The notes under the pieces: generated by a model
The model's input: the letters and a program-made list of their open reading frames with translations, nothing else
What the model was told of the DNA's origin: nothing
Databases searched by the model: none
NCBI RefSeq assembly: GCF_003149145.1
Contig: NZ_QGDQ01000001.1
Coordinates: 434,001-498,000, forward strand
Length of the DNA: 64,000 nt
DNA from: Quadrisphaera granulorum
GTDB lineage: Bacteria; Actinomycetota; Actinomycetes; Actinomycetales; Quadrisphaeraceae
Direction of reading: 5' to 3'
Made by a program: the position numbers and the translations under genes
Shown: in pieces, positions 1 through 64,000 of the stretch
Layout of the letters: every line of letters begins with the position of its first letter
Numbering within the stretch: position 1 is the first letter of the stretch

Positions 1-1
1 G

Positions 2-385
2 CTGCACCGTGGGGACGGTCGCCGCGAGGGCCTGCCCCGCGAGCCTGCCACTCGCGCACTGGACCGCTACGGCCTGGCGAAGGCCGCGGAGCAGCGCGCC
101 GACACGCTCTCGGGCGGGCAGCGCGCACGCTTCGGTGTGCTCCTCCTGGAGCTGTCTGGTGCCACGCTGCTGCTGCTCGACGAGCCCACCGACAACCTCG
201 ACCTGGAGTCCGCCGAGGCGCTGGAGGCGGCCCTCGAGCGGTTCGAGGGCACGGTGATCGCCGTCACCCACGACCGATGGTTCGCTCGCAGCTTCGACAG
301 GTTCCTCGTGCTCGGGGCTGACGGCACCGCCCGTGAGACCCCGGAGCCGGTGTGGGACGAGCCGCGGGTGCAGCGGGTCCGTTGA
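2..385 (+). CDS. ABC-F family ATPase, C-terminal part (5' end outside window)
   Basis: This is the last 127 codons of an ATP-binding cassette protein whose start lies before the window. Visible in order are the ABC signature (LSGGQ, about residue 36), a Walker B with the ABC-F style sequence LLLLDEPTDNLD, and the H-loop region TVIAVTHDRWF. The segment DEPTDNLD followed by no membrane domain is typical of ABC-F (Uup/EttA/antibiotic-resistance type) translation factors, which act on the ribosome in the cytosol rather than as transporters. The subtype (housekeeping versus antibiotic protection) cannot be told from this fragment. The reading frame is open to the first base of the window and ends at TGA 383-385. 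Confidence 0.85.
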   Translation: MHRGDGRREGLPREPATRALDRYGLAKAAEQRADTLSGGQRARFGVLLLELSGATLLLLDEPTDNLDLESAEALEAALERFEGTVIAVTHDRWFARSFDRFLVLGADGTARETPEPVWDEPRVQRVR

Positions 386-461
386 CGCACGTGCGACGCG
401 GTTGGCGCGTCGGGAGCGTGTTCGCCAGCGGCGGGTGGGGCTGCTGGGGCACCATGCTGGA

Positions 462-1028
462 GTGACCCCGGGCCCGACCTTCGAGCGAACCACCGGCTTC
501 TCTCGCGGATACGCGGTGGAGCAGGTGGAGGAGTTCTTCGCCCGCGCCCGGGTCTCCTACGAGACGGGCGGCCCGCGCGGCGGCATCACCAGCCGTGACG
601 TGCGAGAGGTCGGCTTCGACCTCGTGCGCCGCGGCTACGACGTGCAGATGGTCGACGCGGCCCTGGACCGCATGGAAGACGCCTTCCTGCGCCGCGAGCA
701 GGAGGTCGTGCGGGGACGCCTCGGGGCTGACCGCGCCTATACCGAGCTGGCCGCGCGCGCCGCGACGCTGCGGCCCCGGCTCGACCGCCCCGAGGGAGAC
801 CGCTTCGACCGTGCCGACCCCGGCCAGCACGGCTACGACCCGTTCGAGGTGGACGAGCTGTGCGATCGCATCGGCGCCTGGCTCGACGGCGAGCACGGCC
901 TCGGCCACGACGACCTGCGCCGCGCCGTCTTCACCACCCGCCGCGGCGAGCACGGCTACGCCGAGCACCAGGTGGACGCCTACATCGACCGCGCCGTCGA
1001 GGTCATGGCCGCCTCCGCCACGGTCTGA
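462..1028 (+). CDS. DivIVA-repeat domain protein
   Basis: A 188-residue protein built from four copies of a short DivIVA-like motif of the form GYxxxQVDxxhxR. The copies are GYAVEQVEEFFARAR (about residue 13), GYDVQMVDAALDRM (about 58), GYDPFEVDELCDRI (about 126) and GYAEHQVDAYIDRAVEVM (near the C-terminus). This arrangement is known from actinobacterial proteins annotated as DivIVA domain-containing, which are thought to associate with curved membrane or the cell-division/polar-growth machinery. The GTG at 462 was chosen because it begins just before the first motif; the upstream in-frame extension overlaps the ABC-F gene and is low-complexity Arg-rich. It lacks the long coiled coil of a true Wag31/DivIVA, so its exact role is open. 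Confidence 0.75.
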   Translation: MTPGPTFERTTGFSRGYAVEQVEEFFARARVSYETGGPRGGITSRDVREVGFDLVRRGYDVQMVDAALDRMEDAFLRREQEVVRGRLGADRAYTELAARAATLRPRLDRPEGDRFDRADPGQHGYDPFEVDELCDRIGAWLDGEHGLGHDDLRRAVFTTRRGEHGYAEHQVDAYIDRAVEVMAASATV

Positions 1029-1154
1029 GCGCTTCGCGGAGATCTTCCCGGGCTCCTGAGCTGCGAGCCACTGCTCCACACGGGTGAGTCGCGGCGGCAA
1101 CGCTCAGGTTCTGCGCACCCACACGGCCCAGCTGCCCTGCGGTGAGGCGGCCCG

Positions 1155-2555
1155 GTGGCCGACCACCAGGTCGTGGCACGCCTCTCCCGCACCGTCCCCC
1201 GTCGCCTTCGCGTGTTGGCGGCTCTCGTCGCCGCGTTCGTCGTGGTGCCCGCAGGGGCAGCCGCTGCCTTGGACGGCAGCGAGACCCGGGCTCCGGAGAT
1301 CAAGAACAACTGGACGGTGCCGGGCGAGGTCTGGCAGGGCGACTTCGCCGATCCGATGGTCACGCGCGTCGGCGACACCTACTACGCCTACGCCACCAAC
1401 ACCGCCGGGCGGTACGTGCCCGCGCTGACCAGCACCGACCTGGTGACGTGGCGGGCCCGCCCGACGTACAGCCAGGCCGGGCCGCCAGGCAAGCCCGGGT
1501 ACTCCGTGGCCTCCGACGCGTCGATCCCCGCCGAGTTCCGCGCGCAGAGCTGGTCGGACTGGGACAAGTTCAACAACAACGACGTCCTCGTCCAGCCCGC
1601 CTCGTGGGGTCTGAAGACCTCCGACGGGCCGTGGGTCCGCACCGAGTACTGGGCGCCGTCGGCGTTCCAGATCGGCGACACCTGGTACCTGTACTCGGCG
1701 GTGCGCGTCGGCGCGACCCGCTTCTGCATCACCATGGCGACCGGCCCCGGTCCGCTCGGGCCGTTCCGCGACACCACCACGGGCCCGGTCCAGTGCCAGC
1801 CGGTGGAGACCGACCCCGACGGGTCCATCGACCCGGCCGGTTACCACGACCCGGCCACCGGCAAGGACTACCTGCTGTGGAAGGCCCTCGGCAAGGTCAA
1901 CAGCCACCCGAGCGCGCTGATGTCGGTGGAGCTCGGCGGTGACGGTCTGCCGAAGCCCGGGGCGCCGTGGACCACCCTGCTCACCACCCACGAGGGCGGC
2001 TGGGAAGGCACGACCATCGAGAACCCCTCCATGGTCAGCTACGGCGGTACCACCTACCTCTTCTACTCGGCCAACCACTGGGGCACGACAGACGCCGCGG
2101 GCCGGAGCAACTACGCCACCGGCTACGCCATCTGCCCTCAGGGACCGACCGGCCCGTGCGCCCGGCCCGACGAGAAGCCGCTGCTGTCCAGCAACGGCAC
2201 GGCACAGGGCCCCGGCGGCTCGGCGGCCTTCCTCGACGCCGCCGGCAACCTCCGCATCGCCTCCGCCACGTACTTCCTCGGCGAGGACAGGGTCGGCGAG
2301 GCCATCCGCCACCCGCGTCGCCTCAGCATCGGCACGCTGGCCCGTGCCGCCGACGGCCGCCTGTCGGTGGTGGCTGGCACAGCGCCGGTAGGGCCCTGGT
2401 CGCCGGTGGCGACGGCGACCCGCGCCCAGGACACCACGGCGCAGCCGGCGCCCCCGGCCGCGAAGGCGCCGGCGAAGGCACCGGCCAAGAGCTCGGCGAA
2501 GAAGCCCACCAAGAAGCCGTCCGTCAAGAAGAAGTCCGCGGCCAAGAAGCGGTAG
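1155..2555 (+). CDS. Secreted glycoside hydrolase family 43-like protein
   Basis: A 466-residue protein with a probable Sec signal peptide: basic N-region, hydrophobic stretch at about 20-32, Ala-rich cleavage zone near 38. The body looks like a five-bladed GH43/GH117-type beta-propeller. DFADPMV supplies a candidate general-base Asp (D66), SIDPAGYHDP a candidate pKa-modulating Asp (D226), and TTIENPSMV a candidate acid Glu (E289). GH43 enzymes act on arabinan/xylan-type side chains outside the cell, so a role in plant polysaccharide use is a family-level inference. After the propeller comes a linker and a Lys/Ala/Pro-rich tail of about 30 residues ending in AAKKR. The stop codon directly abuts the stop of the convergent pabBC gene. 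GTG 1155 was taken as start because it leaves an intact signal peptide. Confidence 0.8.
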   Translation: MADHQVVARLSRTVPRRLRVLAALVAAFVVVPAGAAAALDGSETRAPEIKNNWTVPGEVWQGDFADPMVTRVGDTYYAYATNTAGRYVPALTSTDLVTWRARPTYSQAGPPGKPGYSVASDASIPAEFRAQSWSDWDKFNNNDVLVQPASWGLKTSDGPWVRTEYWAPSAFQIGDTWYLYSAVRVGATRFCITMATGPGPLGPFRDTTTGPVQCQPVETDPDGSIDPAGYHDPATGKDYLLWKALGKVNSHPSALMSVELGGDGLPKPGAPWTTLLTTHEGGWEGTTIENPSMVSYGGTTYLFYSANHWGTTDAAGRSNYATGYAICPQGPTGPCARPDEKPLLSSNGTAQGPGGSAAFLDAAGNLRIASATYFLGEDRVGEAIRHPRRLSIGTLARAADGRLSVVAGTAPVGPWSPVATATRAQDTTAQPAPPAAKAPAKAPAKSSAKKPTKKPSVKKKSAAKKR

Positions 2556-4469
2556 TCAGGCCAGCACCGCTGGGCGCCAGCCGCGCAGCGAGTTCAGCAC
2601 GGCCAGGCCCTCGGCGCGGCGCAGGTCGTCGGGGGACAGCACCCGAAGGTCTAGCTGGCCCGACTCCAGCAGCCGCTCGCGCAGGATGCCCGGCAGCAGT
2701 CCGCACTCCACGGGCGGCGTCCACCAGCGCCCGTCGAGCCTCACCGCGACGTTGGAGGTGCTCGCCTCGCACACCTCACCGCGCTCGTTCGTCCACACGA
2801 CCTCGTCGGGGCCGACGCCGTCGTCGTGCTCGTGATTCACCACACCGACGCGGTGCTGGGCGCGCAGCGCGTCGATCCAGCCGCGTCGGGTCGTCTTGTG
2901 GCGCGGCCACCAGTCGTCGCTGCGCACCCGCGGGGTGCCGTCGAGCACCAGCCGCACCAGGGGAGGGGACATCAGCGGGTGGGATGACGACGGCGACGGC
3001 AACGTGGCGGTTGTCACGGACAGACTGCCGTCCGGGGAGAGCTCCAGGCGCACCCGCAGCGGACCGGTCGCTGCTCCGCGCGCGTCGGCACCCCGGGCCA
3101 CGGCGTCGTCGAGCGCGGCCCGCGCCGCGGCCACGTCGAGCGGAAGCCCGCAGTACGCCGCGGAAGCCTCCAGGCGGCGCAGGTGGCGGTCGACGTCCAC
3201 GAGCCCGATCCCCGGGCGGTAGGCAAGGGTCTCCAGCAGCCCGAACCGGCGCTCGCGGTGTCCAAGCACCGCCGCCTTGGCGAGCACCTCCCGGTGCTCG
3301 GCGCCGGCACGCGAGCCCCAGGTCACCCCGCTGCCCGTCCCGTAGGTGATCTCTCGGTCGTTCGTCTCATCAGTGCCACCGGTCACCACGGCGGTGCGGA
3401 TGGCCACCGAGAACCGCGCCGTCACCGGCTCCCCGGGAGGGGCGAGCCAGCCGACGGCACCGCAGTACACCCCGCGCGGTGACCGTTCCAGCTCCGCGAT
3501 CGCCCGCATCGTCGAGGCCTTGGGTGCCCCCGTCACCGAGCCGCACGGGAACAGCGCCCGGAACAGGTCCACGGTCGAGGTGCCCTCCCGCAGCCGGCCC
3601 TCGACGGTGGAGACGACCTGGTGGACCGTGGGGTAGGTCTGCGCCGCCAGCAGTTCGGTGACCTCCACCGAGTCGGGGTCGCAGACGCGGTGGAGGTCGT
3701 TGCGGAGCAGATCGACGATCATGACGTTCTCCGCGCGCTCCTTGGCGCTGGACGCCAGGCGCTCCAGCGCGAGCGCGTCCTCGGCTGCCGAGCGGCCCCG
3801 CGGCGCCGTCCCCTTCATCGGCCGCGTGACCACCCGACGGTGATCGCCCGCATCGTGGACGGCGAAGAACGCCTCCGGGCTGGCGCTCGCCACCACGACG
3901 TCGTCGCCCCACGGTCGCAGGTCGAGCAGCGCGCCGTGGTCTCCGCGCTGCGCGCGCACGAGGTCGGCGTAGAGCGCGGCGGCATCGCCGTCGAACGGCG
4001 CCGACAGCCGCAGGGTGAGGTTGACCTGATACGTCTCCCCGCGGGCGATCCGCTCGCGCACCCCGCTGACGGCCGCGGTGTGCTCGGCCGGGGAGGTGTC
4101 CGGCGTCCAGGCGCCTGCCAACCAGCCGCGACCGCGCTCGTCGTCCTCGGCCAGGCCGTCGTCGCCACCGGTGAGCGGCGGCACCTGCTGGGGCGCGTCC
4201 ACGATCGCGAACCACACCAGCGGCAGCTGCGGGTCGGCGGGGCGGGTGACGAGCGCCGGGTCGAACGCGGGCGCGGCCTCGTACGCCACGAAGCCCACCG
4301 CCCAGCGGCCCGCGGCGACGGCGGCCTGTACCTCCTCCAGCGCAGGGATCACCCGGTCGAGCTCGCGGGCGACGACGACGCGGGCGGCCCCCAGGTCGGG
4401 CCCGGCGAACAGCAGCGACCGTCCGGCCTGGAGATCGTCGGTGCGCAGCACCCCGGGATCGTGCCCCAC
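2556..4469 (-). CDS. pabBC: Bifunctional aminodeoxychorismate synthase component I / aminodeoxychorismate lyase (PabB-PabC fusion)
   Basis: A 637-residue fusion for para-aminobenzoate synthesis in the folate pathway. The N-terminal chorismate-binding half has GETYQVNLT (about 145), the TRPMKGTAPRG motif (about 215, with the Lys of PMKGT at 219), a FPCGSVTGAPK segment and the closing ITYGTGSGVTWGS. From about residue 415 a class IV PLP-dependent aminotransferase fold follows, starting RFGLLETLAY and containing a HKTTRR Lys candidate for PLP binding, CEASTSNV, and the Gly-rich GLLPGILRERLL. PabB makes 4-amino-4-deoxychorismate with a PabA amidotransferase, which is not in this window; the PabC half eliminates pyruvate to release PABA. 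Fused PabB-PabC proteins of this size are common in Actinomycetota. It is tail-to-tail with the GH43-like gene with no spacer. Confidence 0.9.
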   Translation of the reverse strand: MGHDPGVLRTDDLQAGRSLLFAGPDLGAARVVVARELDRVIPALEEVQAAVAAGRWAVGFVAYEAAPAFDPALVTRPADPQLPLVWFAIVDAPQQVPPLTGGDDGLAEDDERGRGWLAGAWTPDTSPAEHTAAVSGVRERIARGETYQVNLTLRLSAPFDGDAAALYADLVRAQRGDHGALLDLRPWGDDVVVASASPEAFFAVHDAGDHRRVVTRPMKGTAPRGRSAAEDALALERLASSAKERAENVMIVDLLRNDLHRVCDPDSVEVTELLAAQTYPTVHQVVSTVEGRLREGTSTVDLFRALFPCGSVTGAPKASTMRAIAELERSPRGVYCGAVGWLAPPGEPVTARFSVAIRTAVVTGGTDETNDREITYGTGSGVTWGSRAGAEHREVLAKAAVLGHRERRFGLLETLAYRPGIGLVDVDRHLRRLEASAAYCGLPLDVAAARAALDDAVARGADARGAATGPLRVRLELSPDGSLSVTTATLPSPSSSHPLMSPPLVRLVLDGTPRVRSDDWWPRHKTTRRGWIDALRAQHRVGVVNHEHDDGVGPDEVVWTNERGEVCEASTSNVAVRLDGRWWTPPVECGLLPGILRERLLESGQLDLRVLSPDDLRRAEGLAVLNSLRGWRPAVLA

Positions 4470-4522
4470 CCACGGTGCGCGGTGTCAGCCGCCCGTGGCG
4501 GCCACCCGTATGAGCAACCGGG

Positions 4523-5821
4523 TCAGCCGGCCCAGAGCACCCGTCCGCCATCGTCGCGGACCACCGCGCGCGGCGTGCCGCGCAGGTCCAGCTCGACGAG
4601 CACCGCCCGGTCATCAGCGGAGCCACCGGACCGGTCGTCGCTGCGGTACGTCATGTGCTGGTTCTCCAAGGAGGTCGTCGTGGTGCGTGCTGTCGTCAAC
4701 CACGGCCTCGCTCGCCGCAGCGCGAGCAGCTCGCGGTGCGCCGCCAGGATCCGGCGTCCGTCGTCGTCGAGGTCCAAGGCCGCGGGGGAGTCCGGCAGCG
4801 CGGGGCGGACGGCGTCGTCGCCGCCGGCCCGGTCCTCCTTGGTGCCCGTGGCGCCCCACTCGTCCCCGGCGTAGATCGACGGGACGCCCGCCGTGGTGAG
4901 CAGGACGACGGCGGCCACGAGCGCGCCGTCGTGGCCGACGCGGCTGGCGATGCGCGTGACGTCGTGGTTGCCGACAAACGTCTGCGGAAGCCCGGCCCCG
5001 CCGGGCTGCGACGCTGCGGCGGTCACCCAGCTCTCGTGGCGCTTGAGCGTCCAGTCCAGCTCGAAGAGGTTGCGGTCGAGCACGGCCGACCAGGTCGCCT
5101 TCCACAGCTCGTACTGCGTGAGGGAGTCGATGGTCGTGGCCTCGACCACCGCGGGGTGGTCGCCGTGGATGACCTCCCCGAGGAACCACGCCCGCGGATG
5201 GCGCTCGCGCACGCGCGGCAGCACCTCGGCCCAGAAGGCCGGGTCGATCGAGTAGGCAGCGTCGAGCCGCCAGGCGTCGACGCCGCGGTCCAGCCAGTGG
5301 CTCAGGACGTCGACGGCGAGGTCGCGCACGCGCGGGTCGCCGTGGGCCAGGCGCACCAGCGCGTCGTGCCCTTCGAAGACGCGCGGCCTCGGCCCGTCGG
5401 GCGCGTCGAGGGTCGCCGGGTCGACGTCCACCATGCCCGAGCGCAGGTCGCGCACCAGGGGGTGCTCGCGGCCCACGTGCGACAGGACGGCGTCCAGCGC
5501 CAGGCGCAGCCCGCGCTCGCGGCACGCGGTGACCAGTTGGTCGAAGACCCGATCCGCCTCGTGCCTGTCGGCGCCGCCCAGGCGCGGGTCGAGGCGGAAG
5601 TGGTCGACGACGTCGTAGCCGTGCGTGCTGGAGGCGTTCATAGGCCCCAGCAGCAGCCCCGTGCAGCCGAGCTCGGCGGCGTGGTCGAGCCAGGGCAGCA
5701 GGCGGAGGAGCCGGGGTGCTGCGGCGTCGGGGCGGTCAGCGGCGTCGTGGATGGGGGCGCCGCAGGCGCCGAGGGGGTAGACGTGCCACCAGACGGTGTC
5801 AGTGCTCCAGGACGGGTTCAT
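4523..5821 (-). CDS. GH13 alpha-amylase family protein
   Basis: A 432-residue cytoplasmic protein (no signal peptide) with the four conserved GH13 regions: LDAVLSHVG (region I, about 109), AWRLDAAYS with nucleophile D187 (region II), FLGEVIHGD with acid/base E216 (region III) and TFVGNHDVTR with the transition-state Asp D287 (region IV). It cleaves or transfers alpha-glucosidic bonds; the absence of secretion signals points to intracellular maltodextrin or glycogen-derived substrates. A C-terminal beta domain is short. The gene is divergent from a TetR-type regulator, and a perfect inverted repeat lies 11 bp upstream of its ATG, so repression by that regulator is likely. Substrate specificity cannot be assigned from sequence alone. 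Confidence 0.88.
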   Translation of the reverse strand: MNPSWSTDTVWWHVYPLGACGAPIHDAADRPDAAAPRLLRLLPWLDHAAELGCTGLLLGPMNASSTHGYDVVDHFRLDPRLGGADRHEADRVFDQLVTACRERGLRLALDAVLSHVGREHPLVRDLRSGMVDVDPATLDAPDGPRPRVFEGHDALVRLAHGDPRVRDLAVDVLSHWLDRGVDAWRLDAAYSIDPAFWAEVLPRVRERHPRAWFLGEVIHGDHPAVVEATTIDSLTQYELWKATWSAVLDRNLFELDWTLKRHESWVTAAASQPGGAGLPQTFVGNHDVTRIASRVGHDGALVAAVVLLTTAGVPSIYAGDEWGATGTKEDRAGGDDAVRPALPDSPAALDLDDDGRRILAAHRELLALRRARPWLTTARTTTTSLENQHMTYRSDDRSGGSADDRAVLVELDLRGTPRAVVRDDGGRVLWAG

Positions 5822-5832
5822 GCGAAGGACCT

Positions 5833-5851
5833 TACTGAGTCTTACTCAGTA
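5833..5851. promoter_or_regulatory. Palindromic operator candidate between amylase and TetR genes
   Basis: A perfect inverted repeat, TACTGAGT-CTT-ACTCAGTA, lies in the 62-bp divergent gap between the amylase start (5821) and the TetR start. Size and position fit a TetR-family dimer site that would control both genes. It is one of the few AT-containing stretches in the region, so it may overlap one or both promoters. Confidence 0.65.
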
Positions 5852-5883
5852 GTGTGACCTGAGTGTCCCCCTACGCTCGGGGC

Positions 5884-6534
5884 GTGCCCAGGCAGGACCA
5901 GCGGCCCCGCAGGAGGCTGTCTCCCGACCAGCGCCGCGACCAGCTGCTCGCCGCCGCGGCCGACGTCTTTGCACAGTTCGGGTTCCGTGACGCGTCCGTG
6001 GGGGTCGTTGCCGAGCGCGCTCGTGCCAGCGAGGCGCTCGTCTACCGCTACTTCGGCAGCAAGGACGGCCTGTACCTCGAGGTGCTTCGCCTCACGCTCG
6101 ACGATCTCGACGCGCGGGTGGTCAGTGCCGTCGCTGCCGCGGGGGATGGGGCCACACCGCGCGCCTGCCTTGAGGCGACAGTGCTCGCCTACCTGGAGCA
6201 CGTGGCCACCCACCCGCGCGCATGGGCGCTGCCGCTGCATTCCCCGGGCGCTGAGCCGCCGGGGGCCGGAGCGCTGAGGCGTGAAGCGCGCGCTGGCTAC
6301 GTCGCGCGGTTGTCCGAGCTGCTCGGGGTCAGCGGTGCTGCTGTTCCGGATGCCGCCGCGACCGCCCGACAGGAGTTTGCACTGTGGGGGTACTTCGGCT
6401 TTCTCGATGCAGCCTGCCTGCGCTGGGTCGACTCGGGATGCCCCGCCACTGAGCGTGAGCAGCTCGTCGCTGCAGCGGTGGGCGCCCTGCAGGGTGGCCT
6501 TGGTGAGGGGATACCCGTCGGTCTCGGCGGGTAG
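5884..6534 (+). CDS. TetR/AcrR family transcriptional regulator
   Basis: A protein of about 216 residues with an N-terminal TetR-type helix-turn-helix: RRDQLLAAAADVFAQFGF, then a recognition region EALVYRYFGSKDGLYLEVL in which YRYF.SKD..Y is the family hallmark. The C-terminal part is an all-helical ligand-binding domain with no recognisable specificity. GTG 5884 was preferred over the GTG at 5863, which would add seven residues and lie closer to the palindrome. It is divergent from the GH13 gene and probably represses it, itself, or both through the 5833-5851 inverted repeat. The inducer is unknown; an oligosaccharide signal would be consistent with the neighbour. Confidence 0.88.
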   Translation: MPRQDQRPRRRLSPDQRRDQLLAAAADVFAQFGFRDASVGVVAERARASEALVYRYFGSKDGLYLEVLRLTLDDLDARVVSAVAAAGDGATPRACLEATVLAYLEHVATHPRAWALPLHSPGAEPPGAGALRREARAGYVARLSELLGVSGAAVPDAAATARQEFALWGYFGFLDAACLRWVDSGCPATEREQLVAAAVGALQGGLGEGIPVGLGG

Positions 6535-6544
6535 CGTCGCGGGG

Positions 6545-7108
6545 GTGCCCGCCTGGACCGACGGCGCCCCGTTCTGGGCGCTGTTCGCCTTCTTCTTCGC
6601 TGTGGTGCTGGTCCGCACGCAGGCGACGTACTGGCTGGCACGCTTCGCGGCGACCTGGTCGGCAGGTTCCTCGGACGAGGGCGACGGCGACGCGGGTCAT
6701 CGTGGTGCGGACGATCGCGGCATGGCGCGCCGCCGCCCGCGCTGGGTGCTGCGCGCGGGCGCATGGCTGCAGCGGGTCTCGGCCGGCCCGGGTATGCGCG
6801 CGATTGAGCGCTGGGGGCTGCTCGCCGTGCCTGCGTCCTTCCTGGCCACCGGCACCAAGACCGCGGTCAACGGCGCCGCCGGACTCCTGCGGATGCCGTT
6901 CGGCAGGTACACCGCGGCGATGGTGATCGGCTGCCTGATCCACGCGACGATCTACGCGACCGTCGGATGGGCCGCATGGGCAGCGGCGCTGTCGGCGGCG
7001 ACGGGGTCGGCGTGGGGCGCAGCCGTCCTGGGCGTGCTCGCGGTCGCCGTCGTCGTCGTCCTGATCCGAGCACTGGTCAGGGCGCGGCGTCGCTCAGGGG
7101 TTCGTTGA
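6545..7108 (+). CDS. DedA-like (VTT domain) membrane protein
   Basis: A protein of 187 residues with an N-terminal hydrophobic helix (FWALFAFFFAVVLV), a charged acidic/Arg-rich loop, and a C-terminal region resembling the DedA/VTT fold: a Pro- and Gly-containing re-entrant section (LLAVPASFLATGTKTAVNGA), a basic GLLRMPFGRYT segment and two terminal membrane helices. DedA-family proteins are linked to lipid-carrier or phospholipid flipping and membrane homeostasis. The match is to pattern rather than to a strict motif, so the family call is moderate. GTG 6545 is the first start after the TetR stop, in a different frame from the TetR gene. Its 3' end overlaps the convergent YdeI-like gene by 15 bp. 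Confidence 0.6.
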   Translation: MPAWTDGAPFWALFAFFFAVVLVRTQATYWLARFAATWSAGSSDEGDGDAGHRGADDRGMARRRPRWVLRAGAWLQRVSAGPGMRAIERWGLLAVPASFLATGTKTAVNGAAGLLRMPFGRYTAAMVIGCLIHATIYATVGWAAWAAALSAATGSAWGAAVLGVLAVAVVVVLIRALVRARRRSGVR

Positions 7109-7663
7109 CCGCAGCTGCGCCAGGAGCGCCGCGATGTGGCGGGCCCGGGTCTCAGGGCGCTTGACGGTGTGCATCCGGTAGAGCCACGGGTAGCGGTCCC
7201 CGCGGGACATCGCGTCCCAGGCGGCGGCTGCCGCGGGGTCGGCGGCCAGGGCCTCGGCGAGTTCGGGCGGGGGCTGGATGGTGGCCGAGCCGGCGTAGGC
7301 GCGGTCCCAGCGGCCGTCGGCCTGGGCGGCGGCCACCTCCGCGGCGCCGCGGGGGCGCATACGCCCCGCCGCCTCCAGCGCGGCGACCCGCTGCACGTTG
7401 ACCGCCGACCAGTTCGAGCGGGCGCGGCGCGGGGTCATGCGGATCGCGTAGCTGACGTCGTCGCGCTTGCTGATCTGACCGTCGATCCAGCCGTGGCACA
7501 ACGCCTCGAGCACGGCCTCCTCGTAGACCAGGGAGGTGGGCTGCGTCGCGCCGCCCTTGGCGAGGGCGAGCCGCACCCCGGTGGACGTCTCGGCGTTCTC
7601 GGCGAGCCAGGCGCCCCAGGCGGCGGCGTCGGGGACGACGAGGTCGGGGAGAGGGGTGGCCAC
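7094..7663 (-). CDS. YdeI/OmpD-associated (OmdA) family protein
   Basis: A 189-residue protein matching the YdeI/OmdA pattern across its whole length: an aromatic N-terminal section (WGAWLAENAETSTGVRLAL), the strongly conserved EAVLEALCHGWIDGQ core at about 48, MTPRRARSNWSAVN at about 76, GRMRPRGAAEV, DGRWDRAY, and a C-terminal VKRPETRARHIAAL helix. Members are small soluble proteins with a loosely defined role (OmdA is linked to bacteriocin tolerance in some species); the reaction, if any, is unknown. It starts at GTG 7663 and is divergent from the XRE regulator, with the palindrome-bearing gap between them. Confidence 0.8.
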   Translation of the reverse strand: MATPLPDLVVPDAAAWGAWLAENAETSTGVRLALAKGGATQPTSLVYEEAVLEALCHGWIDGQISKRDDVSYAIRMTPRRARSNWSAVNVQRVAALEAAGRMRPRGAAEVAAAQADGRWDRAYAGSATIQPPPELAEALAADPAAAAAWDAMSRGDRYPWLYRMHTVKRPETRARHIAALLAQLRSTNP

Positions 7664-7701
7664 CGCAGGAGTGTGCCGGGCGGGGCTGACCGAGGGAAGC
7701 G

Positions 7702-7719
7702 TGTCGGGTTACCTGGACT
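7702..7719. promoter_or_regulatory. Imperfect operator-like palindrome (site 1)
   Basis: TGTCGGGTTACCTGGACT shares its left half with the perfect palindrome 42 bp further on, and its right half is a degenerate inverted copy. The 42-bp centre-to-centre distance is four helical turns, so dimers at the two sites would lie on the same DNA face. Confidence 0.5.
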
Positions 7720-7734
7720 TCATGTCGTACTTAC

Positions 7735-7763
7735 TTGACATTGTGTCGGGTATACCCGACATT
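7735..7763 (+). promoter_or_regulatory. Candidate promoter of the XRE regulator operon
   Basis: A consensus -35 TTGACA at 7735-7740 is followed after 17 bp by GACATT at 7758-7763, a weak -10. Transcription would begin at or within a base or two of the GTG at 7770, so the mRNA is probably leaderless. The perfect palindrome 7744-7761 fills the spacer and touches the -10, as expected for a repressor site. Confidence 0.5.
7744..7761. promoter_or_regulatory. Perfect 18-bp palindrome, operator candidate (site 2)
   Basis: TGTCGGGTATACCCGACA is a perfect 9+9 bp palindrome ending 8 bp before the XRE start codon and lying between the proposed -35 and -10. It is the probable binding site for the helix-turn-helix protein encoded immediately downstream. 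Confidence 0.7.
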
Positions 7764-7769
7764 TGAGGG

Positions 7770-8030
7770 GTGGGAAGGACGTCGGCGAAAGGCCGCAGCA
7801 ACGGAGTGCGGGCCGCCCGGGCGGTGCTGGGGCTCACCCAGGCCGACCTCGCGGCGGCAGCTGGGGTGACCCGGCAGACCGTCGTCGCCGTCGAGGCGGG
7901 CGACTACGCCCCGTCGGTCTACCTGGCCCTGGCGATCGCGGCCCGGCTGGGGCGCACCGTCGAGGAGCTGTTCGGAGAAGCGCAGGCGGAGAGTGCTGCC
8001 GGGGTGGCAGTGGGAGGGGAGCGGCGATGA
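7770..8030 (+). CDS. XRE (Cro/CI-type) helix-turn-helix regulator
   Basis: An 86-residue protein consisting almost entirely of one HTH_XRE domain: VRAARAVLGLTQADLAAAAGVTRQT is split as helix 2 (LTQADLAAAAG), turn, and recognition helix (TRQTVVAVEAG), followed by PSVYLALAIAARLGRTVEELF, the common YozG/PaaX-like short regulator ending. Such small regulators typically pair with a membrane protein in one operon, as here: the stop overlaps the ATG of the next gene (ATGA). Autoregulation through the palindromes at 7702-7719 and 7744-7761 is likely. Start GTG 7770 is near-leaderless relative to the proposed promoter. Confidence 0.88.
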   Translation: MGRTSAKGRSNGVRAARAVLGLTQADLAAAAGVTRQTVVAVEAGDYAPSVYLALAIAARLGRTVEELFGEAQAESAAGVAVGGERR

Positions 8031-8536
8031 GCGAGCAGGCGCGTGACGGCTGGTTCGTGAGGGCGGCGGCGCGGATCGGAGACCTGGAGAGCCCGTTCTA
8101 CGAGGAAGAGCACCAGCGCGACGTCTGGAACGAGGCCAGCGCCATCGGCCTCCAGGCGCTCACCTGGCTGCTGCCGGCGGCGGCCGCGGTGTCGATCTGG
8201 GTGGGTGGCGCGGCGGCCTTTCCCTACACCTTGGTGATGCTGCTCGCGCCGGCCGTCGTCGCGTGGGTGGTGATCCTCTACGCCTGGGCGCGTGGCGTCA
8301 GCATCGTGTCGGCTCGGGGCTTCGACCCCCTGAACTGGCGGGTCTGGGCGAGCGGCGTGATCTTCGTGGCCTACGGCGCCGGACTGCTGCGGGCCGCTGG
8401 TGACGGGGTCTTCTCCCGGCCCGAGGTGTGGGGCGCGATCTTCGGTGCCCTGGTGGGTGCGGTGGCGGTGGTGGTGGCCGTGGCTGTCTCCAGGCGCCGA
8501 GAGCGGCGGCTCAGTGCAGGTGGGAGGAACTCATGA
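8027..8536 (+). CDS. Membrane protein co-operonic with XRE regulator
   Basis: A 169-residue protein with a soluble N-terminus (about 40 residues, rich in acidic residues around SPFYEEEHQRD) and about four hydrophobic segments: ALTWLLPAAAAVSIWVG, YTLVMLLAPAVVAWVVILYAW, VWASGVIFVAYGAGLL and IFGALVGAVAVVVAVAV, ending in a basic tail. No catalytic motif is visible. The ATGA overlap with the regulator gene shows translational coupling. Two-gene units of a short XRE protein with a four-helix membrane protein (DUF2178-like arrangement) are widespread, but the role is undefined. Its last 26 bp overlap the convergent flavin-protein gene. Confidence 0.75.
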   Translation: MSEQARDGWFVRAAARIGDLESPFYEEEHQRDVWNEASAIGLQALTWLLPAAAAVSIWVGGAAAFPYTLVMLLAPAVVAWVVILYAWARGVSIVSARGFDPLNWRVWASGVIFVAYGAGLLRAAGDGVFSRPEVWGAIFGALVGAVAVVVAVAVSRRRERRLSAGGRNS

Positions 8537-8909
8537 CCCGGTCGACGGTGATCTCGACGACGACGCGCAGCGGGTCCTCGCGGGGCGTGCGCTCGTAGCG
8601 GACGGCGTAGCGGGCCACGGCGTCGGCGATGACCTCCGGTTCGTCGCGCACGCGTACCGGCCCCTCGAGGGTGATCCACTGCGCACGCTCGAAGGAGCAC
8701 AGCACCGCCCGGCCGCCGGTGGACTCGGCGAGCCGGGCGTTGCGCACCTTGCGCGAGGTGGAGCGGGCGGTGACCCTGGCGACTCCGGTCGCCGCGTCCC
8801 AGGTGAAGCCCACGGGCACGACGTGCGCCGTGCCGTCGGGGCGGTGCGTGGTGAGGGTCGCGAGGCGGCGCTCGGTGACGAAAGCCAGGGCCGCCGGGGT
8901 CAGCTCCAC
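8511..8909 (-). CDS. Pyridoxamine-5'-phosphate-oxidase-like split-barrel protein (F420/FMN-dependent type)
   Basis: A protein of about 132 residues, LTPAALAFVTERRLATLTTHRPDGTAHVVPVGF... in pattern: the beta-barrel opening ATLTTHRPDGTAHVVPV, then ARVTARSTSRKVRNARL (the Arg/Lys-rich cofactor phosphate-binding strand-loop), AVLCSFERAQWITLEGPVRV and a terminal helix with YERTPREDP. This is the layout of the small Rv1155-like PPOX class, which in Actinomycetota usually binds F420 or FMN and performs oxidoreductase reactions of unknown substrate. GTG 8909 was chosen since the longer reading frame enters a repeat element (8932-8975). The gene is convergent with and overlaps the membrane protein gene by 26 bp. 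Confidence 0.8.
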   Translation of the reverse strand: MELTPAALAFVTERRLATLTTHRPDGTAHVVPVGFTWDAATGVARVTARSTSRKVRNARLAESTGGRAVLCSFERAQWITLEGPVRVRDEPEVIADAVARYAVRYERTPREDPLRVVVEITVDRVMSSSHLH

Positions 8910-8931
8910 GCCGCCCAGGGTGGCGGACTGC

Positions 8932-8975
8932 CCATGATCACGGATGGGTGGGGGGGGGCCAGCGCCCATGATCAC
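8932..8975. repeat. Two direct CCATGATCAC repeats flanking a G9 tract
   Basis: Exact CCATGATCAC copies at 8932-8941 and 8966-8975 are 34 bp apart, each followed by GGAYGGG. Between them is a run of nine G (8950-8958). They belong to a repeat family also found near 35.7, 51.2, 51.8 and 54.3 kb and lie between a gene start on the minus strand and the end of the aminotransferase gene. Confidence 0.8.
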
Positions 8976-8991
8976 GGACGGGCGGGGGTGG

Positions 8992-10410
8992 TCAGAGGAG
9001 GGACCAGGCGCGGGTGAGGACGTCGCGCAGGGTCGCCTCGATGAAGTCGAAGTCGCCCTGGTCGGCGATGAGCGGCGGCGACAGCTGGATCACCGGGTCG
9101 CCGCGGTCGTCGGCGCGGCAGTACAGGCCAGCCTCGAACAGCGCCCCCGAGAGGAAGCCGCGCAGCAGCCGCTCGGCCTCGTCCCCGGAGAACGTCTCGC
9201 GCGTGGTCTTGTCCTTGACCAGCTCGATCCCGTAGAAGAACCCCTCGCCGCGCACGTCGCCGACGATCGGCAGGTCGAGCAGCTTCGCCAGCGTCGCGCG
9301 GAACGCCGGGGCGTTCTGGTGGACGTGGGCGTTGAGGCCCTCGCGCTCGAAGAGGTCGAGGTTGGCCATGGCCACCGCTGCCGAGACGGGGTGGCCGCCG
9401 AAGGTGTAGCCGTGCGCGAACGACGTCGAGCCGTGCGCGAACGGCTCGAAGATGCGCTCGGAGGCGATGCACGCGCCGATGGGGGAGTAGCCGCTGGTCA
9501 TGCCCTTGGCGCACGTGATGATGTCAGGGGTGTACCCGAGGTCGGTGCACGCGAACATCGAGCCGATCCGGCCGAAGGCACAGATCACCTCGTCGGAGAC
9601 GAGCAGCACGTCGTGGCGGTCGCAGATCTCGCGAACCCGCTGGAAGTAACCGGGCGGCGGCGGGAAGCAGCCGCCAGAGTTCTGCACCGGCTCGAGGAAC
9701 ACCGCCGCGACGGTCTCCGGGCCCTCGAACTCGATGGCCTCCTCGATGCGGTCGGCGGCCCAACGGCCGAAGGCCTCCGGGTCGTCCCGCAGGTGCTCCG
9801 GCGCCCGGTACTGGTTGGTGTTCGGCACCCGGAAGCCGCCGGGCACCAGCGGCTCGAAGACCGCCTTCGCCGCCGGGATGCCCGTGATGGCCAGGGCGCC
9901 CTGCGGGGTGCCGTGGTAGGCCACCGAGCGGCTGATGACCTTCGTCTTCAGGGGCTTGCCGATGAGCTTGAAGTAGTTCTTGGCCAGCTTCCAGGCGGTC
10001 TCCACGGCTTCACCGCCCCCGGTGGTGAAGAAGACCCGGTTCAGGTCGCCCGGGGTGTACGAGGCGAGGCGCTCGGCGAGGTCGATGGCCGGCGGGGTGG
10101 CGTAGGACCACAGCGGGAAAAAGGCGAGCTCGCCGGCCTGCTTGGCGGCGGCCTCGGCGAGCTCGCGCCGTCCGTGGCCCGCTTGCACCGTGAAGAGGCC
10201 GGCGAGGCCGTCGAAGTAGCGATGGCCGGCGTCGTCGTAGATCCAGCAACCCTCACCCCGGGTGATCACCGGGACGCTCTTCTCCCACGCCGACTGCCGG
10301 GTGAAGTGGCCCCACAGGTGGTCGCGGGCGGCCTGGGTGCGCGGCGTCCCCGTGGGTGTCAGGCCGCCGGCCGGGGTGATGGGGGTGCGGTCGAGTGGAG
10401 TGGTGGTCAT
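8992..10410 (-). CDS. Class III (omega) aminotransferase, polyamine/diamine or beta-amino-acid type
   Basis: A 472-residue PLP enzyme. It has the PLP-phosphate Gly-rich stretch FFTTGGGEAVETAWKLAK (about 127-144), the aromatic/His ring-stacking motif VAYHGTPQGALA, VFLEPVQNSGG, Asp273 in VSDEVICAFGR (pyridine nitrogen) and the Schiff-base Lys302 in ITCAKGMTSGYSP, followed by GYTFGGHPVSAA. The pattern resembles putrescine/diamine:pyruvate or taurine-type aminotransferases more than GabT. It is translationally coupled to the Lrp gene (ATGA overlap at 10407-10410), and the same block holds an APC permease and a saccharopine-dehydrogenase-like protein. Uptake and deamination of an amine such as putrescine, cadaverine or lysine is therefore the best inference. 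Substrate not proven. Confidence 0.85.
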   Translation of the reverse strand: MTTTPLDRTPITPAGGLTPTGTPRTQAARDHLWGHFTRQSAWEKSVPVITRGEGCWIYDDAGHRYFDGLAGLFTVQAGHGRRELAEAAAKQAGELAFFPLWSYATPPAIDLAERLASYTPGDLNRVFFTTGGGEAVETAWKLAKNYFKLIGKPLKTKVISRSVAYHGTPQGALAITGIPAAKAVFEPLVPGGFRVPNTNQYRAPEHLRDDPEAFGRWAADRIEEAIEFEGPETVAAVFLEPVQNSGGCFPPPPGYFQRVREICDRHDVLLVSDEVICAFGRIGSMFACTDLGYTPDIITCAKGMTSGYSPIGACIASERIFEPFAHGSTSFAHGYTFGGHPVSAAVAMANLDLFEREGLNAHVHQNAPAFRATLAKLLDLPIVGDVRGEGFFYGIELVKDKTTRETFSGDEAERLLRGFLSGALFEAGLYCRADDRGDPVIQLSPPLIADQGDFDFIEATLRDVLTRAWSLL

Positions 10411-10871
10411 CGGGTGCCCCAGTCGTAGCGCTGCTTGATGAGCTTGAGGTAGACGAGCGTCTCGGTGGACGTGACGCCCGGGACGGCGCGGATGCGCCGC
10501 GAGAGCAGGTCGAGCAGGCGGTCGTCGCTCTCGCAGACCACCTCGGCGAGGACGTCGAACGTGCCGGCCACGGCCACCACGTACGTGACCTCGTCGAGCT
10601 CGGCCAGGGCGGCTGCGACGACGGTGGTGTCGCCGCTGCAGCGGACCCCGACCATCGCCTGCCGCGGGAACCCGACCTGCATCGGATCGGTGACGGCGAC
10701 GATCTGCATGACGCCCGCCTCGAGCAGACGCGCCACGCGCTGGCGCACCGCAGCCTCGGACAGGCCCACGTCGGCGGCGATGGCGGCGTACGAGCGGCGG
10801 CCGTCCGTCTGCAGGTGCTCGACGATGCGCTTGGAGGTCTCGTCGAGGACGGGACTGGAACGGGCGACCAT
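10407..10871 (-). CDS. Lrp/AsnC family transcriptional regulator
   Basis: A 154-residue regulator with the N-terminal AsnC-type winged HTH (LDETSKRIVEHLQTDGRRSY, then IAADVGLSEAAVRQRVARLLEAGVM) and a C-terminal RAM/effector-binding fold with VGVRCSGDTT, VVAVAGTFDVLAEV and the ATP/amino-acid responsive GVTSTETLVYLKL end. Such proteins sense amino acids or amines and form octamers. The stop overlaps the aminotransferase start, so it probably controls that gene and the upstream permease. A 16-bp perfect inverted repeat sits about 40 bp upstream of its start. Confidence 0.92.
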   Translation of the reverse strand: MVARSSPVLDETSKRIVEHLQTDGRRSYAAIAADVGLSEAAVRQRVARLLEAGVMQIVAVTDPMQVGFPRQAMVGVRCSGDTTVVAAALAELDEVTYVVAVAGTFDVLAEVVCESDDRLLDLLSRRIRAVPGVTSTETLVYLKLIKQRYDWGTR

Positions 10872-10911
10872 GGGACGCGAGAATGGTCCCGATTGACCGA
10901 GATTACAAGAG

Positions 10912-10965
10912 GATGCGACGGATTCCGTGACAATTAGTCAAGATTGACGCGGAATCCGTCGCATC
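10912..10965. promoter_or_regulatory. Long perfect inverted repeat between permease and lrp
   Basis: Arms GATGCGACGGATTCCG (10912-10927) and its exact complement (10950-10965) are separated by a 22-nt AT-rich centre containing CAATTAGTCAAGATTGAC. It lies in the 106-bp gap between the permease stop and the Lrp start, all on the minus strand. It could be an intercistronic hairpin that ends permease transcription, or a paired operator for the Lrp-type protein; the AT-rich centre and long separation favour a regulatory role at the lrp promoter. Confidence 0.6.
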
Positions 10966-10977
10966 GCGAGGGCTGGG

Positions 10978-12513
10978 TCAGAGGCCGGCGATGGGTGGCG
11001 TGCCGGTGTCCGGCACGAGCACCTCGGTCTTCTCGTTGAGCGTCTCGCCACGGAAGAACGCCCTCAGGCGGATCGCGCAGAGCAGCATCAGCGGGACACC
11101 GAGCGCGAGCATGCCGACGCCCAGGACGAAGACGCCGCCGATGCCAGCGATCACCGTGTCGCCGTAGTCGGTGTGGGCCATGTCGTAGACGCTGTAGCCG
11201 AAGATCACCAGCATGAACAGGCCGCCGAGGAACGGCAGGATGCCGCGCAGCCACAGGTTCGCCGCGGACTGCCGCAGCGTGCGGCGGAAGAACCACACGC
11301 ACGCGAAGCTCGTGATGCCGTAGTAGAACGCCACCGCCAGGCCCAGGCTGGCGATGGAGTCGGCCAGGGCGTTGGTGCTGATGAGCGAGAGCAGCACGTA
11401 GAACGCCGTGGCCGTGACCCCCATGACCAGCGTGGAGAAGCTGGGCGTCTTGAAGACCGGGTGCACGGTGCCGAACTTCGATGGGAGCGCCTTGTAGACG
11501 GCCATGGCCAGCGTGCCGCGCGCCGTCGGCAGGATGGTCGACTGCGTCGAGGCAGCCGCCGAGAAGGCAATGGTGATCATGAGCAGGATGGCGAGGGCAG
11601 GACCGCCCAGGGGGTCACCGAGCACCGTGATGGTGTCGTCGACGTTCTCGGGGTTGCCCAGGCCGATGCCGGTGGTCCCGAAGCCGCTGTACGCCTGGAT
11701 CGCCGTGGCCACCGCGGTGAAGGTGACCACGAGGATGACCGTGGCCAGCGTTGCCGCCCTGCCGGGGATGCGGTCGGGGTCCTTGCTCTCCTCGTTGACG
11801 GCCAGGCACGCGTCCCAGCCCCAGTACAGGAAGATGCACAGCACGATCGCCGCGACGGCGTCGCTGAAGCTGATGCCCGTCGGGATGAACCAGCTCAGCT
11901 CCGGCTGCACGGCCTGCGGCCCAGCGGAGCCGGTGTAGACCGCCACGAGGGCCCAGCCTGCGAGCACCACGAGGAAGACGAACTGCCAGGAGACCAGCAC
12001 GTTCTGCATCCGCTCGGAGATGAGGATGCCGCGGTAGCTGACGTAGGTCATGACGGCGATGAACGCGACGGCGAAGGCCATCCGCCCCCACTGGTTGTCG
12101 GCCAGACCGTCGAGCCCGACCACCCGCAGCGTGTAGATGGCTGCGATCTCCGCGACGTTGGCCAGCACGATGATGGCCGACACGGCGACGCCCCAGCCGC
12201 CCATCCAGCCGACGACCGGACCGAACGCCTTCGTGGCCCACGTGAAGGTGGTGCCGCAGTCGGGCACGGCCTTGTTGAGCTGCTGGTAGGCGATGGCCGT
12301 GAGCACCATCGGGATGAAGGCGACGATGAACATCGCCGGCGCCTTCTCGCCCACCCCGAGGTAGCCGAGCGTTGCCGCCAGACCGTAGGCCGGCGCCGTG
12401 GACGCCAGTCCGATGACGGTGTTGCCCCACAGGCCCAGCGTGCCCGTCGCGAGGCCCTTGCCCTCGCTCGTGCTCCCCGCTGTCGGTGGACCTGCGCTGA
12501 CTTCCGATGCCAC
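10978..12513 (-). CDS. APC family amino acid/polyamine permease
   Basis: A 511-residue integral membrane protein with about 12 hydrophobic segments. The first (LGLWGNTVIGLASTAPAYGLAATLG) carries the Gly-rich unwound-helix pattern of APC transporters. Later segments include TFTWATKAFGPVVGWMGGW (the conserved region around helix 3), VSYRGILISERMQN, and LYWGWDACLAVNEESKDPDRIPGRAA. It would import an amino acid or amine across the cytoplasmic membrane by ion coupling. A good Shine-Dalgarno (GGAGG) precedes GTG 12513. Position next to lrp, the aminotransferase and the saccharopine-dehydrogenase-like gene suggests its substrate is what those enzymes process. Confidence 0.9.
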   Translation of the reverse strand: MASEVSAGPPTAGSTSEGKGLATGTLGLWGNTVIGLASTAPAYGLAATLGYLGVGEKAPAMFIVAFIPMVLTAIAYQQLNKAVPDCGTTFTWATKAFGPVVGWMGGWGVAVSAIIVLANVAEIAAIYTLRVVGLDGLADNQWGRMAFAVAFIAVMTYVSYRGILISERMQNVLVSWQFVFLVVLAGWALVAVYTGSAGPQAVQPELSWFIPTGISFSDAVAAIVLCIFLYWGWDACLAVNEESKDPDRIPGRAATLATVILVVTFTAVATAIQAYSGFGTTGIGLGNPENVDDTITVLGDPLGGPALAILLMITIAFSAAASTQSTILPTARGTLAMAVYKALPSKFGTVHPVFKTPSFSTLVMGVTATAFYVLLSLISTNALADSIASLGLAVAFYYGITSFACVWFFRRTLRQSAANLWLRGILPFLGGLFMLVIFGYSVYDMAHTDYGDTVIAGIGGVFVLGVGMLALGVPLMLLCAIRLRAFFRGETLNEKTEVLVPDTGTPPIAGL

Positions 12514-12627
12514 ATCGACCTCCAGGTCACTCGCGCGGCGCGGATCGACCGGCCTGACGCCGCATCATGGCCCCGAACCGACGGAAGTGACAGCCTCCAG
12601 GGCGAATCGCGGCGATAACCTCCGTCG

Positions 12628-13902
12628 ATGAGGATCCTGATCGTCGGTTCCGGAGGTGTAGGGGATGCGTTGTCGCGCATCCTCGCCCGGCGCTTCCGCG
12701 CCGCGCCGTTCGCCGACGCGGTCGTCGTGGCCGACTACGACGCCGCCCGCGCCCAGCGCACGGTCGATGCTGTGCGCCACCGCGAGGGCGAGATCGTCGC
12801 GGGCCCCTTCCGCGCAGCCCGCGTGGACGCCTCCGACGCCGCCTCCGTGGAGGCCCTGACCCGCGAGGTCGGCGCCACGCACGTCATGAACGCCGTCGAC
12901 CCGCGCTTCGTCATGCCGATCTTCACCGGCGCGCTCGCCGCGGGCGCGGACTACCTCGACATGGCGATGTCGCTGTCGAAACCCCACCCCACCGAGCCCT
13001 ACGCGAAGACCGGCGTGAAGCTGGGCGACGAGCAGTTCGCCCTCGCGCCGCAGTGGGAGGCCGCCGGCCGCCTCGCCCTGGTCGGGATTGGCGTGGAGCC
13101 CGGCCTTGCCGACGTCTTCGCCCGGTACGCCTGCGAGGAGCTATTCGAGACCGTCACCGAGCTGGGCGTGCGCGACGGGGCGAACCTCACCGTGGCCGGC
13201 TACGACTTCGCGCCGTCGTTCTCCATCTGGACGACGATCGAGGAGTGCCTCAACCCGCCCGTCGTCTGGGACGACGGCGCGTGGAGCACCCTGCCTCCGT
13301 TCAGCGAGCCGGAGGTCTTCGACTTCCCCGGCGGCATCGGGCCCGTCGAGTGCGTGCACGTCGAGCACGAAGAGGTGCTCCTCATGCCGCGCTGGCTCCA
13401 GGCCGACCGCGTGACCTTCAAGTACGGGCTGGGCGCGGAATTCATCGACGTCCTCAAGGCCATCCGCAAGCTCGGGCTCGACAAGACCGACCCGATCGAG
13501 GTCAAGGGCGTGCGGGTCAGCCCCCGCGACGTCGTGGCGGCTTCTCTGCCCGACCCGGCCACCCTCGGCCCGCTCATGAGCGGCGCCACCTGCGCCGGGC
13601 TCCTCGTGACCGGCATCGGCAAGGGGGAGGGCTTCGAGGGGCGGCCCCGCGAGGTCTACCTGCACCATGTGGTCGACAACGCGTGGTCGATGGCGGAGTT
13701 CGGTGCGCAGTGCGTCGTGTGGCAGACCGCGGTGAACCCCGCCGTCGCCCTGGAGCTGCTGGCCGACGGCCGCTGGTCCGGCGCGGGTGTGCTCGGCCCG
13801 GAGGCGCTGCCGCACCGCCCCTTCCTCGACCTGCTCGCCGCGGACGACGGCTACGCCAGCCCGTGGGTGATGCAGGAGCGCACGCCGTCGTCGTCCTCCT
13901 GA
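12628..13902 (+). CDS. Saccharopine dehydrogenase-like NAD(P)-binding protein
   Basis: A 424-residue soluble enzyme. The N-terminal Rossmann motif ILIVGSGGVGDALSRILARR is followed by DYDAARAQ (acidic end of beta 2), VGATHVMNAVDPRF (about 85) and a central catalytic domain with GVEPGLADVFARYA, then a return to the nucleotide fold near the C-terminus. This is the saccharopine dehydrogenase/carboxynorspermidine synthase superfamily. Actual reactions include saccharopine or lysine oxidation and carboxy-polyamine formation. Being divergent from an APC permease and near an omega-aminotransferase makes a lysine or polyamine role plausible. The C-terminus ends in a Ser run. The ATG start is preceded by only a weak ribosome site. 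Confidence 0.8.
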   Translation: MRILIVGSGGVGDALSRILARRFRAAPFADAVVVADYDAARAQRTVDAVRHREGEIVAGPFRAARVDASDAASVEALTREVGATHVMNAVDPRFVMPIFTGALAAGADYLDMAMSLSKPHPTEPYAKTGVKLGDEQFALAPQWEAAGRLALVGIGVEPGLADVFARYACEELFETVTELGVRDGANLTVAGYDFAPSFSIWTTIEECLNPPVVWDDGAWSTLPPFSEPEVFDFPGGIGPVECVHVEHEEVLLMPRWLQADRVTFKYGLGAEFIDVLKAIRKLGLDKTDPIEVKGVRVSPRDVVAASLPDPATLGPLMSGATCAGLLVTGIGKGEGFEGRPREVYLHHVVDNAWSMAEFGAQCVVWQTAVNPAVALELLADGRWSGAGVLGPEALPHRPFLDLLAADDGYASPWVMQERTPSSSS

Positions 13903-13921
13903 CCTCCGGCATCCTTCGGCC

Positions 13922-14650
13922 GTGGACACCTCGCGATGGGGCCTGCCGGTGCGCAGGGTGGAGCGGAACCCCAACGCCGCCCCACCACCACGCGACGAGT
14001 GGCCGATGACGGTGCCCGCCGTGGCGCAGCTCGTCCACGAAGGTCTGGACCTCGGGCCGGCCACCGTGCTCGTGGGGGAGAACGGTGCGGGCAAGTCCAC
14101 GGTGCTCGAAGGAATCGCGTGGGCCTTTGGGCTGGACAGCCGCGGCGGCTCACGGAACACGCGGGGCATGCTCAGCGACGACGAGCCCGACCCGGTCGGG
14201 CGCGCACTTCGCGTGGTGCGCGGCCCCGGAGCCGGGCGCTGGGGATTCTTCCTGCGCGCCGAGACGATGCATCAGGTCTTCGAGACGATCGCGGGCGGTC
14301 GTGACGACCCCGGCGACTTCCACGCGATGAGCCACGGCGAGGCGTTCAACGCCCTCCTTGGCACGAACCGCTACCGAGGGCCGGGGCTCTACTGCTTCGA
14401 CGAGCCCGAGAGCGCGTTGTCCTTCACCAGTCAGCTCGCCCTGCTCGCGCAGATGGCCGACCTGGTCGCCACCGGCACCGCCCAGGTGCTGGTGGCGACC
14501 CACTCACCGCTGCTCGCCGCCCTACCGGGAGCTCGGCTGCTGCTGGTCGACGACGACGGGCTCACCGACGTCCCGTGGGACGCCCTCCCGCTCGTCGCGC
14601 ACTGGCGGGCGTTCATGGACGACCCGCGCCGCTACCTGCGCCACCTCTGA
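13922..14650 (+). CDS. AAA/ABC-class ATPase, standalone
   Basis: A 242-residue protein with Walker A GENGAGKST (about residue 58), a Q-loop-like region, a short insertion instead of a helical ABC signature, Walker B LYCFDEPESALS (about 160) and an H-loop VLVATHSPLLAALPGARLL. This matches the AAA_21/AAA_15-like predicted ATPases (OLD/RecF-like cassette) that occur alone in many Actinomycetota with unknown partner. It is not a transporter subunit: there is no permease next to it and the EPESALS motif is typical of the nuclease/repair or toxin-linked group. GTG 13922 is 19 bp after the saccharopine-like stop. Confidence 0.8.
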   Translation: MDTSRWGLPVRRVERNPNAAPPPRDEWPMTVPAVAQLVHEGLDLGPATVLVGENGAGKSTVLEGIAWAFGLDSRGGSRNTRGMLSDDEPDPVGRALRVVRGPGAGRWGFFLRAETMHQVFETIAGGRDDPGDFHAMSHGEAFNALLGTNRYRGPGLYCFDEPESALSFTSQLALLAQMADLVATGTAQVLVATHSPLLAALPGARLLLVDDDGLTDVPWDALPLVAHWRAFMDDPRRYLRHL

Positions 14651-14686
14651 CGCACCATCTCCGGCGCGCCAGGGCAGCCAGGGGCG

Positions 14687-15085
14687 TCAGGGGCGCCCTC
14701 CGACATTGCTCCCGCTGGTCGTGCCGGTGGTCGGGGGCACCGGCGTGAGCGGGGTCGTCGAGCCCGGCTGCCCGGACGCGGCGCTCGTCGTCGTCGTTGT
14801 TGTTCCCGAGGGGGATGACGACCCGGAGCCGGGGAGCTTGTCCTGCACGGCCTCCTTGACCGACTGCACCGTCGAGCTGTTCACCGCGGCGTCCTTGGCG
14901 CTGGCCGCGGCGGTCTTGGCGCTGTCGACGGCGGTGGCCTGGGCCTTGTCGACCGTCGACTTCACCTTCGGGTCGTTCCACAGACGCGAAACGGCCGAGG
15001 CGATCTGGTCGTACCGCTCGCGGCCCGCCCGGGCACCGAGCACGTAACCGATCGCGGCGCCGATGAGGAGCGACTTCTTGCCCAC
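14687..15085 (-). CDS. YtxH-like small membrane-associated protein
   Basis: A 132-residue protein that begins with a short hydrophobic segment and the motif LLIGAAIGYVLGARAGRERYDQI, a pattern shared by actinobacterial YtxH-like proteins. It continues as an Ala/Lys/Asp-rich amphipathic helix (about 35-80) and ends in a Ser/Thr/Pro/Gly-rich disordered tail. YtxH-type proteins are linked to stress responses in Bacillus, but no function is established here. The gene is convergent with the ATPase gene and divergent from the GNAT gene, so it is probably transcribed alone. Confidence 0.65.
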   Translation of the reverse strand: MGKKSLLIGAAIGYVLGARAGRERYDQIASAVSRLWNDPKVKSTVDKAQATAVDSAKTAAASAKDAAVNSSTVQSVKEAVQDKLPGSGSSSPSGTTTTTTSAASGQPGSTTPLTPVPPTTGTTSGSNVGGRP

Positions 15086-15180
15086 GGGGTCCTCCAGGAG
15101 TGGTGAGGGGCTGGTGTCCCGGTGTTCTCCAGGTGGACCACGTGTCTACCGCGCCACGGGGCTCCTGGCACGCTGGCGCC

Positions 15181-15696
15181 GTGACGCAGCTCGTGCTTCT
15201 CGAGGCCGCCTACGACAGCCCGCTGGTGACCGAGCTCGTGGACGAGGTCCAGGCCGAGTACGTGCAGCGGTACGGCAGCCCCGACGAGACGCCCCTGAGC
15301 CCCGCCGAGTTCGCCCCGCCCGGAGGCGCCTTCTTCGTGGCGATGGTCGGCGGAGAGGCCGTGGCCACCGCAGGACTGCGCGACCACGGGGACGGCGATG
15401 TCGAGCTCAAGCGCATGTACGTGCGGGCCGCCCACCGCCGCCGCGGGCATGCCCGCCAGCTGCTCGCGGCCGTCGAGGAGAGGGCGCTGGCCCTCGGGCA
15501 CCGCCGCATCGTGCTGGAGACCGGGTCGCTGCAGCCCGAGGCTGTCGCCCTGTACCGCAGCGCGGGCTACGAGCCGACCGCGCCGTTCGGGTACTACGCC
15601 TGTGCTCCGCTGAGCATCCACCTGGCCAAGACGTTGGCGGGGCAGAGTCCCCTTGCCGGACCGCTGGACATCGGAAGTCCTCCCCCTCGGGGATGA
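15181..15696 (+). CDS. GNAT family N-acetyltransferase
   Basis: A 171-residue protein with the GNAT fold in order: a beta-strand region FFVAMVGGEAVATAGL, then VELKRMYVRAAHRRRGHARQLLAAVEERALALG. That stretch contains motif A (acetyl-CoA pyrophosphate loop RRRGHA; the canonical form is Q/RxxGxG/A) and is followed by IVLETGSLQPEAVALYRSAGY (motif B). Substrate cannot be read from sequence. GTG 15181 was chosen: it sits before the first secondary-structure element, and the upstream in-frame extension is low-complexity. Its 3' end overlaps the start of the decayed FemAB-like frame. Confidence 0.88.
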   Translation: MTQLVLLEAAYDSPLVTELVDEVQAEYVQRYGSPDETPLSPAEFAPPGGAFFVAMVGGEAVATAGLRDHGDGDVELKRMYVRAAHRRRGHARQLLAAVEERALALGHRRIVLETGSLQPEAVALYRSAGYEPTAPFGYYACAPLSIHLAKTLAGQSPLAGPLDIGSPPPRG

Positions 15697-15769
15697 CGAT
15701 CGGCGCAGCCCGGCCCCGACCGCGGTCGGTCGCGGCCACGTCGCCGGCCCCGGCAGGCTGGTCGCTGTG

Positions 15770-16150
15770 GTCGACGTACGCCGAGAGGGCTGGGAAGCCG
15801 GCGGCGAACCGCGGCCGTCGCGGGCCGCGGATCCGCTGCGCGTCAGCGTGCTGGAGAAGGACCCCGAGCTGCCGGGGTGGGCGCAGGCCGACCCGGCGTG
15901 GTCGCCACTCGTGCTCGGGTGGGCCGACGGGCGAGGTCGCCCCGTCGGTGACGCGCTGGTGCTGCGCCGCCGCGTGCCGGGTAGCCGCCGCTTCCTTGCG
16001 CTCCTGCCGGAACCGCCGCGGCTCGGTGGCCTGGAGCGCGAGGCATCGCTGTGGCGGCCCCCGGCGGTGGCCCTGCTGAGAGCCCTCGGTGCCTTCGCCG
16101 TGCGGATCGGGTTCGGAGTGCCGTCAGCTCCGCACGCGCTGCCCCGTTCA
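15770..16150 (+). pseudogene. Decayed FemA/FemB-like peptidoglycan bridge transferase remnant
   Basis: A frame open from about 15653 to the stop at 16198 encodes a stretch with FemAB-like features only in its middle. LPGWAQADPAWSPLVLGW fits the N-terminal trapping loop, VGDALVLRRRVPGSRRFLALLPEPPRL the strand-turn-strand reading into the Pro-Gly segment, and ALLRALGAFAVRIGFGVP the GAFAVRIGPPV motif that opens the second half of this family. About 100 codons are recognisable; the remaining roughly 250 residues of a normal FemAB protein are missing, and the frame runs into unrelated sequence before the esterase gene. FemX/A/B enzymes add amino acids to the lipid II cross-bridge. Boundaries are approximate and the call rests on remembered motif patterns. 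Confidence 0.45.
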
Positions 16151-16238
16151 GGGGGCGTCATTCCTCGGCGCGCTGGCCTCCCAGGCGATCACCGCTGAAC
16201 GTCCAGGGATCTCGCAGTCACTTCACGAGGATGGTCAC

Positions 16239-17390
16239 GTGAGTCTCACCGGGCCCCTGCTGCAGTGGGGCAGCGTCGCCGTCGCCGCCGCGGCGTTCGT
16301 CGTCGTCGTCCTCCTCTGGGGCCGTCTGGCGCGTCGCGGTGCCGTGGCGCTGGTGGCCCGCGCTGTGGCGCTCCTGGGCGTCAACGCGCTCGTCGTCTTC
16401 GCGCTGCTGATCTCCGCGAACAACCACTTCGCCTTCTACAGCGGCTGGGACGACCTGCTCGGTGCGAACGCCGACGCGGTCGTGAGGACCACGGGGGCCA
16501 GCCGCGGCACCGAGACGAAGGCGCAGGCCGACGCCCTGCTCGCCGGCACCACCAAGCCCACCGGACCGCGCGGCACCCCTGTCGACGGCTACGGGGACCG
16601 CGTCCAGCAGCTGACCGTCACCGGAGCGTCCGGCGTCACGAGCACCGCGCTCGTGGTCCTCCCGCGCGGCTACGACGACCCGTCCCAGGCCTCCACCACC
16701 TACCCCGTCGTCGTGGCCCTGCACGGCTACCCGGGCAGCCCCAAGCAGTGGCTCACCGCCCTGGACGTGCGCCCCGCCGTGGAGGTGGCGGTCAAGGCGG
16801 GCCAGATGGCCAACCCGATCGTCGTCATCCCCGACCTCGGGATCCCGGCGGGACGCGACAACGAGTGCCTCAACGGCCCGGAGGGACAGCCCCAGGTGGA
16901 ATCGTGGCTGTCCAACGACCTGCCGAAGGCCGTCGAGGCGAGCTACCGCGCCCGCACCAGCCCGCAGGCGTGGGCGGCGATGGGCTTCTCGATGGGCGGC
17001 TGGTGCGCCGCCGAGCTGACGATGCTCCACCCCCAGCAGTACGGCGCCGGCATCGTCATGGGCGGCTACTTCCAGTACGACCCCGCCAGCGGCTACGCCC
17101 CCTTCCCCAAGAACAGCCCCGAGGCGCAGGCGCACGACCTCGTGGCGGTAGCCAAGAACACGCCGCCCGCGGTGTCCCTGTTCGTGGCCTCCAGCCAGGA
17201 CGACCCCGAGAGCTGGCCCACGACCAAGGCCTTCCTCGCGGCGGCCAAGGCGCCGATGTCGGTGACCTCGCTCATCGCCAAGACCGGCGGCCACCGCAGC
17301 GACGTGTGGGCCGCGCAGATGCCCCAGGCGCTGGTGTGGCTCGGCAAGACGGTGCCCGGCTTCGCACCCTCGGGCACGCCGCAGCCCTGA
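16239..17390 (+). CDS. Membrane-anchored alpha/beta-hydrolase (esterase D / mycolyltransferase-like)
   Basis: A 383-residue protein with two N-terminal hydrophobic segments (VAVAAAAFVVVVLLWG and ALLGVNALVVFALLISA), then an extracellular alpha/beta-hydrolase domain: VVVALHGYPGSP (oxyanion strand), WAAMGFSMGGWCAAELTM with nucleophile Ser251, and a late ...AKTGGHRSDVW with the candidate catalytic His. This is the putative-esterase family (PF00756) to which actinobacterial mycolyltransferases and feruloyl esterases belong. The enzyme probably works on the outer face of the membrane or in the cell wall. The GTG at 16239 is the first in-frame start before the first membrane helix. It lies just after the FemAB-like remnant. 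Confidence 0.82.
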   Translation: MSLTGPLLQWGSVAVAAAAFVVVVLLWGRLARRGAVALVARAVALLGVNALVVFALLISANNHFAFYSGWDDLLGANADAVVRTTGASRGTETKAQADALLAGTTKPTGPRGTPVDGYGDRVQQLTVTGASGVTSTALVVLPRGYDDPSQASTTYPVVVALHGYPGSPKQWLTALDVRPAVEVAVKAGQMANPIVVIPDLGIPAGRDNECLNGPEGQPQVESWLSNDLPKAVEASYRARTSPQAWAAMGFSMGGWCAAELTMLHPQQYGAGIVMGGYFQYDPASGYAPFPKNSPEAQAHDLVAVAKNTPPAVSLFVASSQDDPESWPTTKAFLAAAKAPMSVTSLIAKTGGHRSDVWAAQMPQALVWLGKTVPGFAPSGTPQP

Positions 17391-17392
17391 CC

Positions 17393-18286
17393 TCAGAGCT
17401 GGGCGCCGCTGGTGTCGCAGGTGGCCGGGTCGCCGGAGTCGTAGCCGGTGGAGAACCATCGCTGCCGCTGCTCGGCGGTGCCGTGCGTGTACGTCTCCGG
17501 GTCAGTGCGGCCGGTGGCCGCCTCCTGGATCCGGTCGTCGCCGACGGAGGCGGCTGCTGACAGTGCGTCGGCTACGTCCTGCTGCGTGAGTGGTCGCAGC
17601 AGCGGCTGGCCAGTCTGCGGATCGGGCGTCGTGCTCGCGTGGTGGGCCCACACCCCGGCGAAGCAGTCCGCCTGCAGCTCGCTGCGGACGGCCGTTGAGT
17701 CCGCGCCGGCCGGGTCTCCCTGGACTCCGGCCAGCAGGCCTTCCTGGTCTTGCACGGCGTGCCCGAACTCGTGTGCCACGACGTACTCCTGGGCCAGCGG
17801 TCCGCTGCTGGCGCCGAACCGGTCCGTCAGCTCCTGGAAGAAGCCGGTGTCGAAGTACGCCGTCTGGTCTCCCGGGCAGTAGAAGGGCCCCACCTCGCTG
17901 GTGGCCTCGCCGCACGCGGTGGAGACGGCACCCGTGAAGAGCGTCAGCTGTGGCTCCTGGTACTCGCCGGGGAGTAGCTGGGACCAGACGGCGTCGAGCG
18001 ACTCGGCGGTGGCGATGACGCGGCAGGTGACGTTCTCGTTGGCCGCCCGTCCGGACGTGCACTCGGGAAACGCCACGCGCCCGTCGGTGACCTCCTGCTC
18101 CTGGCTACCGCCCCCGGAGCTGAGCGGGCCGCCGTTGACGACGCCAGTCAGGTCGAGCCCGAAATAGGCGCCCACCAGCAAAAGCAGGAGGCCGCCGAGG
18201 CCTCCGCCCACGGCCACACCGCGGCGGCCCCCTCCGCCGCGAGAGGCGCGGCCGGGGTCGATCTGGCCGTTGGGGTCGAACGTCAC
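17393..18286 (-). CDS. Neutral zinc metallopeptidase (YpfJ/PF04228 family)
   Basis: A 297-residue protein with a short cytoplasmic N-terminus, a Gly-rich basic stretch, one membrane anchor (about 25-45) and an outside domain carrying the zinc motif VVAHEFGHAVQ (H172, E173, H176). Further conserved family features are VSTACGEATSEVGPFYCPGDQTAYFD, with two Cys likely forming a disulfide, and SELQADCFAGVWAHHA, whose Glu/Asp supplies the third zinc ligand. The C-terminus has the usual GDDRIQEAATG...HGTAEQRQRWF ending. The protease is full length. Physiological substrates in this family are largely unknown. It is convergent with the esterase gene (2-bp gap). Confidence 0.92.
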   Translation of the reverse strand: MTFDPNGQIDPGRASRGGGGRRGVAVGGGLGGLLLLLVGAYFGLDLTGVVNGGPLSSGGGSQEQEVTDGRVAFPECTSGRAANENVTCRVIATAESLDAVWSQLLPGEYQEPQLTLFTGAVSTACGEATSEVGPFYCPGDQTAYFDTGFFQELTDRFGASSGPLAQEYVVAHEFGHAVQDQEGLLAGVQGDPAGADSTAVRSELQADCFAGVWAHHASTTPDPQTGQPLLRPLTQQDVADALSAAASVGDDRIQEAATGRTDPETYTHGTAEQRQRWFSTGYDSGDPATCDTSGAQL

Positions 18287-18352
18287 GCGGGCAGCCTGGA
18301 CCCGGCGTCGTCCACCCGCCAGCCCGCCAGCCCGCCGAGCCCGTTGTGCTCG

Positions 18353-19768
18353 TCAGCCGGCCAGCGCCGACAGCACGGCCGTCTCGAGCACGTCGAGTGC
18401 GTCGTCCAGGAGCGCCGGCTCGATAGTCAGCGGCGGCAGGAACCGCAGCACGTTGCCGTACGTGCCGCAGGTGAGCGTGACCACGCCGGCGGCGTGGCAG
18501 GCGGCGCTGATGGCGGCGGCGCCCGCGGCGTCGGGTTCGAGGGTCGCGCGCTGCACGCCGTCGTCCTCAATCGTCTTCACCACCTCGATCGCCAGCATCG
18601 CCCCGCGACCGCGCACGTCACCGATGCCGGGACGCTGCGCCTGCAGCGCGTGCAGCCGCGCCAGCATCCGCTCCTCGACGGTGCGCGCCGCGCCCACGAG
18701 GTCGAGGTCGGCCATCGCCTCCAGCGCGCCCAGCGCCGCGGCGCACGCCACGGGGTTGCCGCCGTAGGTGCCGCCGAGGCCGCCGGAGTGCACGGCGTCC
18801 ATGACGTCAGCGCGGCCGACCACACCGGCCAGCGGCAGGCCGCCGGCGACGCCCTTGGCGAGGGTGACCAGGTCGGGGCGCACGCCCTCGCGCTCGCAGG
18901 CGAAGACGTCGCCGGTGCGCGCGAAGCCGGTCTGTACCTCGTCGGCGACGAACAGCGCGCCGTTCTTGCGGCACCAGGCGGCCAGCGCGGGCAGGAAGCC
19001 GGGGGCGGGTTCGATGAAGCCGCCTTCGCCCTGGACGGGTTCGATGACGACGCAGGCGACCTGGTCGGCGCCGACCTGGGCTTCGATGACGGCGATGGCG
19101 CGGGCTGCTGCTTGTTCTCCGGTCATGCCCTCGGGGTCGCGGAAGGGGTAGCTCATGGGCGCGCGGTAGACCTCGCCCGCGAAGGGCCCGAAGCCCTTCT
19201 TGTAGGGCATGGCCTTGGCGGTCATGGCCATGGTGAGGTTGGTGCGGCCGTGGTAGGCGTGGTCGAAGACGACGACGGCGTCGCGTCCGGTGGCGTGCCG
19301 CGCAATCTTGACGGCGTTCTCCACGGCTTCGGAGCCGGTGTTGAACAGCGCGGCCTTGGCCGGCCCCTCGATCGGTGCCAGGCGCACGAGCGCCTCGCAG
19401 ACCGCCACGTACTCCTCGTACGGGGTGACCATGAAGCAGGTGTGGGTGAAATCTTGGACTTGGTCCTGCACCCTGGCCACCACCCGCGGCTGGGCGTGCC
19501 CCACGTTGACCACCGCGATACCAGCGCCCAGGTCGATGAGCTGGTTGCCGTCGACGTCGACCAGCACGGCGCCCTCGGCGCGTTCCACGAACACCGGCAG
19601 CGTCGAGCCGATGCCCTTGCTCACCACCGCGAGGCGGCGCTCCTGCAGCGCCTTCGAGCGGGGGCCGGGCACCTCGGTCACGAGCTGGCGGACCTGCTCG
19701 ATCGGCTCACGCGCCCCGGTGCCGGAGGTGCTGGCGGTGGACGAGCGGGGGTCGGCCGTGGTGGTCAT
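18353..19768 (-). CDS. gabT: 4-aminobutyrate--2-oxoglutarate transaminase
   Basis: A 471-residue class III PLP enzyme matching GabT: ALFNTGSEAVENAVKIAR (phosphate loop, about 140), FDHAYHGRTNLTMAMTAK, CVVIEPVQGEGGF with the Glu of the GABA pocket, Asp276 in FVADEVQTGFAR and the PLP Lys305 in TLAKGVAGGLPLAGV, then GLGGTYGGNPVACAA. It moves the amino group from GABA to 2-oxoglutarate, giving succinate semialdehyde. It lies 4 bp after the YbhN-like gene on the same strand and is probably cotranscribed with it. A succinate-semialdehyde dehydrogenase is not adjacent; the aldehyde dehydrogenase near 41.2 kb is a different type. Confidence 0.93.
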   Translation of the reverse strand: MTTTADPRSSTASTSGTGAREPIEQVRQLVTEVPGPRSKALQERRLAVVSKGIGSTLPVFVERAEGAVLVDVDGNQLIDLGAGIAVVNVGHAQPRVVARVQDQVQDFTHTCFMVTPYEEYVAVCEALVRLAPIEGPAKAALFNTGSEAVENAVKIARHATGRDAVVVFDHAYHGRTNLTMAMTAKAMPYKKGFGPFAGEVYRAPMSYPFRDPEGMTGEQAAARAIAVIEAQVGADQVACVVIEPVQGEGGFIEPAPGFLPALAAWCRKNGALFVADEVQTGFARTGDVFACEREGVRPDLVTLAKGVAGGLPLAGVVGRADVMDAVHSGGLGGTYGGNPVACAAALGALEAMADLDLVGAARTVEERMLARLHALQAQRPGIGDVRGRGAMLAIEVVKTIEDDGVQRATLEPDAAGAAAISAACHAAGVVTLTCGTYGNVLRFLPPLTIEPALLDDALDVLETAVLSALAG

Positions 19769-19772
19769 CCCT

Positions 19773-20822
19773 TCAGGCTATGCCGGGGGAGGCTGGTCGG
19801 CGCTGCCGATGAAGCACCCAGAGCGCCCAGCCGCTGCCGCCGACCACCCCCAGGCTGACGGCCCGGTAGAGGACGTCGGCGGCGAGCGCCTCGCCGGGCG
19901 TCGCGCCCGCGGTCACCAGGCCGACCGTGAGGGCGGCATCGACGACGCCCAGCCCCGCGGGCACCAGGGGGAACGATGCCGCGGCCATCGCTGCGGTGTA
20001 GGCCAGCAGCACGTGCTCCGGGCGCAGCCCCTCGATGCCCGCGGCCGTGCAGCACAGCCACAGTGCTGCGGCGTCGAGCACCCAGTTGGCCAGTGCGCCC
20101 GCCCCCGCCCACACCCAGGTGGAGGGGCGCACCCGGACCGCGGCCAGCCCGTGGACGCCCTCGTGCACGCGGTGCAGCGCCGCACCCGTCCTGGGGCGCC
20201 GCCCCGACAGGCGCGCGAGCGCCGCGGTGGTGACGTCGTGCGCCGTCGAGGCCCAGGCGCGCCGCGCACCCAGCAGCCTGGCCGCCACCACGACGACGAC
20301 GAACACACCGGCCGCCGTGAGCAGGTGCCCCAGGTCTCCGCGCGCCCCGGTCCACACACCGGCAGCCGCGCCCACCAGCGCCAGCGCCGCTGACGAGAGC
20401 ACTCCGCTCACGGCGATGACCCATGTGGCGATAGGTCGCGGAGCGCCGTGCGCGGTCATCCGCGCGAAGTTGTGGGCCGTGGAGAACACCGGGCCGCCCG
20501 GCAGGGAGATGCTCAGCGAGTGGGCCTCGAAGGCCAGGGAGGTCATGGGCCACCGACGCGCGGCGGTGGCGGGGGCGCCAGAACCCAGCAGGAGCCGCCG
20601 CTGCATCACCGCGTAGGCGACCATCGAGGCGAGGTCGACGACGGCGGCCAGGCCCAGCGCCCACCACACCGGGTCGCTCACGGCCTGCAGCGCCCGGAGC
20701 ACGTCACGGCGCCCGGCCACCAGCTCGACCACCACGACGCCGAGCAGCAGCACCACCAGCGCCCAGCGTGTGAGGCGCCACCACGAGGGCGCCGGCCGAG
20801 CCGTGACGCCTGTGCTGCTCAC
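19773..20822 (-). CDS. YbhN-like integral membrane protein (lysylphosphatidylglycerol synthase TM-domain family)
   Basis: A 349-residue protein with about 8 membrane segments. It has the family marks of the flippase-like half of MprF/YbhN (PF03706): the [10 protein letters not shown] loop after helix 2, [26 protein letters not shown] (the conserved S-LPG-G region at about 92), and [17 protein letters not shown] (the PAGLG-E-like loop with Asp here) in the second half. Such proteins are thought to move or bind lipids; the aminoacyl-transferase domain of MprF is absent. GTG 20822 is the first plausible start and lies inside a 17-bp inverted repeat shared with the divergent dxr start. Confidence 0.8.
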
Positions 20823-20861
20823 GCCCCCATCATCGGCGCGCGAGGATGGGGGCGTGAGCAG
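20815..20861. promoter_or_regulatory. 17-bp inverted repeat containing both divergent start codons
   Basis: CTGCTCACGCCCCCATC (20815-20831) is an exact inverted copy of 20845-20861. Each arm contains the GTG start and second codon of one divergent gene (YbhN-like on the minus strand at 20822, dxr on the plus strand at 20854). The central 13 bp is GC-rich. It may be a shared operator or mirrored translation-start hairpins; no AT-rich -10 is visible between the genes. Confidence 0.6.
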
Positions 20862-22059
20862 TGCACGCGACGTCGTCCTCCTGGGGTCCACCGGGTCGAT
20901 CGGCACCCAGGCCGAGGACGTCGTCGCCAGCGCCCCCGAGCGGTTCCGCGTGGTGGCCGTCGCGGCCGGGGGCTCCGACCCCGCGCGGCTGCGGCAGCTC
21001 GCCGAGCAGGCGGTGCGCCTCGACGTGCAGGCGGTCGGCGTCGCCGACCCCGCTGCCGAGCCCGCCCTGCGCGAGCACCTGACGGTCGCGGCGCGCCAGG
21101 CCGGACGTCCCGGCTGGCTGCCGGAAGTGCTCGCCGGGCCGGAGGCTGCCGTGGAGCTGGCGCGCCGCCCCGCCGACGTCGTCCTCAACGGCATGACGGG
21201 CTCGGTGGGCCTGCGGCCCACGCTCGCGGCCTTGGAGGCGGGGACGACGCTCGCGCTGGCCAACAAGGAGTCGCTCGTGGTGGGCGGGCCGCTGGTCACG
21301 GCGCTCGCGGCGCCCGGCCAGGTGGTGCCGGTCGACTCGGAGCACTCCGCCATCGCCCAGTGCCTGCGCGGTGGGTCCGCGGCCGAGGTGCGCCGGCTGG
21401 TGCTCACGGCCTCCGGCGGGCCGTTCCGCGGGCGCTCGCGGGCCTCCCTGGCCGAGGTCACGCCGGAGCAGGCGCTCGCCCACCCGACGTGGGCGATGGG
21501 CCCGGTGGTCACCACCAACTCCGCGACCATGGTCAACAAGGCACTCGAGGTGGTGGAGGCGCACCTACTCTTCGGCCTCCCGCTGGAGCGCATCGACGTC
21601 GTCGTCCACCCGCAGTCGGTGGTGCACTCCATGGTCGAGTTCACCGACGGATCGACCCTCGCGCAGTGCTCACCTCCGGACATGCGCCTGCCGATCTCCC
21701 TGGGGATGGGCTGGCCGGACCGGGTGGAGCGCGTGGACTACGGCATCGACTGGACGCGGGCGGCGTCGTGGACCTTCGAGCCGCTCGACGAGGAGGCGTT
21801 CCCCGCCGTCGCCCTCGCCCGGTCCGCCGCGACCACCGGGGGGACCGCTCCGGCGGTGTTCAACGCCGCCAACGAGGAGTGCGTCGCGGCGTTCCTGACA
21901 CGGCGACTGCCGTTCCTGGGCATCGTGGACACCGTCGCTCGCGTGGTCGACGAGCACCGCGAGCACAGCGCGCTCCCATCCGAAGGGCTGACGGTGGACG
22001 ACGTGCTGGCGGCAGAGGGCTGGGCGCGCACGCGCGCCCGCGAGCTGGTGGGGGTCTGA
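20854..22059 (+). CDS. dxr: 1-deoxy-D-xylulose-5-phosphate reductoisomerase
   Basis: A 401-residue enzyme of the MEP isoprenoid pathway that converts DXP to 2-C-methyl-D-erythritol 4-phosphate with NADPH. The N-terminal dinucleotide motif [17 protein letters not shown] is canonical. The catalytic core has [12 protein letters not shown] (about 143), [13 protein letters not shown] (metal/substrate ligands), LTASGGPF, a flexible loop with [23 protein letters not shown], and [13 protein letters not shown]. The C-terminal four-helix region is complete. It starts the run dxr-rseP-ispG, the order standard in Actinomycetota. Only 3 bp separate its stop from rseP, so they are cotranscribed. Confidence 0.97.
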
Positions 22060-22062
22060 GCA

Positions 22063-23457
22063 GTGGGTGAGGTCGTCGCGTGGGTCGTCGGCGTCGGGGT
22101 CTTCATCCTCGGCCTGGGACTCTCCATCGCGCTGCACGAGGTGGGTCACCTCCTGCCCGCCAAGCGGTTCGGCGTCAAGGTGACGCAGTACATGGTGGGC
22201 TTCGGGCCCACGCTGTGGTCGCGCCGCCGGGGGGAGACCGAGTACGGCATCAAGGCCATCCCGCTGGGCGGCTACGTGCGGATGGTCGGCATGTACGCGC
22301 CGCTGACCGCCGTCGTCGAAGAGCGTGTGGACGACGAGGCGCGCGCCCTGGAGGGCGACGCCGCTGCCGCTGCACGGGTGCGCCGCCAGCGGCGACAGGG
22401 ACCGTTCGCGCAGATGGCCGCTGACGCCCGCGCCCAGGCCGCCGAGGAGGTGGTGCCCGGGGAGGAGCACCGCTCCTTCCACCGGCTGCCGGTCGGCAAG
22501 CGAATCGTGGTCATGCTCGGCGGGCCGGTGGTCAACCTCGTCATCGCCACCGTGCTGCTCGGCGCGTACATCACCACCACGGGTCTGCCCGAGACGACGC
22601 CCGTGGTGAGCTCGGTCTCGCAGTGCGTGCTGCCCGCTGGGAGCGCGCAGACCTCCTGCGCCTCCGACGACCCCGCCAGCCCCGCCGCCGAGGCCGGGCT
22701 GCAGCAGGGCGACCGGATCGTCTCCGTGGACGGGATCGCGGCGGACGGTGACTGGACCCGCGTCCAGCAGGCGATCCGCGCCGCCGCCGACCGGACCGTG
22801 CCGATCGTTGTCGAGCGCAACGGCCAGCAGCTGACGCTGCAGGCGCCGATCATCCCCAACGACGTGGCGCGCTTGTCCTCCTCGGGGGCCGTGGAGACCG
22901 CTCCGGACGGCAGCGTGCTGACCGACCGCGTCGGCTTCCTCGGGGTGACGCCGAGCGTGGAGGTGGTCCCGCAGCCGGTCACCGCCGTCCCGGGGTTCAT
23001 GGCCGAGCAGACCTGGAACGTCGCCAAGATCGTTCTGACGCTGCCGCAGCGCATGGTGGGGGTGGCCCAGGCCGCCTTCGGCGACGCCCCGCGCGACCCC
23101 AACGGGCCGATCGGCATCGTCGGTGTCGGCCGGCTCTCCGGCGAGATCGCCAGCAGCGACCTGTTCACCTCCACCGGGCAGCGCGTGGCGGCGATCGTCT
23201 CGGTGCTCGGCTCGCTGAACCTCGCGCTGTTCGTCTTCAACCTCGTGCCGCTGCTGCCGCTCGACGGCGGCCACGTGGCGGGGGCGCTGTGGGAGGGCGC
23301 GCGCCGGAAGGTGGCCTCCTGGCGCGGCCGGCCCGACCCGGGCCCGTTCGACCTCGCCAGGCTGCTGCCCGTTACCTACGCCGTCACCCTGGTGATCATC
23401 GCGATGTCGGGACTGCTGCTCTACGCCGACGTGGTCAGGCCGATCACGCTCGGCTGA
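22063..23457 (+). CDS. rseP: Site-2 protease family (M50) intramembrane metalloprotease
   Basis: A 464-residue protein. Membrane segment 1 contains the zinc motif ALHEVGHLLPAKRF (H25, E26, H29), followed by the TQYMVGFGPTLWSRRRGETEYGIKAIPLGGYVRM membrane-reentrant region. A PDZ domain occupies about residues 195-275 (AEAGLQQGDRIVSVDGIAA). The second active-site segment LFVFNLVPLLPLDGGHVAGAL has the conserved DGG. A long acidic/Arg-rich insertion (about 85-135) is typical of the actinobacterial forms. The enzyme cleaves anti-sigma factors or other single-pass proteins within the membrane. It is between dxr and ispG; the following gap holds tandem repeats that begin just past its stop. Confidence 0.95.
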   Translation: MGEVVAWVVGVGVFILGLGLSIALHEVGHLLPAKRFGVKVTQYMVGFGPTLWSRRRGETEYGIKAIPLGGYVRMVGMYAPLTAVVEERVDDEARALEGDAAAAARVRRQRRQGPFAQMAADARAQAAEEVVPGEEHRSFHRLPVGKRIVVMLGGPVVNLVIATVLLGAYITTTGLPETTPVVSSVSQCVLPAGSAQTSCASDDPASPAAEAGLQQGDRIVSVDGIAADGDWTRVQQAIRAAADRTVPIVVERNGQQLTLQAPIIPNDVARLSSSGAVETAPDGSVLTDRVGFLGVTPSVEVVPQPVTAVPGFMAEQTWNVAKIVLTLPQRMVGVAQAAFGDAPRDPNGPIGIVGVGRLSGEIASSDLFTSTGQRVAAIVSVLGSLNLALFVFNLVPLLPLDGGHVAGALWEGARRKVASWRGRPDPGPFDLARLLPVTYAVTLVIIAMSGLLLYADVVRPITLG

Positions 23458-23464
23458 TCACCCT

Positions 23465-23529
23465 CGGTTGCCCCAGGCGGTTGCCCCAGGCGGTTGACCC
23501 AGGCGGCTGACCTCGGCGGCTGGACCGAC
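23465..23529 (+). repeat. 13-bp tandem repeat upstream of ispG
   Basis: Five consecutive 13-bp units: CGGTTGCCCCAGG twice, CGGTTGACCCAGG, CGGCTGACCTCGG and a diverged CGGCTGGACCGAC. They begin 8 bp after the rseP stop and end 36 bp before the ispG ATG. The array decays towards ispG. Confidence 0.85.
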
Positions 23530-23564
23530 CGACCGGCACGGGGGCGCCGGGGGATACTGGTCGC

Positions 23565-24728
23565 ATGGCATCGGTCCCGGTCAGCCTCGGCATGCCGAGG
23601 GTCAAGGAGGCGCCGCCCGTGCTGGCGCCCCGTCGCCCCACCCGGCAGATCAAGGTCGGCTCGGTCGGGGTCGGTAGTGAGTCTCCGGTGAGCGTGCAGT
23701 CCATGACGACGACGCCGACCACGGACATCAACGCCACGCTGCAGCAGATCGCGGAGCTGACGGCGTCGGGGTGCGACATCGTGCGCGTCGCGTGCCCCAG
23801 CCAGGACGACGCCGACGTCCTGCACATCATCGCCAAGAAGTCGCAGATCCCCGTCATCGCCGACATCCACTTCCAGCCCAAGTACGTCTTCACCGCCATC
23901 GAGGCCGGCTGCGCCGCCGTCCGGGTGAATCCGGGCAACATCCGCAAGTTCGACGACCAGGTCAAGGAGATCGCCCGCGCGGCGAACGACCACGGCACGT
24001 CCATCCGCATCGGCGTCAACGCCGGCTCGCTCGACAAGCGGATCATGGACAAGTACGGGAAGGCCACCCCTGAAGCCCTCGTGGAGTCCGCGGTGTGGGA
24101 GGCGTCGCTCTTCGAGGAGCACGACTTCCACGACTTCAAGATCTCCGTCAAGCACAACGACCCGGTGGTCATGGTGCGCGCCTACGAACTGCTCGCCGAG
24201 AAGGGCGACTGGCCGCTGCACCTCGGCGTCACCGAGGCCGGCCCCGCGTTCCAGGGCACCATCAAGTCGGCCACGGCCTTCGGAGCGCTGCTGAGCCAGG
24301 GCATCGGAGACACCATCCGCGTGTCCCTGTCGGCTCCGCCAGTGGAGGAGGTCAAGGTCGGCCTCCAGATCCTGCAGTCGCTGAACCTGCGCGAGCGCAA
24401 GCTGGAGATCGTCTCCTGTCCCTCCTGCGGACGTGCCCAGGTCGACGTCTACACCCTTGCCGAGCAGGTCACCGCCGGCCTGGAGGGCATGAGTGTGCCG
24501 CTGCGCGTGGCCGTCATGGGCTGCGTCGTCAACGGTCCCGGTGAGGCACGCGAGGCCGACCTGGGCGTCGCCTCCGGCAACGGCAAGGGCCAGATCTTCG
24601 TCCGGGGCGAGGTCATCAAGACGGTGCCCGAGCACGACATCGTGGCCACCCTCATCGAGGAGGCCAACCGCCTGGCCGCGGAGATGGGCGAGGTCGAGGG
24701 TGCTTCCCCGTCGGTCTCGGTGGGCTGA
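23565..24728 (+). CDS. ispG: (E)-4-hydroxy-3-methylbut-2-enyl-diphosphate synthase (flavodoxin type)
   Basis: A 387-residue iron-sulfur enzyme of the MEP pathway that converts MEcPP to HMBPP. The TIM-barrel part has [20 protein letters not shown] (about 44), [14 protein letters not shown], and [13 protein letters not shown]. The 4Fe-4S part has [11 protein letters not shown] and [18 protein letters not shown], giving the three Cys and one Glu cluster ligands. Length and order match the two-domain bacterial GcpE. It forms a pathway pair with dxr two genes upstream. The 107-bp gap before it carries 13-bp tandem repeats, so it may have its own promoter. Confidence 0.97.
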
Positions 24729-24777
24729 CCCGGCCACCGCCGGGCATCCACCGCGCACTGACGGGCAGGATGCACGG

Positions 24778-25650
24778 GTGTTTCGCAGTCCGCTGCGCGT
24801 CCTCGATGACGCCGACCGCGCCGACGTGCTCGCGCTGTGCGTGCAGGACCCGGTGGCGAGCATCTTCGTGACCAGCCGCGTCGCCGCCGTCGGTGCCGCG
24901 CCCGCCCGCCTGGGCGGACAGCTGTGGGGCTGGGGCTCACCGGGGCGCCTGCAGGCGCTGTGCTGGGACGGCGCCAACCTCGTGCCGGTGCTCAGCCCCT
25001 CGCTGTCGCGGGAGGAGAGCGTCGCCGCGCTCGACGCCTTCGCGGCGCGCGCCCGGCGGGTCGGTCGCCGCTGCTCCTCCCTGGTCGGCTCGGCGGCCGG
25101 CGTGCTGGGCCTGTGGGAGCGGCTGCACATGAGTTGGGGCCCCGCCCGCGACGTGCGGCCCGACCAGCCCCTCATGGCCATCCGCACTCCTCCGCTGGTG
25201 TTACCCGACCCCGCCGTCCGCCGAGCCACCGCCGCTGACCTCGACGTGCTGGTACCCGCGTGCATCGCCATGTTCACCGAGGAGGTCGGGTACTCCCCGA
25301 CAGCCGGCGACGGCGGCGCCACCTACCGCCGCCGTGTGGAGGAACTCGTGGCCACCGGACGTTCCTACGTGCGCATCGAGGGCAGCGGCAGTTCCCGCGA
25401 GGTCGTCTTCAAGGCCGAGCTCGGCGCGGTGGCCCCCGGCGTCGCGCAGGTCCAGGGGGTCTGGGTGCACCCCGAGCACCGCGGCCGCGGCATCGCCGAG
25501 CCGGGCATGGCCGCCGTCGTCCTGTCCACCCAGCAGGCCGGCTACCCCGTGGTCAGCCTCTACGTCAACGACTACAACACCCGCGCGGTGCGCGCCTACG
25601 AGGCTGTCGGCTTCGAGCGGGTCGGCACCTTCGCCACCGTCCTCTTCTGA
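24778..25650 (+). CDS. GNAT family N-acetyltransferase with DUF4081 N-terminal domain
   Basis: A 290-residue two-domain protein. Residues 1-135 match the DUF4081 region found fused to GNAT domains in Actinomycetota (VASIFVTSRVAAVG, GGQLWGWGSPGRLQALCWDGANLVPV). Residues 140-290 form a GNAT domain with VAQVQGVWVHPEHRGRGIAEPGMAAVV (acetyl-CoA loop HRGRGIA) and YVNDYNTRAVRAYEAVGFERVG. This protein regularly sits between ispG and proS in actinobacterial genomes, as here, but its acceptor substrate is unknown. GTG 24778 is the only start that keeps the N-terminal domain without running into ispG. Confidence 0.88.
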   Translation: MFRSPLRVLDDADRADVLALCVQDPVASIFVTSRVAAVGAAPARLGGQLWGWGSPGRLQALCWDGANLVPVLSPSLSREESVAALDAFAARARRVGRRCSSLVGSAAGVLGLWERLHMSWGPARDVRPDQPLMAIRTPPLVLPDPAVRRATAADLDVLVPACIAMFTEEVGYSPTAGDGGATYRRRVEELVATGRSYVRIEGSGSSREVVFKAELGAVAPGVAQVQGVWVHPEHRGRGIAEPGMAAVVLSTQQAGYPVVSLYVNDYNTRAVRAYEAVGFERVGTFATVLF

Positions 25651-25652
25651 CT

Positions 25653-25730
25653 GTCCCGCCCAGCATGCAGAAGTCCGTTGGCCGTGCTCGGCGCCTCGCG
25701 TCAGGCGCACTTCTGCATGCTGGACGGGAC
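25653..25730. repeat. GCAGAAG-type hairpin repeat, copy 1
   Basis: Arms 25653-25674 and 25709-25730 pair over 22 bp with one mismatch; the left arm contains GCCCAGCATGCAGAAGT. It starts 3 bp after the GNAT stop and contains the stop and last codons of the minus-strand AbiEi/DUF559 gene. A second copy lies at 26652-26728. It can serve as a bidirectional terminator. Confidence 0.85.
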
Positions 25731-26627
25731 GACCGGCGGAGGCGCTGAACCGGTCAGCAGGGCCTGGGTGTCCTGCAGCACGCCAGCCACCCATTCCTGG
25801 TCGAACATCACCTGCTCCCAGGCGAAGCGCAGGACCGTCCAACCGTCGGCCACGAGGTCGTTGTAGCGACGGCAGTCCGACGCCAGCGCGGCTCTCTTGC
25901 CGTGCCACTCGAAGCTGTCAGCCTCGCTGACCAGCTTGAGACGACGGTCGACGAGGTCTGGACGCACCAGCCCGCTGCGAAGCTCGAGCAGAACCTGGGG
26001 CCGGAGGCCCTGAACCCCGGCTTGGATGGCGATGCCTCGCAGCGCTGACTCGAACGGGTTCGCGGCGTCGGGAGACGCGTGCTGAGCCACCCGCCTCACC
26101 GCCGTCCGCCCCGCGCCGAAGGTGGTGTCAGCACGAGCCAGGAGTTCCTCCTGGGTGACCAGACCACGGCGTAGCGCGGAGTCCGCAACCGCAAGCCCCT
26201 CGGGGAACGGAAGCGTGCGCGCGCAGTCCACGACCGTCCGGAGGGGAGTCGTGACCAGGCCGTTGATGTCGGAGTTTGGCAGGTCGCACCAGTGGGGGAC
26301 GAGTCCCCGCTCCTGCAACCGGCGGTTGCGTCGCACGGTGACATGGGGAAGTGCTGGCGGCTTCACGAGGTCCATCAACCAGAGCTGGGCCGCGCTGGTG
26401 TGCGAGGCGACGCCCCGCACGCGGGCGGCTGCGAGCAATGGCGGGTGCTGGCTCGAAAGCGCGTAGACGCCGCGAGACAGCCGCAGGACACGGCCACTGT
26501 CGAGGGCGCGGCGCATCGAGCGCCGATCGATGTCCAGTTCGCCGCTCAGGGCGGTGCCTCCGCGTCGCCAGATCTCGCGGCACACGTCAGTGATCTCCAC
26601 GCCTTGACGGTGGGCCATCTGGCACAT
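25701..26627 (-). CDS. AbiEi-type winged-helix plus DUF559 nuclease-fold protein
   Basis: A 308-residue protein with two regions. Residues about 15-60 match the N-terminal wHTH of type IV AbiEi antitoxins (GGTALSGELDIDRRSMRRAL, then RLSRGVYAL). The C-terminal 110 residues match DUF559, a very-short-patch-repair-like PD-(D/E)XK fold (RPDLVDRRLKLVSEADSFEWHG with candidate metal ligands Asp and Glu, then DGWTVLRFAWEQVM). These combined proteins are common orphans in Actinomycetota; no AbiEii toxin is adjacent. The last ten residues (ending SSMQKCA) are encoded by a hairpin repeat, and a second copy of that repeat lies just upstream of its start. The start (26627 or 26618) has no clear ribosome site. 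It is less GC-rich by eye than its neighbours. Confidence 0.82.
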   Translation of the reverse strand: MCQMAHRQGVEITDVCREIWRRGGTALSGELDIDRRSMRRALDSGRVLRLSRGVYALSSQHPPLLAAARVRGVASHTSAAQLWLMDLVKPPALPHVTVRRNRRLQERGLVPHWCDLPNSDINGLVTTPLRTVVDCARTLPFPEGLAVADSALRRGLVTQEELLARADTTFGAGRTAVRRVAQHASPDAANPFESALRGIAIQAGVQGLRPQVLLELRSGLVRPDLVDRRLKLVSEADSFEWHGKRAALASDCRRYNDLVADGWTVLRFAWEQVMFDQEWVAGVLQDTQALLTGSAPPPVVPSSMQKCA

Positions 26628-26651
26628 CAGATGTGGATCTTGTCCACAGGC

Positions 26652-26728
26652 GTCCCGCCCAGCATGCAGAAGTCACCATGACCCGCCTCAGAGGCCTTAT
26701 CGGCCGACTTCTGCATGCCCGACGGGAC
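26652..26728. repeat. GCAGAAG-type hairpin repeat, copy 2
   Basis: Left arm 26652-26673 is identical to the left arm of copy 1; right arm 26707-26728 pairs with three mismatches. The loop differs from copy 1. It lies between the AbiEi/DUF559 start and proS, in the same orientation as copy 1 and 999 bp from it. Confidence 0.85.
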
Positions 26729-26766
26729 GCGGCGGCGGCCGGAAGAGGCGCCAGTAGGGTCGGGGG

Positions 26767-28560
26767 GTGCTGTTGAGGACCTCCACGCTGCTCCTGCGCA
26801 CCCTGCGCGAGGACCCGGCCGACGCCGAGCTGGCCAGTCACAAGCTGCTCGTGCGCGCCGGCTACATCCGCCGCGCCGCCCCGGGTGGCTTCTCCTGGCT
26901 GCCGCTGGGCCTGCGGGTGCTCAAGAAGGTCGAGGCCATCGTCCGCGAGGAGATGGACGCCATCGGCGGCCAGGAGGTGCACTTCCCGGCGCTGCTGCCG
27001 AAGGAGCCCTACGAGGCCACCGGCCGGTGGGAGGAGTACGGCCCCAACCTCTTCCGCCTGCAGGACCGCCGCGGCGCCGACTTCCTCCTCGCACCCACCC
27101 ACGAGGAGATGTTCACGCTGCTGGTCAAGGACCAGTGCTCGTCCTACAAGGACCTCCCGCTGACCCTGTACCAGGTCCAGACGAAGTACCGCGACGAGGC
27201 GCGCCCCCGCGCGGGCCTGCTGCGCGGGCGGGAGTTCGTCATGAAGGACAGCTACTCCTTCGACGTCGACGACGCCGGCCTCGAGAAGGCCTACCAGCGC
27301 CACCGCGAGGCGTACGTCCGGATCTTCGACAGGCTCGGCCTGGAGTACGTCATCGTCTCGGCCGTCTCGGGCGCCATGGGCGGCTCGGCCAGCGAGGAGT
27401 TCCTCCACCCCAGCCCCCAGGGCGAGGACACCTACGTGCGCTCCGCCGGCGGGTACGCCGCCAACGTCGAGGCCGTCACCACGGTCCCGCCGGCCCCGGT
27501 GAGCTGGGAGGGCGCGCCGCCCGCCGTCGTCCTGGACACCCCCGACACTCCCACCATCGACACCCTGGTGGCGGTCTCCAACCAGATCCACCCCCGCGAG
27601 GACCGCCCGTGGGAGGCCGCCGACACGCTGAAGAACGTCATCGTGCTGCTGCGCCACCCCGACGGCTCCACCGATCCGCTGGCCGTCGGCGTGCCCGGTG
27701 ACCGCGAGGTCGACCCCAAGCGCCTCGAGGCGGCGGTCGCGCCCGCCACCGTCGAGCCGTTCGACGAGGCGCAGTTCGCGAAGCACCCCGAGCTGGTCAA
27801 GGGCTACATCGGCCCCGGCGGTCTGGGCCTGCGACCCACCGGTGAGGTCGGCCCGGACGGCCAGCCCGTCACCACGGGCATCCGCTACCTGCTCGACCCG
27901 CGCATCGCCCCCGGCACCGCCTGGGTCACCGGCGCCGACCAGCCCGGCAAGCACGTCTTCGGGCTTGTCGCCGGCCGTGACTTCACCGGTGACGGCACCA
28001 TCGACGCCGCCGAGGTCCGCGACGGCGACCCCGCCCCCGACGGCTCCGGCCCGTTGGAGACCGCCCGCGGCATGGAGATGGGCCACATCTTCCAGCTGGG
28101 CCGCAAGTACGCGCAGGCCCTGGGCCTGCAGGTCCTCGACGAGAACGGCAAGCTCGTCACCGTCACCATGGGTTCCTACGGCGTGGGTGTCTCGCGCGCC
28201 GTCGCCGCCATCGCCGAGGCCGGCCACGACGAGCTGGGCCTGGTCTGGCCGCGCGCTGTCTCCCCGGTCGACGTGCACGTCGTCGTCGCCGGAAAGGACG
28301 CCGCGGTGGTCGAGGGCGGCGAGCGCCTCGCCGCCGAGCTGGTGGCCGCTGGCCTCGACGTGCTCCTGGACGACCGCCCCCGCGTCAGCCCGGGCGTGAA
28401 GTTCAAGGACGCCGAACTGGTGGGCGTCCCCACCATCGTCACGGTCGGCAAGCGCCTGACCGAGGGCGTCGTCGAGGTGCGCGACCGGGCCACCGGCGAG
28501 CGCACCGACGTGCCCGTCGAGGACGCCGCGCGCCACCTCGTCGCGCTCGTGCGCGGCTGA
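26767..28560 (+). CDS. proS: Proline--tRNA ligase (bacterial type with editing insertion)
   Basis: A 597-residue class II aminoacyl-tRNA synthetase. Motif 1 region [21 protein letters not shown], motif 2 [29 protein letters not shown] and motif 3 [16 protein letters not shown] are all present. The INS editing domain fills about residues 220-390. The C-terminal anticodon-binding domain begins near [11 protein letters not shown] and contains [24 protein letters not shown]. It charges tRNA-Pro in the cytosol and hydrolyses mischarged Ala-tRNA-Pro. A GTG start at 26767 directly precedes [14 protein letters not shown], the normal N-terminus. It follows the second GCAGAAG hairpin. Confidence 0.97.
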
Positions 28561-28584
28561 CACCACCGGGAGAAGGAGAGCGTT

Positions 28585-29373
28585 CTGCTCGGGCTCGAGG
28601 GGCTGACCCCCGAGGTCTTCGTGCTGCTCCTGCTCGCCGCGCTGGCGGCGGGCTGGATCGACGCGGTGGTCGGCGGCGGCGGGCTGGTCCAGCTGCCCGC
28701 CCTGCTCCTCGTGCCCGGGATGAGCCCCGTCCAGGCCCTGGCCACCAACAAGCTGGCCGGGTTCGCGGGGACGACGACGAGCGCCGTCACGTACGCCCGC
28801 CGCGTGCGCGTGGACCTGCGCACCGCCGTCCCCATGGCACTGGTCGCGGGACTGGCCGCGGGCGGGGGAGCGGCACTGGCCCACTGGGTGCCGGCCGGTG
28901 CGCTGCGGCCCGTCGTCCTCGTGGCCCTCGTGGTGGTGGCGGCGTGGACGCTGCTGCGGCCCCCGCCGGCCGAGGCCGCCGCGCTGCGCTTCGACGGGCG
29001 CCGGCACACGGCCGCTGCCGCGGCGCTCGGGGGGCTCGTCGGTCTCTACGACGGCGCGCTCGGCCCCGGCACCGGCTCGTTCCTCGTGGCGGGGCTCGTC
29101 GGGCTCGGCTACGCGTTCCTGCCGGCGAGCGCCGTCGCCAAGGTGGTCAACGCGGCCACCAACCTCGGCGCGCTGGTGGTGTTCGCCCTGGCCGGATCCG
29201 TGGTCTGGGGGTTGGGCCTGTCGATGGCGGCCGCCAACGTGCTCGGCGGGTACCTCGGGGCGCGCACCGCCGTGGCGCGCGGCAGCGGCTTCGTGCGGGT
29301 GGTGTTTCTCGTGGTGGTCGGCGCGCTCGTGCTGCGCCTCGGCTGGCAGGTGCTGGCGCCCCTCGTCGGCTGA
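28585..29373 (+). CDS. TauE/SafE-family sulfite/anion exporter-like membrane protein
   Basis: About 262 residues and eight hydrophobic segments with the TauE/SafE signs: AGWIDAVVGGGGLVQLPALLLV in helix 1-2, ALATNKLAGFAGTTTSAVTY (the conserved NK-xxG region), and the second-half repeat GGLVGLYDGALGPGTGSFLVAGLVG with AVAKVVNAATNLGALVVF. Members export sulfite, sulfoacetate or other anions. There is no ATG, GTG or TTG close to the very good Shine-Dalgarno AGAAGGAGAG (28571-28580). A CTG at 28585 sits at correct spacing and gives an N-terminus reading LLGLEGLTPEVFV. The alternative is the internal GTG at 28621, which has no ribosome site and cuts into helix 1. Confidence 0.85.
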   Translation: MLGLEGLTPEVFVLLLLAALAAGWIDAVVGGGGLVQLPALLLVPGMSPVQALATNKLAGFAGTTTSAVTYARRVRVDLRTAVPMALVAGLAAGGGAALAHWVPAGALRPVVLVALVVVAAWTLLRPPPAEAAALRFDGRRHTAAAAALGGLVGLYDGALGPGTGSFLVAGLVGLGYAFLPASAVAKVVNAATNLGALVVFALAGSVVWGLGLSMAAANVLGGYLGARTAVARGSGFVRVVFLVVVGALVLRLGWQVLAPLVG

Positions 29374-29384
29374 CCGGAGGGGTG

Positions 29385-30464
29385 TCAGCGTCCCGACAGG
29401 CCCGGCAGCGCGACCAGTCCCGCCACCCCGGCTTCGGCGCGCCAGCGTTGCCAGCGTCGCGCGGCGGCGAGCACCTGCCCGGCCGCAGCGGCGCGGCGCT
29501 GGCGAGCAGCGGCATCCACGACGTCCGCCCACGCCCCCGCCGACGCGCCCTCCAGTTGCTGGGCCAGCGCCAGCGCGCTCGCCGCGTCGGTGACGGGGGA
29601 GGGCAGTGTCCACGCGGGCTGCGGCGCCGGTGGCTGGGCGCCGAGGGCGAGCAGGTCGTCGCGGAGCTGCTCCACGAGCTGCTCGTGCTCGGCGAGCCGC
29701 CCGACGGCGATGCCGCGCTGCGCCCCGGACAGCCGCGCGGCCACCACGCCGTAGCCGTACTGCGCGGCTTCCTCCACCGCCAGCGCCGCAGCGAGGGCTC
29801 CCTGCTCGCGGGACTGCGCGGCCGTGGTCGACGAGCCGGAGGGCTCTACCGCGGCGGAGGAGGATTCGGAGGACGACGACGGCGTGCCGCTGCCCGACGG
29901 CTCCGGCTGCGCCGCCGCGTCACCGAGCAGCCAGCTGCGCGCCACCTCGAGGCCCGCCGCCAGGCACGCCAGGAGGCGGGCGCTGCCACCGGAGACCTCC
30001 GCGAGGTCGGCGGTGGCCGTCTGCGCCGCCTGCTGGAGCAGGCTCGCGACGTCCGCCGGCGTGGCCGGCGTCGGTGTGGCCGGCGTCGGTGTGTCCGTTG
30101 CCGTTGCCGTTGCCGAGGGGGTGGGGGAGGGCGTGGTGGGCGGCGGGGTCTCACCCAGCGCCGCCAGCTGCTCGCCGAGGGCTGCGCTCAGCGGTCCACT
30201 GTGCGCCGCATCCAGCCCCCCGACCCGCACGAGCGCTGCGGTGACCGCGCTCACCGCAGCGCGACGGGCCAGCTCGTCAGGGCCAGGGGGTGGTGTGGTG
30301 GGAGGCGGGTCGCCGCCCGGCGGCTGCACCCTCAACCGGCCCCAGGGCGTCGAGCAGCCGGCCAGGCCCGCAGCGGCGGACGCGGTGAGGACGGCCAGCA
30401 CGGCGCGCCGCGAGGGGGAGGTCGGCACGCTCCGTGATCCTGCCACCGCGCTCACTCGGCTCAT
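29385..30464 (-). CDS. DUF4439 lipoprotein (ferritin-like fold)
   Basis: A 359-residue exported protein. The N-terminus has SRRAVLAVLTASAAAGLAGC: a twin-Arg-like start and a lipobox (LAGC, Cys at about 37), so it is probably a Tat- or Sec-exported lipoprotein. Next come Pro/Thr-rich linkers with several PTPATP-like repeats. The C-terminal 145 residues form the DUF4439 four-helix bundle (AALAVEEAAQYGYGVVAARLSGAQR, LAEHEQLVEQLRDDLLALGA). This family normally precedes rimP in Actinomycetota, as here, where it is divergent from rimP. Function is unknown; the fold resembles ferritin-like proteins but the metal ligands cannot be confirmed. Confidence 0.82.
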   Translation of the reverse strand: MSRVSAVAGSRSVPTSPSRRAVLAVLTASAAAGLAGCSTPWGRLRVQPPGGDPPPTTPPPGPDELARRAAVSAVTAALVRVGGLDAAHSGPLSAALGEQLAALGETPPPTTPSPTPSATATATDTPTPATPTPATPADVASLLQQAAQTATADLAEVSGGSARLLACLAAGLEVARSWLLGDAAAQPEPSGSGTPSSSSESSSAAVEPSGSSTTAAQSREQGALAAALAVEEAAQYGYGVVAARLSGAQRGIAVGRLAEHEQLVEQLRDDLLALGAQPPAPQPAWTLPSPVTDAASALALAQQLEGASAGAWADVVDAAARQRRAAAAGQVLAAARRWQRWRAEAGVAGLVALPGLSGR

Positions 30465-30609
30465 CCGACCGGCAGTCCGACCGGCAGTCCGAGCGGTTCT
30501 GGCACCCTCGCGCGGCGACTAGGGTTCTCGGGTCGCCGCTGCGCCCCCGCCCGTGTGCGGTCGGGCCCGGCGACGCCTCGCTCAGCCGTCCGAGAACCCA
30601 GGAGTCCCG

Positions 30610-31155
30610 GTGCCAGCCCCCCAGGCCGTGCACGACCGCGTGGTCGCCGCCGTCGAGCCCGCCGTCGTCAGCAGCGGCCTCGTGCTCGAGCAGGTCGAGC
30701 TCGCTCGCGCCGGTGCCCGCACGGTGGTGCGCGTCGTCGTCGACCTCCCCGACGACGCCGTCGGCGCGGTCTCCTCCGACCAGCTGGCCGCGGTCTCGCG
30801 TGCGGTGAGCGCCGCGATGGACTCGGTGGACGGCGTCCTGGGTGACCGTCCGTACGTGCTCGAGGTGGGTTCGCCGGGCGTCTCGCGGCCGCTCACGCAG
30901 CGCCGGCACTGGCCGCGGGCGCGTACGCGCCTCGTCGCGGTGCCGGTGGCCGGCGTCGCGACGACGGGCCGGGTGCTCACCGTCGACGACGACGGCGTGG
31001 TCCTCGATGTCGACGGCGAGCAGCGCCACGTCGCCTGGGACGAGCTGGGCACGGGGCGGGTGCAGGTGGAGTTCGGGCGTGCCGCAGGGTCCCCCGACGA
31101 GCCGGACGCCGCAGACGACGAAGCCGACGACGAGCTGGACGAGGACGAGGACTGA
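30610..31155 (+). CDS. rimP: Ribosome maturation factor RimP
   Basis: A 181-residue protein of the RimP fold: N-terminal [25 protein letters not shown], then [33 protein letters not shown] with the diagnostic YxLEVSSPGxxRPL motif, and an SH3-like C-terminal half. An acidic tail ([13 protein letters not shown]) closes the protein, a usual actinobacterial feature. It assists late 30S subunit assembly. GTG 30610 was selected as it opens the conserved domain. It starts the rimP-nusA-rnpM-infB run; nusA begins 1 bp after its stop. Confidence 0.95.
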
Positions 31156-31156
31156 C

Positions 31157-32164
31157 GTGGACATCGACATGGCGGCGCTGCGCGCCGTGGAGCGCGAGCG
31201 CGAGGTGCCCCTCGACGTGCTGGTCACGGCCATCGAGCAGGCGCTGCTCGTGGCCTACCACCGCACCGAGGGTTCCCAGCCCCGCGCGCGGGTTGAGCTC
31301 GACCGCAAGACCGGTCACGTCGTCGTGCTCGCCGCGGAGCTCGGCGAGGACGGCACGGTGCTCCGCGAGTGGGACGACACCCCCAAGGGCTTCGGCCGGG
31401 TCGCCGCGGGCACCGCACGCCAGGTGATCATCCAGCGGCTGCGCGCCGCGGAGGACGAGCAGGTGCTCGGGGCCTTCGCCGGTCGTGAAGGCGACATCAT
31501 CAGCGGCGTGGTCCAGCAGGGTCACGACCCACGGCTCGTCCACCTGGAGGTCGGCGGCATCGAGGCCGTCATGCCCCCCAGCGAGCAGGTGCCGGGGGAG
31601 TCCTACCCGCACGGCCAGCGGCTGCGCGCGTTCGTCGTCTCGGTGCGCCGGACCCCCAAGGGGCCGTCGATCACGGTCTCTCGCACCCACCCCGACCTGG
31701 TCCGTGCGCTGTTCGCGCTCGAGGTGCCCGAGGTGGCCGACGGCACCGTCGAGATCATGGCGCTGGCCCGCGAGGCCGGGCACCGTTCCAAGGTGGCCGT
31801 GCGAGCCACCCGCCAGGGCGTGAACCCCAAGGGGGCCTGCATCGGCCCCATGGGTGCCCGCGTGCGCGCCGTCATGGCCGAGCTGCACGGCGAGAAGATC
31901 GATATCGTCGACTGGGACGACGACCCGGCGCGCTTCGTCGGCAACGCCCTCTCCCCGGCGCGCGTGGTGTCGGTTGAGGTGGTCGACGCCGCCGCGCGAG
32001 CCGCCCGCGTCGTCGTCCCCGACTTCCAGCTCTCCCTCGCCATTGGCAAGGAGGGGCAGAACGCTCGCCTGGCCGCGCGCCTGACCGGCTGGCGCATCGA
32101 TATCCGCTCTGACGCCGAAGAGCCCTCCGGACGGCCGGAAGCCGTCGGACGCCGGGAGCGTTAG
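31157..32164 (+). CDS. nusA: Transcription termination/antitermination protein NusA
   Basis: A 335-residue protein with the NusA N-terminal RNA-polymerase-binding domain (about 1-110; ERE(V)[17 protein letters not shown]), an S1 domain (about 112-180; [25 protein letters not shown]) and two KH domains ([38 protein letters not shown]; and [26 protein letters not shown]). This is the short actinobacterial form without C-terminal acidic repeats. It acts at the RNA polymerase exit channel, affecting pausing, termination and rRNA antitermination. GTG 31157 follows rimP by 1 bp; rnpM begins 4 bp after its stop. Confidence 0.97.
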
Positions 32165-32168
32165 ACTG

Positions 32169-32522
32169 GTGACTGCCGGGCGCTTCGCCGGGCAGTCCCC
32201 GACCCCGTCAGCAGCTCCTGCCGAGCCGCAGCGGACGTGTGTGGGCTGCCGTCAGCGCGGTGACCGGTCGCGGTTGCTGCGCGTCGTCGCGGACCGGAGC
32301 GAGGCCCGTCGGGTCCTCGTTCCCGATCCCGGCGCCCGGCTGCCAGGGCGGGGAGCTTGGTTGCACCCTGCGCTGGCGTGCCTGGAGCTCGCAGAGCGCC
32401 GGCGTGCGTTCCCCCGGGCCCTGCGGCTGGAGGGTCCGCTCGACGCGGGCGCGGTGCGAGAGCACCTGCAGCAGCACGTGGGGTCGAACGAGCAGTCGAT
32501 GCACGCGTCGATCCAGCAGTGA
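32169..32522 (+). CDS. rnpM: YlxR/RnpM family RNA-binding protein (DUF448)
   Basis: A 117-residue protein with the YlxR core RTCVGCRQRGDRSRLLRVV followed by ARRVLVPDPGARLPGRGAWLHPALACLELAERRRAF. The GRGA(W/Y)(L/V)H segment is diagnostic. YlxR (RnpM) binds RNA and is reported to modulate RNase P in Bacillus. Between nusA and infB is the conserved place for this gene. Start GTG 32169 lies 4 bp downstream of the nusA stop. The 141 bp after its stop hold no other gene. Confidence 0.9.
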   Translation: MTAGRFAGQSPTPSAAPAEPQRTCVGCRQRGDRSRLLRVVADRSEARRVLVPDPGARLPGRGAWLHPALACLELAERRRAFPRALRLEGPLDAGAVREHLQQHVGSNEQSMHASIQQ

Positions 32523-32663
32523 ATCCAGATAACTGTCCAGCCATCTACGAGAACCGAGAGCGGGTCATCACCTGATGGGCACCCGATGAGCCTCCAGCGA
32601 TGAGCACCCCCCAGTACTGACCACGGTCCGAGCCTGTCCGGCCCGGACCGGACGAGGAGAACA

Positions 32664-35600
32664 GTGGCAAAGGTCCGGGTATATGAACTCGCCAAGGAGT
32701 TCGGAGTAGAGAGCAAGACGCTCATGTCCAAGTTGCAGGACATGGGCGAGTTCGTGAAGTCCCCCAGCTCGACCGTCGAGCCTCCCGTTGTGCGCAAGCT
32801 GAAGTCGGAGTACGCCGCGAACAGCGGCGCCCAGGCTTCTGCCCGCCGCGCGCCGGCCCCGGCAGCGCCCAGCGCCCCCGCGCCGACACCGTCGGCGCCC
32901 GCGGTCCCTTCGGCCCCCGGTGCGGTGCGCCCTGGCCCGCGCATGACGCCCGCCGCTCCGGCGCCGAGCCCCTCCGCCGGCACCGCGGCCCCGTCCGCTC
33001 CCGTAGCCCCCGCGCCCGTGCGTCCGGCTGCTGCCGCGCCGTCGGCGCCCAGTGCGCCCGCCGCGCCGTCCCCGGCTGCTCCCGCGGCCCCGGCCGCCCC
33101 GCAGCCGACGCCGGCCCGGCCCGCCGCCGGACCGTCTCCGGCCGCCCCGTCTCCGGCTCGTCCGGCTTCTGCTGCTCAGGCTGCGCCTGCCGCACCGGGA
33201 CGTCCGCTTTCGGGCGGCGCCGCGCCGCGCCCGGGTGGGCCGGGCGCTCCTGGCGCTCCGACTCCCGGTGGCCGTCCGGCTCCCGGCTCCGCGCCGCGCC
33301 CCGGTGGCCCCGGCGCCCCCGGAGCTCCCGCCGGTGCCCGTCCGGGCGCCCCGGCGCGTCCCGGCAACAACCCCTTCGCGCCCAGCCAGGGCATGCGCGG
33401 TGGCGCTCCGCGCCCCGGCGCTCCCCGTCCGGGCAACAACCCCTTCGCGCCAAGCCAGGGCATGCGTACGGGCGCTCCGCGTCCGCAGGGCCCCGGTGCT
33501 CCGGGGGCGCCCGGCGCTGCTCCCGCGGCCGGTGCCGGTGATCGTCCGGGCGGTCCGCGTCCGGGTGGGCCCCGCCCCGGTGGTCCGCGTCCCAACCCCG
33601 GCATGATGCCGGGCCGTTCCTCGGTCGGCCGTCCGGGCGCTCCCGCTCGCGGTGGCGCTCCGGGTCGTCCCGGCGGCCCCGGCCGTCCGGGTGGTCCGGG
33701 TGGTCCGGGTGGCGGCGGTGGCGCTCCGGGTCGTCCCGGCGGCGGCCCCGCTGGTGGTGGCTTCGGCAAGGGCGGTCGCGGTCGCGGCGGCACGCAGGGT
33801 GCGTTCGGCCGCTCCGGTGGTCGTCCGGTCCGCGGTCGCAAGTCGAAGCGCGCGAAGCGCCAGGAGTTCGAGGCCATGCAGGCCCCGAGCGTCGGCGGTG
33901 TGCAGGTTCGCCGTGGTGACGGCACCACCGTCATCCGGCTTCGCCGCGGCGCCTCGCTGACCGACTTCGCCGAGCGCATCGACGCCAACCCCGCGTCGCT
34001 GGTGACGGTGCTGTTCCACCTCGGTGAGATGGCCACCGCCACGCAGTCCCTCGACGAGGACACCTTCCGCACCCTCGGTGCCGAGCTCGGCTACGACGTG
34101 CAGATCGTGTCCCCGGAGGACGAGGAGCGCGAGCTCCTGGCCGGCTTCGACATCGACCTCGACGCCGAGCTCGAGGCCGAGGACGACGACGACCTGGCGC
34201 CCCGCCCGCCGGTGGTCACCGTCATGGGCCACGTCGACCACGGAAAGACGAAGCTGCTCGACGCGATCCGCTCCACCGACGTGGTGGCGGACGAGGCCGG
34301 CGGCATCACCCAGGCGATCGGTGCGTACCAGGTGCGCACCGTGCACGAGGGTGAGGACCGCGCCATCACGTTCATCGACACCCCGGGTCACGAGGCGTTC
34401 ACCGCCATGCGTGCCCGCGGTGCCCAGGTGACGGACATCGCGATCCTCGTGGTCGCGGCGGACGACGGCGTGATGCCCCAGACGATCGAGGCCCTCAATC
34501 ACGCGCAGGCCGCAGGCGTGCCGATCGTGGTGGCGGTCAACAAGATCGACAAGGAGGGCGCGAACCCCGACAAGGTCATGCAGCAGCTGACCGAGTACAA
34601 CCTGGTGGCCGAGCAGTACGGCGGCGACACCATGTTCGTGCAGATCAGCGCGCTCAAGCGGCAGGGCATCGACGACCTCCTCGAGGCCGTGCTGCTCACC
34701 GCCGACGCAGCGCTCGACTTGCGGGCCAACCCCGACAAGGACGCCCGCGGCGTGGCCATCGAGGCCCACCTCGACAAGGGCCGTGGTCCTGTCGCCACGG
34801 TGCTCGTGCAGTCCGGCACCCTGCGCGTCGGTGACGCGATCGTGGCGGGCAACGGCTTCGGCCGCGTCCGCGCCATGCTCGACGAGCACGGCAAGCCGGT
34901 CGAGGAGGCCACGCCGTCGCGCCCGGTCCTCGTGCTCGGTCTCACGGCCGTCCCCGGCGCCGGTGACACCTTCCTGGTGGCCCCGGACGACCGCACGGCC
35001 CGTCAGATCGCCGAGCGCCGCGAGTCGGCCGCCCGCGCGGCCAGCCTGGCCAAGCGCCGCAAGCGCATCAGCCTGGAGGACCTCAACGAGGCCCTGGCGG
35101 CCGGCAAGGTCGAGACCCTCAACCTCATCCTCAAGGGTGACGGTTCCGGTTCGGTCGAGGCCCTCGAGGATGCCCTGTTGGGCATCGAGGTCAGCGACGA
35201 CGTCGAGCTGCGGATCATCCACCGCGGCGTGGGTGCCATCACCCAGAACGACGTGAACCTCGCCACGGTCGACAACGCCGTGATCATCGGGTTCAACGTG
35301 CGTCCTGCCGAGCGCGTGGCCGAACTGGCCGAGCGCGAGGGCATCGACATGCGCTACTACTCGGTGATCTATCAGGCCATCGACGACGTCGAGCAGGCCC
35401 TGCGCGGCCTCCTCAAGCCGGAGTTCGAGGAGGTGCAGCTCGGCACCGCCGAGGTGCGCGAGGTGTTCCGCTCCTCCAAGTTCGGCAACATCGCAGGTTC
35501 GCTCGTGCGCAGCGGCACCATCCGCCGCAACTCCAAGGCGCGCGTCACCCGCGACGGCGTGGTGGTCGGCAACGACCTCACGATCGAGTCGCTGCGGCGG

Positions 35601-35726
35601 TTCAAGGACGACGCGACCGAGGTCCGTGACGGCTTCGAGTGCGGTATCGGCCTGGGCAGCTTCAACGACATCAAGGAGGGCGACGTCATCGAGACGTACG
35701 AGATGCGGGAGAAGCCCCGCGCCTGA
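32664..35726 (+). CDS. infB: Translation initiation factor IF-2
   Basis: A 1020-residue GTPase. The N-terminal IF2N domain begins [19 protein letters not shown] long Pro/Ala then Gly/Arg/Pro low-complexity region (about 60-395) follows, including a duplicated [11 protein letters not shown] unit. The second IF2 N subdomain is next, then the G domain with G1 GHVDHGKT (522-529), G3 DTPGHEAF, G4 NKID, and the C-terminal domains II-IV ([67 protein letters not shown]). It positions fMet-tRNA on the 30S subunit. GTG 32664 has a good GGAG site. A strong hairpin follows its stop. Confidence 0.97.
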
Positions 35727-35736
35727 TCCCCTCAGC

Positions 35737-35786
35737 GTGATCATGGGCAGTCGGCCACCTCAGGGTGGTCGACTGCCCATGATCAC
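35737..35786. repeat. CCATGATCAC inverted-repeat hairpin after infB
   Basis: Arms GTGATCATGGGCAGTC (35737-35752) and GACTGCCCATGATCAC (35771-35786) pair perfectly. The inner bases extend the stem (CCACC/GGGTGG) so that only about three bases remain unpaired. It is one of the CCATGATCAC family and lies 10 bp after the infB stop, in a position for a terminator without a T-tract. Confidence 0.8.
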
Positions 35787-35816
35787 CGCGGGGTCTTCCG
35801 TGCGGAGCGACACACC

Positions 35817-36107
35817 GTGTACGTAGGCGCCCTCGTCGTCGACCTGCTCCTGGGCGACGTCCACTCCCTCAAGCACAAGCGGGCCGTGGTGCGCCCGCTG
35901 CTCGCCCAGCTCAAGCGGCTCGAGGTGAGCGCGGCCGAGACCGGCCACCAGGACCTGCACCGCAGGGCCGAGCTGTCGGTCGCCGTCGTCGCCGGTGATG
36001 TCGCCCACGTGCAGCGTGTGCTGGACGCCGCCGAGCGCGTCGTCACCGACGACCCGGAGGTCCAGATCCTCTCTTCCCACACCATGATCCACAGTGACGA
36101 CGACTGA
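35817..36107 (+). CDS. DUF503 (YlxP-like) protein
   Basis: A 96-residue protein covering the DUF503 pattern: MYVGALVVDLLLGDVHSLKHKRAVVRPLLAQLKRLEVSAAE, then the mid-protein AELSVAVVAGDVAHVQRVLDAAERVV, ending in a HSDDD. It is a small ferredoxin-like-fold protein always seen between infB and rbfA; YlxP has been linked to ribosome small-subunit biogenesis but no reaction is proven. Starts at GTG 35817. The infB-side hairpin separates it from infB, while rbfA follows by 27 bp. Confidence 0.85.
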   Translation: MYVGALVVDLLLGDVHSLKHKRAVVRPLLAQLKRLEVSAAETGHQDLHRRAELSVAVVAGDVAHVQRVLDAAERVVTDDPEVQILSSHTMIHSDDD

Positions 36108-36134
36108 CGACGACTGACCCACCTGGAGGTAGCC

Positions 36135-36644
36135 GTGGCCGACCCGGCCCGCGCCCGCAAGCTCGCCGACCGCATCAAGGTCGTCGTCGCCGAGACCCTC
36201 GAGCGACGCATCAAGGACCCCCGCCTCGGCTTCATCACCGTCACCGACGCCCGCGTGACCGGTGACCTGCAGCACGCGACGGTCTTCTACACCGTCTACG
36301 GCGACGACGAGGCCCGCGCCGGCACGGCAGCGGCGCTGGCGAGCGCCAAGGGCGTGCTGCGCTCAGAGGTGGGCCGCCGCACCGGCGTGCGTCTCACCCC
36401 GACGCTGGAGTTCATCGCCGACGCCCTCCCGGAGACCTCCGCCCACTTCGACGACATGCTCGTCAAGACCGCCGCTCGCGACGCCGAGGTGGCCGCACTG
36501 GCGAACGGTGCGACCTACGCGGGCGAGGCCGACCCGTACCGCAAGCCCGTCGAACACCTCGACGAGGACGACGACACGGACACCGACGACGATGGCGCTG
36601 ACGCTGGCGACGACGACGCTGCCGGCACCGACGGGACCCGCTAG
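36135..36644 (+). CDS. rbfA: Ribosome-binding factor A
   Basis: A 169-residue protein of the KH-like RbfA fold: [55 protein letters not shown], then [35 protein letters not shown]. The C-terminal 45 residues are acidic ([12 protein letters not shown] type), an actinobacterial extension. It helps process the 16S 5' end and 30S maturation during growth at low temperature. A ribosome site GGAGGTAG lies just upstream of GTG 36135. Its TAG stop overlaps the stop of the convergent GGDEF-EAL gene by 3 bp. Confidence 0.95.
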
Positions 36645-38440
36645 ACCTCGGCGGGGGCGGGCACCGGCCGGGTGGTCAGGCGTCCGTCGTCGTCGTGGGG
36701 GAGCTCTTCCAGCACCCGCTCCGCCGGGAGCGGGCAGCTGAAGAAGTAGCCTTGGGCGAACCGGCATCCGAGACTGACCACCAGCTGCGCCTGCTCGGCG
36801 GTCTCCACACCTTCGGTGACCACCGGCAGGTCCAGCGCCCGGCCGACGCCGAGCGCGGTCTCGAGCAGCGCGCGCCGTCGCGGTGAGTCCACGGCTCCGT
36901 CGAGGAAGGCGCGGTCGAGCTTCAGGTAGTCCGCGGGGAGCGCGTCCAGGCGCGAGAACGTCGAGTACCCGATGCCGAAGTCGTCCACGGCGACGGTCAC
37001 CCCCTGCGCGCGCAGCCGCGTCAGGGTGTCGAGGGCCCGCGCCGTGCTGCCCTCCACGACGCTCTCGGTGACCTCCAGCACGAGGGACGTCGCATCGAGT
37101 CCCGCGTCGGCGAGCCCCTCCAGCACCGCATCTGCGTAGTCGGGCTCGACGAGTTCGTGACCGGAGGCGTTCACGCTGACGATGCGCGTGTCGTCCATGC
37201 GGGAGGCCAGGGCGGCGACGTCGCGGAAGGCCGCTCGGCGGACCAGGGCGCCCAGAGCGATGATCTGCCCTGTCTGCTCGGCCACCGGGACGAAGAGCGC
37301 GGGGGAGAGCTCACCGCGCTCGGGGTGGTTCCACCGCACGAGCGCCTCCAGTCCTCTGACTCGTCCGCTGGGGAGCTCCACGAGGGGCTGGAGCACCACG
37401 CGCAGACCACCGCCGTCAGGGTCGGCCAGGGCCGCGGCGAGGTCTCGGGCGAGGGTTCCGGTGGACGCGCGGGCACGCGCCGTGCGGTTGCGCCCGAGCT
37501 GCTTGGCCTCGTAGAGGGCGGCGTCCGCTCGCCGCAAGCACTCGCTCGCTGGTTCCCGCGCGAGCCGCGACGCCACTCCCGCGGACAGCGGGTGCCGGAC
37601 CCCGCTCCGGGCGGTCTCCACCACGGCTGCGGCCGCGGGCCCCTCGGAACGGGGCAGGGCGATGGCGAACTCGTCGCCGCCCAGGCGGCCGATCAGCGCG
37701 TGGGCGGGCAGGGAGGAGCGCAGCTCCTCGGCGATGGTGAGCAGCAGTGCGTCGCCACCGGCGTGCCCGCGGCCGTCGTTGACGGCCTTGAACGCGTCGA
37801 CGTCGACCAGGGCCACGCTGAGCGCGCCGCCGGTGCGCTCCGCCTCCACCACCGCCACCTCGAGCGACCTCTCGAAGCCGCGGCGGTTGAGCAGACCCGT
37901 GAGCGGGTCGTGGGAGGCTCGCGCGGCACGTGCCGCCAGATGTCCGGCGACGCTCGCCGTCGTCGTCAGTGCCACACACAGCGCGAGCGCACTGCTCAGG
38001 GGGACGCCGCGCTCGGTGGTGCACCAGGCGGCGGCGGCCAGGAGCAGGGCGAGCTGGGCCATGCCCGGGATCCTGCGGAAGTAGGAGAAGGTGTCGACCG
38101 CCACGAAGAAGTACGCCGTGGACACCACCAGCGCCGTGCTCGTGCTCGGAGCCACCAGCACCGCCAGGGTCGTGAGGGCGGTGCCGGCCCCCACCAGCAC
38201 GTGGAAACCGCCCCGGGGCACGCGGCGACCGGTCACCGCGGTCAACAGCAGCGCTCCCGCTGCGATGGCGGCCACACCGAGGACGAACAGCCAGCCGCTG
38301 GCGCCGGGGTCGGCCAGGGCGGCGAGGACGGTCATCACGCCGCCGGCGGCGTAGAACGCTCCGGTGGTCCGCCCGAGCTCCTGCGGCGCTGCCACCGGTG
38401 GGAGCCCTCGCAGCGCCGCGGAGAGAGGGGAGATCACCAC
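36641..38440 (-). CDS. GGDEF-EAL dual-domain c-di-GMP protein with membrane sensor
   Basis: A 599-residue protein. The N-terminus has about six hydrophobic segments (MTVLAALAD..., [67 protein letters not shown]). A GGDEF domain occupies about 175-335 with [16 protein letters not shown] and an intact [11 protein letters not shown] active-site loop. An EAL domain follows with [17 protein letters not shown], ending in [11 protein letters not shown] and a QGYFF segment. Both catalytic signatures look intact, so synthesis and breakdown of cyclic di-GMP are both possible. GTG 38440 was selected because longer frames run into a tandem repeat. It splits rbfA from truB. Confidence 0.88.
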
Positions 38441-38490
38441 GACATGATCGGCCCTCCCGGGAACGGCGTGCATCGGTCGTCGGCAACCAG

Positions 38491-38581
38491 CGTCCGTACC
38501 CACCGTCCGTACCCACCGTCTGCACCGACCGTCTGCACCGACCGTCTGCACCGACCGTCTGCACCGACCGTCTGCACGGAC
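38491..38581 (+). repeat. 13-bp tandem repeat, seven copies, upstream of truB
   Basis: Seven head-to-tail 13-bp units: two of CGTCCGTACCCAC, four of CGTCTGCACCGAC and one CGTCTGCACGGAC. They fill the gap between the GGDEF-EAL start and the truB start and end 7 bp before the truB GTG. Confidence 0.92.
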
Positions 38582-38588
38582 CCACGAG

Positions 38589-39575
38589 GTGGCCTGCCAG
38601 GGTGTCCGGGTGCAGCCGAGCCGGAAAGGCCCCGCCCCGAGCGGCCTGGTGGTCGTCGACAAGCCCGCGGGGATGACCAGCCACGACGTCGTGTCGAGGG
38701 TGCGCCGCGCCGCCGGCACCCGGCGGGTCGGGCACGCGGGCACGCTCGACCCCGGTGCCACCGGCGTCCTGCTCGTGGGGGTCGAACGAGCGACCCGCCT
38801 GCTCACGCACCTTGTCGGCGCCGAGAAGGAGTACCTCGCGACGATCCGCTTCGGAGTGACCACGCACACCGACGACGCCGACGGCGACGTGCTGGCCCGT
38901 GCCGACGCCTCCCACCTCGGCCGGGATGACGTCGAGCGTGCCGTCGCGGCGCTGACGGGCGCGTTCGACCAGGTGCCGAGCACCGTCAGCGCCAAGAAGG
39001 TCGACGGGCAGCGCGCCCACGCCCTGGTTCGAGCCGGGCAGGAGGTGGTGCTCGCCGCGCGCCCCGTGGTGGTCAGCGCCTTCGATGTGCTGGACGTTCG
39101 CCCCACCCGGGACGAGCGAGCGCCGGGTGTCGCGGCGCTCGACGCCGACGTGCGCGTCGTCGTGAGCTCCGGCACCTATGTGAGGGCCCTGGCTCGCGAC
39201 GCTGGCGCGGCGCTGGGCGTCGGCGGGTCGCTCACGGCGCTCCGGCGCACCCGCGTCGGGGCCTTCACGGTGGACGACGCCGTCGCCCTCGACCGCCTGG
39301 TGGACGACGGCGCCGCGCCCCACCTGCTCGGCCTCGCCGACGCCGCCCGCCGCGTCTTCGCGGTGGCGCACGTCGACGAGGCGCTGGCGCGGCGCCTTGC
39401 CATGGGCCAGCGCCTCGCGCCCGGTCACGTCGAGCTGCCGGCCGGGTCAGCCGACCCGGGGGCCGCGCCGGTGGCGGTGCTCGGGCCCGGAGACCACCTC
39501 GTGGCGCTGGTGGAGCACCGTGACGGCGCGATCCGCCCCGTGCTCGTGCTCACGGACCCGGCCGACCTCGGCTGA
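38589..39575 (+). CDS. truB: tRNA pseudouridine(55) synthase
   Basis: A 328-residue enzyme that makes pseudouridine 55 in the T loop of most tRNAs. The N-terminus reads SGLVVVDKPAGMTSHDVVSRVRR, then the catalytic VGHAGTLDPGATGVLLVGV (Asp54), AEKEYLATIRFGVTTHTDDADG, and GAFDQVPSTVSAKKVDGQRAH. A C-terminal PUA-like section (MGQRLAPGH, GDHLVALVEHRDGAIRPVLVL) is present. Start GTG 38589 is immediately after the 13-bp tandem array, so this array may contribute to its upstream promoter or ribosome site. The stop lies within the first unit of a second, 12-bp tandem array. Confidence 0.95.
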   Translation: MACQGVRVQPSRKGPAPSGLVVVDKPAGMTSHDVVSRVRRAAGTRRVGHAGTLDPGATGVLLVGVERATRLLTHLVGAEKEYLATIRFGVTTHTDDADGDVLARADASHLGRDDVERAVAALTGAFDQVPSTVSAKKVDGQRAHALVRAGQEVVLAARPVVVSAFDVLDVRPTRDERAPGVAALDADVRVVVSSGTYVRALARDAGAALGVGGSLTALRRTRVGAFTVDDAVALDRLVDDGAAPHLLGLADAARRVFAVAHVDEALARRLAMGQRLAPGHVELPAGSADPGAAPVAVLGPGDHLVALVEHRDGAIRPVLVLTDPADLG

Positions 39576-39655
39576 CCACCCGGCTGACCAGGCGGCTGGC
39601 CACCTTGCTGACCAGCTAGCTGACCAGCTAGCTGACCAGCTAGCTGACCAGGCGG
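39572..39655 (+). repeat. 12-bp tandem repeat, seven copies, at truB stop
   Basis: Seven units of 12 bp with the form CTGACCANCNRG: CTGACCACCCGG, CTGACCAGGCGG, CTGGCCACCTTG, three CTGACCAGCTAG and CTGACCAGGCGG. The truB stop TGA is in the first unit. The unit is four codons long, and in the truB frame nearly every unit repeats a TGA. Confidence 0.92.
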
Positions 39656-39756
39656 GAAGGAGACAGGTTCGGGCAGCCCTGGCACGCCCCGACCCCGGCG
39701 CTTACCCTGAGCCCACGCTCGCGCGATGACGCCGGGCGGTGCTACCGGGAGGCCCA

Positions 39757-41013
39757 GTGACGGTGACGGTGGAGGCGCGGCGACGCCGTGCCGCGATCGC
39801 CTCGGCGCGTGGCGCGCTGCGCGCCCTGACCCCCGGGCCGGCGGCGGTGCGCGAGGAGATCCGCGCCAGCTGGGCGAGGTCGGCGGCCACCGTCGCGCCC
39901 GACCTCGATGTCGCCCCGATGTCGGATCCCGACGACGTCGAGCGCGTCTGGCGTGGTTCGCCGCTGCAGCATGCCGTGCGGGTCATGGGCCCGCAGCTGG
40001 AGCAGACCGCCGTCGACGGAGACCTCGTCGTCGCCGTGACCGACGCCTCCGCGCGGATCCTGTGGACCTCCGCCGGGCGCGTGATGCGCCGCCGCGCCGA
40101 GTCCGTGGGCTTCGCCCCGGGTGGCCGCTGGGACGAGGCCAGCGTCGGCACCAACGCCCTCGACCTCGCCCTGCGCACCGGAACCCTCTCCACGGTGTGG
40201 TCGGCCGAGCACTTCGCGCATGCCGTCGAGGGCTGGGTGTGCTGGGCGGCGCCCGTGTACGACGAGCGCACGGGCCGCGCGCTCGGCGTCGTCGACCTGT
40301 CCACGACCTGGGACCGGGCCCATCCGTTGGGGCCGGCCACCGTCGGGGCCCTGGCGCAGCTCGTGCAGCACGCCGCCTCCAGCGCGATGTCACACGACGA
40401 CGACGGCGGCCCTGCCCGTCCGGTGGGGAGCGCCACCGGAGGGGCCACCGGGCAGCTACTGGAGCTGCGCCTGCTCGGCGCCGGGGAGGCCCGCCTGGGC
40501 GGGCGGCGCCTGCAGCTGACGCGACGGCAGCTCGAGGTGCTGGCGCTGCTCGCTCTCCACCCGGAGGGGATGTCGCTGCCCGAGCTGCACGCCTCGCTGT
40601 ACGGCGACGCCCCCGTCACCACCTCCACCCTCAAGGCCGAGGTCAGCCACGTGCGTGCCGCGCTCGGCGGCGCCCTCACATCACGGCCCTACCGCCTGGC
40701 GCTGCCCGTGCGCACCGACGTCGACGCCGTGCTGGACGCTGTCGCCCAGGGGGAGTCCACCACCGCCGCCGAGCGGTACGGCGGGGAGCTGCTGGCCGGC
40801 ACCGAGTCACCCGAGCTGCGCCAGCACGCCAGCTACGTCACCTGCGCGGTGCGGGAGGCGCTGCTGGCCACCCCCGCGCCCGAGGCCGCGCTGCGGTGGG
40901 CGCGCACCTGCCCGTGGGACGCCGAGGTGCTCGAGGTGGCCCTGGCCGCCGCGCCTCTCGGTGCGCCGTCGCGGGCACTGCTCGCCGCGCGCCTGGCCGC
41001 CGCCGACCTCTGA
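39757..41013 (+). CDS. GAF-domain transcriptional regulator of aldehyde dehydrogenase
   Basis: A 418-residue regulator. Residues about 35-210 form a GAF sensor ([64 protein letters not shown]), resembling the sensor half of AcoR. The C-terminus (about 235-320) is a winged-helix with [35 protein letters not shown] and [14 protein letters not shown], closer to the OmpR-like trans_reg_C or BTAD type than to a sigma-54 activator: the central AAA domain of AcoR is absent. Upstream of an aldehyde dehydrogenase plus DUF779 this is the usual actinobacterial arrangement. GTG 39757 lies shortly after a GGGAGG site. The inducer could be an aldehyde or alcohol. Confidence 0.8.
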
Positions 41014-41161
41014 CCAGCTCACCGGAGCAGCCAGCCGACCAGCCAGTCGACCAGGTCACCCGGCCAGCCAGCCGACCAACCTGCTGCCAACCGCGCGCAC
41101 CACAGCATCGGGGCATCCCCTTCCGGGGAGCACGACACTGAGGTCGAGCAGGAGGTTCGCG

Positions 41162-42678
<1,517 letters not shown>

Positions 42679-42679
<1 letters not shown>

Positions 42680-43083
42680 TGGAGCCTGCCCCAGCAGGGG
42701 TCGCCGCCTCGCGGGTGGACATCACTCCCGAGGCGGCGGCCCTGGTGGCGCAGCTGGTCGAGCAGCACGGACCGGTGATGTTCCACCAGTCCGGTGGCTG
42801 CTGCGACGGGTCGTCGCCGATGTGCTTCCCCGCGGGCGACTTCATCACCTCCGAGGCCGACGTCCTGCTGGGGGAGGTGGCCGGGGCGCCGTTCTGGATG
42901 TCCGCCTCCCAGTACGAGTACTGGAAGCACACCCACCTCACGGTCGACGTGGTGAAGGGCCGCGGGGCAGGGTTCAGCCTGGAGGCGCCGGAGGGCGTGA
43001 GGTTCCTCATCCGGTCCCGGCTGCTCACGGACGACGAGGTGGCGCTGGCCGTGCCGTCACGCGGCGGCTCGTCGTCGTCCTGA
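42679..43083 (+). CDS. DUF779 protein, partner of aldehyde dehydrogenase
   Basis: A 134-residue protein matching DUF779: ITPEAAALVAQLVEQHGPVMFHQSGGCCDGSSPMCFPAGDF (about 15-55, with paired Cys and a Ser/Gly-rich turn), and VTxDVVKGRGAGFSLEAPEGVRFLIRSRLL. The Cys-Cys-Asp-Gly pattern suggests metal or cofactor binding. The family is almost always encoded after an ExaC-type aldehyde dehydrogenase, as here, where its ATG overlaps that gene's stop. No enzymatic activity has been established. The gene ends 15 bp before a GATCA-containing hairpin. Confidence 0.9.
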
Positions 43084-43098
43084 TGACCTGATTTTCCT

Positions 43099-43153
43099 GA
43101 TCACGCAGAAGACCCGCACCCCAGCGCCCACGGTGCGGGTCTTCTGCATGATC
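43099..43153. terminator. Hairpin combining GATCA and GCAGAAG elements
   Basis: GCAGAAGACCCGCACC (43105-43120) pairs perfectly with 43132-43147, and the flanking GATCAC/ATGATC adds further pairs with one mismatch. It lies between the DUF779 stop and the S49 peptidase gene. The stem is long and GC-rich, and it carries both motifs of the CCATGATCAC and GCAGAAG repeat families; a terminator role for the aldehyde dehydrogenase operon is likely. Confidence 0.75.
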
Positions 43154-43224
43154 GCTGGCGGGTGCTGGGGGACGACGACGGATACGGTCGACGCACTGCC
43201 GCCAACCCACGACGGAGCGTCACC

Positions 43225-44439
43225 GTGAGCACGCCGCCCCCATACGACCCCTACGGACCGCCCCCGCCCGAGCATGTCCCGCCCTCGCTGCCCCCGCACC
43301 GATTCGCAAACCCCACCGCCTCGGTGCAGGCGCCGCGGCAGCGGGGCGGGTTCCGCCGCGGGTTCGGGCTCGGCCTGGGGGCCAGCCTGGGAGCGGGACT
43401 CGTGCTCGGGGCGATCTCCCTGCTCGTGGGCGGAGCGCTGGTCGCCACGCTCGTGGCGGGCGTCGCCGGGGTGAGCGGCTCGACTGGTGGCGCCGCGGGC
43501 CAGCTCCCCACCGAGACCGTCTGGGGTGACCCCGAGGCCTCCGGCCGCCTGCTCGCGATCCCGGTGACCGGCATGATCCTCGGCGGCACCGGCGACGGCG
43601 CGACGTTCGGCACCGCCACCTACGGCTACGACGTCGCCCGCACCATCGACGAGCTCGGCCCCGGCGACGCCGACGGCCTCGTGCTCGAGATGAACACCCC
43701 CGGCGGCACGATCCACGGCTCCCGCGCCATCGCCGACGCCGTGGAGCGCTACCAGAAGCGCACGGGCCACAAGGTCACGGCCTTCGTGCAGGGGCTGTCG
43801 GCCTCCGGCGGGATGTACGCCATGGCGGGCGCGGACGACGTCGTCGTCGATCACGGCAGCCTGGTCGGCAGCATCGGCGTGGTCTCGGGGCCCTTCGAGC
43901 GCTACCGCGACGTCACGGGCATCCCCGGGTCGCTACTGGCACCCGGCGTCACCACCGAGGGCGGCATCACGCAGGAGTACCTGTCCCAGGGCAAGGGCAA
44001 GGACTTCGGCAACCCCTACCGCGACATGACCGCCGAGGAGCGGGCCGTGTGGACCTCCGGGCTGGCGCGCGAGTACGACGCCTTCGTCGGGTGGGTCTCG
44101 CAGGGCCGGGACATCCCCGCGCAACGCATCAAGGACGAACTCGGCGCCTACCTCTACGACGCGCAGACCGCCGTGGATGTCGGCCTGGCTGACGCCGTGC
44201 TCGGATACGACGAGGCCTACCGCCGCGCCGCCCAGGGCGCTGGCACTGACCCCGAGGACACCCGCGTGGACCGGCTCACCGGCCCCGGGGCGCTGGAATC
44301 ACTGCTGGGCCTGGCGGTGCCGAACGACGAGCGCGAGGCGCGGGCCGCGATGGAGCCCGGCCGCAGCGTCGTGTGCGCCGGGGGTCCGACGGTGCTCGCG
44401 TACCAGGGGGATCTCGCCGCGGCCTGCGAGCCCCGCTGA
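43225..44439 (+). CDS. sppA: S49 family signal-peptide-peptidase-like serine protease
   Basis: A 404-residue protein with a Pro-rich cytoplasmic N-terminus, one membrane segment (about 53-80, LGASLGAGLVLGAISLLVGG) and an extracytoplasmic S49 protease domain. GLVLEMNTPGGTIHGSRAIADAVE is the region before the active site, and GLSASGGMYAMAGADDVVVDHGSLVGSIGVV holds the nucleophile Ser194. Family members cleave residual signal peptides within or near the membrane. The catalytic Lys lies further on and cannot be placed with certainty. Start GTG 43225 has no strong Shine-Dalgarno. The gene is single, flanked by hairpins on both sides. Confidence 0.85.
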   Translation: MSTPPPYDPYGPPPPEHVPPSLPPHRFANPTASVQAPRQRGGFRRGFGLGLGASLGAGLVLGAISLLVGGALVATLVAGVAGVSGSTGGAAGQLPTETVWGDPEASGRLLAIPVTGMILGGTGDGATFGTATYGYDVARTIDELGPGDADGLVLEMNTPGGTIHGSRAIADAVERYQKRTGHKVTAFVQGLSASGGMYAMAGADDVVVDHGSLVGSIGVVSGPFERYRDVTGIPGSLLAPGVTTEGGITQEYLSQGKGKDFGNPYRDMTAEERAVWTSGLAREYDAFVGWVSQGRDIPAQRIKDELGAYLYDAQTAVDVGLADAVLGYDEAYRRAAQGAGTDPEDTRVDRLTGPGALESLLGLAVPNDEREARAAMEPGRSVVCAGGPTVLAYQGDLAAACEPR

Positions 44440-44479
44440 CCCCCGGCGCTGACGCAGTCAGCGGGGGACCAGCGGGGCT
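44429..44479. terminator. Nested hairpins between convergent genes
   Basis: AGCCCCGCTG (44429-44438) pairs with CAGCGGGGCT (44470-44479), enclosing an inner GCTGA/TCAGC pair. It spans the end of the S49 protease gene and the space before the stop of the minus-strand 59-residue gene, so it can end transcription from both sides. Downstream to 44500 are further GCGGGG(G)TCA repeats. Confidence 0.65.
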
Positions 44480-44497
44480 CTGCGGGGTCAGCGGGGG

Positions 44498-44677
44498 TCA
44501 GCGGGGAGTGGTGCCGCCCGATCCGCGGCCGCCGAGGCGGGAGCGGAGCTGCTCGATCTTCGAGCGGTTCTTCGGGTCGCGCGCCATCTCCTGCGCCTTG
44601 CGGGTGGCGGTGCTGATGGCCCGCTGCCCCTGGGGACTGCGGGCGAAGCGGGTGAGCTTGTCGAGGATTCCTGCCAT
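44498..44677 (-). CDS. 59-residue basic small protein
   Basis: A short gene of 59 residues: it begins MAGILDKLTRFARSPQGQRA, continues as an amphipathic helix with IEQLRSRLGGRG, and ends in GGTTPR. It has a typical bacterial gene start: ATG 44677 preceded by GGGGAG (complement of CTCCCC) at good spacing. It is basic, Arg-rich and without Cys. Similar short Actinomycetota proteins with an MAGxLDKxxxxAxSPxGQ start occur next to ribF or nearby genes, some annotated as antitoxin-like or hypothetical; that recollection is not strong evidence. Its stop is in GTCAGCGGGG-type repeats, convergent with the protease gene. Confidence 0.72.
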   Translation of the reverse strand: MAGILDKLTRFARSPQGQRAISTATRKAQEMARDPKNRSKIEQLRSRLGGRGSGGTTPR

Positions 44678-44754
44678 CTCCCCATGATCCGTCGGGGTGC
44701 TCGTTGGCGCACCCGCTGGACGGCGACGGCGGCGCGGCGTCCAGACTGTCGGGC

Positions 44755-45774
44755 GTGCAGCAGTGGTCAGGCCTGGAGCAGGTTCCGGCGGGCTTCGGCC
44801 CGTCGGTGGTGGCGCTCGGCAACTTCGACGGCGTGCACCGCGGCCACGCCAGCGTGCTGCGGGCCGTGGTGGCGCGGGCGCGTGCGCTCGACGCTCAGGC
44901 GGTGGCCGTGACCTTCGACCCGCACCCGCTGGCCGTGCTCAGCCCGGAGCACGCCCCGCCGCTGCTCACCACGCTGCGGCGCAAGCTGGAGCTGCTGGAG
45001 CAGACCGGGCTCGACGCCGTCCTCGTGCTGCCCTTCACGCCCGAGCTCGCCAGCTGGACCCCGGAGCGTTTCGTGGCCGACGTCCTGGTCGGAGCGCTGG
45101 GTGCGCGGGTGGTCTGCGCGGGGCGCGACGCGCGGTTCGGGCGCGCCGGTGCAGGCTCCCTCGACACCCTCCGTGAGTTGGGCGGGCAGCACGGCTTCGA
45201 CACCGTCGCCCTGGAAGACGTCCACGGCGACGGTCAGGGCGACGACGACGACGGCGAGCGCCGCTGGAGCTCGTCCTGGGTGCGCGAGCTGCTCGCCGAG
45301 GGGCAGGCGGGGGCGGCTGCGGTGCAGCTGGGCCGGCCGCACCGGGTCGAGGGTGTCGTCGTCCACGGAGACCACCGCGGCCGAGAGCTCGGCTACCCCA
45401 CAGCCAACCTCGGCGAGGTCGAGGTCGTCATCCCCGCTGACGGCGTCTACGCCGGCTGGCTCGTGCGGCTGGACCTGGCCGGCCTCAGCGACGCCGAGGC
45501 CGCCGCCCGCGGCGGTCGGGTGCTGCCGGCGGCGATCTCGGTGGGTACCAACCCCACGTTCGACGGGTTGGAGCGGCGCCTGGAGGCGCACGCCCTGGTC
45601 GGGCCCGAGGCCTCCGCGAAGCTGGACCTCTACGGCGAGCGGGTGGGCGTCGACGTCGTCGAACTGCTGCGGCCCACGCTGCGGTTCGACTCCGCGCAGG
45701 CCCTCATCGACCAGATGGACGCCGACGTCGTGCGGTGCCGCGAGGTGCTTGCCGAGCACCCCGTGGAGTGCTGA
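44755..45774 (+). CDS. ribF: Bifunctional riboflavin kinase / FAD synthetase
   Basis: A 339-residue protein with two domains. The N-terminal nucleotidyl-transferase part has ALGNFDGVHRGHASVL (GxFDGxHxGH motif), VTFDPHPLAVL and a SSSWVRELLAEGQ section. The C-terminal flavokinase part has HRGRELGYPTANL, ADGVYAGWLVRL and GTNPTFDGLERRLEAHAL. It converts riboflavin to FMN and then FAD. An acidic loop DGQGDDDDGER lies before the SSSWVR segment. GTG 44755 directly precedes the catalytic domain. It is followed by rpsO and pnp, the usual order in Actinomycetota. Confidence 0.96.
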   Translation: MQQWSGLEQVPAGFGPSVVALGNFDGVHRGHASVLRAVVARARALDAQAVAVTFDPHPLAVLSPEHAPPLLTTLRRKLELLEQTGLDAVLVLPFTPELASWTPERFVADVLVGALGARVVCAGRDARFGRAGAGSLDTLRELGGQHGFDTVALEDVHGDGQGDDDDGERRWSSSWVRELLAEGQAGAAAVQLGRPHRVEGVVVHGDHRGRELGYPTANLGEVEVVIPADGVYAGWLVRLDLAGLSDAEAAARGGRVLPAAISVGTNPTFDGLERRLEAHALVGPEASAKLDLYGERVGVDVVELLRPTLRFDSAQALIDQMDADVVRCREVLAEHPVEC

Positions 45775-45801
45775 GCCCGCAGCCAGGCAGTGGCCGGTGG
45801 A

Positions 45802-45829
45802 TTTGGGCCTGTTCGCGCGGCTGTAACAT
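45802..45829 (+). promoter_or_regulatory. Possible rpsO promoter
   Basis: TTTGGG (45802-45807) and TAACAT (45824-45829) are 16 bp apart and about 90 bp upstream of rpsO; TAACAT resembles a -10 box. The long leader between it and the rpsO start could hold the S15 autoregulatory site known in other bacteria. The -35 match is poor. Confidence 0.3.
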
Positions 45830-45921
45830 GAGAGCGCCGTTCGATCGGCCGCGGACTGTAGAGCCCGGGTGGACCAGCCCCGGAGCGCCGCGCAACGAGA
45901 CACCACGAGGAGTGCCGCGCC

Positions 45922-46191
45922 ATGCCCCTTGACGCCACCACGAAGCAGCGCATCATGTCCGAGTACGCCACGGCCGAGGGCGACACGGGCTCCCCGGAGG
46001 TCCAGATCGCGCTGCTGACGCAGCGCATCAAGGACCTCACCGAGCACTTCAAGGAGCACCCGCACGACCACCACAGCCGTCGTGGCCTGCTCCTGCTCGT
46101 CGGCCAGCGTCGCCGGCTGCTGCAGTACCTGACCAAGACGGACATCAGCAGGTACCGCACGCTCATCGAGCGCCTCGGCATCCGCCGCTGA
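45922..46191 (+). CDS. rpsO: 30S ribosomal protein S15
   Basis: An 89-residue protein with full S15 features: [56 protein letters not shown] in order (short segments read here: [35 protein letters not shown]). It binds the three-way junction of 16S rRNA and organises the platform of the 30S subunit. It may regulate its own translation. A GAGGAG ribosome site lies before ATG 45922. The following terminator-like hairpin at 46198-46225 separates it from pnp, and partial read-through is likely, as in other bacteria. Confidence 0.98.
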
Positions 46192-46197
46192 CCCACC

Positions 46198-46225
46198 GCG
46201 ACCCCCGGCCCGCGCCGGGGGTCGC
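46198..46225 (+). terminator. Hairpin after rpsO
   Basis: GCGACCCCCGGC (46198-46209), four-base loop CCGC, and a perfect complement at 46214-46225. It starts 6 bp after the rpsO stop. There is no T-tract, so it is probably an attenuator or RNA-stability hairpin as well as a terminator. Confidence 0.75.
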
Positions 46226-46331
46226 TGCACTTCACGCGTTTCAGACTTCCCAGTTCCACCGGGTGGTGCGCGCGAGGCCCGGTCCTCGACAGTGGCCGCC
46301 GGAACCCCAACCCCGAGCTCCTCGGAGGACG

Positions 46332-46369
46332 GGGCGGACCGGCGGCTTCGATCGATGGCCGGTCCGCCC
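46332..46369 (+). ncRNA. pnp leader hairpin
   Basis: GGGCGGACCGGC (46332-46343) pairs perfectly with 46358-46369 over 12 bp around a 14-nt loop. It lies in the leader about 50 bases ahead of the pnp start. An RNase III-cleaved hairpin in the rpsO-pnp intergenic region is known from Streptomyces and other bacteria, so this is the likely pnp autoregulatory element. Confidence 0.65.
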
Positions 46370-46419
46370 GCTCGCTCCCGGTGTGGTCAACCGACACCGA
46401 GAGAAAGAGAGGGAACCCC

Positions 46420-48663
46420 ATGGAGGGTCCCGAGATCTCCGCCAGCACCGCCGTCCTCGACAACGGCACGTTCGGCTCCCGCACTGTTCGTTTCGAGACC
46501 GGCCGCCTCGCCAAGCAGGCCGCCGGCTCCGTCGTCGCCTACCTCGACGGCGAGACGATGCTGCTGAGCGCCACCACGGCCGGCAAGCACCCGCGCGACG
46601 GCTTCGACTTCTTCCCCCTCACCGTCGACGTCGAGGAGCGGATGTACGCCGCGGGCAAGATCCCCGGCTCGTTCTTCCGCCGCGAGGGCCGTCCCGGCAC
46701 CGACGCGATCCTCACCTGCCGCCTCATCGACCGCCCGCTGCGCCCCTCCTTCGTGAGCGGTCTGCGCAACGAGGTCCAGGTCGTCATCTCCGTGCTCGCG
46801 CTGCACCCTGACGACCCGTACGACGTGCTGGCCATCAACGCCGCGTCCGCGTCGACGCAGCTGTCTGGCCTGCCGTTCTCCGGCCCGATCGGTGGCGTGC
46901 GCGTCGCCCTCATCGACGGCCAGTGGGTCGCGTTCCCGCGCCACTCCGAGATCGAGCGCGCTGTCTTCGACATGGTCGTGGCCGGCAGGGTGGTCACGGG
47001 CGGCGACGGCTCTGCTGATGTTGCGATCATGATGGTCGAGGCGGAGGCCACCGAGACCTCCTGGGACAAGATCAAGGGTGGCGCCCCGGCGCCGACCGAA
47101 GAGGTCGTCGCTCAGGGCCTCGAGGCCGCCAAGCCGTTCATCGCCGAGCTGTGCCGCGCCCAGGCCGAGCTGGCCGCCGCCGCGCAGAAGCCGGCCGTGG
47201 AGTTCCCCCGCTTCCTGGACTACCAGGACGACGTGTACGAGGCCGTCAAGGCCGCCGGCACCGCTGACCTGACCGCCGCCCTGGCCATCGCCGACAAGCA
47301 GGAGCGCGAGGCCGCCACCGACGCCGCCAAGGCGAAGGTCATCGAGGCGCTCGCCGGTCAGTTCGAGGGGCGTGAGAAGGAGGTCTCGGCCGCCTTCCGC
47401 TCCCTGAACAAGTCGCTCGTGCGTCAGCAGATCCTGCGTGACGGCACCCGTATCGACGGCCGCGGCCTGCGCGACATCCGCCAGCTCGCCGCCGAGGTCG
47501 ACGTGCTGCCCCGCGTGCACGGCTCGGCGCTGTTCGAGCGCGGCGAGACCCAGATCCTCGGTGTCACCACGCTGAACATGCTCCGCATGGAGCAGCAGCT
47601 CGACACACTCTCGCCGGTGACGCGCAAGCGCTACATGCACAACTACAACTTCCCGCCGTTCTCCACCGGCGAGACCGGCCGCGTCGGCTCCCCGAAGCGT
47701 CGCGAGATCGGCCACGGCGCCCTGGCCGAGCGTGCGCTCGTGCCGGTGCTGCCGAGCCGCGAGGACTTCCCCTACGCCATCCGCCAGGTCTCCGAGGCGC
47801 TGGGCTCCAACGGCTCCACCTCGATGGGCTCGGTCTGCGCCTCCACGATGTCGCTGCTCAACGCCGGTGTGCCGCTGCGCGCGCCCGTCGCGGGCATCGC
47901 CATGGGCCTGGTCTCGGCCGAGGTCGACGGTGAGACCCGCTACGCGGCACTCACCGACATCCTGGGCGCCGAGGACGCGTTCGGTGACATGGACTTCAAG
48001 GTGGCCGGCACCGCCGAGTTCGTCACCGCGATCCAGCTCGACACCAAGCTCGACGGCATCCCCGCCTCGGTGCTGGCCGGCGCGCTGACCCAGGCTCGCG
48101 AGGCCCGCCTGCACATCCTGTCGGTGATGGCCGAGGCCATCGACGCCCCCGACGAGATGGCGGACACCGCACCGCGCGTCATCTCCGTGAAGGTCCCGGT
48201 CGACAAGATCGGCGAGGTCATCGGCCCCAAGGGCAAGATGATCAACCAGATCCAGGACGACACCGGCGCCGACATCTCCATCGAGGACGACGGCACCGTG
48301 TACATCGGCGCCGTCGACGGCCCGTCGGCGGAGGCCGCGCGCAGCGCGATCAACGCCATCGCCAACCCGCAGATGCCCGAGGTGGGGGAGCGCTACGTCG
48401 GCACGGTCGTCAAGACCACCGCGTTCGGCGCCTTCGTCTCGCTGACGCCGGGCAAGGACGGCCTGCTGCACATCTCCAAGATGCGCGCGCTGGCCGGCGG
48501 CAAGCGCGTGGAGTCCGTCGACGACGTCGTCTCCGTGGGCCAGAAGATCCAGGTGGAGATCACCGAGATCGACCCGCGCGGCAAGCTCAGCCTGTCGCCG
48601 GTGGTGGATGAGGCGGCCGAGGCCGCCTCTGCCGCTGACGCGGTCCCGGCCGCGGCGATCTGA
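46420..48663 (+). CDS. pnp: Polyribonucleotide nucleotidyltransferase (PNPase / guanosine pentaphosphate synthetase)
   Basis: A 747-residue protein with two RNase PH-like domains (first about 1-215, second from about 330), the linking helical domain, a KH domain ([21 protein letters not shown], about 590) and a C-terminal S1 domain ([29 protein letters not shown]). Key features seen are [25 protein letters not shown] and [22 protein letters not shown], the phosphate-binding and catalytic region. The trimeric enzyme degrades RNA using phosphate and can add tails in Actinomycetota. ATG 46420 follows GAGGGAAC and was preferred over a 13-codon upstream extension. Confidence 0.97.
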
Positions 48664-48680
48664 GGGACTGATCCGCTGAT

Positions 48681-50048
48681 ATGACGGCTGTCCCCCTGCC
48701 CCTGGAGCAGGAGGGCACCCTGACCCTCTCCGGCCAGGCCGCTGACGGGCACGGTTCCACCGTGCGCCGCAGCGTCCTGGCCGGAGGCGTCCGGGTGCTC
48801 ACCGAGGCGGTGCCCGGTCTGCGCTCGGCGACCCTCGGCGCCTGGGTGGGCGTCGGTTCCCGTGACGAGGCCGACGGTCACCACGGGTCCACGCACTTCC
48901 TCGAGCACCTGCTCTTCAAGGGCACCGCCACGCGCAGTGCTCTCGACATCGCCGCGGCGTTCGACGCGGTGGGCGGGGAGTCCAACGCCGCCACCGGCAA
49001 GGAGCACACCACCTACTACGCGCGGGTGCTCGACGCGGACCTGCCGCTCGCCGTCGACGTCATCGCCGACATGGTCACCTCCGCCACGCTCGACCCCGAC
49101 GACCTCGAGGGCGAGCGCCAGGTGATCCTCGAGGAGCTGGCGATGAACGACGACGACCCCGTCGACGTCGCCCACGAGCGGTTCACCGAGCAGGTCTTCG
49201 GAGCCGAGACGCCGCTGGGGCGACCCATCGGCGGCACCGCGCAGACCATCCTCGACGTACCCCGCGACGCCGTGTGGGAGCACTACCAGCAGCACTACAC
49301 CGCACCGGGCCTCGTGGTGACCGCCGCGGGTGGGCTCGACCACGACGCCGTGTGCGACGCCGTCGCCAAGGCCCTCGCGGGTGCCGGCTGGCCGCAGGAC
49401 CAGCGCGCGCCCCTGCCGCGGCGCGGCTCCGGTGGGCGCGAGCACCGGAGCATCTCCGACGGGCTGCCCGGCGGTTCGGTGCTCACCATCGACAGGCCCA
49501 CGGAGCAGGCCAACGTCGTCCTCGGTGGCGCTGGGCTGCGCGCGGGCGACCCCCGCCGGCACGTGCTCGCCGTCCTCAACGCCATCCTGGGTGGCGGCAT
49601 GAGCAGCCGCCTGTTCCAGGAGGTGCGCGAGCGCCGCGGGCTGGCGTACTCCGTGTACTCCTTCTCCTCCGGGTATGCCGACGCGGGCCTGTTCGGCGTC
49701 TACGCCGGCTGCACTCCCGTCCGGGTGCCCGAGGTGGTGGAACTGCTGGCCCGCGAGTGGGAGCAGCTGGCCGCCAACGGACTGCGGCCCGGTGAGCTGG
49801 AGCGGGCCATCGGCCAGGTCTCCGGCGGCACGGTGCTGGCCCTGGAAGACTCCGGCTCCCGCATGTCGCGGCTCGGCAAGGCCGAGCTCGTGCACGGGGA
49901 GTACCTGTCCCTGGAGGACGCGCTGGCACGCGCCGCGTCGGTCACCGCCGACGACGTGCAGCAGCTCGCCGCCGAGCTGTGGGCGGCGCCGCACCACCTC
50001 ACGGTGGTCGGTCCGTTCGAGTCCGACCCTGTGGCGGTGGTCCCGTGA
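48681..50048 (+). CDS. M16 family zinc metallopeptidase
   Basis: A 455-residue protease with the inverted zinc motif STHFLEHLLFKGT (H72, E75, H76) and the distal Glu within VILEELAMNDDDPVD (about 150). The second M16 half has LGGGMSSRLFQEVRERRGLAYSVYSF, a substrate-binding motif. This is the processing peptidase-like family found between pnp and dapB in Actinomycetota (pepR-like genes), cytosolic with no signal peptide. Its peptide substrates are unknown. ATG 48681 lies 17 bp after pnp and the stop overlaps the dapB GTG (GTGA), making one unit. Confidence 0.93.
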   Translation: MTAVPLPLEQEGTLTLSGQAADGHGSTVRRSVLAGGVRVLTEAVPGLRSATLGAWVGVGSRDEADGHHGSTHFLEHLLFKGTATRSALDIAAAFDAVGGESNAATGKEHTTYYARVLDADLPLAVDVIADMVTSATLDPDDLEGERQVILEELAMNDDDPVDVAHERFTEQVFGAETPLGRPIGGTAQTILDVPRDAVWEHYQQHYTAPGLVVTAAGGLDHDAVCDAVAKALAGAGWPQDQRAPLPRRGSGGREHRSISDGLPGGSVLTIDRPTEQANVVLGGAGLRAGDPRRHVLAVLNAILGGGMSSRLFQEVRERRGLAYSVYSFSSGYADAGLFGVYAGCTPVRVPEVVELLAREWEQLAANGLRPGELERAIGQVSGGTVLALEDSGSRMSRLGKAELVHGEYLSLEDALARAASVTADDVQQLAAELWAAPHHLTVVGPFESDPVAVVP

Positions 50049-50797
50049 GCACGCGCGTGATCGTGGTCGGAGCCGGCGGGAAGATGGGGCGGATGGCGTG
50101 CGACGCCGTCGAGTCAGCTCCCGACCTGCAGCTCGTGGCCCGCGCCGGTCGTAGCGACGACCCAGCGGCCCTCGCCCGCGAGGCTGGTGCCCAGGTGGCG
50201 GTGGACCTGTCGGTGCCGTCGGCGTCGCCGGGCGTCGTCGCGGGTCTGGTGGCGGCGGGCGTGCACGTGGTGGTCGGCACCAGCGGGTGGGACGAGGCCG
50301 CGCTGGGCCGCCTGCGCGCGCAGCTGGACGAGGCGCCCGCGGGCACCGGCGTCGTCGTCGTCCCCAACTTCGCCATCGGCGCGGTGCTCATGGTGCGCTT
50401 CGCCGAGGCTGCGGCCCGATGGTTCACCTCGGTGGAGGTCATCGAGGCGCACCACCCTGCCAAAGTCGACGCGCCGAGCGGGACGGCGGTGCGGACGGCG
50501 GAGCTCATTGCGGCGGCGCGCCGGTCGGCAGGGACGGCGTCCGCGCCCGATGCGACGACGTCCGCCGTCGACGGGGCGCGCGGCGCCGACGTCGAGGGCG
50601 TGCCCGTCCACAGCCTGCGGATGGCTGGCGTCATGGCTGCGCAGGAGGTCTGGTTGGGCAACCACGGCGAGATGCTCACGCTGCGTCACGAGGCCACCGA
50701 CCGCACCGCCTACGCACCCGGGCTGCTGCTCGCGGTGCGTGAGGTGGCCTCGCGACCGGGGCTGACCGTGGGCCTCGAGCACCTGCTCGGCGTCTGA
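50045..50797 (+). CDS. dapB: 4-hydroxy-tetrahydrodipicolinate reductase
   Basis: A 250-residue enzyme of lysine/diaminopimelate synthesis. The N-terminal dinucleotide motif VIVVGAGGKMGRMACDAV is followed by VGTSGWDEAALGRLR and the conserved PNFAIGAVLMVRFAEAAARW. The catalytic and substrate segment EVIEAHHPAKVDAPSGTAVRTAELI has the His-Lys pair and SGTA phosphate-like motif. HSLRMAGVMAAQEVWLGNHGEMLTLRHEATDR closes the domain. It reduces HTPA to tetrahydrodipicolinate, feeding peptidoglycan DAP. GTG 50045 overlaps the M16 stop; the next gene follows after 1 bp. Confidence 0.95.
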   Translation: MSTRVIVVGAGGKMGRMACDAVESAPDLQLVARAGRSDDPAALAREAGAQVAVDLSVPSASPGVVAGLVAAGVHVVVGTSGWDEAALGRLRAQLDEAPAGTGVVVVPNFAIGAVLMVRFAEAAARWFTSVEVIEAHHPAKVDAPSGTAVRTAELIAAARRSAGTASAPDATTSAVDGARGADVEGVPVHSLRMAGVMAAQEVWLGNHGEMLTLRHEATDRTAYAPGLLLAVREVASRPGLTVGLEHLLGV

Positions 50798-50798
50798 G

Positions 50799-51251
50799 GT
50801 GAAGACCAAGGCCGTCATCGGCCTTCTGCTGGCGGCGATGCTGCTCTACCTCGTGCTGCTCGGGCAGCGTGGGGTGGTGCTCATCGCCAGCGGTGAGCCG
50901 GTGGCCGTGGCGCTGGGGATCGGCGTGCTGATCCTGCCGCTGGTCGTGGTGTGGGCTATCGGCCGCGAGCTGCTGTTCGGGGTGCGGACCGAGGCGATGG
51001 CTCGGCAGCTGGCCTCCGAGGGGCGGCTGCCCCCTGACGACCTGCCCCGCAACGAGGCCGGCCGCATCGAGCGGGCAGCCGCCGACGCGGCGTTCGAGCG
51101 GTATCGCGCCGAGACCGAGGCGGCTCCTGACGACTTCGGCTCGTGGTTCCGGCTGGCCTGCGCGTACGACGCCGCGGGGGACCGCAAGCGCGCCCGCGCC
51201 GCGATGCGCCGCGCGGGGACGCTGCACAAGGAGACCACCCCCCGTCCGTGA
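50799..51251 (+). CDS. Small membrane protein downstream of dapB
   Basis: A 150-residue protein with two N-terminal hydrophobic helices (VIGLLLAAMLLYLVLLG and VAVALGIGVLILPLVVVWAIG) and a soluble C-terminal part. The latter (GRIERAAADAAFERYRAETEAAPDDFGSWFRLACAYDAAGDRKRARAAMRRA) looks like a single TPR-type helix-turn-helix: DDFGSWFRLACAYDAAGDRKRAR. This arrangement is conserved downstream of dapB in related actinobacteria as a hypothetical membrane protein. It is cotranscribed with dapB (1-bp spacing). Its TGA stop lies inside the first of three GTGATCATGG repeats. Confidence 0.7.
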   Translation: MKTKAVIGLLLAAMLLYLVLLGQRGVVLIASGEPVAVALGIGVLILPLVVVWAIGRELLFGVRTEAMARQLASEGRLPPDDLPRNEAGRIERAAADAAFERYRAETEAAPDDFGSWFRLACAYDAAGDRKRARAAMRRAGTLHKETTPRP

Positions 51252-51319
51252 TCATGGAATCTGTGCACAGATCCCACCGTGATCATGGGAGTTATGCACA
51301 CTCGCAGCCATGATCATGG
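51248..51319 (+). repeat. Three 31-bp-spaced GTGATCATGG repeats
   Basis: GTGATCATGG at 51248-51257 and 51279-51288, and ATGATCATGG at 51310-51319, lie exactly 31 bp apart. Units 1 and 2 also share TGCACA at the same offset. The first contains the stop of the upstream gene; the third begins with the ATG of the longest reading of the next gene and includes a 12-bp perfect palindrome CCATGATCATGG (51308-51319). Confidence 0.85.
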
Positions 51320-51351
51320 GAGTCCGCCACCCTCGAACGATCGTGCATCCT

Positions 51352-51816
51352 GTGTCGGTGGATGCAGCTGACCTGGGGGTCGTTGGCTCGGCCGAACGTC
51401 GAGACGCGTCGCGCGCGTGGAAGCAGGTGCCCACGAGACAGCGCCTCGAGGTCGTGAAGGCGGCTCGCCGTGGTCAGCTCACCGATGACGATGCGGCCAC
51501 GGCGGCAGCCCAGCGTTTCGCGATGGTGACGCTGGCGCCGCGCGGTCGTTCCTGGAGCCAGCGAGTGACTCCCAGGATCATGGGACGGCTGCTCCTCGCG
51601 GCTGCGCCGTTCGGGCTGGCGGTGGCGATCGTTGAGCGGCTCGCGCTGGGGGCGCCCGAGATGGCGGCTGCCACGTGGGTCCTGGTGGGCGCGAGTGTGC
51701 TGGCGGTCCTGTGGGGATGGTTCTGCCTCGAACTCCAGCGCGACTGTGAGGCAATCCTCGCCGCGATGCCGTCCGCCGCGTCTGCGCCGCAGAGCGAGGT
51801 GGCCGACCGCCCATGA
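51352..51816 (+). CDS. Repeat-bracketed membrane protein of unknown family
   Basis: A protein of about 154 residues (start uncertain: GTG 51343, 51352 or 51358, or the repeat ATG at 51310). The N-terminal half is basic and helical: SRAWKQVPTRQRLEVVKAARRGQLTDDDAATAAAQRF. The C-terminal half has two membrane helices (LLLAAAPFGLAVAIVERLALG and TWVLVGASVLAVLWGWFCL). No known family is recognised. It sits between three direct GTGATCATGG repeats upstream and two inverted copies downstream; its TGA stop is inside the first downstream copy. Without the repeats the gene would look like an ordinary lineage-specific protein. Confidence 0.55.
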   Translation: MSVDAADLGVVGSAERRDASRAWKQVPTRQRLEVVKAARRGQLTDDDAATAAAQRFAMVTLAPRGRSWSQRVTPRIMGRLLLAAAPFGLAVAIVERLALGAPEMAAATWVLVGASVLAVLWGWFCLELQRDCEAILAAMPSAASAPQSEVADRP

Positions 51817-51851
51817 TCACGGCGGTGGTTGTGCACTACGTCCATGATCAC
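51811..51851 (-). repeat. Two 31-bp-spaced CCATGATCAC repeats
   Basis: CCATGATCAC at 51811-51820 and 51842-51851 is the reverse complement of the upstream GTGATCATGG. The two copies are again 31 bp apart and share a GTGCAC nearby. The first provides the TGA stop of the preceding gene. Confidence 0.85.
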
Positions 51852-51937
51852 GAGGGGTGACGTGCGGGCGTCGGGCCGGGTCCCTCCTCCGGCCCGACGC
51901 CCGCGGCTCCGTTGCGGCGCTCCGTCGTGCGCGGTGC

Positions 51938-52804
51938 TCAGCGCGCGAGCGGCACCGCGATGTCGGTCACGCCGCCCGGCAGGTCGCCGACCTTGGAGGC
52001 GGAACCGTTGACGAGGTTGATCTCGTAGAGGCCTGGCTTTCCGCCGACCGTGAGCGAGGCCCACGCCTTCGCGCCGACCGCCTTGCCGTCGCGTAGCTCG
52101 GAGAGGATGTCGAAACCCGCCTCGCCCTGCGCGTCCACGCCGAGCGCACCCACCGGCACCAGTGCGCCGGAGTTGGCGGGCGACTGGACGAGCAGCTGGT
52201 CGGTGCCCGTGGAGATGTCGTAGAGGACGGTCCCCGTGCTGTCGGCCGTATCGTTGTTCGTGTACGCCGCGCCCGTCACGCCCTTCGTGCCCTGGACCGG
52301 CGGGGTGGCTGTCGGCGAGTTCAGCGGGGTGTCCGCAACGGTCTGGGCGCCGGGGGCCGCGAACGGGTGACGCAGGTTCTGGCCGGTGTCGCTGACGATG
52401 CGCAGGGCGTTGGCGGCCGGGTTGAAGTCCACGCCGAAGGCGCTGCCCTCCAGGCCGACGGTCAACTGGGCGACCTTGGCGGCGGTTCCGCTGCCGGCGT
52501 CGAGGGTGTAGACGCCGCCCTTGTCTCCGACGCCGTAGAGCTTGCCGTCCTGCACGCGGTGGTCGATGCCCACGAGCTTCGCGTCTCCCTGGAGCCCTGA
52601 GACCCCGGCTGTCGCTCCGGCGTGGACGCCCTTGCGCACCTTCAGCTGCACGAGCGCTGTGCCTCCCGAGGCCAGACCGACCACGCTCTGGCCACCCCCG
52701 TGCCCCTTGCCTCCGCCCTGGTGGGCCTGAGCGGCTCCCACGCCGACGGCGGACAGGGCGAGGGCTCCGGCGGCGGCTGCTGCGGCGGTGCGGGTGAGTC
52801 CCAC
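51938..52804 (-). CDS. Secreted DUF4394 protein
   Basis: A 288-residue exported protein with a signal peptide (Ala-rich AAAAAAGALALSAVGVGAAQA, cut near AQA-HQGG), a Gly/His-rich GKGHGGG stretch and a DUF4394 domain of repeated strands (GIDHRVQDGKLYGVGDKGGVYTLDAGSG, AFGVDFNPAANALRIVSDTGQNLRH, GFDILSELRDGKAVGAKAW). The domain is probably a beta-propeller found in secreted proteins of many bacteria, often near ECF sigma/anti-sigma genes, as here. GTG 52804 has an excellent GAGGAGAA ribosome site and gives the intact signal peptide. Divergent from the ECF sigma gene, likely its regulon member. Confidence 0.82.
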   Translation of the reverse strand: MGLTRTAAAAAAGALALSAVGVGAAQAHQGGGKGHGGGQSVVGLASGGTALVQLKVRKGVHAGATAGVSGLQGDAKLVGIDHRVQDGKLYGVGDKGGVYTLDAGSGTAAKVAQLTVGLEGSAFGVDFNPAANALRIVSDTGQNLRHPFAAPGAQTVADTPLNSPTATPPVQGTKGVTGAAYTNNDTADSTGTVLYDISTGTDQLLVQSPANSGALVPVGALGVDAQGEAGFDILSELRDGKAVGAKAWASLTVGGKPGLYEINLVNGSASKVGDLPGGVTDIAVPLAR

Positions 52805-52836
52805 GGTGTTCTCCTCGAGGTCGTCTTCGTCCGATG

Positions 52837-52862
52837 CCCCTCCCACGCAGGAGGGGTTCACC
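52837..52862 (-). promoter_or_regulatory. Possible leader hairpin and -35-like element upstream of DUF4394 gene
   Basis: CCCCTCC (52837-52843) pairs with GGAGGGG (52850-52856), and on the minus strand TGAACC occurs just before it (about 52857-52862). TGAACC resembles an ECF-type -35 box (GAAC core). No clear -10 was assigned, so this is a weak candidate for the promoter read by the neighbouring ECF sigma factor. Confidence 0.3.
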
Positions 52863-52958
52863 CGTCCTTACGACGCCCGGAGCGCCCGCGTTCATCGCGA
52901 TCTGTACTTTTTCGCGAACCGGTCGTGCAGGGCCGCACGCCGAGGAGCGGAGGAACGG

Positions 52959-53486
52959 GTGGGCCGCAGCGCCTTCGACGTGCGCGCCGCGTACGCCGAG
53001 CACAGCGCCTCCCTCGTCGCCTTCGCCGCCAGCGCACTGCGGGACCGGACGCTCGCGGAGGACTGCGTGCAGGAGGTCTTCCTGCGCGCGTGGCGGTCCG
53101 CTGACCGTCACGACCCCGACCGGGGCTCGGTGCGCACCTGGCTGTTCGCCATCGCACGCAACGTGGTGGTCGACGCCGCCCGCGCTCGCACTCGGCGGGC
53201 GCCCGTGGTGGCCGACGGTTCGACGCCGGAGCAAGCCGACCCGCGTGACGCTCCCGCCGCGGTGGTGGAGCGGATGCGTCTCGCGCAGGCGCTCGCGGCC
53301 CTGAGCCCGGAGCATCGGCAGGTGGTGGTGCAGGTGCACCTGAACGGACGCGACTACGCGGACGTATCACAGGAGACGGGCGTGGCCGTGGCCACGCTGC
53401 GCACGAGGATGTTCTACGCGCTCAAGGCGCTGCGGACCGAGCTGAGCACGGTCGATGGGGAGGTGGACGACGGTGGACGACGCTGA
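52959..53486 (+). CDS. ECF-family RNA polymerase sigma factor
   Basis: A 175-residue protein with only regions 2 and 4. Region 2 is FDVRAAYAEHSASLVAFAASALRDRTLAEDCVQEVFLRAWRSADRHDPDRGSVRTWLFAIARNVVVDAAR; the short stretch CVQEVFLRAW is the -10 recognition region. Region 4 (ALAALSPEHRQVVVQVHLNGRDYADVSQETGVAVATLRTRMFYALKAL) binds the -35. A ribosome site GGAGGAAC lies before GTG 52959. The 14-bp overlap with the following anti-sigma gene means coupled translation. It probably directs the divergent DUF4394 gene and its own operon. Group assignment (SigK/SigJ-like) was not made. Confidence 0.93.
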   Translation: MGRSAFDVRAAYAEHSASLVAFAASALRDRTLAEDCVQEVFLRAWRSADRHDPDRGSVRTWLFAIARNVVVDAARARTRRAPVVADGSTPEQADPRDAPAAVVERMRLAQALAALSPEHRQVVVQVHLNGRDYADVSQETGVAVATLRTRMFYALKALRTELSTVDGEVDDGGRR

Positions 53487-54186
53487 CCGGGCCCTGCTCG
53501 CCGCTGCGGCGACCGGCCACCTCGACGACGACGAGCGTTCCCGCCTGGACGCACTGCTCGCCCGCGACCCGGCCGCGGCGGCCGAGCTGGCCGACCTGCG
53601 CGGCGTGCTCGCCGAGCTGGAGCCCCTGCGCGACCCCGCGGCGGCGTGGCGCGAAGACGCCTCGCCCGCGCTGGGGGAGCGGTCGACCGGGACGACGACG
53701 AGCGCCGCGCCGCTCTCGCAGCTGCCGCGTCAGCGCCGCCCGGCCCGCCGGCCCGCCGCCCTGGCGCTGGCGGCCTGCGTGCTCCTCGCTGTCGGCGGGG
53801 TGGGTGGGGCGCTCGTGCGCGGAGCGCTGGACGAGCGCGCGCAGCCCGCCGTCGTCGTCGGGCCTCCGGGAACGCTGGGGGCCGTGGAGCAGGTCTCGAC
53901 CCGTACCAGCGACGGCGTGGGGGCGACCGCGTCGGTGGTGGCGCACACCTGGGGCACCGAGACCGTGCTCGACCTCACCGGGCTGGTGCAGGGGCGGACC
54001 TACAGCGTGGTCGTGGTCGATCAGAGCGGGCGGGCCGTGGCGGCTGGGACGGTGCTCGGCACTGGCGGTGCTGTGGACTGCACGATGAACGCCGCCGTCC
54101 TGCGGACCGAGGCCGCGCAGGTGCAGGTGCTCGACCCGGAGGGCACCGCCGTGGTGAGCGTTGACCTGCCGCCCGTCACGGCCTGA
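53473..54186 (+). CDS. Membrane-anchored anti-sigma factor (RskA-like)
   Basis: A 237-residue protein: a cytoplasmic N-terminal helical domain (ADRALLAAAATGHLDDDERSRLDALLARDPAAAAELADLRGVLAELEPL) that would hold the sigma factor, one membrane helix (PAALALAACVLLAVGGVGGALV, about 90-115) and an extracytoplasmic beta-rich domain (TETVLDLTGLVQGRTYSVVVVDQSGRAVAAGTV) typical of RskA proteins. The HxxxCxxC zinc motif of classic ZAS anti-sigma factors is absent; RskA-type N-termini can also lack it. It lies immediately after the ECF gene and overlaps it by 14 bp. GTG 53473 was preferred over an ATG six codons earlier because it sits better after GGGGAGG. Confidence 0.8.
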   Translation: MDDADRALLAAAATGHLDDDERSRLDALLARDPAAAAELADLRGVLAELEPLRDPAAAWREDASPALGERSTGTTTSAAPLSQLPRQRRPARRPAALALAACVLLAVGGVGGALVRGALDERAQPAVVVGPPGTLGAVEQVSTRTSDGVGATASVVAHTWGTETVLDLTGLVQGRTYSVVVVDQSGRAVAAGTVLGTGGAVDCTMNAAVLRTEAAQVQVLDPEGTAVVSVDLPPVTA

Positions 54187-54309
54187 GCGGGGGTGTGCGC
54201 GCCACTCCTGCACGCTGCTGTCGTGGCGAAAGCCCAGCGCGCGTGAGGCAGCGTTGTGGCGCGGAGTTCCTTGATCGTCACCGGGGGAGGGGGTGGGGTG
54301 GCCGACTGT

Positions 54310-54319
54310 CCATGATCAC
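54310..54319. repeat. Single CCATGATCAC repeat
   Basis: One exact CCATGATCAC with GACTGT before and GGACGGGGG after, between the anti-sigma and acyltransferase-like gene ends. The wider match GACTG(C/T)CCATGATCAC is shared with the copies near 8.93 kb and 35.78 kb. Confidence 0.75.
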
Positions 54320-55527
54320 GGACGGGGGTGGAGGACGCGGGTGCGCGCGGCGCGCGTGGCCCTGGCAGCCATCGCCTCCAGCGGCCCGCGACGACCCGCC
54401 TCGCGCACCGCGAGCCCGATCACCACGGCGGCCGCCGCGTGGAACAGCCACGCACCCTCCCCGCCGAGCACGTCGCCCGTCGGGCGCGAGGTCACCACGT
54501 GCAGCGAGTACAGCGTCAGCGTCATCGCGCCCGCACCTGCGAGCGGCGCAAGCAGCCACGGCACAACCCGCCCCACCAGCAGGGCTGCGCCCAGCACCAC
54601 CAGCGCGCTGCCGGTGGTGCCCACGAGGTCGAACGGCGTCGCGGAGTGGGGGGTGTCGACGAGGAGCCAGGCCCACGTCGTCGTCGGCGTGGCACCGGGG
54701 AGGAACGTGTCCAGCGCGAGCGGCAGGTCGTAGACCTGCCACGACGGCGGAACCTGACCCTCCAGCACCGCCCGGCCACCCGCGGCCCCGAGTGCTGCCG
54801 CGGACATGAGCGGCGCGGCCACAGCCATGACCGCTCCGGTAGCCAGCAGCCAGCCCGCCACGGCCACCCGCTGCAGCGGCAACCGGCCCACCGCCATGCC
54901 GACGAGCAGGTACCCCGTCCATGTGAGCACCGGGTACACACCGGTGACGAGCAGCCCCGTCAGCAGCTCCAGCGGGTTCAGCAGGGAGAAGGGGTTGGGG
55001 ACGTCGAAGGTCGGGGTCCCGTCGGGTCCGGCCACCAGCGGGCGCACGACGCGCGCCACCACCGGGCCGACCACCAGCCAGGTGCCCCCGAGCAGCGCGA
55101 GCGTGCGGAACCGCAGCCCGACGAACAGCGCCGCGACGGCGAACAGCAGCCCGTAGTAGACGAGGATCACGTAGATGTAGCCCGGCGCCAGGCCCACCAA
55201 CAGGCCGACCGCCGCCACCACACCGGCCCGGGCCAGCACCCCGGCGCGGGCCGCTGTCAGTTCCCGGCCTCGCGGCGGCTGGGTCCGCCCGGTCGCGAGG
55301 GCCAGGCCGACCCCCGCCAGCACCGCGAACAGCGCCGACGCGCGACCGCTGAACACCTCGTAGACCCAGCTGATGCTCCCGTCGGCGGTCTCTCGCGCGA
55401 CGAGGTGCGTGCCCATCATCCCCAGCAGCGCCACACCGCGGGCCGCGTCGACACCGACCAGCCGCTCCGGACGCTCCCACCGCTTCGGCCGCTCCGGCCG
55501 CGGGCGTCGGTCTGCCGGGATGCTCAT
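54316..55527 (-). CDS. Multi-pass membrane acyltransferase-like protein (DUF1624/HGSNAT-like)
   Basis: A 403-residue protein with about 10 hydrophobic segments. The N-terminal core ERLVGVDAARGVALLGMMGTHLV resembles the opening of the heparan-alpha-glucosaminide N-acetyltransferase catalytic family and of DUF1624/DUF418 proteins (RxxxlDxxRGxAlxxM-x-H). Further segments include FSGRASALFAVLAGVGLALATG and LTWTGYLLVGMAVGRL. It may transfer an acyl group to a cell-envelope glycan across the membrane, but no acceptor is known. Start ATG 55527 gives a hydrophilic Pro/Arg-rich leader. It diverges from the HAD phosphatase gene (19-bp gap). Confidence 0.75.
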   Translation of the reverse strand: MSIPADRRPRPERPKRWERPERLVGVDAARGVALLGMMGTHLVARETADGSISWVYEVFSGRASALFAVLAGVGLALATGRTQPPRGRELTAARAGVLARAGVVAAVGLLVGLAPGYIYVILVYYGLLFAVAALFVGLRFRTLALLGGTWLVVGPVVARVVRPLVAGPDGTPTFDVPNPFSLLNPLELLTGLLVTGVYPVLTWTGYLLVGMAVGRLPLQRVAVAGWLLATGAVMAVAAPLMSAAALGAAGGRAVLEGQVPPSWQVYDLPLALDTFLPGATPTTTWAWLLVDTPHSATPFDLVGTTGSALVVLGAALLVGRVVPWLLAPLAGAGAMTLTLYSLHVVTSRPTGDVLGGEGAWLFHAAAAVVIGLAVREAGRRGPLEAMAARATRAARTRVLHPRP

Positions 55528-55546
55528 CCCCTCTAGTCTGCCCGCC

Positions 55547-56248
55547 GTGGACACCGAGCCCCTGCCCGTACCCGAGGGGCTGCCCCTCGGCCTCGACACC
55601 CTCGCCGGGCGCACCTTCGACGCGGTGCTGTTCGACATGGACGGCACGCTCATCGACTCCGGCCCCGCCGTCGTGAGGTCGTGGATGCGCTGGGCCTCCG
55701 AGGAAGGGGTCGACCCGGCCCTGCTGGCCGGCAAGCACGGCATCCCGTCAGCGCAGATCGTGGCGATGCTGCTGCCCGAGAGCCGCTGGGCCGAGGCCAC
55801 GCGGCGCATCGACGACATCGAGGTCGCCGACACCGACGGCATCGTCGTCCTGCCCGGTGCTCGCGAGGCGCTGTCGCTACCGGTGGGCCGCGCCGCCATC
55901 GCGACCAGCTGCACCCGCCCGCTGGCCGACGCCCGGATCGGCGCCACCGGACTGCCCGTCCCGTCGGTGGTGGTGACCGCCAGCGACGTCGAGCGCGGCA
56001 AGCCCGACCCGGCCCCCTACCTCCTCGCCGCGCAGCGCCTCGGGGTCGACCCATCCCGCTGTCTCGTGGTGGAGGACGCCCCCGCCGGCATCACCGCCGG
56101 GCGCGCGGCGGGGTGCGCCACGATCGCTGTCGCCACCACGCACCGGGTGGAGCAGCTGCAGGAGGCGCGGACCGACGCCGTCGTCGTCGACCTGTCCCAG
56201 GTGCGGTTGGTTGCCGACGACGACGGCGTGCGCGTGCTCCCCAGCTGA
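55547..56248 (+). CDS. HAD-IA family phosphatase
   Basis: A 233-residue HAD hydrolase with motif I FDAVLFDMDGTLIDSGPAVVRSW (nucleophile and acid/base Asp in DMDGT), motif II region AIATSCTRP, motif III Lys in VERGKPDPAPYLLAAQRLGVDPSRC and motif IV LVVEDAPAGITAGRAAGCATIAV. The cap domain lies between motifs I and II. The pattern is close to sugar-phosphate and phosphoglycolate phosphatases (DOG/GPP-like). The true substrate is not predictable. GTG 55547 begins a leader of about 27 residues before motif I. It is divergent from the acyltransferase-like gene. Confidence 0.88.
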   Translation: MDTEPLPVPEGLPLGLDTLAGRTFDAVLFDMDGTLIDSGPAVVRSWMRWASEEGVDPALLAGKHGIPSAQIVAMLLPESRWAEATRRIDDIEVADTDGIVVLPGAREALSLPVGRAAIATSCTRPLADARIGATGLPVPSVVVTASDVERGKPDPAPYLLAAQRLGVDPSRCLVVEDAPAGITAGRAAGCATIAVATTHRVEQLQEARTDAVVVDLSQVRLVADDDGVRVLPS

Positions 56249-56472
56249 TCGCCGCAGGACCGGCTGCCCGAGGCGTCGGGTGATCTCCGAGTGGCGCTGT
56301 CGGCCGCGTGGGGCACCATGGTGGCCTCCCGCAGCGCCAGTACGGGCGCTGCCCGAGTCACCCGGAAGGTCATGACCGCCTCGCGCGATCGTTCCCCGAG
56401 CGCTCCCCAGGAGCCTCGAAGTCCCCGTTCTCGAAGTCTCCGCTGGAATCGTGTCGAGGCGGGTGGTGAGCG
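56249..56472. other. Gap upstream of the CNNM pair
   Basis: No convincing gene. It holds one small hairpin, GCAGCGCC (56331-56338) with GGCGCTGC (56345-56352) around a 6-nt loop, in a 224-bp segment. It may be the leader for the following CNNM gene, but no riboswitch consensus (for instance M-box) was recognised. Confidence 0.4.
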
Positions 56473-57918
56473 GTGACCGCGGTCCTGCTCCTGCTCGTCG
56501 GCGTCGTGGTGGTGCTGGTCATCACCGCGGGCACCGCGTACTTCGTGGCCCAGGAGTTCGGCTACATGTCCGTCGACAGGGCGCGTCTGCGGTCCCGGGC
56601 CGAGAAGGGCGACGCCGCCGCCCAGCGTGCCCTCGACATCACCCGCCGCACCTCGTTCATGCTGTCCGGCGCCCAGCTGGGCATCACCGTCACCGGGCTC
56701 CTGGTCGGCTACACCGCTGAGCCACTCATCGGCCAGGCCGTCTCGCAGCTGCTCGGTGTCGCCAGCGTGCCTGCGGGCGTGGGGCTGGCCATCGGCACCG
56801 TGGCGGGTCTGCTGCTCGCCACGTTCGTGCAGATGCTGCTGGGGGAGCTGTTCCCCAAGAACTACGCCATTGCCCGGCCCGAGCAGACCTCGACGGCGCT
56901 GGCCGCGTCCACCAAGATCTACCTCGCCCTGTTCGGGTGGATCATCAAGGTCTTCGACGCCTCGTCCAACGCCCTACTGCGCCTGCTGCGCATCGAGCCG
57001 GTGCACGACGTCGACTCCACCGCCACCGCGCGCGACCTCGACCACATCGTCACCGCGTCCCGCGAGAGCGGTGACCTGCCGGCGGAGCTGTCGGTGCTGC
57101 TCGACAGGATCCTCGACTTCCCCGACCGCGACGCCGAGCACGCGATGATCCCGCGGCCCCGCACCGACGTGGTGCGCGCGGAGACCACCCTCGACGAGCT
57201 GCGCGAGCTCATGGCCACCGGGCACTCCCGCTACCCGGTCGTCGACGACTCCGACGCGGTGGTGGGCGTGGTGCACCTCACCGACCTGCTGAGCGCCGGC
57301 GCCGGAGTGCGCACCGCCGCTGAGCTCGCCCGCTCGCCGCACCTCGTGGCCACGAGCACACCGCTGCCCGTGGCGCTGCGGTCCCTGGCCGACTCCCGGG
57401 AGCAGCTCGCCTGCGTCATCGACGAGCACGGCGGCCTGGCCGGTGTGCTGTCCCTGGAGGACATCGCCGAGGAGGTCGTCGGCGAACTGACCGACGAACA
57501 CGACGACCCGGCCTCCGCATCTGCCAGGCCCCTGCGCGCCATCGGCGACGTGTGGGAGGTGTCAGGTCAGGAGCCCCTCGACGAGGTCGAGCGGCTCGTC
57601 GGCCATGACTTCCCGCACCACCACGACGCCGAGACGCTCGCCGGTCTCGTCATCCATGCCCACGGCACCCTGCCGGGCGTGGGCGACACGGTCGAGGTCG
57701 AGCTCCCGCCCGACCCGGGCTCCGTTCTGGACGACGAGCCTGACGCCCCGTGGGTGCTGCGCCTGGCGGTGCTGGCGCTCGAGCGGCACGTGCCGAGCCG
57801 GGTGCGCGTCGAGCTGGTCGGCGGCCCCGCTCACGCGACGACCGACGAGACGACCGACGACACGACCAACGAGACGACCGAACGGTCCGGCGCTCAGGAG
57901 CAGGAGGTGCGCGCATGA
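56473..57918 (+). CDS. CNNM/CorC (hemolysin-like) transporter-associated protein 1
   Basis: A 481-residue protein with an N-terminal CNNM/DUF21 membrane domain (three or four helices; LLLLVGVVVVLVITAGTAYFVAQEFGYM, TSFMLSGAQLGITVTGLLVGYTAEPL, QMLLGELFPKNYAIARPE), two CBS domains (about 210-335; MIPRPRTDVVRAETTLDELRELMATGHSRYPVVDDSD, RSLADSREQLACVIDEHGGLAGVLSLEDI) and a C-terminal CorC/HlyC-like domain with VSGQEPLDEVERLV. The family is associated with magnesium or cobalt efflux and membrane ion homeostasis. A Thr/Asp-rich tail precedes its TGA. It overlaps the second CNNM gene (ATGA). Confidence 0.92.
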   Translation: MTAVLLLLVGVVVVLVITAGTAYFVAQEFGYMSVDRARLRSRAEKGDAAAQRALDITRRTSFMLSGAQLGITVTGLLVGYTAEPLIGQAVSQLLGVASVPAGVGLAIGTVAGLLLATFVQMLLGELFPKNYAIARPEQTSTALAASTKIYLALFGWIIKVFDASSNALLRLLRIEPVHDVDSTATARDLDHIVTASRESGDLPAELSVLLDRILDFPDRDAEHAMIPRPRTDVVRAETTLDELRELMATGHSRYPVVDDSDAVVGVVHLTDLLSAGAGVRTAAELARSPHLVATSTPLPVALRSLADSREQLACVIDEHGGLAGVLSLEDIAEEVVGELTDEHDDPASASARPLRAIGDVWEVSGQEPLDEVERLVGHDFPHHHDAETLAGLVIHAHGTLPGVGDTVEVELPPDPGSVLDDEPDAPWVLRLAVLALERHVPSRVRVELVGGPAHATTDETTDDTTNETTERSGAQEQEVRA

Positions 57919-59036
57919 GCTGGTTCGAGGTCATCACCTGGACCGCCGTCATCATCGCCGTCTCCGCGTTCTTCGTGGCCGTGGAGTTCGCGATGCTCGC
58001 CGCCAAGCCCTACCGGCTGGAGGACTCCGCCGGCCGCTCCCGCTCCGCGCGGGCCGCGTTGCGGCTCTCCCACGAGCTCACCGTCGTCCTCGCCGGCTGC
58101 CAGCTCGGCATCACGGCCTGCACCCTGGCGCTCGGCGCCATCACCAAGCCCGCCGTGCACTACGCGCTGACGCCGCTGCTGGAGAGCAGCGGGATGCCGT
58201 ACTGGGTGGCCGACGTCGCCGCCTTCGTGCTCGCCCTCGTGGTGGTGACGTTCCTGCACCTGGTCGTGGGGGAGATGGCGCCCAAGTCGTGGGCCATCGC
58301 CCACCCCGAGACGTCTGCGACGTTGCTGGCGCTGCCGATGCGCGGCTTCATGATCCTCACGCGCCCTGCGCTGCTGCTCATGAACGAGATGGCCAACGCC
58401 ATGCTGCGCCGCATCGGCGTGGAGCCCGTCAACGAGAAGCAGGACGGCTCCACCTCCGACGACCTGCGCCAGCTCGTCGAGCACTCCGCCAACGTCGGGG
58501 CCCTCGACGCCAGCTACCGCGCACGCATCACCGGGGCGCTCGACCTCGAGCAGCTCACCCTCGCCGACATGCTGCCCGAGCGCCCCGTCATCACCGCGGT
58601 CTCCGCGCACGCCACCGCGGGGGAGGTCCGCGAGGCCAGTCGCGCCTCCGGCCACCTGCGGGTACTTCTGCACGACGACGACGGCGTGCCCCGCCGCGTC
58701 GTCCACGTCCGCGACACCCTGCTGCTTCCCGACGGCGCCCCCGTCGACGCGCAGGCCAGCGACGTGCTGCAGCTCAGCTCCGGCACCCCCCTCGGGACGG
58801 CGCTCGCGGCGATGCGCCGCACGAGCAACCAGCTCGTGCTGGTGCACGACCAGCACGACGACGGCGCCCCCGATGGCTCACGGGGCGCTGCGCGCGGCGT
58901 GGTGACCGTGAGGGACATCATCGGTCGGCTCTTCCCGGAGACCGTGCAGGCTCCCGAGCCCGTGCGCGCCCCGGGTGCGTCGGCGCCGTCCCCGTCGCGG
59001 CGGGCGCTCGGCACGAGCGCAGCAGCCGCGCGCTGA
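57915..59036 (+). CDS. CNNM/CorC (hemolysin-like) transporter-associated protein 2
   Basis: A 373-residue protein with the same DUF21 membrane domain (FFVAVEFAMLAAKPYRLE, VLAGCQLGITACTLALGAITKPAV, VTFLHLVVGEMAPKSWAIAHPE) and a CBS-like pair (PERPVITAVSAHATAGEVREA; TALAAMRRTSNQLVLVHDQ). It lacks a full C-terminal CorC domain, so it is the shorter partner. Such tandem long/short CNNM pairs are common and probably act together in divalent-cation handling. The ATG lies four bases inside the end of the preceding gene. Confidence 0.9.
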   Translation: MSWFEVITWTAVIIAVSAFFVAVEFAMLAAKPYRLEDSAGRSRSARAALRLSHELTVVLAGCQLGITACTLALGAITKPAVHYALTPLLESSGMPYWVADVAAFVLALVVVTFLHLVVGEMAPKSWAIAHPETSATLLALPMRGFMILTRPALLLMNEMANAMLRRIGVEPVNEKQDGSTSDDLRQLVEHSANVGALDASYRARITGALDLEQLTLADMLPERPVITAVSAHATAGEVREASRASGHLRVLLHDDDGVPRRVVHVRDTLLLPDGAPVDAQASDVLQLSSGTPLGTALAAMRRTSNQLVLVHDQHDDGAPDGSRGAARGVVTVRDIIGRLFPETVQAPEPVRAPGASAPSPSRRALGTSAAAAR

Positions 59037-59056
59037 CTCGCACGCCCGTCGCTGCT

Positions 59057-59115
59057 GAATGGCACAGGGCCACCCCGCGCCAGGAGGAATGGCACGGGGT
59101 GGCCCTGTGCCATTC
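59057..59115. repeat. GAATGGCACAGGG-type perfect hairpin
   Basis: Left arm 59057-59077 (beginning GAATGGCACAGGGCCACC) and right arm 59095-59115 pair perfectly over 21 bp around a 17-nt loop that carries its own GAATGGCA. It lies 20 bp after the second CNNM gene, so it can end that transcript; it is the third intergenic hairpin type of the window. Confidence 0.8.
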
Positions 59116-59233
59116 CGGGAGTGGAGCAGATCCACCCGGGCACCCGTGCACTGCGGCGCGAGCCCGGATTCGCGTTGCCTCTCCTCATCGCCTCCGGTGC
59201 ACCACCGGAGCACCGGACACCGAGGAGAACGCC

Positions 59234-59383
59234 ATGAGCAGCACCGTCGTCACCAGTGCTGGCACTGTCGCTGGCAGCACCGATGCCTGCGCGGTAGCCC
59301 TCGTGCTGGCCGTGTGGGTGGTCGGGGCCGTCGCGCTCGCGTTGCTCCTCGCCGGGGTCATCGCCTTGCGGGAGCATCGGTAG
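59234..59383 (+). CDS. 49-residue small membrane protein
   Basis: A short gene of 49 residues: a Ser/Thr-rich N-terminus (SSTVVTSAGTVAGSTDA), one membrane helix (AVALVLAVWVVGAVALALLLAG) and a short basic end ALREHR. A strong GAGGAGAA site sits 5 bp before ATG 59234, which supports real translation. No family is recognised. It precedes thyX by 11 bp and may be cotranscribed with it. Its stop lies just before the ThyX start. Confidence 0.6.
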   Translation: MSSTVVTSAGTVAGSTDACAVALVLAVWVVGAVALALLLAGVIALREHR

Positions 59384-59394
59384 GGTCGTCCGAC

Positions 59395-60722
<1,328 letters not shown>

Positions 60723-60729
60723 CGCTGGC

Positions 60730-61422
60730 GTGGGGCTGCGTAGTCGTCCGGAGTCCCTCGCCGTCGCGTCGCTGCTGGCCGCGACGGGCGGGTACCTCGA
60801 CGCGTACACGTACGTCGCGCGCGGTGGGGTGCTGGCGGCGGCGCAGACCGGCAACGTCATCCTGCTGGCCGTCGCCGCGGGGGACGGTGACCTCGGCCGT
60901 GCCCTGGGCCACGTGCCGAGCCTCGTCGCGTTCGTGGCCGGGGTGCTCCTCACCGAGGTGATCGGCGGACCGGGCTGGCGACGGGTGCTGCGGCGGCCGG
61001 TGCGCGTCGTCCTGCTGCTCCAGGTGGCGGTGCTGCTCGCGGTCGGGTTCGTCCCCGCGGCCCCGCCGGGGACGGCGGTGACCTCGGCCGCGTCCGCCGG
61101 TGTGGCTTTCGCCGCCGCGATGCAGCTCAACGTCTTCAGGTCGGTGCGCGGCATGACGTACGCGACCACCTTCGCCTCCGGCAACCTGCGCAGCTTTGTG
61201 GAGCAGACCTACGCCGTGCTGCGGCGTCGCGGAGACCGGGCGCTCGCCGCACGGCAGGCCCGTGACATCAGCGCGGTGCTGGCGGCGTTCGTAGCGGGTG
61301 CCCTCGCGGGGGCAGTCACCACCGACGCGTGGGGTGTGCGGGCGGTGTGGGGCAGCGTCGCGCTGCTGCTCATGGTGCTGGCACTCGTCGTGGTGGAGAC
61401 ACGGCGCCTCGAGCGGAGCTGA
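60730..61422 (+). CDS. YoaK/DUF1275-family membrane protein
   Basis: A 230-residue protein with six hydrophobic segments. The first (ATGGYLDAYTYVARGGVLAAAQTGNVILLAVA) has the DUF1275 motif G-Y-L-D-A...FvanmTGN. The middle has ASAGVAFAAAMQLNVFRSVRGMTYATTFASGNLRSFVE, the second family hallmark. Members are widespread with unproven transport or signalling roles. GTG 60730 starts 7 bp after dfrA; a shared transcript is possible. No catalytic residues are evident. Confidence 0.87.
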   Translation: MGLRSRPESLAVASLLAATGGYLDAYTYVARGGVLAAAQTGNVILLAVAAGDGDLGRALGHVPSLVAFVAGVLLTEVIGGPGWRRVLRRPVRVVLLLQVAVLLAVGFVPAAPPGTAVTSAASAGVAFAAAMQLNVFRSVRGMTYATTFASGNLRSFVEQTYAVLRRRGDRALAARQARDISAVLAAFVAGALAGAVTTDAWGVRAVWGSVALLLMVLALVVVETRRLERS

Positions 61423-61489
61423 CGCCGTCCGCGCCAGGCGCTGACGCGGACTCGCATGATCGTGGCGGGGGTGGGGCCACCGAGGACTG

Positions 61490-62155
61490 TCAGGACCGGG
61501 AGGCGGTCAGCGTGACGAGCACCTCGACGTCGCCGGTTGACGCGGCGGCGTCGTCGGCGGTGACGCGTCCCGTCAGCCGGTAGGTCCCGGGCACCGGGTG
61601 GACGAGGGTGACCAGCCAGCTCGCCTGGTGCTGCAGGTAGCCCTCGCGGGTCTGCGCCGGCAGCGACGCTCGCCAGGTCTCGAAGTCGACGGCGACCAGC
61701 CGGCCGCCGTCGACGTCGTCGATCTCGACGGGAGAGGGTGCCTGCTCCAGGGAGCCGGGCACCCAGGCATCGGCGGCGGTGTCGTGCAGGTGCACGGTCA
61801 CCTGGACCACCTTGCAGGCGGAGAGGTCCTGCGCGGCGTAGCCCGCGAGGTCGCGCACGCTCGCGCCCACCGTCGGCCCGTCACCACCGAGGCTGGCGGC
61901 GGTGGATCCCTGGGCGGTCAGCGCCCGCGCGGTGACGGTCACGTCGACCCGTCCCTCGTCGGCGCGCGGTAGACAGCCCGGCACCCCGTACGGTCCCCGC
62001 GCCTCATCGACGCCGGTCCCCGAGTCGATTCCGGAACCGACGAAGGGAACGGCGAGCGCGGCCAGCAGCGTCGCTGCCGCCATGAACGTGACGACGAGTA
62101 CGCCTCGGCGCGAGAGCCGAGGTTGGCCGGCGTCGTCGTCCTGAGCCTTCGGCAC
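61490..62155 (-). CDS. Exported/membrane-anchored protein of unknown family
   Basis: A 221-residue protein with a short charged N-terminus, one hydrophobic helix (VLVVTFMAAATLLAALAVPFV, about 20-40) and an outside region of beta-rich sequence (VDVTVTARALTAQGSTAASLGGDG, VVQVTVHLHDTAADAWVPGSLEQAP, GTYRLTGRVTADD). Two Cys (around 60 and 115) could pair. No enzyme motif was found. It reads like a small Ig/FN3-like secreted domain. It starts at GTG 62155 and is followed at its 3' end by a GATCGTGG element near 61456. Confidence 0.6.
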   Translation of the reverse strand: MPKAQDDDAGQPRLSRRGVLVVTFMAAATLLAALAVPFVGSGIDSGTGVDEARGPYGVPGCLPRADEGRVDVTVTARALTAQGSTAASLGGDGPTVGASVRDLAGYAAQDLSACKVVQVTVHLHDTAADAWVPGSLEQAPSPVEIDDVDGGRLVAVDFETWRASLPAQTREGYLQHQASWLVTLVHPVPGTYRLTGRVTADDAAASTGDVEVLVTLTASRS

Positions 62156-62207
62156 CCCGACAGTCTCGCTCGCCTCCCGCTCGCCGATCGCGGCACGACC
62201 AGGACAA

Positions 62208-62241
62208 GCCGCGGGCGCCGGCCTTCACCGACGCCCGCGGC
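62208..62241 (-). terminator. Hairpin downstream of the DUF3445 gene
   Basis: GCCGCGGGCG (62208-62217) pairs with CGCCCGCGGC (62232-62241) around a 14-nt loop. It lies in the gap that follows the minus-strand DUF3445 gene and before the next minus-strand start, consistent with an intrinsic or stability hairpin. No T-tract. Confidence 0.65.
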
Positions 62242-62265
62242 CTGTGGTCATGGCCGCTCAGGGCG

Positions 62266-63330
62266 TCATCGGCTCTCCTCGGGGGCTAGAGCGGAGGGTG
62301 AAGCGGGGGCAGGTGTGGTGGTGGAGGTGCAGTCGCGCAGCCAGGCGGCCGCGCGTGACCGGTACGCGGCGATGCCCTTGTAGTCGGCCATGTCCTGGGG
62401 AAGCTCGGTGAGCACCGCGGCGGTGCGCTCGCGCCACGCAGGGACGCGGGCGATGTCGGCCAGCGGCAGCAGGTGGGTGCGGATGAGGAACATCACCGCG
62501 CCCGACTCGGGCAGCCGGAGCAGGTGCTGCACCTCGACCCGCAGGTGCACGAGGTGGCCGAACGCGTCGTCGTCGACGTGCAGCACCATCGCCCGGTCGG
62601 GGCCCCACTCGGGGTAGGTCTCCGTGGCCACGTCGAGCCGGCGTCCCACCGTCAGCGTCCAGTTGGTGCGCCGGTAGACCTGGCCCGGCTGCAGCCGCAG
62701 GATGAACTCGCGTGCTCGCGGGATGACGCCCTCGGCGTGGACCCGGGGGACCGGGCCGTGGATCTCCAGGAACGTCATGCCGAGGTCGAACCCGAACGAC
62801 CAGTCGGCGGCGAACGTGACGACTCCCGCGTCTCCGTACAGCTCTCCGCTGCGCTGGTCGAGCAGGACGACGTCCTCCTGGACCTGCTGGCAGGCCCACG
62901 CCAGCGGCTCCGCAGGCAGGGTCTCGCGGCGGCCGACGACGAAGGTCTGCTCGATGCCGAGAAGGTCGTTGCGCCAGCGGTAGGTCGGACCCTCGGCGTC
63001 CACCACGTCGAGGTGGAAGGCGTCGGGGCGGGCGGAGGCCAGCTCCCGCAGCAGGACCAGCATCGCGTCCCAGCAGGCGACCTCCATGTGCGGCAGCACG
63101 CCGTAACGGGAGGGGTCACGCTCGAGCAGCACGGCCCGCTCGGCGAGCTCGCGGTGGTACTCGGAGTCGACGGTGACGACGGACGCGCCCCACTGCCCGA
63201 CCGGCGTGGCCACGGGGGAGCGGGCGGGCTCGACGTTGGTGGAGTACCGGTAGGAATCGTGGGAGAACGGGAAGGGGAAGCCTTCGAGCAGGTCGGCGGC
63301 GGTGCTCGTGGGCAGGCTCAGTGCGGTCAC
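62266..63330 (-). CDS. DUF3445 heme-dependent oxidative N-demethylase, alpha-like subunit
   Basis: A 354-residue protein matching DUF3445, the heme-PAS subunit of the oxidative N-demethylase (HODM/DMM) that removes a methyl group from dimethylamine. The N-terminus has FPFPFSHDSYRYSTNVEP; the central part has RDPSRYGVLPHMEVACWDAMLVLL and EDVVLLDQRSGELYGDAGVVTFAADWSFGFDLG (PAS-like strands). Then come GQVYRRTNWTLTVGRRLD and HLRVEVQHLLRLPESGAVMFLIRTHLLP. The heme ligand was not assigned. GTG 63330 overlaps the stop of the reductase gene by 4 bp. The gamma and delta subunits are not downstream, so they may be upstream of the window edge or absent. Confidence 0.8.
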   Translation of the reverse strand: MTALSLPTSTAADLLEGFPFPFSHDSYRYSTNVEPARSPVATPVGQWGASVVTVDSEYHRELAERAVLLERDPSRYGVLPHMEVACWDAMLVLLRELASARPDAFHLDVVDAEGPTYRWRNDLLGIEQTFVVGRRETLPAEPLAWACQQVQEDVVLLDQRSGELYGDAGVVTFAADWSFGFDLGMTFLEIHGPVPRVHAEGVIPRAREFILRLQPGQVYRRTNWTLTVGRRLDVATETYPEWGPDRAMVLHVDDDAFGHLVHLRVEVQHLLRLPESGAVMFLIRTHLLPLADIARVPAWRERTAAVLTELPQDMADYKGIAAYRSRAAAWLRDCTSTTTPAPASPSALAPEESR

Positions 63331-64000
63331 AGGTGGACCTCCAGGTCGGCCGCAGCGCCCGAGGTGGGCAGGGCACGGGAGACGCAGGCCATGGCGCAGC
63401 GGCCGGCGCGCTTCTCGTCGTCGTCGAGATAGAGGTCGCGGTGCACGAGGCGCCCGCCCTCGGGAACCGTGACCGACACCCGGCACTCACCGCACACGCC
63501 CTGGCGACACAGGTTCGGGACCGCGAGCCCGGCGTCCTCCAGGGCTTCCAGCAGGCTGGTGCCCGCCGGCACCTCCACGGTGCGGCCGGCCACCGCCACC
63601 TGGAACGGTGCGCCCGGGTCGAGGGCCTCGACGCCGAACGACTCGGTGTGCACGCGGCTCGCCGGCCATCCGCTGCGCGCTGCAGCCGCGGTGACCAGCT
63701 CCATGAAACCCGCCGGACCGCAGCAGTACAGGTGGGTGCCGAACGGCTGGGTGCGCAGCAGGTCGTCCAGGAGAGCGGTGAAGGATTCGCGGTCGGTGAC
63801 CGTGGTGACCCGTGCTCCGCGTGCGGCCAGCTCGGCCAGGTCGGCGGCGTGCGCCCCCGCGCCGCTGCGGTGCAGGTGCACCAGCTCCGCGTCACGACCC
63901 CAGCGCACCGCCGAGCGCAAGTGGGAGACCAGCGGCGTGACACCGATCCCGGCGCCCAGCAGCAGGTGCTTGGCCGCCCGCTGGACCGGAGCGAAGCCGC
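63327..64000 (-). CDS. FMN/2Fe-2S oxidoreductase (PDR/VanB type), 5' end outside window
   Basis: At least 224 residues of an NAD(P)H-dependent reductase are seen. The part closest to the window edge reads LLLGAGIGVTPLVSHLRSAVRWG (end of the NAD fold), then HLYCCGPAGFMELVTAAAARSG (about 100 residues in; NAD ribose/nicotinamide motif). The C-terminal ferredoxin domain has VEVPAGTSLLEALEDAGLAVPNLCRQGVCGECRVSV and GRCAMACVSRA, giving the four 2Fe-2S cysteines (C-x4-C-x2-C...C). This is the reductase partner in the DUF3445 demethylase system. It is coupled to that gene by a 4-bp overlap. The N-terminal FMN domain lies beyond position 64000. Confidence 0.85.
   Translation of the reverse strand, partial: GFAPVQRAAKHLLLGAGIGVTPLVSHLRSAVRWGRDAELVHLHRSGAGAHAADLAELAARGARVTTVTDRESFTALLDDLLRTQPFGTHLYCCGPAGFMELVTAAAARSGWPASRVHTESFGVEALDPGAPFQVAVAGRTVEVPAGTSLLEALEDAGLAVPNLCRQGVCGECRVSVTVPEGGRLVHRDLYLDDDEKRAGRCAMACVSRALPTSGAAADLEVHL

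Follow-up and report, generated by a model that had tools for sequence, protein, structure and literature searches.

A gene for a predicted two-part nuclease, lying between a GNAT gene and proS in Quadrisphaera granulorum, is enclosed by two matching hairpins whose family is also dispersed through the genome. On balance we favour the reading that this unit is one copy of a self-spreading element built like the REPtrons, in which the nuclease is of a non-HUH kind; that the protein would bind and cut DNA, and would drive the movement of the repeats, is what we infer from the computed anatomy of the unit, its recurrence with lineage-specific arms, the dispersed hairpin copies, the differences between species at individual sites and the predicted fold. 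The window denotes the whole stretch of DNA that was analysed (64,000 nucleotides); G000 denotes this genome, G001 to G005 five congeners and G010 a genome of the same family.

The layout of the unit is a hairpin, a conserved TGTGGA leader, the gene and a hairpin that overlaps the stop codon (Table 1). As the preliminary description had it, the 23-nt left arms of the two hairpins are identical, the hairpins lie in the same orientation, and their starts are 999 bp apart; it had also traced the last ten residues of the protein to the repeat, and the C-terminus is indeed encoded there, with the stop codon and nine residues (VPSSMQKCA), not ten, falling within the 3' hairpin. The GTG start codon was chosen by alignment with the congeners; the alternative, the first ATG, would place the start at 26627. 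The palindrome of the leader, which we take to be DnaA box-like, was found at the same place in congeners, and among homologs TGTGGA or its complement was present within 260 bp upstream in 74 of 78 (expected 0.09 per 270 bp), frequently directly after the 5' hairpin.

Table 1. Features of the unit at the GNAT-proS locus, in window positions.
Feature	Position	Strand	Remarks
AbiEi-like + EDxHD/Vsr-fold nuclease gene (DUF559; fold predicted)	25701..26600	-	299 aa from GTG at 26600; open reading frame and homologs
Stop codon of nuclease gene	25701-25703	-	inside 3' hairpin
3' hairpin, arm type A	25653..25730	.	arms 25653-25675 and 25708-25730; encodes the C-terminus of the gene product
5' hairpin, arm type A	26652..26728	.	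arms 26652-26674 and 26706-26728; arms equal to those of the 3' hairpin
17-bp palindrome TGTGGA-CAAGA-TCCACA (gene-strand reading)	26632..26648	-	between 5' hairpin and start codon; read from sequence

The AbiEi/DUF559 architecture that had been proposed for the protein was weak to moderate by sequence and clear by fold. Profile searches returned PF04480 (DUF559; E 4.4e-5) and the PADLOC AbiEi model (E 8.5e-17), and the only solved structure reached by sequence was 3hrl (E 0.27). An AlphaFold2 model built from a 64-sequence alignment had a mean pLDDT of 95.1; in this predicted model, residues 1-176 resembled the AbiEi antitoxin 6y8q_A (Z 10.5, rmsd 4.6, 173 aligned of 195), and the N-terminal part also matched Rv2827c (1zel; Z 6.5), a match that is weak if taken alone. 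Residues 181-284 of the model resembled the catalytic domain of I-Bth0305I (3r3p_A; Z 13.4, rmsd 2.1, 96 aligned, chain of 97 residues), and residues 179-283 resembled Vsr (1cw0; Z 11.2, rmsd 2.2, 100 aligned). H233 and D242 were invariant among the 64 sequences, and E184, D215 and D228 were at least 90% conserved; these are candidate catalytic residues of the fold. With high confidence, then, the protein is predicted to join an AbiEi-antitoxin-like DNA-binding module to a nuclease of the fold of Vsr and I-Bth0305I, an EDxHD homing endonuclease, and these fold matches argue for the REPtron-like reading.

The hairpins of the unit are two of many. The core GCATGCAGAAGT occurred four times in the window at up to one mismatch (shuffled mean 0.08; none of 100 shuffles reached four), and across the genome the 13-nt core was found at 28 places with one mismatch allowed, 14 on each strand (against 8 and 5 for the reversed pattern). 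The pattern GCAGAAN{28,40}TTCTGC was matched at 54 places in this genome and its control at none, a dispersal that favours a self-spreading unit; of 41 matches listed among the 54, 35 were 49-50 nt long, and most of the other six look like a separate, terminator-like set. The same pattern was found at 31, 9, 13, 25 and 4 places in the five congeners (controls 2, 0, 1, 2, 1) and at 4 places in G010 (control 0); the other 22 genomes gave 0-4 places, with controls of 0-6. The preliminary description of a repeat-bounded cassette stands as regards the hairpin-gene-hairpin unit, but the hairpins are not specific to the site; they form a dispersed family that accompanies a gene family, and the earlier interpretation as a whole is partly supported.

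Two arm types were distinguished; type A arms start with GTCCCGCC and type B arms with GTGACG, GCAGAA coming next in both. An alignment of 19 copies showed conserved arms and a variable middle. Among 54 copies from several genomes whose outer arms fit type A (28) or type B (26), the loops paired for the most part no more than shuffled partners would, with pairing somewhat above expectation at positions 14, 15, 23 and 26 of type B; this lack of a selected long stem counts against the REPtron-like reading. Because the arms are conserved at near-fixed spacing and the middle is mostly unpaired beyond shuffled expectation, the conserved element looks more like two inverted arms at a near-fixed distance, and hence a protein-binding site, than like a long RNA stem. 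A structural RNA was set aside on the same loop pairing and on an Rfam scan of 25400-26900, in which no match came near the gathering score.

At one locus (L013, 5994-8477) four hairpin clusters followed one another at distances of 675-874 bp, and some of the intervals held ORFs that resemble each other, which gives the impression of a joint duplication of gene and hairpins.

The unit, gene plus a hairpin at each end, was present between GNAT and proS in all five congeners, and G010 carried the gene and the proS-side hairpin up to a contig end that cuts the locus. GNAT and proS had been assumed to be normally adjacent, which did not hold: about 1.4-1.5 kb of additional sequence separated GNAT from the nearer hairpin in every congener. 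In G000 and G002 the arms were of type A and the gene was opposed to proS, and in G001, G003, G004 and G005 the arms were of type B and the gene was co-directional with proS; the proteins of the two type A species were 87% identical, and identity across types was 65-67%. That one site holds two arm types in two orientations favours a self-spreading unit. The gene ended within the 3' hairpin in four of the five congeners, the frame of G005 reading through, and the stop codon of G010 was also in the hairpin. Neither a lone hairpin without the gene, which had been suggested as a sign of insertion, nor a gene universal at the site with unrelated flanks was seen there; where the gene stood, in five of five congeners, two matching hairpins stood with it. 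Farther away, GNAT and proS were present in G008, G016 and G019 with no match to the window protein in the gap, G007 and G013 had a homolog without this hairpin, and in four further distant genomes the stretch compared held proS alone.

Genes of the same family also lay between matched hairpins at other loci and in other genomes; a general cassette system, for instance of an integron-like kind, would be a wider hypothesis. A second gene copy of G003, away from proS, had type A-like hairpins, of which the 3' hairpin (that of L215) was read by eye, and a further copy in G002, likewise elsewhere, had arms of a third type, C. The type C site held a decayed gene in G003 and a partial one in G004, and no match was found there in G000 or G001. 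These copies with matching hairpins speak for the REPtron-like reading. Against it, type B hairpins are common in G000, whose sole close gene copy is of type A, and type A hairpins occur in G001, whose sole close gene copy is of type B. The protein tree supported the groupings G000+G002, G001+G004 and G003+G005, its resolution not extending to the deeper forks; arm type did not map onto resolved deep clades, which also counts against the REPtron-like reading.

Orthologous sites gained or lost single hairpins, again as a self-spreading family might. Anchors were obtained for 15 hairpin loci, of which 11 were compared in up to three congeners and four of the 11 aligned in detail. At one site G000 and G004 had both a B and an A hairpin, G001 had B alone, and G002 had A with a degenerate B; typed hairpins at L010, L015 and L016 were seen only in G000, and the hairpin of L014 was common to G000 and G001. 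These are differences of presence and absence, the flanks being too diverged to fix exact ends or target duplications; neither a target-site duplication nor a clean empty site with a single hairpin, as a MITE or other small transposon would leave, emerged from these comparisons, which counts against the REPtron-like reading. In G002, Ns lay inside the hairpin of L209 aligned with L024; repeats of this kind may be difficult to sequence or assemble, and the numbers for G002 and for draft genomes generally may be underestimates.

A scan of one genome per species over 84,980 species returned 96 loci, and the 80 best were carried forward; two of these (L091 and L138) were contig-end artefacts that overlap themselves and were left out of the strong-hairpin test, leaving 78. 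Strong hairpins were found at the 5' end of 23 and the 3' end of 28 of the 78 loci, and 27 of the 28 at the 3' end spanned the stop codon. At 14 loci both ends were hairpinned, and in all 14 an arm 10-mer was common to both ends; of the 446 control windows taken at these loci, only one held a strong hairpin. These figures speak for the REPtron-like reading. In the shared 14-mer test, for which 78 of the best 80 loci were testable, 36 had a 14-mer common to both ends versus 5 of 571 offset controls; a 16-nt match between ends was present at 24 of 78 loci and in none of 571 controls, and the 5' end best matched its own 3' end at 34 of 80 loci, two of them the artefacts. Chance bracketing was rejected on these control counts. 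The remaining 42 of 78 had no shared 14-mer, about half of the loci thus lacking detectable matched ends, and this counts against the REPtron-like reading. Because of the anatomy, the recurrence and the control counts, the association of gene and hairpins is very likely real.

Many relatives in Nocardioides, Janibacter, Marmoricola and other genera were bracketed by matched hairpins, and the arm sequence differed by lineage. Some of these other arms were dispersed too, in support of a self-spreading unit. The Janibacter arm pattern was found 7, 5, 7, 2, 0 and 13 times in six genomes (controls 0), the gene brackets accounting, by position, for 2, 2, 2, 1, 0 and 2 of these. The ACAAGT arm pattern occurred 10 times in Marmoricola (control 1; brackets, 2 of the 10) and 4 times in N. 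aequoreus (control 0; bracket, 1 of the 4). In four other genomes ACAAGT counts were 0, 2, 0 and 0 (controls 2, 1, 0, 0): the Sinomonas genome of L128 gave 0 (control 2) though its gene is bracketed, the 5' arm there being ACAACTC; another Sinomonas genome gave 2 (control 1); and two further genomes, whose genes are not known to carry such arms, gave 0. The Nocardioides pattern CGTACGGACC was found 4, 3 and 2 times in three genomes and not in the other five of eight (controls 0); without the brackets (1, 2 and 1), the three counts are 3, 1 and 1. The small exact-pattern counts that remain outside the genus after bracket removal, and the zeros in five of eight Nocardioides genomes, count against the REPtron-like reading, as does the absence of relatives from viral contigs in one scan. 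In its favour, two hairpins 1060 bp apart that had been found by pattern in J. limosus enclosed a relative that shares 41% identity with the window protein and whose stop codon lies inside the hairpin (the one stretch of this kind examined).

The window holds a second dispersed repeat family around ATGATCAC, at 8934, 8968, 35737, 35779, 51248, 51279, 51813, 51844 and 54312, its members frequently 31-34 bp apart or inverted.

Repeats of this second family, of the form CATGATCACSG, were mostly 31-32 bp apart, two spacing sub-types being read by eye; 31, 24, 5, 7, 50 and 37 pairs were counted in G000 to G005, 7 in G013 and 8 in G016, and none in five other family genomes or in the controls. A distant paralog of the nuclease gene was bracketed by inverted CATGATCACSG arrays at one locus in G001, G002, G004 and G005, flanked by what we take by eye to be purL, and this pairing of a paralog with repeats of its own favours the REPtron-like reading. 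No gene and no repeats were detected there in G003, and a contig end interrupts the locus in G000. Another paralog was CATGATCACSG-bracketed likewise in G004 and G005, and the distant paralogs L168, L169 and L176 had matched hairpins with still other arms. Against the REPtron-like reading, three weaker paralogs of G000 (L228-L230) had neither the GCAGAA-arm hairpin family nor CATGATCACSG nearby.

On contigs C34 and C33 of G000 (L224 and L225), CATGATCACSG lies at positions 162 and 192 of both, near the contig starts; these equal positions, and the contig end that divides the paralog site, suggest that this genome has the CATGATCACSG-paralog element in more than one copy.

REPtrons, in which a RAYT gene accompanies GTAG-type REPs or REPINs, share with the present unit a single gene set between palindromic repeats of which further copies are scattered over the genome, and different repeat types accompanying different gene copies. 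REPs are described in PMC3733652 as frequently near gene ends and paired, and those of the GTAG kind as hypothetically moved by RAYT transposases. The differences are as follows: in place of an HUH/Y1 transposase, which was found in none of six genus genomes, there is an AbiEi-like module with a predicted Vsr-fold nuclease; the arms are about 23 nt long, the loop varies in sequence at near-fixed length, and the 3' repeat carries the stop codon; and a GTAG/GGAG tag was not enriched: in 32 copies it stood at 2 of the 64 arm ends, its frequency among background 12-mers being 7.5%. CGTC-tagged REPs are likewise dispersed palindromes reported without a dedicated transposase, but they are, according to PMC3733652, mostly of alpha-Proteobacteria and have stems of 8-9 bp. 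The C-terminal domain is predicted to share the fold of I-Bth0305I and the Vsr mismatch endonuclease, and differs from both in that it is fused to an AbiEi-like module and a complete hairpin stands at either end of its gene. With the AbiEi and Rv2827c antitoxins the protein shares the predicted fold of residues 1-176 and the presence of inverted repeats near the gene; in PMC7319586, AbiEi and Rv2827c are reported to bind 23-bp inverted repeats and AbiEi proteins to autoregulate, and the inverted 23-nt arms found here may, by analogy, be bound in the same way. Unlike those antitoxins, this protein has an additional nuclease domain, repeats at both ends and genome-wide, and no AbiEii among its four neighbours.

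We reasoned that, if the REPtron-like reading is right, the AbiEi-like half would bind the inverted arms, as AbiEi antitoxins do 23-bp inverted repeats, and the EDxHD/Vsr-fold half, going by the model, would cut at the arms; repair or copying would then spread hairpins to new sites and, more rarely, the whole unit.

A different reading, which we consider unlikely, is that the protein is a DNA-binding regulator or chromosome organiser, with the repeats as selected, helix-phased binding sites, autoregulation through the sites at both ends and some other role, such as repair, for the nuclease domain. The behaviour described for AbiEi proteins (PMC7319586) would suit it, as would arms held at near-fixed spacing around drifting, mostly unpaired loops, and the regular spacing of the CATGATCACSG repeats. 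The gene is under purifying selection (dN/dS 0.10, 0.18, 0.17 and 0.21 in four pairs), which a regulator would also explain. Further support comes from the arrangement of hairpins in pairs: among 34 copies drawn from the window and from 17 further stretches of this genome (32 typed, two untypable), 12 adjacent pairs were found, of which 11 were A+B and one untyped+B, none being AA or BB, and their core-to-core gaps were 36-38, 45-47 or 58 nt, a set consistent with a period of 10.5 bp (R 0.864, Rayleigh p about 1e-4). This phasing is only suggestive, because the pairs may descend from one ancestral pair and the gap values would then be non-independent. Against the regulator reading, 9 of 18 hairpin clusters lay between convergent genes by a crude gene call, which is not promoter-like; the 3' hairpin overlaps a stop codon and not a promoter; and hairpin sites vary freely among close species.

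Quite unlikely, in our judgement, is that a free-standing homing endonuclease uses older host hairpins as its homing sites and copies itself between two of them by break repair, the hairpin family not being its creation. The likeness of the predicted catalytic domain to I-Bth0305I speaks for it, and that enzyme is described in PMC3943268 as a dimer whose target approaches 60 bp in length; gene copies at different loci with similar arms, and the occurrence of type A and type B hairpins where the genome has no gene of the corresponding type, would be expected of it as well. Against this, the arms differ by lineage together with the gene, the 22 more distant genomes do not have this hairpin family above background, and a complete hairpin stands on each side of the gene, where a homing site would be one split site.

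Passive bracketing, by which an unrelated element spreads the hairpins and the gene is caught between them by chance or by a terminator-like preference, is very unlikely. The hairpins are dispersed and frequently near gene ends, and the array of L013 has ORFs of another kind between its hairpin clusters; yet it is around one gene family that matched brackets recur, in several genera and with differing arms (1 of 446 control windows), and the J. limosus pair held a relative of the gene. As for the element itself, a RAYT or IS200-type mobilisation was set aside, since PF01797 (Y1_Tnp) was detected at E <= 0.001 in none of the six genus genomes and in 5 of 14 controls; the same result is in keeping with the REPtron-like reading with its non-HUH nuclease.

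That this is an ordinary type IV toxin-antitoxin or defence gene with meaningless flanking repeats is extremely unlikely, for all the PADLOC AbiEi matches and the AbiEi-like fold, as the nuclease domain and the brackets fall outside that model and the four neighbouring ORFs scanned with Pfam encode GNAT (DUF4081/GNAT), proS (tRNA synthetase), ispG (GcpE) and TauE; because none of the four is an AbiEii toxin, the toxin-antitoxin role offered in the preliminary description is unsupported.

Returning to the REPtron-like reading, we hold it possible, if somewhat short of an even chance, that the unit represents a widespread class, in actinobacteria, of palindromic repeats that are mobile or maintain themselves. 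In such a class the place of HUH transposases would be taken by a DNA-binding module of toxin-antitoxin type joined to a nuclease of homing-endonuclease fold, in many independent gene-repeat pairs that each recognise their own arms. The repeat types of Quadrisphaera number at least four, namely A, B, C and CATGATCACSG. The data suggest a little-noticed mobile-repeat family run by an unexpected enzyme; among the literature matches listed, none concerned DUF559 or AbiEi genes bracketed by repeats. With RAYTs as the hypothesised movers of GTAG REPs, a second, unrelated enzyme with its own repeats would, if real, offer a new route to the origin and spread of such repeats, and would give a likely role to AbiEi-DUF559 genes, now catalogued in the libraries used as of unknown function or as AbiEi antitoxins. 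Protein and sites are small, lineage-variable and testable in vitro, and the lineage-specific gene-arm pairs form a natural data set on how AbiEi-type domains read DNA.

Two other repeats were observed in the window. At 43105-43147 (genome C1:477105-477147) lies a GCAGAAGACCCGCAC inverted repeat with a short loop, of which similar 43-44 nt copies occur on C3, C14, C20 and C28 and which looks like a recurrent terminator; and at 38465-38581 a 13-bp unit is arranged in tandem, with seven start positions listed.
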